Virus record (IMG/VR): IMGVR_UViG_3300048809_000030
Span: 1 to 35,039 of that record
Direction: 5' to 3' (one strand)
DNA length: 35,039 nt
Source of the DNA: a virus
Below, piece after piece: positions 1-35,039 of this stretch (position 1 is its first letter; each line of letters starts with the position of its first letter). The translations under genes were made by a program, and so were the position numbers. The notes beneath the pieces are model-generated. The model saw only the letters and a program-made list of their open reading frames with translations, made no database searches and had not been told where the DNA came from.

Positions 1-1373
1 TCAAGATAAGTTCCTGTAGCTGATATGTGCAAGATACGCGCATTGCCGGGGTCACCAACCCAAAATGAACTATCTGGGTCTACCATAAGAAATGTTTGCC
101 TTGCATACCCTCTTCCAGCGGTATCATCCAACCACAGTTTAGTTTTAGTTACATTTGGAAAGCAAGTTGTGTATCCACCAGCATCACCATAAGTTGAAAG
201 TAAAACTCCTGCTTCAGAAAAAATCTTTATTTGTTGAGAAGACCCACCATCTGCAACAAGAATATTAGAAGTCGTGGGGTCAACTGTGACTGACAATGGA
301 AGTACAATACCTGGCAGCGGTGGAGTCATAAGAATAGGATTACCATATGCTGTCACTCTTACAACATTTACCCCAGACACTACCATCAGTGTGCCATCAG
401 GTTCAAATGACATACGACCCGGCGAAGGTACACTAATGGTATTGTCTAGCGCTCCGCTCGTCTTGTCAAAAATCAAAATCTCATTTGCAGCCAAATGACT
501 CACGGCCAACCATTGACCATTTGACTGGACAGCTATACCTCCAGCTACGTTTCCTTGATCAATGACGCTCGGAACTAGAGTTCCATCAGTGGGTTTGATT
601 CCTGAAGGAAATATGTAGTAGCTGTTTGTTGCAATGTTCCATCCCATCACATAAGGAACGCTTGCTGGCCATCCAGAACCCACTTGAGCATAGTAGACAT
701 TGATACCATCGGTGGTTACATATTGATCCTCGTCAAGATAACCTGCACTGTTTAATGCAGTTGGTTGTTGTGGTGAAGTAAAAGAAAAACTTGATGCGTT
801 CTTTCCACCCTCAGAATAAGCATTGGCTGTATAAACAATTCCATTAGCATTTGCCATATCCACCGGCAATTGACTTTGTGAATCCCAACTATTTGCATCA
901 GTCCACGATTTTGAAGTATCTCCGACTACTCCCCAAGTATATGATGTCATAGGTGGTGTTACTGGCGGAACCACAGGAGGAACCACAGGAGGAACCACTG
1001 GTGGTACAACAGGCGGAACAACAGGCGGTACAACTGGAGGATTCAACATAAAAGAGGCTTCTGCAATCGCATCGCTATTAGTAATAGTTCCAGAACACAC
1101 ATTTCTTGTGATTGTACCTGAACAAGCCGTCCACATATAAAAACTACTTCCTTCACTAGCAGTTGCAGTGGTTGACCATTTGGTTCCAATGATTAATTCG
1201 CTCCCAGGACAATCCATTCCAACATTAGTTCCTAACCCAGTACCAGTTACACTAGGAATGCAAGAATAGGTTGGTTGAATCGGTGGTGGTATTGGTACAG
1301 GAATTGGTGCTGGAGATGGACAAGCAGTTAAAAACAAGCAAGATAACAACAAACTTCTTAATACATTTTTCAT
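1..1373 (-). CDS. NHL-repeat beta-propeller lipoprotein, 3' end outside window
   Basis: The frame is open from the ATG at 1373 to the left edge (about 457 codons), so the C-terminus is missing. The first 18 residues are a lipoprotein signal: a Lys/Arg start, a Leu-rich core and the lipobox L15-T-A-C18. The mature protein should therefore be acylated at Cys18 and anchored in a membrane of the infected cell. A Pro-rich stretch follows, then a Cys-containing segment, then about seven PPVV-type repeats (roughly residues 113-141), which look like a stalk or spacer. The rest resembles a six-bladed NHL propeller, with blades such as VDPDSSFWVGDPGNARIL and VTVDPTTSNILVADGG. The stop codon of the gp47-like gene is immediately followed by this ATG, and AAGGGG inside the last gp47 codons serves as the ribosome-binding site, so the two are translationally linked. 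Ligand and role are unknown. NHL propellers usually bind protein, RNA or glycans; a surface role such as exclusion of other phages is only a guess. Confidence 0.8.
   Translation of the reverse strand, partial: MKNVLRSLLLSCLFLTACPSPAPIPVPIPPPIQPTYSCIPSVTGTGLGTNVGMDCPGSELIIGTKWSTTATASEGSSFYMWTACSGTITRNVCSGTITNSDAIAEASFMLNPPVVPPVVPPVVPPVVPPVVPPVVPPVTPPMTSYTWGVVGDTSKSWTDANSWDSQSQLPVDMANANGIVYTANAYSEGGKNASSFSFTSPQQPTALNSAGYLDEDQYVTTDGINVYYAQVGSGWPASVPYVMGWNIATNSYYIFPSGIKPTDGTLVPSVIDQGNVAGGIAVQSNGQWLAVSHLAANEILIFDKTSGALDNTISVPSPGRMSFEPDGTLMVVSGVNVVRVTAYGNPILMTPPLPGIVLPLSVTVDPTTSNILVADGGSSQQIKIFSEAGVLLSTYGDAGGYTTCFPNVTKTKLWLDDTAGRGYARQTFLMVDPDSSFWVGDPGNARILHISATGTYL
952..1035 (-). repeat. 12-bp tandem repeat encoding (PPVV)n
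   Basis: Seven consecutive 12-bp units of the pattern GGNGGNACNACN (plus-strand sense; the first unit is diverged) run without a break, and part of an eighth follows. In the coding (minus) strand each unit gives Pro-Pro-Val-Val or Pro-Pro-Val-Thr. The repeat is in frame and so changes spacer length without breaking the lipoprotein. It joins the N-terminal lipidated part to the propeller. Confidence 0.9.
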
Positions 1374-2393
1374 TTACAACCCCTTATAGATATCCAGCAG
1401 CAATGATGAATCATAAAATTCACTGTTGATGTTTAGCAATTGGCCCTGCACGATTGTATCCACTGATTCAAAATTAACATTTCCGCCAAGAGAGGAATCA
1501 TCCATGTGCGCGTCTTTTTTCATCGTTACAAGACTGAGTTCTCGTAAATCGTATTCTTCAACTAAATTTTCTTTTAAATAACCAGCTTCTTCATAGGACA
1601 CATCTGTATCCATATACAACTTAATATATCCGCGTTCTGGTAAAAATCTACTTGGATCGTCAACCAAATCACTGACTTTTACTGTACGATATTTTGGTGC
1701 TTGTGGCCATGTAACAAAAGTTGGTTCTTCTCCCCATGGCAAAATCATCATGCCTCGATCATCATCCCACGCATCACCAAAATTATGCGGAAAGGCATTA
1801 CCAATATAAGTAATATTTCCACGAGTTTGACGCTTATGAAAGTGGCCAGTAAAAACTTGTTGATAATCACTGAAATGTTCTGCACGTAATTCACCAACTT
1901 CTGGCATTTCTACCATTGCGTTCATAAGAAATTTTGGTAATTCAAAATGACCAAATAAATATTGACCGCGCTGTTTGAGTATTTGCTTATATTCATCTTG
2001 AACCATCCACGGAACAAACACAGCATCACCAATGGTTGTAATTTCGTTGAAAATTTCAATATGTGGAATGTGTTCGGCCCAAGCAATACTACTTATGGTT
2101 CGTTGATCCCTATAGAATAGATCGTGATTTCCAGGAATTATGATTGTCTTGTCAAAGGCATCACTTAGAATTCGCAATCCACGAAGACCATAATTCATAG
2201 TTACCAAATTTGTGCTGTTACGGTTATGAAAATAATCGCCCAAAAACAAGCACATATCACAATTATTCTTTTGAGCTTCTTCAATAAACCAAAGTAAATA
2301 ATCTAAACAGTCTTGATTATGAATTGCACTATTGGTTTTCAAACCCATATGAAGATCGGTCATTATTGCTGCTTTCTTAAATAGTTGTTTCAT
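1374..2393 (-). CDS. 47: gp47-like recombination endonuclease subunit (Mre11/SbcD family)
   Basis: The 339-residue protein has the full calcineurin-like metallophosphoesterase set in order: D13-x-H15, GD(52-53)YFHNR, GNHD (88-91), GH (148-149) and GHFH (183-186). These residues bind the two metal ions of Mre11/SbcD nucleases. T4 gp47 has essentially the same length. In T4 it works with the ATPase gp46 to resect DNA ends in recombination-dependent replication and in host DNA breakdown. No gp46 partner is visible; it may lie beyond the left edge, past the lipoprotein gene. The start overlaps the upstream stop as TAATG, with GAGGG five bases before it, so translation is coupled to the 77-residue ORF. 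The operon places it with the late sigma factor gene, as expected for an early/middle unit. Confidence 0.93.
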   Translation of the reverse strand: MKQLFKKAAIMTDLHMGLKTNSAIHNQDCLDYLLWFIEEAQKNNCDMCLFLGDYFHNRNSTNLVTMNYGLRGLRILSDAFDKTIIIPGNHDLFYRDQRTISSIAWAEHIPHIEIFNEITTIGDAVFVPWMVQDEYKQILKQRGQYLFGHFELPKFLMNAMVEMPEVGELRAEHFSDYQQVFTGHFHKRQTRGNITYIGNAFPHNFGDAWDDDRGMMILPWGEEPTFVTWPQAPKYRTVKVSDLVDDPSRFLPERGYIKLYMDTDVSYEEAGYLKENLVEEYDLRELSLVTMKKDAHMDDSSLGGNVNFESVDTIVQGQLLNINSEFYDSSLLLDIYKGL

Positions 2394-2626
2394 TAGCCCT
2401 CAAATTTTTTCAATGTTTCCAGTTGAATACTTTCCCAAGCACTCACCCACGCTGTATCTTTGTTATACCACCAGCACGATATTACATAAGAACCTCGCCA
2501 TTGACCTTTATATGGTTCTTTGATTATGCAAAATTCTGATAAATCCGTAACGTCATCATGGTGTTCCATAACATATGCATCTGGATACATTTTCAAAACC
2601 TTACTTTTGATTTTTTCTACTTTCAT
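2393..2626 (-). CDS. Small conserved-looking phage protein of unknown function
   Basis: This 77-residue protein lies between the sigma factor and gp47 genes and overlaps gp47 by one base (TAATG). It is rich in aromatic residues, with a WRGSYVISCWWYNKDTAW segment and a C-terminal helix-like part (SIQLETLKKF). It has no signal peptide and no membrane segment. I do not recognise a family. The tight overlap, the good downstream ribosome-binding site and the shared direction support a real gene. A role linked to recombination or transcription is possible from its neighbours only. Confidence 0.75.
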   Translation of the reverse strand: MKVEKIKSKVLKMYPDAYVMEHHDDVTDLSEFCIIKEPYKGQWRGSYVISCWWYNKDTAWVSAWESIQLETLKKFEG

Positions 2627-2634
2627 ATGTCTCT

Positions 2635-2662
2635 ATTATACAATAAGATTTGCTGAATACAA
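2635..2662 (-). promoter_or_regulatory. Possible second sigma70-type promoter for orf77-gp47-lipoprotein
   Basis: On the minus strand a perfect TATAAT (2635-2640) lies nine bases before the ATG of the 77-residue ORF. The -35 region is weak: TTGTAT at 2657-2662 with a 16-bp spacer. The implied leader would be very short. It is in the only intergenic gap inside the minus operon, which makes an internal promoter reasonable but not certain. Confidence 0.4.
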
Positions 2663-2671
2663 AGAAGTATT

Positions 2672-3577
2672 TTAGTCATAATCATCATGACTAGAATCTT
2701 TATTTGATCTAGTATAACTTGGATTCATCGAATTTTGAATGAGCAAATCATCTCTCAATTTTTGATTTTTCTTTTCCATATTCAAAATACGAAGAAAACT
2801 GTTATATGAAATTTGAGTGAGGAACGCAAATGGATTTTGGCTACGACTTTCATCAAATTGTAAAGCAACCTGACAAAGTTGTAATACTGCCTGTCCTTGC
2901 ATTTCTTCTCTGTATGAATAATTTCGCCAATTTCCCTTGAGAGCATACTTTTCAGTTAGCTTCATCAACATCCTAGCCAAATTATCGGTTAATCCACCAT
3001 GAGTTTTGCAAAATTCACCACCATCAAATGAGCCACGCCAATGACTTTTACCAACTATGTACGATTGTCCATTCTTTTTGATACGATAATGAAAAAATGG
3101 CGGAAAATTTAATCGAATATGATCTGCTTTGACAGTGGTTAGAGATTCCTGAACTAAAATTTCAACCATTTCTGCTTCTTCAACATCATCAGATTCATCT
3201 TCTGACTTCACTTCATCAAAGAATTTGCTTAAAACATCAGTTTGTAAGATGGGTTGACGAATATTTTTTGGTACCTTTGGTGGTAACAATGGAATATGTT
3301 GCCAAGTCATAACACGAAAAACTAAATCAGTATTCGGAATATCATCGGCTTCAATTCTGCTTCCTTCTTCCTTTAGCAGTCGTGCGGCCCTATTAATTTT
3401 GGCTTGTTCAATAGATTCTGGGTTAATATCATCAACGGACAATAAAATTGTATCATATTGATGATCCTTTGTTGAATTTAAAAAAGAACAGTATGAATTT
3501 TTTGATATATGAATTTCTTTCAATAAATCGCGATTGTTCAAATAATTTTGTTTAATGACGCCTCCGTTACTACGCAT
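2672..3577 (-). CDS. 55: gp55-like sigma factor for late transcription
   Basis: The 301-residue protein ends in a T4 gp55-like core at about residues 195-280. This contains WRNYSYREEMQGQAVLQL, then NPFAFLTQISYNSFLRI, then a Lys-rich helix (EKKNQKLRDD). This is the sigma region 2-like part that contacts core RNA polymerase and reads the late -10 box. T4 gp55 is only about 185 residues long. The extra N-terminus holds NYLNNRDLLKEIHISKNSYC, a second conserved-looking block (VFRVMTWQHIPL, residues 87-98), and an acidic linker (about 121-138). The C-terminus ends in SSHDDYD and shows no obvious hydrophobic sliding-clamp-binding tail as T4 gp55 has. The gene starts the minus operon, nine bases after the predicted transcription start. 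Its Shine-Dalgarno sequence is weak (UAAG). The late boxes in this window are its expected targets. Confidence 0.87.
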   Translation of the reverse strand: MRSNGGVIKQNYLNNRDLLKEIHISKNSYCSFLNSTKDHQYDTILLSVDDINPESIEQAKINRAARLLKEEGSRIEADDIPNTDLVFRVMTWQHIPLLPPKVPKNIRQPILQTDVLSKFFDEVKSEDESDDVEEAEMVEILVQESLTTVKADHIRLNFPPFFHYRIKKNGQSYIVGKSHWRGSFDGGEFCKTHGGLTDNLARMLMKLTEKYALKGNWRNYSYREEMQGQAVLQLCQVALQFDESRSQNPFAFLTQISYNSFLRILNMEKKNQKLRDDLLIQNSMNPSYTRSNKDSSHDDYD

Positions 3578-3582
3578 AAATA
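3576..3582 (+). promoter_or_regulatory. T4-type late promoter box (ATAAATA) for the tail/baseplate unit
   Basis: ATAAATA matches seven of eight bases of the T4 late -10 consensus TATAAATA. If transcription starts six bases after the box, the RNA begins at 3588 and has a 42-nt leader with GAGGT (3615-3619) before the ATG at 3630. The box overlaps the start codon of the divergent gp55-like gene. Confidence 0.65.
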
Positions 3583-3592
3583 CTTATACGAT

Positions 3593-3622
3593 ATTATAAC
3601 ATCATTCTGTAACTGAGGTCAA
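3593..3622 (-). promoter_or_regulatory. Sigma70-type (early) promoter of the gp55-orf77-gp47 operon
   Basis: Read on the minus strand, TTGACC (3617-3622) and a perfect TATAAT (3593-3598) are 18 bp apart. The predicted start is near 3586, giving a leader of about nine bases before the sigma factor ATG. This is the best host-type promoter in the window, and it fits early expression of the late sigma factor by unmodified host polymerase. It overlaps the ribosome-binding region of the divergent plus-strand gene. Confidence 0.75.
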
Positions 3623-3629
3623 GAAAATA

Positions 3630-4547
3630 ATGGCACCAATTCTTAGTTTACCATCTGCTTCTTCGCAAATTAGCGATCCAAGCGCTCTTGATCCCACTTG
3701 GAGTCGGTTAAACACATTGAATATGCCACCGGCATTATCTTCAACACCCATTGTCACACTAGCTGGCGCACCTCTAAATGACAAGCGTGTTCGAATTTCT
3801 ATGTTACCAGGAAGTCCTGCCATATTTTACAAAGACCCATCAAATACACTACTCAATAAGTATTTAAGCTCAACAAATGGCGTCTTATTTCCATTTCAAC
3901 CTAAAGTTGACATTTCTTTTGCAGCAAACTATCAAGCACAAAAGGTTATTCAAAGCAATTTTACATTTTATAGTTATGAAAATAGTGAACTCAAACCATT
4001 TGATTTAAGCTGTGATTTTCCAGTGCGCAATCCATATGAAGGTCAATATGTTATTGCGGCTCTTACATTCTTACGCAGTCTTACAATGATGTTTACAGGC
4101 AATGACGATAATGTTTCAAATAATGGTCAAATGCTGGCTGGTTCACCCCCAATGATTGTTAGTCTTCAAGGTATGGGTTTTGGTGGTCTTGATTCTATTC
4201 CAGTTGCAATTACTAATGTGACTACTTCTTATCCAGAAAATATTGATTATGTAACCATAACTATGCCAGGTGCAGAAAATTTGGCAAATGAACTTATCAA
4301 AGTTCCAACACTAATGACAATTTCGGTTACTTGCACACCAATGTTTAGTCGTCAATTTGCTTCGCAATTCAGTGCAATCAATTTTTCAACAGGAAAACAA
4401 AGATATCAATTACTTAAAGTTGAACCACTTGCTACTCCGAATCCTACTACAACTGTTTCACCAACTACAACAGTTTCACAATCTCCAATAACAACAAGTA
4501 CATATACAAATAATTTGTTAACAACATTAAGAAATGCAGGATCATAA
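3630..4547 (+). CDS. Baseplate tail-tube cap/initiator-like protein (gp48/gp54 type)
   Basis: The 305-residue protein is the first of the plus-strand structural unit and sits directly before gp53. Its middle and end carry NPYEGQYVIAALTFLRS, an ITMPGAENLANELIKVPTLM stretch and a conserved-looking SVTCTPMFSRQFASQFSAIN. I associate this pattern with the tail-tube-like fold proteins gp48/gp54, which cap the baseplate hub and start tube assembly; this is from memory and position and is not proven. The last 35 or so residues are Thr/Ser/Pro-rich low complexity ending in NNLLTTLRNAGS. An almost identical short motif occurs near the N-terminus of the hub-like protein two genes downstream. The stop overlaps the next start (TAATG), so translation is coupled. 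GAGGT ten bases upstream supports the start. Confidence 0.55.
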   Translation: MAPILSLPSASSQISDPSALDPTWSRLNTLNMPPALSSTPIVTLAGAPLNDKRVRISMLPGSPAIFYKDPSNTLLNKYLSSTNGVLFPFQPKVDISFAANYQAQKVIQSNFTFYSYENSELKPFDLSCDFPVRNPYEGQYVIAALTFLRSLTMMFTGNDDNVSNNGQMLAGSPPMIVSLQGMGFGGLDSIPVAITNVTTSYPENIDYVTITMPGAENLANELIKVPTLMTISVTCTPMFSRQFASQFSAINFSTGKQRYQLLKVEPLATPNPTTTVSPTTTVSQSPITTSTYTNNLLTTLRNAGS

Positions 4548-4858
4548 TGACAATTACAGCATACAGTAGCAGTAGCGTTTATTACCGTACCCCAATTGAT
4601 ACTCAAGGACGTTTAAGTTATTGGGTTCCACGTCCTGTCCCAGCTTCTTTGAGTGATACGGTAGTTACGATTTCTGCGGCTTATGATCAACGGCCCGATT
4701 TGATGGCACACGATTTATATGGTGACGCTCGTTTATGGTGGGTCTTTGCTCAAAGAAATCCAAATAGTTTAGCCGCTGATCCTTTGGGGAATTTTGTTGC
4801 TGGTCTTCAAATCTATATTCCAGATGCGGCGACTTTGAAAACAGCGTTAGGATTATAA
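4547..4858 (+). CDS. 53: Baseplate wedge subunit gp53
   Basis: This small wedge protein has 103 residues, shorter than T4 gp53 (about 196). It keeps the family signature YDQRPDLMAHDLYGDARLWW (46-65) followed by VFAQRNPN (66-73) and a GLQIYIP end, which resembles the LysM-like motif of gp53 homologues. In T4, gp53 joins neighbouring wedges around the hub during baseplate assembly. It overlaps the previous gene by one base and is followed after three bases by the hub-like gene, so the three are one translational unit. Confidence 0.9.
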   Translation: MTITAYSSSSVYYRTPIDTQGRLSYWVPRPVPASLSDTVVTISAAYDQRPDLMAHDLYGDARLWWVFAQRNPNSLAADPLGNFVAGLQIYIPDAATLKTALGL

Positions 4859-4861
4859 AAT

Positions 4862-7531
4862 ATGCCAACATCGCCATCATTTTCCGCACCTGTAACAACA
4901 AGTACAGCAACAACCACTCTTTTATCAGATATAAAAGATGATGAATATATTGAATCACTAAACCACTCGCCAGTAACGTTAAGCCCAATGATAAATAATC
5001 TTTTAACAACATTAAGAGATGATTCAGTAACCACTACGGCGGCAGGAGCCACTGTAACTGCGGTTGCGAATGCAGGTTCAGTAACTACCCCTCCATCCAC
5101 AGCACCAACATTGGTTCCAGCACCAAACGCGCTTCGTAGCTATGCTTCATACAATCCAGTGTTGTCTCTTTTAGTTACCACTCCTGCCAAATATGGCAAA
5201 TTAAACGATACTCCATTTCTCGGGTTTAATACAACAGATTGGCAAGTGATTTGTAAATCTGGTGGAGTTGGGCCAAACAAGGCACAAGGGATTGATGAAT
5301 CAACTGGTAATTTCGTTGAAGGCGGAACTCAATATTTTAGTCGTGATTTGTATATTGAATCTGCAACCGTGGAAACATTATGCGGAATGAGTCATGAAAA
5401 TCGTGGCAGTAATGCAACCAATGTTGAATTTACTATTGTTGAACCATATGGCATGGATTTGATTGAACAATTATATGACTATTGTAATGATGGACTCTTA
5501 GAGAAAAATTATTGTCAGATTCCGTATATGCTAAAAATTGAATTCAAAGGATTTTTAGATGATGGAACAAATCAAACTATTCCATACACTACTAAGTATA
5601 TTCCAATTCGGCTTGCATCCATGGATATCAAAGTCACTAACATGGGAGCCATCTACAAAATTACTGCCTTTGCTTTCAATGAACTTGGAAACACAGAAAG
5701 TTATGGACGAGTTCCTACGGATATTCAAATTGGAACAATGGATGCTTTTATAAAAGAAGCGGGACAAGCAGCGAGCGCTGGTGTTAATGTTGTTGCTGTC
5801 AACACAAAAAATGGTGTTCAAAATCAAATATATGTTTCACAGGGAGATAAATCTGGAATAACTCAAACAATGGAAGCTGATGGAACTATTGCCGATACAA
5901 TAACTCTATCTCAATTAGGTTCTCCAAATCCTTCAATGAAAGATATTACAGATGCTCTTGTTGCTGTTTTAAATAGAATTCAACAAAATTTACTTAAAAG
6001 TCCAGGAGATAACAAACCTGCTCCTCAAGCCATAGCAGATACATATAATATTGCGTATTCGAAAGTTCCGTCAACAAACAATGGAACAATAGATTCGGCA
6101 AAATTTATACAATTTTCCAATCTAATTCCTCCATCTGCCAAAGACACTAATATGCAAGCCAATTATGTCAATAAAGATAACAGCGTTGATACAAAAAAAT
6201 ACGCACAGCATATGGCTTCATTTTTACCAAATGCACAAGGAGAAACTCCAGCAGGGGTTACATATGGAGACAGTCTCATTACTTTTAGTAGTGGCAGCAG
6301 TATTATAGACTGTCTAAATACTCTTTTTGTTAACAGCGACTACATTGTGGCCCAAATTCGAAAATATAATCAATGCGTTGATGATGTCAATAAAGCTGTG
6401 GTGTCTACTAATTATCAAACTGGAACACCTGTTCCGCAAAGCCTACAAGAAGCATTGGATAAGCTAAAATATACCACTTTGGATTGGTTTATAATTATAC
6501 CATCGGTATCCATGGGCAAGTATGATGGCATACGAAGAATATACGCACACAACATTACATACACAATTCAACCATATCCAGTTTTTAATTCACGTAGTAT
6601 TAGCGCACCAAACAATGATCCTCTTGCAAACAATCGTGTTGTCAAGACATATGATTACATTTTTACCGGGAAAAATACAGAAATCCTCAACTTTGATTTG
6701 AATTTTAGCAACGCTTTTTTCACATATGCACAATTTAATCAAAACTCAAAAGGTATGGGAACTGGAGCAAATGCACCCGCTGGTCAACCTCCAGGAACAG
6801 TTGCTCCAACTTCTCAAGTAAGTCTTCAAGCAAAATCAACTGTAACAGTAAATGGTCAATACATTCAACCATCTCCTTCCAGTCCAAATGCTTATTCAGG
6901 TATGGGGGCGCAAACGCCAGAAAGAGTTCAAGCAGCAGATGTGGCAGCTACCATTTATGCTCCGGGTGAACAAATTTCTCTGGATATGACAATTTACGGC
7001 GATCCTGATTTTATTCGACAAGATGGTGTATTTCTCCCCACCACCAGTTCCGATGCTTATCTCAATCCTACTTCACCAATCAATATTCAAGGAATATTGT
7101 TTAACTCTGGTGAAATCTATACAAATGTTAATTTCAAAATTCCTCAAGATATCAATTCTACTACGGGGTTACTCGATCTTGCATTTGATGCTAATGATAC
7201 TAGTGTTACTTCTAAATATTATCGAAATGTGTTTAGTGGATACTTTCGTGTGTCAAATGTAACCAATAAATTTGATAAAGGCTTGTTTACTCAACAATTA
7301 CATATGTTCCGCTATGTTCCAACTCACGATCTTGATGCAACCAATACTACAACTCAAGGACAAAGTACTGTTGTTTCTAATGCAGGAGGAACATCCACAA
7401 CTCCAACTCCGGCAGATATAGCATTGGCATCATCATCAGCAACAACTGCTACAGTTCCAGCAAATCCAACAGCTTATAAAAACGCAGCGATAAATGCAGT
7501 AAAAAATACGCCAATTCTTTTCTTCCCATAA
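4862..7531 (+). CDS. Large baseplate hub-like structural protein
   Basis: The 889-residue protein starts with about 90 residues of Thr/Ala/Pro-rich low complexity that include NNLLTTLR (45-52). A compact domain follows (FSRDLYIESATVETLCGMS, then NVEFTIVEPYGMDLIEQLYD and MLKIEFKGF), which resembles the tube-like hub domains of the gp27/gpD class. Later blocks, for example NRVVKTYDYIFTGKNTEILN, YGDPDFIRQDGVF and VFSGYFRVSNVTNKF, look like those in hub or tail proteins of T4-like cyanophages. The latter resembles the C-terminal part of many phage hub proteins. The function as the central hub that carries the tail tube is an inference from these patterns and from its place between gp53 and gp25. 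The T4 order gp27/gp5 has no other candidate here, and no lysozyme domain is seen. AGGA nine bases before the ATG supports the start. The end is again Thr/Ala/Pro-rich. Confidence 0.65.
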   Translation: MPTSPSFSAPVTTSTATTTLLSDIKDDEYIESLNHSPVTLSPMINNLLTTLRDDSVTTTAAGATVTAVANAGSVTTPPSTAPTLVPAPNALRSYASYNPVLSLLVTTPAKYGKLNDTPFLGFNTTDWQVICKSGGVGPNKAQGIDESTGNFVEGGTQYFSRDLYIESATVETLCGMSHENRGSNATNVEFTIVEPYGMDLIEQLYDYCNDGLLEKNYCQIPYMLKIEFKGFLDDGTNQTIPYTTKYIPIRLASMDIKVTNMGAIYKITAFAFNELGNTESYGRVPTDIQIGTMDAFIKEAGQAASAGVNVVAVNTKNGVQNQIYVSQGDKSGITQTMEADGTIADTITLSQLGSPNPSMKDITDALVAVLNRIQQNLLKSPGDNKPAPQAIADTYNIAYSKVPSTNNGTIDSAKFIQFSNLIPPSAKDTNMQANYVNKDNSVDTKKYAQHMASFLPNAQGETPAGVTYGDSLITFSSGSSIIDCLNTLFVNSDYIVAQIRKYNQCVDDVNKAVVSTNYQTGTPVPQSLQEALDKLKYTTLDWFIIIPSVSMGKYDGIRRIYAHNITYTIQPYPVFNSRSISAPNNDPLANNRVVKTYDYIFTGKNTEILNFDLNFSNAFFTYAQFNQNSKGMGTGANAPAGQPPGTVAPTSQVSLQAKSTVTVNGQYIQPSPSSPNAYSGMGAQTPERVQAADVAATIYAPGEQISLDMTIYGDPDFIRQDGVFLPTTSSDAYLNPTSPINIQGILFNSGEIYTNVNFKIPQDINSTTGLLDLAFDANDTSVTSKYYRNVFSGYFRVSNVTNKFDKGLFTQQLHMFRYVPTHDLDATNTTTQGQSTVVSNAGGTSTTPTPADIALASSSATTATVPANPTAYKNAAINAVKNTPILFFP

Positions 7532-7544
7532 AATTTTCAAAAGG

Positions 7545-7551
7545 CTAAATA
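7545..7551 (+). promoter_or_regulatory. Late promoter-like box (CTAAATA)
   Basis: CTAAATA lies in the 43-bp gap before the 144-residue ORF. A start six bases downstream (7557) would give an 18-nt leader containing CGGAG before the ATG at 7575. It differs from the consensus by one base, as does the box at 13169. Confidence 0.4.
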
Positions 7552-7574
7552 TGATATAGATAAACGGAGCAACT

Positions 7575-8009
7575 ATGCGATTACATGAATTATTTGAGTC
7601 ACCATTTACGCAGCCAGGAATTTTACCTGTACTCAATGTTCCACAAACTGCGCCAGTAGTTGGTCAAAATTCAGCAAATGTTGCCGTTCAACCAGGAACC
7701 GTTGCTCCAATTACCAGTCAACCAGGAACTCCCACATCAAATGTAGCGTCAACACCAGGTACCCTTGCACAACCAAATACAACAGCAACTCCTCCCGATC
7801 CAGCAGCAATAGCACGCCAATATCCAATAAATTCAATACAAAAATTACCAATAGGACAAGGCAGTGTTGAACGACCAATGAGAGTTACCGCTGTTGCAGA
7901 CAATAATACAGCAATAAAAGGTCAAAAAGCTATTACATTCGATGATCCAAATAACCCAAATGCTCCACAACAAACATATCCCGCATCAGTATTACCACTA
8001 AGGAAGTAA
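7575..8009 (+). CDS. Small Pro/Thr-rich structural-region protein, unknown
   Basis: The 144-residue protein starts MRLHELFESPF, a short N-terminus of a kind I have seen on several environmental T4-like virion proteins. About 80 residues of disordered-looking Pro/Thr/Ala/Gln follow, with repeats of the PGT type (QPGTVAP, QPGTPTS, TPGTLAQ). The C-terminal 50 residues look more ordered (RPMRVTAVADNNTAIKGQKA, then FDDPNNPNAPQQTYPASVLP) and may be a small beta domain. There is no signal peptide or membrane segment. The hub-like protein also contains a PPGTVAP segment, which hints at a shared linker composition. It ends one base before gp25, whose AGGAAG ribosome-binding site overlaps its last codons. 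I do not recognise a function; a linker or accessory baseplate role is only a guess. Confidence 0.7.
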   Translation: MRLHELFESPFTQPGILPVLNVPQTAPVVGQNSANVAVQPGTVAPITSQPGTPTSNVASTPGTLAQPNTTATPPDPAAIARQYPINSIQKLPIGQGSVERPMRVTAVADNNTAIKGQKAITFDDPNNPNAPQQTYPASVLPLRK

Positions 8010-8010
8010 A

Positions 8011-8382
8011 ATGAGTAACTACCGAGGATTTAGCACCGTATCATCGTCCAGTCAAAAGAAATTTGTGCTGACTGATAACGATTTGATCAAGCAGGACTTG
8101 CTTAATGTACTAAAAGCAAGACGGGGTTCTCGTGTAATGCAACCAAATTATGGTTGTATCGTTTGGGAAAAGCTGTTTGAAACTATTTCTCCCTCTGATG
8201 TTCAGGATATTTCCAACAATATTACCACTATCATCAAAAATGATCCGCGAGTCAACTTGGTTAGTTTGGATGTGTCACCAATCCAATACAGTATCACGGT
8301 AACTTTGCTTTTGAGATATGTTGCAACCAACCAATTAGAGCAATTAGTCTTAACTTACAATGAAAATATGGATAATTTTTAA
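8011..8382 (+). CDS. 25: Baseplate wedge subunit gp25
   Basis: The 123-residue protein matches the gpW/gp25 family: LTDNDLIKQDLLNVLKARRG, then GSRVMQPNYGCIVWEKLFE, then NDPRVNLVSLDVSP and a final beta-rich part ending LVLTYNENMDNF. T4 gp25 (132 residues) has a lysozyme-like-named but non-enzymatic fold. It forms part of the wedge core with gp6 and gp53 and nucleates the sheath. Gene order gp25 then gp6 is the conserved one. AGGAAG lies four bases before the ATG. The gp6 late promoter box begins three bases after its stop. Confidence 0.95.
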   Translation: MSNYRGFSTVSSSSQKKFVLTDNDLIKQDLLNVLKARRGSRVMQPNYGCIVWEKLFETISPSDVQDISNNITTIIKNDPRVNLVSLDVSPIQYSITVTLLLRYVATNQLEQLVLTYNENMDNF

Positions 8383-8385
8383 CAC

Positions 8386-8392
8386 ATAAATA
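8386..8392 (+). promoter_or_regulatory. Late promoter box directly before gp6 (predicted leaderless mRNA)
   Basis: The sequence is ATAAATACTACTATG: a late box, five bases, then the start codon. With the T4 spacing the first transcribed base would be the A of the gp6 AUG (8398). No Shine-Dalgarno sequence is visible before this ATG. Confidence 0.65.
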
Positions 8393-8397
8393 CTACT

Positions 8398-11300
8398 ATG
8401 AGCACAACTGGAACACCATTACAAACGACGGGTAATTTCGGAATCCAAAATTGGCAAGCCGTATATGAAGCTTTCAATAATCCAGATTTAGCGTCGTATG
8501 ATTTTGAAACACTTCGTCAATCAATGCTGAATTACCTTCAGCAATACAATCCAGAAAATTTCAATGATTATACAAATAGCTCTGAATACGTAGCACTAGT
8601 TGATTTGATTGCGTTTATGGGTCAAGCCATGAGCTATAGATTTGATCTGAATGCTCGTGAAAGTTTTCTACCCACGGCAACAACTCGTAACGCCATCACT
8701 GCTCTAGCAAATTTAGTCAACTATACTCCATCTCGTAACCTATGTGCCAATGGTTATCTAAAACTTTTCACTATTAGTATCAATGATGATGTGTATGACA
8801 GTCTTGGTAACAATTTGAACAGCATTTCCATCAATTGGAATGATTCCACAAATCGTAATTGGTTGGATCAATGGAACACCATTATCAATGCTGTGTTGAC
8901 AAGTTCACAAACGGTTGGCAGTCCGGGTAATTCTCAACTCATCAATGGAATTGATTATTCCGAGTATGGTTTGGCATGTGCCGCTGGCCAAGCTCCTCCA
9001 TATCCTTTCACAGCCGCCATTGATAATACAACAATGAATTTTGAATCGGTGAATCCAACTAGTGTTGGTGAACCGTATATCTATGAAGTAGACCCTTACG
9101 ATTCTCAATCCACTTTCAATTTATTATTTGAAAATGATGGAATGGGATTCAATAGTCCAAACACTGGATATTTCTTTTACTTCAAACAAGGCACTCTTAC
9201 CTCACAAGCATTTTCATTGATCAACGCCCTTCCAAATACGATTGCCTATATGTCCACCACAGGCATAAACAATACAGATGTTTGGCTATATCAAATCAAT
9301 AGTAATGGAACGTTGACAGAATGGACTCAAGTTGAAGCCATTTATGGCGAGAATACAACCTTCAACAATTTGCCAGTATCCCAACAAACTATTTTTTCAG
9401 TCACAAGCGGTGTAAATGATTCAATTGCCTTAGTCTTTGGTGATGGTGTTTTTGGAGCAATCCCCGTTGGTAATTTTATTTGCTACACTCGCAGTTCAAA
9501 CGGATTGAACTATAGAATCAACCCAAATGAAATGAGCAATATTTCTTTGACTATTCCATACAACAGCAAAGAAAATAGAACTCAACTTTTCACTGCTCGT
9601 GCAACGCTACAATACACAATTGGAAACAGTGCAGCAACCGAATCTCTTGCCAATATCAAGTTGAAAGCCCCGCAAAGCTATTACTCACAGAATAGAATGG
9701 TAAACGGCCAAGATTACAATAGCTTTCCATTTACACAATATAGCAACATTCTTCAAATCAAGTCTATCAATCGCACAAGCAGTGGGGTAAGTCGATATCT
9801 TGATGTGGTTGATCCAACTGGCAAATATAGCAGCACAAATATCTTCTGTGATGATGGTTACATCTATTTGGATTCCAGTATCATCACCAATAATTATACC
9901 TATTCAAATTTGAACGCATTAGCCAATATTATTGAAACGCAAATTACAAATATTATTGCTGATAGTAGCACTTTAAGTTTCATCTACAACAATTATCCAC
10001 AATTTCAGCAATCAGCATTGACAACTCAATGGAATATGGTACTGACTGACAATACAAGTTCCAGTGGATGGTTTGGAAATATCGCAACTAGTAATAGTTT
10101 ACTGACTATCAACGATCCAAGTTTTGGAAGCGTTCTAACAAGTTTTGCGTCTATTCTTGTTCCGGGAACTCTGCTTACCTTTACAGCACCAAGTGGTTAT
10201 GTATTTGATCAGAACAACAATCTAGTTGTTGGCAATACTAGTTTGCCTGGATTGAATCAAAAAACAAATATCTATACAACCATCTCCGGCATTCCACTCA
10301 ACGCTGGCATTGGAAATAGCATTGGTATGAATGGCGTGAATGTTGATGGAAGCGGTGCGATCCAACTAAATCAAAAAGTTCCAACTGGAGCAATACTCTA
10401 TTCCATCTACCCATTCTACTCACCAGTATTGCCATCCACCATTCTTCAAAGTCTAATCAATTATGTTGCCGCTGGCAAAGCTGTTGCGCTCAACTATAAT
10501 CCAAATCTAATCGGAACAGGGATTTCAAATTGCTGGACTCTTATAACCAGCCCAACTTTTCCATTGAATTTCAATCCTGCCACTTATGGTAGTGCATTCG
10601 TTCCGCCAAGTAGCCCATCGGCCACTTCAACAAATAGTTGGCTATTAGCATTTGTTCCAACACTCACAAACGGTTTCTCTGTGTATCAGCAGAGCAATTC
10701 CTATTATTTTGGCAGTGAAAAGCAAACATCATTCTATTACGATTCAAATGCAAAGGTCTATGATCCTGTCAATGCCACAACTTTGAGCGATCAGATTACT
10801 ATTTTGAAAACTAATTCAGCACCCACAACAAATACTAATCTAGGATTGACCAATGATGTTCCTGTCGATATTTTTTCCACTGTAAATGAAATCAATGGAA
10901 CCATTGATAGCAGTCGTGTTGGAATTGAATATGCTGATCTAGGTTCCAGCGGAGTTCCATCCAATCCATCATTCTTTACGACAGTAGTTGGGATCAATCC
11001 TGCTGCAAATAACAATTATCTTTTCTTTGTGACTGATAACTCACAGAGTACAACCACACTAATTTCAGCCGAATCAAATGGCGTTGTATTAGTTGCTACG
11101 CTGAGTGTAATCAATAACAATCTATATAACTATGCAAATGGAACCATCATATTTTGCATTGCCAACCAATCATTCTATCAAATTAGTAGAATCGGGAACC
11201 TTGCATCCAAAACAACATTGAATAATCCCGGTGATACGCTTACCTATACTTATTTTGTTGGTCGTCAAGACTTGAAATTCCAATATCAACACAATGCGGC

Positions 11301-11886
11301 CGATTCTCGCAGAATTGATCCAAGTCCAGCCAATATTATTGATATCTATGTGCTTGAACAGAGTTATGCAACGGCATATCAACAATGGATCACGGATACA
11401 ACTGGTCAGATTTCTGAACCTACTCCACCAACAACTGCCACTCTAAGCAACGATTTTGCTGGTTTAAATAATTACAAAATGGTTGGTGATGAATTGATTT
11501 TCAATAGTGCCCAGTTTGTTCCATTGTTTGGTGTCAAGGCAGATTCCTTAGTACAGGCCACTTTTGTGGTTGTTTCAAACCCAAATACTTCAATTAGCTC
11601 TGGCGAGGTCGCAAGTCAAGTAATCACGGAAGTCAACAACTTTTTTGCCATCGGTAATTTCAATTTTGGTCAAACATTCTATTGGTCGCAGCTAAGTAAC
11701 TACATTTTAAGCCAAATTGGTGATATTATCAGTGCTGTCAATCTTGTCCCAACAGCAGGAAATCTATCATATGGAGCATTGGAGCAAATTGTATGTAATC
11801 CATATGAAATCTTTGTCTCTTGTGCAACAGTACAAAATGTATCGGTTGTAACTTCCTTGAATAATTTGAACCTACGAATCAGCTAA
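8398..11886 (+). CDS. 6: Baseplate wedge subunit gp6, unusually long
   Basis: The first 112 residues are typical gp6: YDFETLRQSMLNYLQQYNPE, SEYVALVDLIAFMGQAMSYR, FLPTATTRNAITALANLVNY. Around residue 345 comes the family's FGDGVFGAIPVGN motif, and the C-terminus (IGNFNFGQTFYWSQLSNYIL) also fits. The protein has 1162 residues against about 660 in T4; the extra length lies mainly in the middle, as beta-rich Ser/Asn/Thr-rich sequence, so I expect inserted surface domains. gp6 dimers form the iris ring that joins the wedges and drives baseplate opening. The start has no Shine-Dalgarno sequence but sits five bases after a late box, so it may be read from a leaderless mRNA. The next in-frame start would remove the conserved N-terminus, which supports this one. 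Confidence 0.92.
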   Translation: MSTTGTPLQTTGNFGIQNWQAVYEAFNNPDLASYDFETLRQSMLNYLQQYNPENFNDYTNSSEYVALVDLIAFMGQAMSYRFDLNARESFLPTATTRNAITALANLVNYTPSRNLCANGYLKLFTISINDDVYDSLGNNLNSISINWNDSTNRNWLDQWNTIINAVLTSSQTVGSPGNSQLINGIDYSEYGLACAAGQAPPYPFTAAIDNTTMNFESVNPTSVGEPYIYEVDPYDSQSTFNLLFENDGMGFNSPNTGYFFYFKQGTLTSQAFSLINALPNTIAYMSTTGINNTDVWLYQINSNGTLTEWTQVEAIYGENTTFNNLPVSQQTIFSVTSGVNDSIALVFGDGVFGAIPVGNFICYTRSSNGLNYRINPNEMSNISLTIPYNSKENRTQLFTARATLQYTIGNSAATESLANIKLKAPQSYYSQNRMVNGQDYNSFPFTQYSNILQIKSINRTSSGVSRYLDVVDPTGKYSSTNIFCDDGYIYLDSSIITNNYTYSNLNALANIIETQITNIIADSSTLSFIYNNYPQFQQSALTTQWNMVLTDNTSSSGWFGNIATSNSLLTINDPSFGSVLTSFASILVPGTLLTFTAPSGYVFDQNNNLVVGNTSLPGLNQKTNIYTTISGIPLNAGIGNSIGMNGVNVDGSGAIQLNQKVPTGAILYSIYPFYSPVLPSTILQSLINYVAAGKAVALNYNPNLIGTGISNCWTLITSPTFPLNFNPATYGSAFVPPSSPSATSTNSWLLAFVPTLTNGFSVYQQSNSYYFGSEKQTSFYYDSNAKVYDPVNATTLSDQITILKTNSAPTTNTNLGLTNDVPVDIFSTVNEINGTIDSSRVGIEYADLGSSGVPSNPSFFTTVVGINPAANNNYLFFVTDNSQSTTTLISAESNGVVLVATLSVINNNLYNYANGTIIFCIANQSFYQISRIGNLASKTTLNNPGDTLTYTYFVGRQDLKFQYQHNAADSRRIDPSPANIIDIYVLEQSYATAYQQWITDTTGQISEPTPPTTATLSNDFAGLNNYKMVGDELIFNSAQFVPLFGVKADSLVQATFVVVSNPNTSISSGEVASQVITEVNNFFAIGNFNFGQTFYWSQLSNYILSQIGDIISAVNLVPTAGNLSYGALEQIVCNPYEIFVSCATVQNVSVVTSLNNLNLRIS

Positions 11887-11905
11887 GCCTTCTCATACAA
11901 AATTG

Positions 11906-11912
11906 ATAAATA
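11906..11912 (+). promoter_or_regulatory. Late promoter box before the exported fibre cassette
   Basis: GATAAATATG lies in the 42-bp gap after gp6. The predicted start at 11918 is the first base of GAGGG, the ribosome-binding site, giving an 11-nt leader before the ATG at 11929. Confidence 0.65.
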
Positions 11913-11928
11913 TGATTGAGGGTTAACT

Positions 11929-12897
11929 ATGAAAAAAATTATTCTTTGCATTCTAGCCATTGCATCTGTGCTGATGCCAATATCGGCTCAGCAACCACAA
12001 ACTCAACTAGCTCCAATCTCCCCACTTAACGCAAAATATGTACAAGGAGTTGGTATTGGGTATTGGTCTACCGCTGGTAGTGGATTAAATTTGGCCCTTA
12101 CTGCTGGAACAGTAAATTGTGCTGCCACTATAACAACTTATGCTGGCGGAACCCTCGTTTTGACTGCCAGCGTACTAAACTACATTTATTTGAATACTGC
12201 TGCTTCTTGTGTTCCTGCTACAAAAACCACAGCATTTACAACAAACGATATTCCATTAGCGATAGTACTTGCTGGTTCATCTTCAATTAGTAATGGCAAT
12301 ATTACAGAAGCTCGTACTATGTTTTCCTATGGTGCGGCAACGGTTCTCACAGTTGGTGTAACACCTGTCAATAGTGGAACTCCCGGTGATATTCTCTATG
12401 ACAATAGCGGAGTAATAGGTAATTTGGGAACAACAGGAACCGGAGTTGTAGTACTGGCTGCTGATCCTGCTTTGACTGGAGTTCCAACTGCTCCAACAGC
12501 GGCGGCTGGTAATAATTCTGGACAAATCTCCACTACTCAATATGTTGATTCGGAGTTGGGAGTTATTCCAATCACATCATTTACCGCTGGTTCATCTTCA
12601 GTTCTTGGATCAGGGGGTGGTTATAGTGCGCCAGCGTGCAACGCAGGTTGGGTCTGTACAGTTCGTTCAGGTGATATCGTATTCACAACAGGAGGCGGCA
12701 GTTTAACCTTTGGTAATGTAGTTACTTTGAATTTCTCAACGCGAACTTCTCAAACAATCTGTGCATGGCAAGATTTTAATGGAACACTGCCATCAACGGG
12801 TCTTGAAGGTGTCGCACCTGGTAGCAGTGCAATTAGTTTTGGAACGGCTGGACTTAACACTGGAACATCTTATTCTCTATTCTACGAATGCGACTAA
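11929..12897 (+). CDS. Tail-fibre-like protein with N-terminal Sec signal peptide
   Basis: The 322-residue protein starts with a clear Sec signal (MKKIILCILAIASVLMPISA, cleavage expected before QQ). The mature part is low in charge and rich in Gly/Ser/Thr/Ala. A tail-fibre-type segment lies near residues 180-210 (TGVPTAPTAAAGNNSGQIST, then TQYVDS), as found in many phage fibres near repeat or trimerisation regions. A SGTPGDILYDNSGVIGNLGT block before it is also of fibre type. The C-terminal 100 residues contain four Cys and end YSLFYECD, perhaps a receptor-binding tip. A signal peptide on a fibre-like protein is odd, because virion proteins are normally assembled in the cytoplasm. Either the protein is exported and acts outside the cell, or the signal-like helix is used to anchor the fibre. 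It shares a late promoter and tight spacing with the next two genes. Confidence 0.75.
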   Translation: MKKIILCILAIASVLMPISAQQPQTQLAPISPLNAKYVQGVGIGYWSTAGSGLNLALTAGTVNCAATITTYAGGTLVLTASVLNYIYLNTAASCVPATKTTAFTTNDIPLAIVLAGSSSISNGNITEARTMFSYGAATVLTVGVTPVNSGTPGDILYDNSGVIGNLGTTGTGVVVLAADPALTGVPTAPTAAAGNNSGQISTTQYVDSELGVIPITSFTAGSSSVLGSGGGYSAPACNAGWVCTVRSGDIVFTTGGGSLTFGNVVTLNFSTRTSQTICAWQDFNGTLPSTGLEGVAPGSSAISFGTAGLNTGTSYSLFYECD

Positions 12898-12906
12898 AGG
12901 AGGGTT

Positions 12907-13176
12907 ATGAAACAATTATTGGATTTTTTATCAGAATGGTGGGAAGAAATTAAGAACAAAACTTGGTTCGTAACCTTTCGTGGTTTGTTCATTGGTGCGC
13001 TTTTTTCTCAAATACAACAAACATTTTCAAATGGTCATATGGTGTTCACAATAACTGGAGTTCAACATATGTTCGCTGTTGCTTTATTCACAGCCGCAGT
13101 CTCATTGTATCATCTATATTTGCCAACACCAGCTACTACTTCGGCAATTGCATCAGCAAAAGCCAATGCTAAATAA
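12907..13176 (+). CDS. Small membrane protein, holin-like candidate
   Basis: The 89-residue protein has a charged N-terminus (LSEWWEEIKNKT), one moderately hydrophobic segment (FRGLFIGALFSQIQ, about 24-37) and one strong one (MFAVALFTAAVSLYHLYL, about 56-73), then a polar Ala-rich tail. Two membrane segments and the size fit a class II holin, and holins often sit beside tail-fibre genes. No endolysin is seen in the window, so the call is tentative. It has one of the strongest ribosome-binding sites here (AAAGGAGGG, nine bases after the previous stop). An alternative +2 frame ORF in the same place is a shadow. Confidence 0.7.
   Translation: MKQLLDFLSEWWEEIKNKTWFVTFRGLFIGALFSQIQQTFSNGHMVFTITGVQHMFAVALFTAAVSLYHLYLPTPATTSAIASAKANAK
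13169..13175 (+). promoter_or_regulatory. Late promoter-like box (CTAAATA) before the SGNH fibre
   Basis: The box overlaps the end of the small membrane protein gene. A start six bases downstream (13181) falls on the first base of GAGGG and gives a 10-nt leader before the ATG at 13191. The geometry is the same as at 11906 and 34031. Confidence 0.4.
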
Positions 13177-13190
13177 ACAAGAGGGATACT

Positions 13191-16133
13191 ATGAAATTTA
13201 ACAAAGCATTGGCTGTTTTGGTTCTATTGATATCACCATTACTTGGATTTTCTCAACGCTCCACAAAAATTGATTTAGGAAGTCAGGTTCAAGGAACTTT
13301 ACCTAAATTGAATGGTGGAACTGGTGTGGGAACCACAAACAATGCGCTTATTAACGCTAGTATCGGCTCACAGCCTGTTACTCTTCTTGGAGTGGGCGCT
13401 CCATCTTTGCCTTGTTCAAGCACAGTAAATCTATATACCTATTATGTAACTCAAGATTTTCATTTATATCAATGCTCCAATAATAATGGTGGTGCAACTT
13501 ATCTATGGAATAACATTAGTATTGGTGGCGGTGGTGGGACTACAACAAATCCTCTCTCTTTCAATACCAGCGGAGGCGCAGCACCAGGCGCTTCATTTAA
13601 TGGTTCAGCAGCAGTAGCCATTGATTATCATACTGTTGGCGCTCCATCAGCTACAGGAACAGGTGCATCAGGAACTTGGCCAATCAGTATTTCCGGCGCT
13701 TCTGCGTCTGTTGGATCAACTGGTGGTAATGGAACATATTGGGGAGTATTGGGTGGTGTACAAGGATATTACACACCAACTCCTGCTAGTGGAGCCGCTG
13801 CAATATATCCACCAAATACTGGATATGTTATTTATGGCGATTCAAGAGTTGCTGTTACTGGATCGAGTTCAACAGGATTAATGACCTGTGGTTATAATGG
13901 TTTAGCGATCACAGCCAGCACGATCACAGGAAGCGTTGGAACTTTCACTGCTACCCAAGCGCAATCGGCAGGTGATTTTATTACACTCTATGGTTTTACT
14001 GGACTTGGAAGTGTATTGAATGGCGAGAAAGTTGTGATTCTTTCAACTGGTCTTTCAGGAATACAATTTGAAGCCAATGTAACTGGAATCTCTTCTGGAA
14101 CAACTGGGGCTGGACTATATGGTTGTACCCAACTTCCATCAACACTTTTAGCAAATAGTCCTTTACTTCCTAGTTCTAGCACAGTAAATCTTCAAGCTGT
14201 AGGAAACGCAGCGGTTTCTGATTTGATTTCAAACTATGCTGCCCTAGTTCATCCCCTAAGTCCTGCAATAACTGGAAAGCCCGGTATTCTTATCCTTCAA
14301 GGTGGAGTTGGTGATATTATCGAGGGCGGTGGTACTACTGGAACTGTTGAAACCAATTTACGAACTCTTTGGGCAATGGCACATACTGATGGTTTTACAG
14401 TTATGGCAGAAAGTTTAATTCCACACACAAGCACAATTTATAATGGAAATACAGACTCCGATATTCTGACTGTCAATACTTGGATGAGAGGTCAAGGTCC
14501 GACAGCGACTCCAGCGGGAGCAGGAGAATATTGGGATTCTTTTGCTGATGTAGCGCAAGATTTAGCCAATGATTCTGACACAAATTTATTTCTATCAAAT
14601 CAACATTTAACTGATCAAGGTAATGGTTATGTTTTTAACAATATATCATCAAACTTATTAGCTCAAGGAACAGCGGTTCAGAGTACATCTTTTTGTTATT
14701 ACACTCAAGGATGTCCTAATTTGAATGTTGCTAATATCTTTGCTCAAAGTCTTGCATCATTTGGAACCATATATGCTCAATATGGCGGCACTGGTGGCCC
14801 ACAAGTTGGAGTATCTGTAACTCAATATCCATGGATAGGTGGTCAGTACCAACCATTCACTTACGCAGCAAGTGGTAGCCTCACCCCATATCTTGATACA
14901 TTTTACACTTTCAATAACTCTCAAATTCAAGGCATTCATACAGGCAATTATCAATCATGTTGGAACAGTTATGTAGGTACAACGATTTACGGACTAATGT
15001 TTGAAACCGCACCAACATTTAGTTTTTCTCTTGATCAAACAGTAAACAATCAGATCAACTTAGGCAATTGCGGAACACTCTCAGACTTTTCCGGCGGAAT
15101 GAAATTGACTTTTATAGTTGGACCCGCCATTGCACCTAGTGGTTCGTGTACGGGGCATACAGGACAATATGAAATGACTAATGATGGGGCAATAACTTAT
15201 TGTCCGGCTTCTACCCATACTTGGACTTCATATGGTGGTAGTTTCACCGCTGCTGGCGATCTTTCAGGAAGTAGTTCAAGTCAAGAAGTTGTAGGATTAG
15301 AATCCGTTCCATTCTGTACTTCGTATTCACCAATAAACGGCGATTTTGTAGAATATACAACAGGTGGAACTCCAAGCCCTTGTTATGGACCTGCAACTGC
15401 GCCAAGTGGTTCTTTTAGTGCTGGTGGTGATCTTTCAGGAAGTAGTTCAAGTCAACAGGTTGTCGGAATCAATAGCGTTCCGCTTTGTACTGGGTTCACT
15501 CCCACAAATGGACAAAACTTACAATATACAACAGGACTGTCTCCAAACCCATGTTATACAGCCGTCACACCAAGTGGTGGCGGTGGTGCTTGGACTAATA
15601 TCAGTTCAGCAGTAACTTGGACTGGTTGTACATACGCAAGTGGTGTTTGTACAGTAACGGGTCCAGTTGGTAACCTCGACATCAGCGCGATCCCCGGAAC
15701 TTACAGCAACATCAAGATTGTGGCTGTAGCCAATACCTCTTCGAGTTATGGTCCTGGTCAAACCTTCAATATGATAGTAAACGCAGACAGCGGCAACAAC
15801 TACGACTCCTCTGTATGGGAGACAAACCCCGGTGGTACGGGTGCCGTCGCTCAGCAAGCCACAGGAGCAATAAATCTTACCGGTGTTGCTGGCTCATCGG
15901 TAGCAAACTCCTCAACTGCGCTGGAACTATTCTTCCCACAGTACGCTAACTCAACCTCCGGTTTCTGGAAGATTTGCCAAGGAACAGCAAGCGAAGAATA
16001 CTCAGGTGGAGTCAGCCTAGCAACCATCGCAGGTGCATGGCACAATACGGTACCCATAACTGAACTAACATTTCAAATGGCCGGAAACTACGAAACCAAT
16101 GGTTCAACATGGCAGATATTCGGACAAAACTAA
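13191..16133 (+). CDS. Large exported fibre-like protein with SGNH hydrolase domain
   Basis: The 980-residue protein begins with a Sec signal (KFNKALAVLVLLISPLLGFS, cut before QR) and a fibre-type LPKLNGGTGVGTTNNALINA (38-57). Residues 205-490 resemble an SGNH/GDSL esterase: block I YGDSR with Ser218 as nucleophile, block II AVGNA (Gly338), a degenerate block III LQGGVGDI (370-376, usual Asn replaced by Gly), and block V NQHLTDQGN with His472. A beta module (about 235-310) is inserted between blocks I and II. Such domains often remove acetyl groups from polysaccharides, so a role in loosening capsule or exopolysaccharide is likely. Two repeats of 57 residues follow (about 685-800), each with DLSGSSSSQ and two Cys, then a C-terminal beta domain (800-980) that looks like a fibre tip. 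The DNA of the tip is clearly richer in G+C than its surroundings, which suggests recombination. GAGGG before the ATG supports the start. Confidence 0.78.
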   Translation: MKFNKALAVLVLLISPLLGFSQRSTKIDLGSQVQGTLPKLNGGTGVGTTNNALINASIGSQPVTLLGVGAPSLPCSSTVNLYTYYVTQDFHLYQCSNNNGGATYLWNNISIGGGGGTTTNPLSFNTSGGAAPGASFNGSAAVAIDYHTVGAPSATGTGASGTWPISISGASASVGSTGGNGTYWGVLGGVQGYYTPTPASGAAAIYPPNTGYVIYGDSRVAVTGSSSTGLMTCGYNGLAITASTITGSVGTFTATQAQSAGDFITLYGFTGLGSVLNGEKVVILSTGLSGIQFEANVTGISSGTTGAGLYGCTQLPSTLLANSPLLPSSSTVNLQAVGNAAVSDLISNYAALVHPLSPAITGKPGILILQGGVGDIIEGGGTTGTVETNLRTLWAMAHTDGFTVMAESLIPHTSTIYNGNTDSDILTVNTWMRGQGPTATPAGAGEYWDSFADVAQDLANDSDTNLFLSNQHLTDQGNGYVFNNISSNLLAQGTAVQSTSFCYYTQGCPNLNVANIFAQSLASFGTIYAQYGGTGGPQVGVSVTQYPWIGGQYQPFTYAASGSLTPYLDTFYTFNNSQIQGIHTGNYQSCWNSYVGTTIYGLMFETAPTFSFSLDQTVNNQINLGNCGTLSDFSGGMKLTFIVGPAIAPSGSCTGHTGQYEMTNDGAITYCPASTHTWTSYGGSFTAAGDLSGSSSSQEVVGLESVPFCTSYSPINGDFVEYTTGGTPSPCYGPATAPSGSFSAGGDLSGSSSSQQVVGINSVPLCTGFTPTNGQNLQYTTGLSPNPCYTAVTPSGGGGAWTNISSAVTWTGCTYASGVCTVTGPVGNLDISAIPGTYSNIKIVAVANTSSSYGPGQTFNMIVNADSGNNYDSSVWETNPGGTGAVAQQATGAINLTGVAGSSVANSSTALELFFPQYANSTSGFWKICQGTASEEYSGGVSLATIAGAWHNTVPITELTFQMAGNYETNGSTWQIFGQN
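15258..15455 (+). repeat. Direct repeat inside the SGNH fibre gene
   Basis: A 27-bp sequence beginning GATCTTTCAGGAAG occurs identically at 15258-15284 and 15429-15455, a period of 171 bp. It is part of a diverged tandem protein repeat of 57 residues. Such repeats are common in fibre shafts and allow length change by recombination. Confidence 0.85.
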
Positions 16134-16150
16134 AGAAGGAGTAAATACCA

Positions 16151-16193
16151 CATTTCTGGCGGATAAATACAACAGAGGAATCCGCCAGAAATG
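16151..16193 (+). promoter_or_regulatory. RBS-sequestering hairpin enclosing a late promoter
   Basis: CATTTCTGGCGGA (16151-16163) is the exact reverse complement of TCCGCCAGAAATG (16181-16193), with 17 bases between. In RNA that reads through from upstream, this 13-bp stem contains the AUG start codon and holds AGAGGAA in the loop region. RNA started at the enclosed late promoter would lack the left arm and be free for ribosomes. T4 gene e, soc and 49 are known to use this arrangement. Confidence 0.8.
16163..16169 (+). promoter_or_regulatory. Late promoter box before the 2644-residue gene
   Basis: GGATAAATAC sits in the loop-proximal part of a perfect inverted repeat. The predicted start (16175) gives the 16-nt leader starting GAGGAATCC, so the mRNA keeps the ribosome-binding site but lacks the left arm of the repeat. 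A second, poorer match (GTAAATA, 16141-16147) lies upstream. Confidence 0.65.
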
Positions 16194-19100
16194 TCAACTG
16201 CCAACTTTTTACCACCGTATCTTCAAACTGTAGCAAACAAGCGGTTTTTACAATCAACGCTTGATTTGCTGACTGCCAAACCAGCATTAACCAGATTCAA
16301 TGGTTATATTGGTCGTATGGTATATGATGGAGAGGTTCTTACCGGAAATTATCTTCTGGAATCCACACCAATAAGACAAAATTATCAATTAGAAGCGGCT
16401 TTTGTCACAACAGATGCAAACCAAAATGTCACAGCAGTTTCTAATTTCCTTGATCTTCTCAATGCCAGTGCAAACAAAGATGCAGTAACTTCTTCTTGGA
16501 ATAGACTACTCACCAGCAATATGTACAGTTGGCAGGGATTCTTTGATTTTGACAAAATCATCAATTATCAAAATTATTGCTGGCTTTCTACTATAAGTAC
16601 CACAGAAATTCCAACTGAGTGGTATTGGAATAACAGCATCCTCATTCAACCAACCAATTCAGTTGAAACTGATATATTAGGACAAGTTCAATATACCGAT
16701 CCAACTGGTATTGCCCTGTTGGATGGAATGATCATTTCCTTCCCAAACAATGAAACCTCTATTTACAATTATGGTACAAGCTATATTGTGGAAGGGGTTG
16801 GATTGGAAATCACATTGGTTCCAGTTTCAAATATCATCACACCAAACTTTGTATCTGATCAAAATAACCCACCAGATTATCTAACCATTGCAAGAAATGC
16901 AATTGACTTGAATCTATGGGCCAGAACCAATCTATGGGTTCATAAAAACACTGTCAATAGCATTGTGGCCATACTTGCCGCACAGAATAATGATTTTGTG
17001 GTTCCAACCGTATTTGATTTGGCAAAACGTCCAATTATTGAATTTACTCCGTTGGTTCTATTCAATTCTGGAAAAATTGGTTTGTCAGCCGCAACATATT
17101 TTGACAATTCCACCACCGATGCCTTTTATGTCATTCAAGGACAAATTAATTTTGCATGTGATGGATATCAATTGAATGATGGGGATTCTGTTATCTTCAA
17201 TGCAGATCACAATCCATTCATTCGACAAAATGTGTATGATGTTAACTTTGTTGATACCACTAGACTTGTTCAAATTCCTAGATTGTATCCTGTTCAAGCA
17301 TTATCGGCATTCAACATTACACTGAATGCCTTACAAACAATTGACGGATACATTACGCAAGTCGGGGATCGTATTCTTGTTCTTGGACAAACAGATGCCT
17401 CTCAAAATGGAATCTATGTTGCCTCTAAATTAGCTTGGACTAAAGCAAGTGATTTTACTGGCAATGAACAAATTGGCGTGCTGGTATTATACGGTATTTT
17501 CTATAAGCAAACCTATTATATTTTCACTCCTGCCAACATTGTAAACAACCCAGTTATTGGCTCATTGATACCAACATCAAATCCATTGGTGTATACTCTT
17601 CCAATAACTCCAGACCCAAATACATTACTTGTATGGGATAACTTCCCAATGATACCAACAGTTGGATACACGCTATCTGGCTCAACAGTTACATTTGTCA
17701 ATGCTCCTTTAGTTACCGACACACTATCTTTTCAAGCGTGGCCTCTTGGAAACGCCCCGGTTACCAGTGCAATTACTGGCGTTCCCGCTGGTGTAAAAAA
17801 TAGTGTAAATTGTGTATTCACAATTCCAACACCACCAGATGATAGCACATTGCTTGTTTGGAACAATTTTCCACTAGTGGAAGGTGTTGGCTATACTCTT
17901 TCTGGAACAACAATTACTTATGCACAAGCACCAGTTCCATCAGATGAATTGTTCTATCAATGCTGGTCTAAATGGATACAAAGCCCAGTTATTCCGGTTG
18001 CTCAACTTGTGTTACGAGACACTGCACAATATGATAATTGTGTTTTGATTACCGGAGGTCAAGCATACTCAAATCAAATGGTTGTATGGAATAATACAAA
18101 TTGGGTAGTTGCAGCACAAAACAAAACCGAAATCAATCAGGCTCCTCTTTTTGATGTGTTTGATATGAATGGCGTTAGTTTTGGTAATTTTGCAATATAT
18201 TCTGATTCGAGTTTTATTGGCAGCGAACTATTTTCCTATGAAATAGGAAGTGGTGCTGATGATTCAGTGCTTGGGTTCCCACTTACATATGGACCGGTTG
18301 GAAATCTCAACGATGTCATTTTCCAACATAACTATGTAACCGATACCTTTTCTTATGGAGGTATTTCTACACCAGTTCAAATTCTCAATGGCCGCGCACA
18401 TAGTATTAACCCATTATCATATGTGGAATCAATTTTTGATTCGTGGCAATACACATTAAGCAATCTTGAATTGTATCAAAACTATCTATCTGTAGGCACT
18501 GCAAATATTAGCTTTACAGGAAATCTCTTAATCAAATCCACCGGAAATTCACAAGCAACACAAGTTTTTGTGAATGGCACTCAATTAGCACCGAGTGCAT
18601 TTACTGTTACACAGACTAACAACAAAATAACGATTGTCATTGTGAACGGGGTAGCTGTTACTGATACTGTTTTCATTAAAATTTTGAGTAGCACTCCAAT
18701 ACCAGGTGCCTATTATGATGTTCCTCCTGCATTTGATCATAATCCACTTGGTGAGATGCTTGACACTGTTAATATGGGTCAACTTCGCTTACATGCGTCA
18801 ACAGCACAAAATAATACAAATGATATCACCGGAATCGTAAATCTATTTTTGAATGAATATCAAGGTGTCCCAGGAAGTATGCTATTTCAAGAAGCAATTA
18901 GTATGCTTCCAACAGTATTATTGTGTAATAACAATTTTAACATTGATCAAGCATTGAGAACTGCATCTGATGATTACACTTTATTCAAACAGCGTTTTGT
19001 CAATATGACATCACAACTTGTCAATATCGGTTTGATGCCAGCCAAACAAGCAGTTGATCTAATACTTCAAAAGGTTGCGTCAACTTACATTTCTGAACAG

Positions 19101-22100
19101 CCATGGGCCACAAGTGATATGTGCTATTGGGGAGGAATCAACAATACCATCACGGTTAGCAATACTCATTTGATGACTTTCAATTTACAGCAAACATACA
19201 ATTGGACTCAGCCAAATCTTCAAGAATTACAAATCTATTTGAACAATGTTCAATTGATTCTCGGCTTGGATTACAGCGTATCTGGAAATATATTGACAAT
19301 GATCACTGCATTGAGTCTTGGAGATATTATTTCCATTTATGAAATTGCTAATACCACTGGTAACTATATTCCAGCAACTCCAACAAAACTTGGATTGGCA
19401 CAATCGTATGTCCCACAGATTTATACTGACTATACTTACCAAACTCCTCGACCAGTCATTCAAGGACACGATGGTAGTATCACAACTTGCTATGGTGATT
19501 ATCGTGATAACCTGATTTTAGATTATGAACTACGAGTCTTCAACAATCTCAAAGTAAACAACCAATTTCTATCTGACATCATTCAATCGCATGTTCCGAA
19601 TGGTGGAAGGTGGCGCAGTGAGCAAGCAGGTGCAAATGCTTCCATTGCGCCATACACTCCATCCGAATTATTGACTATTCAACAGCGTATGTTCTATGAA
19701 TGGGCATCAGAATACAATATCAACTACCTGAATAGTTTTTATGACATTGATGATTTGTTCACTTGGAATTGGAGTAGCAGTCTTGACAAGTTGAGCGATC
19801 AACAAAAACTTCTTGGATATTGGAGAGGCATCTATCGTTGGTTCTATGACACTGAATATGTAAACAACAAACCATGGGAAGCACTCGGTATAACAATCAA
19901 ACCAACTTGGTGGGAATCTACTTACGGACCAGAACCATGGACCGGTGCAAACTCCAATCTATGGGATGATATCGCAATCGGAATTATTCGTGATCCTGCT
20001 GGTATTCGTTATAGCACTTTTGGTTCAAAAACATTTGGAACCAACACGGTAACATCAGTAATTCCAGTAGATAGTTCTGGAAACTTGCTTGATCCAAACG
20101 AAAGCGTAGTAGGTGTATTCAACGATAGTGCGGCTTCCTATGATTTTGTATTTGGTGACGATGGCCCTTCAGAAGAAGCTTGGAGACGAAGCAGTGTCTA
20201 TCCATTTGCAAAACTTCGTGCTCAGATTCTTCAAAATCCTTTGTTTATGTGTGGAGTATTGTGGGATACAAATAACTATTTGCCAACTGTGGGCTTTGAT
20301 CAATTCAGATATCAAAATAACTATCTTGGAAGCATCAACCAAGTTACTTTGAATAGTGTTGATGATAATGGAACCGCTCTTGTCAACAGTATTTTGAATT
20401 ATAGCATTGAATATCTTCGTCGTCAAGGGCAATCTCCTGCACAATTACGCGAAGCTATCAGCAACACGACAGTTCAACTTATGTATCCATTGGGCGGCTA
20501 TTCCGATCCAAATGATCTTACTGTTTATGGCTCTCCTAACAATCCAGCCGATGTTGGAGCCGCTGAACTAATTCCAGTTCACGATTATACTCTATTTTTG
20601 AATCAAAGCACACCAACAGGAACTATCAACTACAGCGGTTTGACAATCAATACAGCATCAAATGGTGGATATCAAGTTTCTGGATACAATCGTGTCAATC
20701 CATTCTTTACAATTTATCCAGCAAATATTTATGGACCTGCTGTTCAAATTGGCGTTGCTCCAAATTTCTTCAAATATCCAGCGTCGTTTGCATTAGTACC
20801 AGAAATTGTTCCATACAATACCATTTTTCCTGATGTGCAAAGCGCTGTAAATTTCATTGCTGGTTATGAAAATTTTCTAACTGCCAATGGCATTACCTTT
20901 GATAACAATGTTTCACAAACACAAGTTGATTGGCAAGGCGCAGCAATTCAATTTATCAAATGGAGTCTTACCGATTGGAATGTGGCAATTCCGTTCTCGT
21001 TGGTTCTAAATCCAAGTGCATCCATCATCAATTATAATGCAACATCAGGCACCTTGTATGATCTTACCGATCCACTTGGTAGTTTAGTGTTGGATGTAAA
21101 TAGCACCGTAGTTGGTCCACAATTCTTAGATGTATATCGTGACAATAATGCGGTCACCATAACGCATCAAGGCGGCGGAATTTTTGCCTGTGTTGCCGCT
21201 GATATTGTTAGTTACGAGCATCGTGTTATCTTTGATAACATAACAGCATTTGATGACACAATCTATGATCCAATTTCTGGTGTTCGTCAAATTCGTGTTA
21301 CATTTTCTGGACAAAAGAGTGCCAATTGGGATGGAACTCTGGATAGTCCAGGATTCTTGATTTGCACCGATTCTGTTCAAGCATGGATACCAAATAAAGA
21401 CTATCTATATGGAAGTTTAGTTCAATGGAAGAATAACAACTATGTGGCAACACAAGATGTAATTGGAGCCACAACTTTTCAATATGGGCAATTCCAATTG
21501 ATATCAACCACTTTCACAAATAGCATTCTACCAAATTTGTCTTTGAAATCTATTGACTATGTAAATTCTTACAACATCAACTACCGACCATTTCTAACTG
21601 ATTTGGTCAATCTTCGTAATAACACAATTGGTTATATTGAACGAGATTGGTTGACTATTTTGGATATTGATCTTGGCGGTCAAACTGATTTTTACAAGGG
21701 ATGGATCAAAGAAAAGGGTTCTCTTAATTCATTGAATAGTTATGGTCGCGGTTCAACTCCTCAACTCAATACAGTTGTGGAAGTCAATGAAGAATATGCT
21801 ATGAAAGTTGGTGTTTATGGCAGTGATCTACGAACTGGATATGGTGATGTTAGTTTACCACCGATCATCAATACACAAAATCCTTTGATTATTTCATTTG
21901 TATCATCTCCAAATTCTGCTGATTCTAACAGTATTCAAGTTACACCGCACAATTTGTATGAAAAATCTGCCAATTGGAACAATGACTTGATTCAATACTA
22001 TGGCAACTTGGTTTTGGAAACCAGCAGTTTTACAAGCGGAGGTCCAGTAATTCCACAGGCATTCATTGCAGCAGCGCAAAATACTATTCCAAGTTTCATC

Positions 22101-24125
22101 AAAACAGATGAACCATATTTGTTCTTCCCAACATTAGATTTGATGACTGCTGCTCCTCAAGATAGTGTATTGAAGATTGCCGAAAATGGTGGAAGTTTTT
22201 GGATTGAAAACAATCCTCTGGCTCCCGGACCAAACCAATGGGATGTTATCATTTTTAGTGCGGCCAGTACAGCAATTGCATCCATTACTCAACTCAATGC
22301 CAATACTATCAGTTTCATTTTATCCAACAACATTGGTGTAACTGCAAATAGTATCATAGTCATTGACTATACCGATGTTGGTGCTAATATATCCATCTCT
22401 GGTTCATTCGTAGTGAATGATTATTTCATCGCTCCGTTCATAACAGCTAACACCATTGGATATTCAAATCTATCTATCATCACATCACCAAATCAATTTG
22501 GAAATGTGTTTGTAAATTATCCAAACCCTGTTCCAACCAGTGATATCTATGTTTCTCGTAGTTTACGATCTGATAGTATTGCCGAGGGGGATATCATATC
22601 TGGAGATAGCACCCAATATGTTGTCAATGATGTCACCGGAGAAGCGGCATATGATCTAACCGTTCCATATCAAACAGAAATTACATATACAGGTGTTAGT
22701 GGTGGAATCGCTATAAATTCGTTGGCATATGATAGTCCAAATCAACTGCTATGGAGCGGAAAACCAAATTATGCACCTTCTGGAGTTGTTGAATTACGAA
22801 TCGTTGCTCCGGATATCATATCTATTGGAAATGTGTTGCCGACCATTGATACTGTCGTTTACATTTTACAGCCACAAAATCCAAACTCTTTCAATTTGGG
22901 AAGAATTACTGTTGCTGCCAATAATTTCGCGGCGGCAACGGCAGATACCAGTGGCATTCCATCACAAATCTATATATGTCGCAATAATTCTCGAAGCGCT
23001 CCATCAGTTGCGCAAATACTTAACGGAAACACTTCATCTTCATATCAAATCAATGGATTAGCAGTAAGCGCAGATGGAAATTGGTTATATGCTGTTGAAG
23101 AATTTTCTAGTGGAGTCTCGCAAATTGCAGTATATGCTTTACAAACCAATGCAAATGTTGGGCAATCATGGTTCCCAAATTATTCAATAACTGGGCATGT
23201 AGCCAATACATCCATTACAGTCAATCACGTAATTCCAAATGAATATGCCATCACAGTGCTTATCACCGATAATATTGATTACTCTAAGCGAGTACTGATA
23301 CCAAGTTATGAATACACTGTTGCTGGCAATGTAATCAATATCAATGGCGTACATGCAGGAACAACTTATGTTGGTGATCCAAATCATACCTTTACGGTAA
23401 CTGGTTTGCCATCATTTTATCAATATCAAGGAACATTGAATCCTATAGCTTTCGGTCTTTCACAATTTGGGGCAGGAAGTCAATTTGGCGCATCTATCGC
23501 GTGCGATTCCACAGGGACTTTACTTGCTGTAGGGGCACCTGCGGTTGGCTCTGGAAATGTAGTAATTTTCTCTCGCGTCACAGAAAATCAATATGCAAAT
23601 GCAAGTGGTTATGCAACACCAATCAATACATTTGAAACCATTACTAGTGTATTGATAAATGGTCTTCCAGTACCACAATCTGCGCACGTCGCAGTTAGTG
23701 CAGGTACACTAATTGAATTCCAAGGCTATTGTTTTAATGTAGATCAGGTTATTTCGGCACCTAATACAACAGACAGCGGATTTGGCACTAGCGTTGCCAT
23801 TGAAAATAATCAATTAGTAGTGGGTAGCACAAATACCACCATCGGCAATCAGTTCAACAAAGGAACAGGATACTTTTATGCCTTGGATACAGCCATTACC
23901 AGCACCAAAATTATTCCTTTGATAGATTTGAGTCTCTCTACCATTCCATTTATGATTAACGGATGGGTTTGTACCCCAGCAACCTCCACAGTAATTGGTC
24001 TGATAAATGCCATTAACGCAATAAGTGGATATACTGGCATAAATGCCTCAATTCAAAATTCAAACCTAGTTCTCAACATTGATTCAGTCTTACAATCGTC
24101 CGGAATCGGACTTTTAGGCGCATAA
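16191..24125 (+). CDS. Giant modular baseplate/tail structural protein (2644 aa)
   Basis: The N-terminus (FLPPYLQTVANKRFLQSTLD, then FNGYIGR, then NYQLEAAF, then WQGFFDFDKIINYQNYCW at 114-131) matches a pattern I recall from very large virion proteins of T4-like cyanophages. They lie in the gp7-gp10 part of the tail cluster, so a wedge or peripheral baseplate role is inferred. Two tandem beta modules (about 470-515 and 545-590) share LLVWxNFPxxxxVGYTLSGxT. The middle has a long aromatic-rich section including WWESTYGPEPWTG. Near the C-terminus come propeller-like blades: LAVSADGNWLYAVEE (about 2300), then FG-GAP-type FGASIACDSTGTLLAVGAP (about 2430) and SGFGTSVAIENNQLVVGS (about 2530). The series of blades seems unfinished at the stop and to continue in the next gene. 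Translation is predicted to depend on the hairpin and late promoter before it. Confidence 0.7.
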   Translation: MSTANFLPPYLQTVANKRFLQSTLDLLTAKPALTRFNGYIGRMVYDGEVLTGNYLLESTPIRQNYQLEAAFVTTDANQNVTAVSNFLDLLNASANKDAVTSSWNRLLTSNMYSWQGFFDFDKIINYQNYCWLSTISTTEIPTEWYWNNSILIQPTNSVETDILGQVQYTDPTGIALLDGMIISFPNNETSIYNYGTSYIVEGVGLEITLVPVSNIITPNFVSDQNNPPDYLTIARNAIDLNLWARTNLWVHKNTVNSIVAILAAQNNDFVVPTVFDLAKRPIIEFTPLVLFNSGKIGLSAATYFDNSTTDAFYVIQGQINFACDGYQLNDGDSVIFNADHNPFIRQNVYDVNFVDTTRLVQIPRLYPVQALSAFNITLNALQTIDGYITQVGDRILVLGQTDASQNGIYVASKLAWTKASDFTGNEQIGVLVLYGIFYKQTYYIFTPANIVNNPVIGSLIPTSNPLVYTLPITPDPNTLLVWDNFPMIPTVGYTLSGSTVTFVNAPLVTDTLSFQAWPLGNAPVTSAITGVPAGVKNSVNCVFTIPTPPDDSTLLVWNNFPLVEGVGYTLSGTTITYAQAPVPSDELFYQCWSKWIQSPVIPVAQLVLRDTAQYDNCVLITGGQAYSNQMVVWNNTNWVVAAQNKTEINQAPLFDVFDMNGVSFGNFAIYSDSSFIGSELFSYEIGSGADDSVLGFPLTYGPVGNLNDVIFQHNYVTDTFSYGGISTPVQILNGRAHSINPLSYVESIFDSWQYTLSNLELYQNYLSVGTANISFTGNLLIKSTGNSQATQVFVNGTQLAPSAFTVTQTNNKITIVIVNGVAVTDTVFIKILSSTPIPGAYYDVPPAFDHNPLGEMLDTVNMGQLRLHASTAQNNTNDITGIVNLFLNEYQGVPGSMLFQEAISMLPTVLLCNNNFNIDQALRTASDDYTLFKQRFVNMTSQLVNIGLMPAKQAVDLILQKVASTYISEQPWATSDMCYWGGINNTITVSNTHLMTFNLQQTYNWTQPNLQELQIYLNNVQLILGLDYSVSGNILTMITALSLGDIISIYEIANTTGNYIPATPTKLGLAQSYVPQIYTDYTYQTPRPVIQGHDGSITTCYGDYRDNLILDYELRVFNNLKVNNQFLSDIIQSHVPNGGRWRSEQAGANASIAPYTPSELLTIQQRMFYEWASEYNINYLNSFYDIDDLFTWNWSSSLDKLSDQQKLLGYWRGIYRWFYDTEYVNNKPWEALGITIKPTWWESTYGPEPWTGANSNLWDDIAIGIIRDPAGIRYSTFGSKTFGTNTVTSVIPVDSSGNLLDPNESVVGVFNDSAASYDFVFGDDGPSEEAWRRSSVYPFAKLRAQILQNPLFMCGVLWDTNNYLPTVGFDQFRYQNNYLGSINQVTLNSVDDNGTALVNSILNYSIEYLRRQGQSPAQLREAISNTTVQLMYPLGGYSDPNDLTVYGSPNNPADVGAAELIPVHDYTLFLNQSTPTGTINYSGLTINTASNGGYQVSGYNRVNPFFTIYPANIYGPAVQIGVAPNFFKYPASFALVPEIVPYNTIFPDVQSAVNFIAGYENFLTANGITFDNNVSQTQVDWQGAAIQFIKWSLTDWNVAIPFSLVLNPSASIINYNATSGTLYDLTDPLGSLVLDVNSTVVGPQFLDVYRDNNAVTITHQGGGIFACVAADIVSYEHRVIFDNITAFDDTIYDPISGVRQIRVTFSGQKSANWDGTLDSPGFLICTDSVQAWIPNKDYLYGSLVQWKNNNYVATQDVIGATTFQYGQFQLISTTFTNSILPNLSLKSIDYVNSYNINYRPFLTDLVNLRNNTIGYIERDWLTILDIDLGGQTDFYKGWIKEKGSLNSLNSYGRGSTPQLNTVVEVNEEYAMKVGVYGSDLRTGYGDVSLPPIINTQNPLIISFVSSPNSADSNSIQVTPHNLYEKSANWNNDLIQYYGNLVLETSSFTSGGPVIPQAFIAAAQNTIPSFIKTDEPYLFFPTLDLMTAAPQDSVLKIAENGGSFWIENNPLAPGPNQWDVIIFSAASTAIASITQLNANTISFILSNNIGVTANSIIVIDYTDVGANISISGSFVVNDYFIAPFITANTIGYSNLSIITSPNQFGNVFVNYPNPVPTSDIYVSRSLRSDSIAEGDIISGDSTQYVVNDVTGEAAYDLTVPYQTEITYTGVSGGIAINSLAYDSPNQLLWSGKPNYAPSGVVELRIVAPDIISIGNVLPTIDTVVYILQPQNPNSFNLGRITVAANNFAAATADTSGIPSQIYICRNNSRSAPSVAQILNGNTSSSYQINGLAVSADGNWLYAVEEFSSGVSQIAVYALQTNANVGQSWFPNYSITGHVANTSITVNHVIPNEYAITVLITDNIDYSKRVLIPSYEYTVAGNVININGVHAGTTYVGDPNHTFTVTGLPSFYQYQGTLNPIAFGLSQFGAGSQFGASIACDSTGTLLAVGAPAVGSGNVVIFSRVTENQYANASGYATPINTFETITSVLINGLPVPQSAHVAVSAGTLIEFQGYCFNVDQVISAPNTTDSGFGTSVAIENNQLVVGSTNTTIGNQFNKGTGYFYALDTAITSTKIIPLIDLSLSTIPFMINGWVCTPATSTVIGLINAINAISGYTGINASIQNSNLVLNIDSVLQSSGIGLLGA

Positions 24126-24128
24126 ATA
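24122..24128 (+). promoter_or_regulatory. Late promoter box in the junction of the giant genes (predicted leaderless mRNA)
   Basis: The sequence ATAAATATTAGTATG gives a late box that overlaps the stop of the 2644-residue gene, then five bases, then the next ATG. The spacing is exactly that found before gp6, so the A of AUG would be the first RNA base. No Shine-Dalgarno sequence is visible in the 8-bp gap. Confidence 0.65.
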
Positions 24129-24133
24129 TTAGT

Positions 24134-27100
24134 ATGATTTCCTCATCTCTCACTAGCCAATTCGTACTCATAGATTCTGTGTCTCCCACGGATTCTGCGG
24201 CACTGCAATTTGGTCAGAAAGTTAATTGGTTAAGCAATGATTTATTTTCTATTGTTAGCAACATTGACTCTCCTTTTGTGAGTGATGATATTAAATTATC
24301 AGATGCAACATATTTTGATGGAGATGGAACCCAATTTGGAGATATTTCTACATCATTCAGTCAAAAAATTGATGTATATCAGATTCTCAAAACCAACAGA
24401 GAATGGATTAATTCACCATCAGATATTCTAAAGACGGTGCCTGTTACAACAATACCAATTACCGGAATTTATAATACCAATGTTGTTTATGCCGGTGCCA
24501 TTGATAATCTATTTCTTGCAGATGCAGGAAATCCAGATAGCGCTATCAAAATTTTTAATAACCCATCATTGACACATGGTTGGACAGTATTTACTGCACA
24601 AGAACAGCGACTTGATTCAGGAAGTATTAGTCAAGCTTGGATTTACGATTCTGTCACGCAAATCAAATTGGCTGATTTAGAAGTCGTTGACATTTATGCT
24701 GGAATCTTACCTGGCACTATTAGTAGTGAACTTGATTTCGTTTGTGATATTGACCCAGCTTGTTACAACATTCTACCATGGATTCCCGGAACTGTTTATG
24801 CAATTGGTAACCGAGTTCTATATGGTGGACAAATTTATCAAGCACTGTATTCTGGAAAAAGCGGAAGTATGTTTAGTTCTTCCCTATGGCTTTTAGTAAC
24901 TTCTCAACCATCTGTCAATACTGAAGGGATCACCAAATGGGGAGCAAATCAAATTGGAAGAACTTGGTTTAATACCACAAATCTAAAAGCAGTAAATGCC
25001 CAACTAGGAACTTTGTCCGAACGCGCACAGAATTGGAACACTTGGTTTCCAAACTCAGCTATTCAAATTTTTGAATGGGTGAATAGCTCTGTACCTCCTG
25101 TACAATACACAAGCAATGCCGCCAATGGATTTGTTATTGATCCGACAATTTCATACACCTATGATTTGGTTACTAATCAATATGGTTTTTGGGTTTTTGC
25201 TAAAGATTCGGCAAGTCCATTACATAATCAAACAACAGCAGAATTGATTGCTGATGTTAGCAATATTCCAGATTCCGGAATACCAATGATAACCGCCATT
25301 GATACTAATGCCGTGGCAGTTTGGAATATCAATCAATTTGTATCCAACAACACAGTAATTTTACACATTGATTATGTTACTGAATCCGCCAACAATCAAT
25401 TGCACAACGAATTTGCACTAATCAGTAATGATGGCACCAAGTCGTGGTATACAACATCAATTTATCCAAAATTAATTGACAGTCTTAGTGGTGTATCCAC
25501 AACAAATCAACTTGTGCCCGATTTTACACTTCCAACCAATCAACAAACTGGAATTCTCAACAATCCAGTTCAATCGTTGTTTGTAAACCGATCCACTGCG
25601 TTAGATATTTACTTCTCAATAGTCAATCAGCAATTAGCAAACATTGCAATTGCAACAACAGCAGTAATCTCGGCATTGAGTGCATCCGATCCGTTACCAA
25701 CAAGCGGTTTCAACGAGCAAATTTCTGATCGCTCTGTGTTAGATGAACTTGATTCTTCTTTGTATCCAGAAAATTACCGCATTTTGCTTACACAAGATGA
25801 TACTCTAACCCCACCAGCATGGAGCATTGTGGCTATTGTTGATGGAGTATGGCAACTTGCGCAATATCAAACATACAATTTGGCAAATAATTGGGAATAT
25901 ACTGATTGGTACAGTGTAAATTATACCGATGCTTCTCCAACTTATGTTTTGAACAATCCAGGAGAATTATCTTTTATCACTTATGTTGCAGGAGACATTG
26001 TTCAAATCCTCAATAACGGAAATGGCAATCAAGTAATATTTTTGGCGGTCATAAATGATATTGACCCTGCCGTAACTGAACTTGACCCGATCTATATTCA
26101 AAACGGAACGATTCAATTCTTGCCCAATCTATATGATTTCTTATCAAGTGACATTGGGTTTGACAATCAACCATTTGACAGTCAACCATTTGATAATGAT
26201 CCATATTTGGCAATCCGATTCATCACACAAATTTTGAATGACACTATTTTTGTGGGGAGTGATATACTAACCGCATCAGCCGATGATGGTTTCTATTCCA
26301 TTCTCAATTACATCTTGTTTGAAAATCAGAATCTTGATTGGTTATTCAAAACCAGTTTTGTCACAGTTGATTACAACAATCGTAATCTTGATATTCAAGG
26401 AACTTTCTCTCCGGACAATCAATCATCCATTGAAGATTTTGTGAGCGAAACATTGCCGTTTCATATTCGCGTTCGTGAATTTCGTGACACCTTTACTAGT
26501 AATGATTATGGAAATATTGGAGCAAATGACTTTGATATTCCATCTCAATATGACTCAAATTATGCTAACATAGTATATGAATTTTCTCCAAATTCAAAGT
26601 TGAATACACAACTCCCTTTGAGTCCGTTCCAAAAATATGTTGGTGTTTCATCTTATGGAAATTCTTGCTATATCAAGAGCGATGGTATTCCACAATATCC
26701 AACAATGGAATCCACCCCACAAAATTGGCAGTTTGGATTTGTCAAAATTCCAATAACCAGAAATATCAAATACGACACAGTTCCAGATACATCCGGCCCA
26801 ATCGCTGTAGCAATTGATGGCGTTCCATTTTTTAGTCCAAACAGCGGTGAAACAGAAACGTTATATCAGTATGGAAATATTAGTCAACCATTAGCAAATA
26901 TTGCCAATCAATCCACATACACCATAAACAGTGTTTGGGAAGCACAAGCAAATGATCTTGATCCAGGTGCTGGATTTACCAACATCAACGGAGCGTATGA
27001 ATATCTAACTTATCCGTACATCTTGGCAAATTCTGCCCCCAACAATTCACCAATTACTGGTGTTCAAGATACTCCTCGTGGCGTACTTGACGGATTCAAC

Positions 27101-29887
27101 GATACATTTGTTCTAAATTATGTTGCGGCTGATCCAAATAGTTTATTGCTTTCTTTAGACGGCGTAGTATTGACACAAAATGAAGATTATACACTGGTCG
27201 GTCAGGTGGTCACATTCTTTATTCCACCAATGGCTGGCTTGATTCTAACAGCGTACTATGATTACGGAGTTACAATTCCAGTAGGATTAGTTGAAATAAT
27301 ACCAACAGGAATATTAGATGATGTAAACACAATTTTCACATTACCATCATTGCCAAGTCCTGCATTGGGTTTGAAAGTATTTTACAATGGTTTACTACAG
27401 TCTCCAATAGCACCAACCAGCGATTACACCTTGACAGGAAATACTATCACCTGTAATGTTGCCCCAATAAGTACAGGCAGTATATTGGCACAATATAGAC
27501 TTAGTACCTTTGTTTCTCCATATACCTATGCTGATGCTATTACACCAACTGGTGCAGTTGATGGTGTGAATTATACATTTACTCTTCCAAATAGTCCAGA
27601 TTTTATTGAACTTTTTTACAATGGTCAATTGCTAATATCGGGAGAAGATTTCACCATAGTTGGAAACACCATAACTTATCTTGTACCGCCAATATTAAAC
27701 TCCATCAATCTTGCATATTATGCATACAATCTAATTGAACTACACAGCCCACTTATTGGTTATGCTTGGGATGGTGGGCCAATTTATGGACCAGATGGTT
27801 ATTTGAATGCAAATGGTTCTGGTGGTGTTATCACAAATACTACGAGCTACACATTATCAAGCGTGCCTCGACTTGATAAAACTGGTCAACCAATAATCAA
27901 TGGTTTGCAAATGGCCGTGTATGCTACGCCAACCGGAGAATATATTGAAGACTTTGTGTATGTTCCGAACTTGGGAACCCTTGATGATTGCAACGGCAGA
28001 TTTGTTGCAACTCCAGAATATCCAGCCGGTGTGTATGCATATTTTGCCACAGTAAATCCAGCAAATTCATCTATTCCATTGTATCCATACATCGTTGGCC
28101 CTTGTTATAATTCCAAACCATTTGGTCTACGATACACTTATATTGATGGTGTAAACACCCCAGTTTATCTCAATGGAAATGTTTCTATTCCATTGACTCC
28201 ATTTATTGACACCATTGATTTGGTACGATCACCAGATGGTTCCATTGTTACTGATATTTTGACATTACAAGAACCTGTTTATGCATCGTGGAATAACAAT
28301 CACACCTATTCAATTGAAAATTTACTTGTTGAAAGAACTGGGTCTGGATACTTAGATTTATTATCGGATATAGTGATCACTCCAACCAATAACGCCTCGG
28401 CTGTTGTTTCTGGTTTGCAAATGGTTTCTACTAATTTGATTGCTTCTGGTAATAGTTATGTCAACGGAGAAATTTTAGCCATTGTCGGAGGAACTTATGG
28501 AAACGCTGCACTCATTCAAGTATCAAATGTAAATGTTGCGGCTGGAAATTCCATTATTGCATTTACCAGCAATATAAATGTAGCTAATGTAAATTCAAAT
28601 ATTGTATTTACTCTGCCATCGTCTCAAGAATATACTGTGCTTCCATCTAACCTCGCCAATGTTGCCACAACATCATTGACTGGTAATGGAAGTGGTGCAA
28701 TTCTCAATGTAGCATTTGGCATTGAATCTGTGACAACTGTAAATGGTGGAAATCTATTTACATTTACACCATCTGTTGTTGTAATTGATGCAAACGCAAC
28801 TACACCAGCAACCGTGTATCCAGAATTGACAAATGGTTTGGTGCGTCAAATAAGCACCACGCTTTCCTTTGCTCGTGTCAATACAAGTCCATATCCAGGT
28901 GTCTTTGTTGATGCTGGAACATTTACTGGCTCATATCCTGTTCCAACAGGAACAATTTTTGATTCCAATGATGCTACTGCCGGACAAACATCATTGAACA
29001 TTTCTTGGCGACCAGAATTGATTTCTGACACTTCGTTGAGTACTGAATATTCTCGTTTTGGTAACACATCGGGCATATTCAATACCTTCACTGATCAATA
29101 TATCATTGCTAATATTGCAAGTCCAGACTTAAACACATTGAGCATCAATGCCAATAATTTTACGCTGGAATTCTTTATGAACTTTAGCAATATCACAAGC
29201 AATCTTTCAGTTATCCTAGATACTAGAGCAAATGTGTCCAGCCATTCTGGATTAGTTGTCTTCTGTGAAAATGGCAATTTGTGTATTGGTTCAAATTCCA
29301 GCGTAGCAATTATCAACACTGGTACACCATTTGTCACAAACGATTGGGAGTATATCACCCTGCAAGGTAATAGCGGAAATCTATATGCATATATGAATGG
29401 TGAACTTGTTGGTTCTTCCATTGCTAATGCCAATGCTAATATTGCTTCTTATAATTTTACAGATTATAATCTTACTTTAGGTGCAGATGTTGGTGGTGGA
29501 AATGTATGCACTGGTTATATGGATGAAATTCGCCTTACAACTGACTTCAATCGCTATATTCCTGGCATCATAAATATTGATATACCAGCACAAGCATTCC
29601 CACGATCATTGGCTGTTGATCCATATTTGCTTCCACAATACACACCATTATTGTGGGGCTTTGAAAGCCTTGACAATGAAAGTAAAACAAATATTTCATT
29701 CATATCTGTAAATGCGCAAACATTGATTAGCGATTTGTCTTGGAATCAAAAGAAATTACAACTGGTAAATTATGGTGCAAATTTAGTTGTTGATAGCACC
29801 ACGATAAACATAATTGAAAATCCACAGACCAGCGAAATACTGGTAGTGAAATTGAATCTTGCAATTCCACCACCAGGACCAAGCTAA
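24134..29887 (+). CDS. Giant modular tail protein with YHYH and LamG-like domains (1917 aa)
   Basis: The first 90 residues look like the last blades of the FG-type propeller begun in the previous gene (ATYFDGDGTQFGDIS, KIDVYQI). A long block follows with DIDPACYNILPW, WGANQIGRTWFNTTNLK and NWNTWFPNSAIQIFEWVNS, familiar to me from single giant proteins of T4-like cyanophages. Residues about 975-1205 hold three beta repeats of 80 residues (GVLDGFNDTF..DYTLVGQ type). Residues about 1200-1330 match the YHYH domain: IGYAWDGGPIYGPDGY, LDDCNGRF, GVYAYFATVNP, YPYIVGP. Residues about 1655-1800 look like a LamG/concanavalin-type lectin fold (FTLEFFMNFSN ... GYMDEIRLTTDFNRY). The modules suggest a surface structure that binds glycans. 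The gene is eight bases after its neighbour with no ribosome-binding site. Confidence 0.72.
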   Translation: MISSSLTSQFVLIDSVSPTDSAALQFGQKVNWLSNDLFSIVSNIDSPFVSDDIKLSDATYFDGDGTQFGDISTSFSQKIDVYQILKTNREWINSPSDILKTVPVTTIPITGIYNTNVVYAGAIDNLFLADAGNPDSAIKIFNNPSLTHGWTVFTAQEQRLDSGSISQAWIYDSVTQIKLADLEVVDIYAGILPGTISSELDFVCDIDPACYNILPWIPGTVYAIGNRVLYGGQIYQALYSGKSGSMFSSSLWLLVTSQPSVNTEGITKWGANQIGRTWFNTTNLKAVNAQLGTLSERAQNWNTWFPNSAIQIFEWVNSSVPPVQYTSNAANGFVIDPTISYTYDLVTNQYGFWVFAKDSASPLHNQTTAELIADVSNIPDSGIPMITAIDTNAVAVWNINQFVSNNTVILHIDYVTESANNQLHNEFALISNDGTKSWYTTSIYPKLIDSLSGVSTTNQLVPDFTLPTNQQTGILNNPVQSLFVNRSTALDIYFSIVNQQLANIAIATTAVISALSASDPLPTSGFNEQISDRSVLDELDSSLYPENYRILLTQDDTLTPPAWSIVAIVDGVWQLAQYQTYNLANNWEYTDWYSVNYTDASPTYVLNNPGELSFITYVAGDIVQILNNGNGNQVIFLAVINDIDPAVTELDPIYIQNGTIQFLPNLYDFLSSDIGFDNQPFDSQPFDNDPYLAIRFITQILNDTIFVGSDILTASADDGFYSILNYILFENQNLDWLFKTSFVTVDYNNRNLDIQGTFSPDNQSSIEDFVSETLPFHIRVREFRDTFTSNDYGNIGANDFDIPSQYDSNYANIVYEFSPNSKLNTQLPLSPFQKYVGVSSYGNSCYIKSDGIPQYPTMESTPQNWQFGFVKIPITRNIKYDTVPDTSGPIAVAIDGVPFFSPNSGETETLYQYGNISQPLANIANQSTYTINSVWEAQANDLDPGAGFTNINGAYEYLTYPYILANSAPNNSPITGVQDTPRGVLDGFNDTFVLNYVAADPNSLLLSLDGVVLTQNEDYTLVGQVVTFFIPPMAGLILTAYYDYGVTIPVGLVEIIPTGILDDVNTIFTLPSLPSPALGLKVFYNGLLQSPIAPTSDYTLTGNTITCNVAPISTGSILAQYRLSTFVSPYTYADAITPTGAVDGVNYTFTLPNSPDFIELFYNGQLLISGEDFTIVGNTITYLVPPILNSINLAYYAYNLIELHSPLIGYAWDGGPIYGPDGYLNANGSGGVITNTTSYTLSSVPRLDKTGQPIINGLQMAVYATPTGEYIEDFVYVPNLGTLDDCNGRFVATPEYPAGVYAYFATVNPANSSIPLYPYIVGPCYNSKPFGLRYTYIDGVNTPVYLNGNVSIPLTPFIDTIDLVRSPDGSIVTDILTLQEPVYASWNNNHTYSIENLLVERTGSGYLDLLSDIVITPTNNASAVVSGLQMVSTNLIASGNSYVNGEILAIVGGTYGNAALIQVSNVNVAAGNSIIAFTSNINVANVNSNIVFTLPSSQEYTVLPSNLANVATTSLTGNGSGAILNVAFGIESVTTVNGGNLFTFTPSVVVIDANATTPATVYPELTNGLVRQISTTLSFARVNTSPYPGVFVDAGTFTGSYPVPTGTIFDSNDATAGQTSLNISWRPELISDTSLSTEYSRFGNTSGIFNTFTDQYIIANIASPDLNTLSINANNFTLEFFMNFSNITSNLSVILDTRANVSSHSGLVVFCENGNLCIGSNSSVAIINTGTPFVTNDWEYITLQGNSGNLYAYMNGELVGSSIANANANIASYNFTDYNLTLGADVGGGNVCTGYMDEIRLTTDFNRYIPGIINIDIPAQAFPRSLAVDPYLLPQYTPLLWGFESLDNESKTNISFISVNAQTLISDLSWNQKKLQLVNYGANLVVDSTTINIIENPQTSEILVVKLNLAIPPPGPS

Positions 29888-29907
29888 CATAGGCAAACAA
29901 GGATAAT

Positions 29908-31512
29908 ATGAGTACAAGCAGTTACATTAGAGCATTCGGAGATTCGGACTATAATTTCGCATACAGCGATTTTACAGTGGAATTTTTTGCGGAAACTAAT
30001 ACTTCCAATGGATGTCAAACATTGTTTGAAATTACAAACAACGAATCGGCTTCGGCTAATCTCTATACTAAGACAAGATTTTTGACTGTTATTGAAAATG
30101 GCAATCTAAATGCATATGCAATTCAAATTGTTGCCCCATTTATTGTGGGAGGTCATGTTAGCAATATTACCACTCCAATTCCAATCGCATCAAATGATAA
30201 AATTTTCTACAACGGTGAACTATTAGCACCCAATCAATACTCTGTTTCTGGCAGTCATTTACATCTTTCCAATATTGCAATTAGCTCGACGAGTGTACTA
30301 ACTGAAATTGGTCAAGTTCTTTTTGAAGTTCTTGGCGGTCTAGTAACAGTAGATGTTTCTCATTTTATCAGTGCGGAACGATATCAAAATCAGTTCTACC
30401 TATTTTTAGATGGTGTTTCACAAAGCGCACCGGTGGCGGCATACAACGCTATACCAGCACAAGTTATCACAAACTCCAGCAATATCAATGCAAGCTTGCA
30501 AAGATATGGTAGTCCAGCATTACTTACCATTGGAGCAAATCGAGACGGCAAAAACCAATTTTTAGGTATGTTTGGCGATGTAAAAATCATAAATGGCGTA
30601 TCCGAGCATGTTACCGAAACCGAAATTCAAAATACAATCAGCAGTCTTTTTACCGATGCAAATCTAGGAACTCAACCTGCCGATATTATTATTGATGGTG
30701 GTCACTTCGTTGATAGCATCACGAGCTATGCACCAGAAGAATTTGTACCCGGACAAATTTTTGATACACTGTATATGCAAGTGTATCAAAGCGATACTGC
30801 TAACGCTAATTCCAATATTATGAGTTTTGCGCTTTTCAAACCAATAATTATGGCTGGTCCTACTGGATACTATGAATTCACTATTGAATCTGTGAATCAA
30901 AAAATTACTCTTCCTTGGACTTCTTTGGATGCGGCTGCTAGTATCAAGGTCAATGGAAATGCAATTTCGTCAACTTCTTGGGCCGTAACTGATAGTGTTC
31001 TCACCATCGCGGCCGGTCCCGGAGATTTTGTCCAAATGTATGCTACGGGTCCAACCACATATTATGCTATTGGTGCCAATACTGTTTCTACTTTGACAAG
31101 CAATCTTTATGCCAATAGCAATTCAATAAGTGTGGCAAATACTGACCCATTTATTACTCCAATCATTGGCAGTACTGCCAATATTTCAAATAATGCTTTA
31201 TTGAATGTGCGCGGTCAAGTTTTTGTCAACCAAGAATGCATTACTTATTTGTATATTGACAGAACTGGTAACACTTTATCTGGTTTGATGCGCGGAACTT
31301 CTGGCACAGGCGTACCAAATGTTCACATTTCTGGCGCTAGAGTGGTTAGTGCGTCATATAACAATAACCTGCAAAATTTGACTTTTGTTGATCCACGAAC
31401 GAATATTTGGTATACATATCCACCAGCAAATACAAGTTTACAAAACACAAACTCTGTTATTTCATCAACATTACTATCTATCGGCGGGTTACCGCCAGTG
31501 ACACCATTCTAA
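29908..31512 (+). CDS. LamG-like tail structural protein, giant-protein C-terminal part
   Basis: The 534-residue protein starts directly in a LamG/concanavalin-like fold (FAYSDFTVEFFAETNTSNGC, about 17-36, to LTIGANRDGKNQFLGMFGDV near 220). A block PADIIIDGGHFVDSITSYAP then EEFVPGQIFDTLYMQVYQ (about 257-295) and a C-terminal VFVNQECITYLYIDRTGNTL and SGLMRGTSGTGVPNVH segment follow. I recall both blocks from the C-terminal end of giant cyanophage structural proteins. It is therefore likely the third part of an assembly spread over three genes here. It starts 20 bases after the previous stop with AAGGA as ribosome-binding site and is probably on the same transcript. The exact role in the virion is unknown; a peripheral baseplate or adhesin-like place is inferred. 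Confidence 0.68.
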   Translation: MSTSSYIRAFGDSDYNFAYSDFTVEFFAETNTSNGCQTLFEITNNESASANLYTKTRFLTVIENGNLNAYAIQIVAPFIVGGHVSNITTPIPIASNDKIFYNGELLAPNQYSVSGSHLHLSNIAISSTSVLTEIGQVLFEVLGGLVTVDVSHFISAERYQNQFYLFLDGVSQSAPVAAYNAIPAQVITNSSNINASLQRYGSPALLTIGANRDGKNQFLGMFGDVKIINGVSEHVTETEIQNTISSLFTDANLGTQPADIIIDGGHFVDSITSYAPEEFVPGQIFDTLYMQVYQSDTANANSNIMSFALFKPIIMAGPTGYYEFTIESVNQKITLPWTSLDAAASIKVNGNAISSTSWAVTDSVLTIAAGPGDFVQMYATGPTTYYAIGANTVSTLTSNLYANSNSISVANTDPFITPIIGSTANISNNALLNVRGQVFVNQECITYLYIDRTGNTLSGLMRGTSGTGVPNVHISGARVVSASYNNNLQNLTFVDPRTNIWYTYPPANTSLQNTNSVISSTLLSIGGLPPVTPF

Positions 31513-31516
31513 GAGG

Positions 31517-31523
31517 ATAAATA
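31517..31523 (+). promoter_or_regulatory. Late promoter box before the small 43-aa ORF
   Basis: GGATAAATATATAATG begins four bases after the previous stop. A start six bases after the box would be at 31529, inside the ATG of the small ORF. Either the true start is a base or two earlier (leaderless again), or this promoter mainly serves the next gene at 31667. Confidence 0.5.
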
Positions 31524-31527
31524 TATA

Positions 31528-31659
31528 ATGAAGATTCCAGATGAAAAGCCAAATGTAAGCGTTGAAGAGCATTTGAAAATGGTTGTTAGTGAAAAAACAC
31601 TAACTGGCAATGTAGAATATGTTGTTACTAAAACGGTAATCTGTCAACGAGTTAAATGA
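31528..31659 (+). CDS. Very small ORF (43 aa), unknown
   Basis: The ORF starts MKIPDEKPNVSVEEHLKMVV and ends VICQRVK before TGA at 31657-31659. It fills the otherwise empty 154-bp gap between two structural genes. AGAGGA lies ten bases upstream, but this overlaps the late box. The composition (charged, soluble-looking, one amphipathic helix and two possible strands) is that of a real small protein, unlike the Ser/Asn/Thr-rich structural proteins around it. Its stop is seven bases before the next ATG, with GAGGG in between, which suits coupled translation. I do not recognise a family. Confidence 0.55.
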   Translation: MKIPDEKPNVSVEEHLKMVVSEKTLTGNVEYVVTKTVICQRVK

Positions 31660-31666
31660 GGGACAA

Positions 31667-32269
31667 ATGAATTCCGATCTAAAATTACATATAACCGGAC
31701 ACGTTAAAATTACAGACGCTATCACCAAAAAGATATTATTTGAAGGTGACAATGCTGTTCATTTTGAAAATTTGTCCGTCGCCATCGCTCAAAGTCTAGG
31801 TGGTGGGCCACTCAATGCTTCAAATCCCGGATTCTTTTATACTATGAATTTTGGAAATGGCGGAACTACAGTCAATTCAAGTGGCATTGTTACCTATAAT
31901 CCACCAAATATCGTTGGCGCTACAGCACAGCTTTACAATCAAACTTACAGCAAGGTAGTCAACAATCAATTTTCAGCCGATCCTGATCCACTCAACAATA
32001 ACATCACATACAGCCACGTCCCAGGAAAGGCTTATACCGATGTTATTGTCGTTTGTAGATTAGATTATGGTGAACCAGCCGATCAACTACCATTTGATAA
32101 TTCCAATTATATCAATAGCAAATATGCCTTTGATGAACTTGGATTGTTTAGCTACAATGGACAGCTTCTAACCCATGTCATTTATTCACCAGTAATCAAG
32201 TCCCTTAACCGTCTTATTGATATTGCTTACACATTGAGAATTTCTACGCTTAGCTCTTTGAGCGCATAA
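31667..32269 (+). CDS. Conserved T4-like structural-region protein
   Basis: The 200-residue protein begins GHVKITDAITKKILFEGDNA then VHFENLSVAIAQSLGGG, followed by FFYTMNFGNGGTTVNSSGIV and TYNPPNIVGATAQLYNQTYS. I associate these motifs with an unnamed virion protein found in the tail gene cluster of T4-like cyanophages and other environmental T4-likes. It has no signal peptide, membrane segment or enzymatic motif. The C-terminal part (YAFDELGLFSYNGQLLTHVI) is beta-rich. GAGGG before the ATG fixes the start, and the next gene begins 13 bases after its double stop (TAATAG). A tail or fibre-attachment role is inferred from position only. Confidence 0.72.
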   Translation: MNSDLKLHITGHVKITDAITKKILFEGDNAVHFENLSVAIAQSLGGGPLNASNPGFFYTMNFGNGGTTVNSSGIVTYNPPNIVGATAQLYNQTYSKVVNNQFSADPDPLNNNITYSHVPGKAYTDVIVVCRLDYGEPADQLPFDNSNYINSKYAFDELGLFSYNGQLLTHVIYSPVIKSLNRLIDIAYTLRISTLSSLSA

Positions 32270-32282
32270 TAGAGGAAACATA

Positions 32283-34028
32283 ATGAGTTATCAGGTTCAA
32301 CTTACGAATGGAAATGTAATAGCAGTCGTACCAGATACACAATTGGTTTCCACCTATGGTGGTTTGAATCTGATTGGAAAATTTTATCCTGGTTTTGGAA
32401 CAGTGTTCAATGACAATTTAGTTCATATGACTGAGCATTTTGCTGATAACACCCCTCCAACAAATCCATTTATAGGACAGATTTGGTATGATACGATTTC
32501 AAGTTCCATCAATTTTTGGAACGGAACACAATTCAAACCCATTAGTGTTATTACCAGTAGTGCTTTTGCCCCAATTGATCCACAAGAAGGTGATGAATGG
32601 TATGACAGTGTAAATCAACAACTCAATGTTTGGAATGGTTATGCATGGGTTCTTATCGGGCCTATCAATCAAGGTGGAGCAAAAGAAGGGTTTGTTGTTC
32701 AAACTCTACAAACAAATACAGGAAATGTCTATTATCTTGATCTATATGCTAACAATGCATTGATCGGTGTTGTTTCTTCCATAGCTCTAACTAATCCTGC
32801 CATTGATGGTTTTGGAAACATTCGACCCGGCATCAATTTTGTTACTGGTGCTGGTTCTCCCCCATCCATTGTTGAAGCTGGCATATATAACATAACAGAA
32901 TTAACTTTTGGAAATGTTGATCAACTTAGTATTACAGTTGATTCCAATGAAAATGCAATTGTGGAAGTGGGTATTGGCAATGTAATGATTGCTACTAATT
33001 CTTCTCCTGCTGCCAATCTCGCCGCGTATACAGAATTTTCTAATGGAAATATTGGTGGAACAGTATATTTTGATAACATTGTTGCTAACAACTATGGAAA
33101 TCTTCCCGGTACATCTTTTCCTGGGTCTGCCAGCCAAATCATTTACAATAATGGAATTGCATTGGCTGGATCAAATGCTCTAACCATTTTATCAAGTAAT
33201 GTTACTGCAAGAGTTGATCATTTGGATGTTACTGATGATGCAAATATAGGCGGTTTGGCCACAGTCGGAACTATTTTTGCCACTACATATGAAAATCTTC
33301 CAGCACCTTCTCCATTCGTAGTTCCTGGAAGCACAGGACAATTTTTATATAACAGTGGTGGAGCAGTTGGTGCAACCGCACAACTTACCATTAGTGGTAC
33401 AACTATTATTGCCCCTATATTATCAAGCACAACCTTCACAGTTACAGGAACATCAAGTCTCGCGGTAGCAAGCGCATCATCTTTGGCGATTTCTGGTAAC
33501 GAAACAATCAATGGAACATTAGGAGTAGCAGGAATAACTACACTTACAACATTGATTGCTCAAGGAACTACCGTAAACGGTTTGACTGTACTGAACAATC
33601 TCATAGTTGGTGGGCAAGCAACCATAAATAATGGAAGTTCTGGTAAATTTACTTTACCAACTACGGCCGGATCTGTTGCTGGCGCACCATTGATTACAAA
33701 TGCTGATGGTACAACGCAATGGTCTGCAAATGCACCATCATTTGGTTCTAATGGAAATGGATGGTGGTCTGTAGACCTTACTGGATGTATTCATCAATGG
33801 AATAACGCGGTATATTTAGGTGGCGGAGATTTTGCTGTGACTTTCCCATCAACCGTAACACCATTTACCGATGTCACATCAATATCTGTAGTTTGTGTTG
33901 CTGTATATCCAAGCGGAGATACTGGTTATTTGACTATCAAAGCAGGATCAATCACAACAACAGGATTTACAATTCACCAAAATGATTTAGATAATATGTA
34001 TGGCAATTGGATTGCCATCGGATTTTAA
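32283..34028 (+). CDS. Tail fibre protein
   Basis: The 581-residue protein has an N-terminal block repeated in T4-like cyanophage fibres: NLVHMTEHFADNTPPTNPFI and GQIWYDTISSSINFWNGTQF (about 40-83), then the related DEWYDSVNQQLNVWNGYAW (about 103-121). This probably attaches the fibre to the baseplate. A long Gly/Ser/Asn/Thr-rich shaft follows, with fibre-type PGSASQIIYNNGIALAGSNA and SLAISGNETINGTLGVAGIT segments. The C-terminal domain (about 490-581, GWWSVDLTGCIHQWNNAVYL onward) looks like a compact receptor-binding tip. It has no signal peptide, in contrast to the fibre-like proteins at 11929 and 13191, which makes it the normal virion fibre here. AGAGGAAA precedes the start. Confidence 0.8.
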   Translation: MSYQVQLTNGNVIAVVPDTQLVSTYGGLNLIGKFYPGFGTVFNDNLVHMTEHFADNTPPTNPFIGQIWYDTISSSINFWNGTQFKPISVITSSAFAPIDPQEGDEWYDSVNQQLNVWNGYAWVLIGPINQGGAKEGFVVQTLQTNTGNVYYLDLYANNALIGVVSSIALTNPAIDGFGNIRPGINFVTGAGSPPSIVEAGIYNITELTFGNVDQLSITVDSNENAIVEVGIGNVMIATNSSPAANLAAYTEFSNGNIGGTVYFDNIVANNYGNLPGTSFPGSASQIIYNNGIALAGSNALTILSSNVTARVDHLDVTDDANIGGLATVGTIFATTYENLPAPSPFVVPGSTGQFLYNSGGAVGATAQLTISGTTIIAPILSSTTFTVTGTSSLAVASASSLAISGNETINGTLGVAGITTLTTLIAQGTTVNGLTVLNNLIVGGQATINNGSSGKFTLPTTAGSVAGAPLITNADGTTQWSANAPSFGSNGNGWWSVDLTGCIHQWNNAVYLGGGDFAVTFPSTVTPFTDVTSISVVCVAVYPSGDTGYLTIKAGSITTTGFTIHQNDLDNMYGNWIAIGF

Positions 34029-34030
34029 TT

Positions 34031-34038
34031 TATAAATA
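34031..34038 (+). promoter_or_regulatory. Perfect T4 late promoter box (TATAAATA)
   Basis: This is the only exact match to the eight-base T4 late consensus that I found in the gene gaps. It lies in the 26-bp gap after the tail fibre. The predicted start (34044) is the A of AGAGGT, so the leader has 11 nt and begins with the ribosome-binding site of the gene at 34055. Confidence 0.75.
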
Positions 34039-34054
34039 ACAACAGAGGTAACTT

Positions 34055-34654
34055 ATGAAATTTCTCTATATTCTTTTAGTCGCAATGTTATCAACCACGC
34101 TTGTTCTTGGCCCAACAGCTTGTAGCAATCCAACCCAAGCACAAATTACCGCTGTCGTACAAAATATTGCAAACTGGACTCCAGCCCTTACCAATGATGC
34201 CGCCGTTTTAGGTGGTGATATTGCCGCATTTGATCCAGCAGACTCAGTTCTTATTCAAAAGTCTGTTGCTCAACTTCAAAGTGATAGTTCATTTTTGACT
34301 ACACTATGTAATCAATATTTGGCAAACCCATCTCCAACAGTGCTTGCTCAAATCGCAGCCACAGTTAGTGATGCTGTTACCGTTGATTCTTCTGCTCTTG
34401 TTGCCGCATTGCAAATTAAAGACGCAACGAGTCAGTTGATTGCACAGGGTGTATTAGCAACTATTGCTACGGCTTTGACAATTCTCAGTACATATCTTGC
34501 ATCTGTCAAAGTGTCTGTAACTCCAGCCGCACAAACTGCTCTTAAAAATTTAGCTCCATATGTCAACAAGGCAACATTATCAAGTGAATTGGATAAAGCA
34601 AAAGCACAAAATCTAATTCCTTCTAACACTACCCTACAAGCATTCGGTTACTAA
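34055..34654 (+). CDS. Exported, probably lipid-anchored small alpha-helical protein
   Basis: The 199-residue protein starts with a signal peptide (KFLYILLVAMLSTTLVLG) and then PTAC at residues 20-23. A Cys at this place suggests lipidation, although Pro in the -3 position is unusual for a lipobox, so type I cleavage is possible. The mature part is Ala/Leu/Thr-rich and looks all-helical, with no catalytic motif. A hydrophobic helix near residues 128-150 (IAQGVLATIATALTILSTYL) may pack inside a bundle or touch the membrane. It has its own perfect late promoter and stands alone at the end of the fibre block. Phage-encoded periplasmic lipoproteins can block superinfection (for example T5 Llp) or help lysis (outer spanins); neither is shown here. 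Confidence 0.7.
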   Translation: MKFLYILLVAMLSTTLVLGPTACSNPTQAQITAVVQNIANWTPALTNDAAVLGGDIAAFDPADSVLIQKSVAQLQSDSSFLTTLCNQYLANPSPTVLAQIAATVSDAVTVDSSALVAALQIKDATSQLIAQGVLATIATALTILSTYLASVKVSVTPAAQTALKNLAPYVNKATLSSELDKAKAQNLIPSNTTLQAFGY

Positions 34655-34663
34655 TCAAACAAA

Positions 34664-34695
34664 AAGTTACCGAGATTAATTAATCTCGGTAACTT
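34664..34695. terminator. Perfect 32-bp palindrome between convergent genes, intrinsic terminator
   Basis: AAGTTACCGAGATTA (34664-34678), AT, then TAATCTCGGTAACTT (34681-34695) is a perfect palindrome. On the minus strand it is followed by TTTTTGTTTG, which is a good intrinsic terminator. On the plus strand no T-tract follows, so termination from that side would be weaker. The stop codon of the minus-strand endonuclease gene lies inside the stem. Confidence 0.8.
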
Positions 34696-35039
34696 GTAAT
34701 GATTTATATGGTCTTCTTTTCATATATTCTATTGCGTTAGTAATCGCTGCTTCTGGAAATTTTTCAAGCCATCCTAATAACATATTGTGTTCATGACAAA
34801 GTTCTCCTCTATAATTATTTGGATTGATTTTATTTCCATCATGATAGTGATCCGAATTTAGGGATTTCCCATTTGATTGGACAAGACAATTTGGAAATTG
34901 ACAAACCTTTATTGCTCCCATTTCTTTGATTTGTTCTTTTGTAAAACTTCCTTTTAGAAAGTGGCTAGATGAAAGATTACCACATTCTTTACATTGGCTT
35001 TTTCGTTTGCTGTGCTCACATATTTGAGAACCACAACAT
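34676..35039 (-). CDS. Endonuclease VII-like HNH/His-Me nuclease, 5' end outside window
   Basis: The frame stays open from the stop at 34676 to the right edge, so the N-terminus is missing. An ATG at 34921 would give 81 residues but would cut away ordered sequence. Before it lies a zinc-knuckle-like repeat, CCGSQICEHSKRKSQCKECG (34979-35038), of the type found in nuclease-like genes of large phages and giant viruses. The rest resembles the recombination endonuclease VII family: CQFPNC, SDHYHDG with the Asp-His active-site pair, and ELCHEHNMLLG. The usual fourth zinc Cys (CxxCN) is His here (CHEHN), which could still bind metal. T4 endonuclease VII cuts branched DNA, but free-standing relatives are often homing-type nucleases. 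The opposite strand, its own terminator and the isolated place favour a mobile homing-like gene. Confidence 0.78.
   Translation of the reverse strand, partial: CCGSQICEHSKRKSQCKECGNLSSSHFLKGSFTKEQIKEMGAIKVCQFPNCLVQSNGKSLNSDHYHDGNKINPNNYRGELCHEHNMLLGWLEKFPEAAITNAIEYMKRRPYKSLQVTEIN

Follow-up and report, generated by a model that had tools for sequence, protein, structure and literature searches.

A predicted late-promoter hairpin switch at the start codon of a giant virion gene in a jumbo-phage lineage

In a 35,039-nucleotide stretch of viral DNA (IMG/VR record IMGVR_UViG_3300048809_000030, positions 1 to 35,039; hereafter the window), the start codon of a gene for a 2644-aa virion structural protein (16191-24125, plus strand; phrog_10938, E 1.5e-163) lies in a perfect inverted repeat that overlaps a late promoter box. 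We hold it probable, at about 0.72, that this element switches the start site at the RNA level in the manner of T4 genes e, 49 and I-TevI, a mechanism that would restrict output to the gene's own late promoter. RNA polymerase would read through from the upstream gene into the giant gene, and in the resulting mRNA a 15-bp hairpin would bury the AUG, so that ribosomes could not start. Polymerase carrying the phage gp55-type sigma factor would start at about 16175, inside the hairpin, and the late RNA, lacking the left arm and beginning at the Shine-Dalgarno sequence (SD), would leave the start site open. Only RNA that its own late promoter initiates would thus yield the giant protein.

As described in PMC2988022 and PMC3014915, known members of this class include T4 e, soc, 49, 26, I-TevI, I-TevII, I-TevIII and segB, and mobE of Aeromonas phage Aeh1. 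In these switches the hairpin of the read-through RNA hides the SD and/or the AUG, and a TATAAATA-type late promoter, lying within the ribosome site or a short way before it, yields an RNA without the left arm (PMC2988022, PMC3014915).

Geometry of the hairpin and its late promoter

The inverted repeat is perfect over 15 bp, with arms at 16150-16164 (ACATTTCTGGCGGAT) and 16180-16194 (ATCCGCCAGAAATGT) on the plus strand and a 15-nt loop, AAATACAACAGAGGA. The left arm would be present in read-through RNA only; the ATG (16191-16193) falls within the right arm. Within the loop lies the SD, AGAGGA (16174-16179, plus strand), at a long distance of about 12 nt from the AUG. The late promoter box GATAAATA (16162-16169, plus strand) overlaps the left arm. 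A preliminary description had reported a perfect 13-bp repeat with the ATG in its right arm, AGAGGAA in the spacer and a late box across the end of the left arm and the spacer. All of this was confirmed: 16151-16163 and 16181-16193 are fully complementary, with pairing that extends to 15 bp, AGAGGAA occupies 16174-16180 and ATAAATA occupies 16163-16169. A second TAAATA (AGTAAATA, 16140-16147) directly follows an AAGGAG between the two genes and may be a weak late box or a remnant of one. Elsewhere in the window, a perfect 32-bp palindrome (34664-34695; 16-bp arms, no loop) stands directly past a 199-aa ORF.

No second perfect 15-bp inverted repeat with a loop of 3-40 nt occurs anywhere in the window, and the base composition predicts about 0.003 such repeats per window, before any requirement that they lie on a late start. 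The hairpin region has a minimum free energy z-score of -4.1 against 200 dinucleotide shuffles, none of which reproduced its stability, and shuffling the upstream 60 nt closed the start site as tightly in 0 of 2000 trials. Of 141 starts preceded by a late box, drawn from T4 (150 kb), five related contigs and the window itself, this one has the longest perfect stem. An Rfam search of the window matched no family.

The presumed source of the read-through RNA is a 980-aa ORF (13191-16133, plus strand) with a stop codon at 16131-16133. The left arm begins 16 nt later, and judging from the size of the ribosome footprint a terminating ribosome should spare the hairpin and would probably leave it unmelted. 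This ORF had been taken for an SGNH fibre gene, which we could not corroborate, as it has no family match in Pfam or PHROGs and no SGNH domain by Pfam. A terminator scan listed nothing at the junction of the two genes and only weak matches inside the upstream ORF (5, vs 3.0 in shuffles). The hairpin itself was considered as an intrinsic terminator and rejected, since it is absent from the terminator-scan list and no U-tract follows the right arm, the next letters being CAACTGCC.

A gene for a late sigma factor of the gp55 family lies in the window (2672-3577, minus strand; phrog_12791, E 7.1e-68), and members of the same family are encoded in the relatives' contigs G002, G005, G008, G009, G017 and G018. 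T4-type gp33 and gp45 families had no match in the related contigs, where divergent versions could be missed; for gp45 the T4 record served as control and was positive for PF02916, and the window is a 35-kb fragment. From 3630 onward the plus strand carries a block of virion genes, several of them with late boxes, and a weaker late-type box, GCTAAATA (13168-13175, plus strand), belongs to the upstream ORF. The TAATT that precedes the box of the giant gene was tested as a general promoter element and is not one. A DNA search of phage records found no near relatives.

The predicted transcription start at 16175 (plus strand) follows from T4 spacing and from a class of promoters in these phages themselves. 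Among NATAAATA boxes before ORFs, counted over the window plus five related contigs, 41 have an ATG exactly 5 nt downstream, neighbouring gaps are rare (3 at 4 nt, 1 at 6 nt), and this class is missing from T4. With transcription starting 6 nt past the box, +1 in this class would be the A of the ATG, and so sharp a class gives internal support for the +1 spacing at the giant gene. Two window genes belong to it (8385-8400 and 24121-24136), for which leaderless late mRNAs are predicted to encode proteins of 1162 and 1917 aa. The contigs of L001, L002, L005, L007 and L008 likewise have ATGs 5 nt past a late box, and a distant, uncultured jumbo-phage clade has cases at 4-5 nt. A literature search that joined "leaderless" with TATAAATA found no paper in the collection covered.

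Predicted accessibility and the T4 control

Accessibility was scored as the cost of opening positions -17 to +12 in the read-through and late RNAs. For read-through RNA the predicted cost is 21-26 kcal/mol; for late RNA, with +1 set at 16173-16176, it is 2-4 kcal/mol. The predicted probability of an unpaired AUG in read-through RNA is 0.00, and the late RNA from 16175, which begins GAGGAAUCCGCCAGAAAUG, is almost structureless in the prediction. Folding of the two leaders, a check proposed at the outset, thus bears out the expected difference.

The same score was applied to 150 kb of T4, where the top ranks were 49, e, segB, I-TevII, I-TevI and 26, all described as hairpin-controlled late genes in PMC2988022 and PMC3014915. 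T4 soc was not recovered, which means that the score overlooks some real cases. T4 gene 9 (NC_000866, 87219) passes the upstream-swap test with a small change in opening cost (2.1 kcal/mol) and is a weak candidate; it is not named as hairpin-controlled in the available portions of the two papers.

The difference between read-through and late RNA at the window start, 19.2 kcal/mol, is greater than that of every T4 case scored (14.9 for gene 49 and 13.8 for e). Among 165 starts scored, only two exceed it, both belonging to 119-aa genes of the distant clade (20.3 and 19.5). The window element resembles the T4 switches in having its late box inside the hairpin, a start site hidden in read-through RNA and a gp55-type sigma factor, but it pairs the AUG rather than the SD. 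A further difference is the setting: in the reviewed T4 cases, late genes ride on early or middle polycistronic RNA, whereas the window gene lies in a virion block with late boxes of its own.

The giant gene in close and distant relatives

Eight IMG/VR loci, of which five are distinct, are close relatives of the giant gene at 59-74% identity. All five have an ATAAATA box directly before the orthologous start, and the hairpin is not conserved in this clade. The leaders of L001 (74%) and L002 (70%) have no comparable hairpin, the former being the nearest relative found. In L003, L006, L008 and their duplicates (59-60%) the ATG is 5 nt past the box, and leaderless RNA is predicted. Across the window's own clade 3 of 61 leadered starts pass the upstream-swap test, vs 3.1 expected, so there is no general excess. 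According to the preliminary description, arms that change among related phages without compensation would speak against the switch. Locally this is partly what is seen, in that the nearest relatives have no hairpin, the element being missing and not broken.

The leaderless orthologues among L003-L008 are predicted to begin their RNA at the AUG itself. Read-through RNA would there be without an SD, which would also favour RNA from the gene's own promoter. A hairpin would be unnecessary in this arrangement, which differs in that respect from the window and may be another solution for one giant gene.

Distant orthologues at about 29% identity (L101-L128, L141-L192) very often have the late box GATAAATA within a long hairpin, and 22 distinct leaders were compared. 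Two helices make up these hairpins: the outer one joins the SD arm CGGAAATTA to an upstream arm, for example TAATTTCCG, and the inner one spans the predicted +1. An arm-swap test replaced column-wise covariation because MAFFT misaligned the variable inner arms. Over the 22 leaders, inner arms paired with their own partner at a mean of -9.4 kcal/mol vs -6.5 with swapped partners (0 of 20000 permutations), and outer anti-SD/SD arms at -8.3 vs -6.7 (10 of 20000); the leaders share ancestry and the swap ignores kinship, and the permutation counts are accordingly not exact probabilities. The hairpins of this clade include 48 G-U pairs among 518, and in L172 the outer arm has been exchanged wholesale (AATCCCATAGA/TCTATGGGATT). 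In L142, L145, L146, L164 and L173 the SD is predicted to be largely unpaired, and silencing would be weaker there; in some members, e.g. L147, L148, L155 and L166, the start lacks an element of this sort.

Three contigs of the distant clade contain 82 leadered late genes, of which 17 pass the upstream-swap test (4.1 expected); for T4 the figure is 6 of 22 (1.1 expected). The passing distant-clade genes include a gp25-like baseplate gene and the 119-aa gene. Leaders of both (L235-L306 and L311-L315, respectively) have anti-SD/late box/SD hairpins, and the stem at the gp25-like gene takes in the first two bases (AU) of the start codon. Among 36 distinct ungapped gp25-like leaders, the pairing register is kept in 86% of cells vs 47-68% when slid; compensation is little above shuffles (mean 85%; 25 of 5000 reach the observed value), and these leaders count as conserved complementarity only.

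The distant hairpins share with the window a GATAAATA box inside the hairpin and a predicted +1 in or just past the left arm, and in L141-L192 it is the orthologue of the same giant gene that carries the late-box hairpin. In most distant giant-gene leaders, however, an upstream anti-SD pairs with the SD, the AUG is at or outside the base of the stem and there is a separate inner helix, whereas in the window the AUG is paired and the SD is in the loop. This difference in topology suggests independent origins on one gene, and the two kinds of hairpin probably arose separately.

Other jumbo phages have other arrangements at this junction. In RaK2 (L198), CBB (L197) and Vibrio phage 2.275 (L196) a late box comes after a terminator-like hairpin, and in PA5oct, Atu_ph07 and Phosso the giant gene abuts the upstream gene with no box.

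Alternative readings and the purpose of the switch

Long perfect stems are typical of 3'-end and processing elements, and the hairpin, which starts 16 nt past the upstream stop codon, could be an exonuclease barrier or RNase site of the upstream mRNA that covers the start codon incidentally. We regard this as unlikely, since it leaves unexplained both the late box inside the stem and the recurrence of the same box and hairpin relation, with co-varying arms, in a distant orthologue; the right arm is also without a following U-tract, and the terminator scan omits the hairpin. Slightly less probable still is that the repeat arose by accident in recent times, for example through a template switch in replication, and serves no selected function. 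Perfect arms that are missing in the nearest relatives would fit such an event, but chance is unlikely to have placed a stem over the ATG, a box at the edge of the left arm and a late RNA that escapes the pairing (0 of 2000 shuffles), and a hairpin this strong, even an accidental one, should keep read-through RNA silent.

A third possibility, that the dyad serves in the DNA as an operator over the late promoter to which a repressor or activator would bind, is very improbable. Fifteen contiguous base pairs around a 15-bp spacer are atypical for an operator. The repeat does overlap both the box and +1, and I-TevI binds and autorepresses its own late promoter, as described in PMC2988022. In the distant clade, however, the arms stay paired, G-U pairs included, while their sequences change freely, and this suits pairing in RNA better than a DNA dyad or fixed site.

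The RNA-level start-site switch put forward in the preliminary description is well supported in silico by the box within the hairpin, the gp55-family sigma factor, the 19 kcal/mol difference, the T4 controls and the distant co-varying hairpin. The purpose it had assigned, keeping the gene off early in infection, fares less well, as a late-type box also precedes the upstream gene, near 13170. Because of that box and of the late boxes in the virion block, insulation from late read-through, which would tie the giant gene's output to its own promoter, is favoured over early/late timing as the probable benefit; with neighbours that have late boxes, the need for early silencing is not evident.

More tentatively, and with somewhat less than an even chance of being right, jumbo phages with a gp55-type late sigma factor may insulate individual late genes from translation of read-through RNA by interchangeable means that swap between lineages on the giant gene. 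A 5-nt leaderless start, an SD- or AUG-hiding hairpin around the box, and a terminator plus promoter might be these means, an assignment to which we give the same guarded weight.

Descriptions of the T4 switch mainly concern late genes on early or middle RNA, and many of these genes encode homing endonucleases. Here the strongest predicted case sits on a giant gene whose neighbours are likewise virion genes with late boxes. Together, the window hairpin, its distant analogue and the leaderless starts between them suggest that jumbo phages may control late output separately for each gene, at its start codon.
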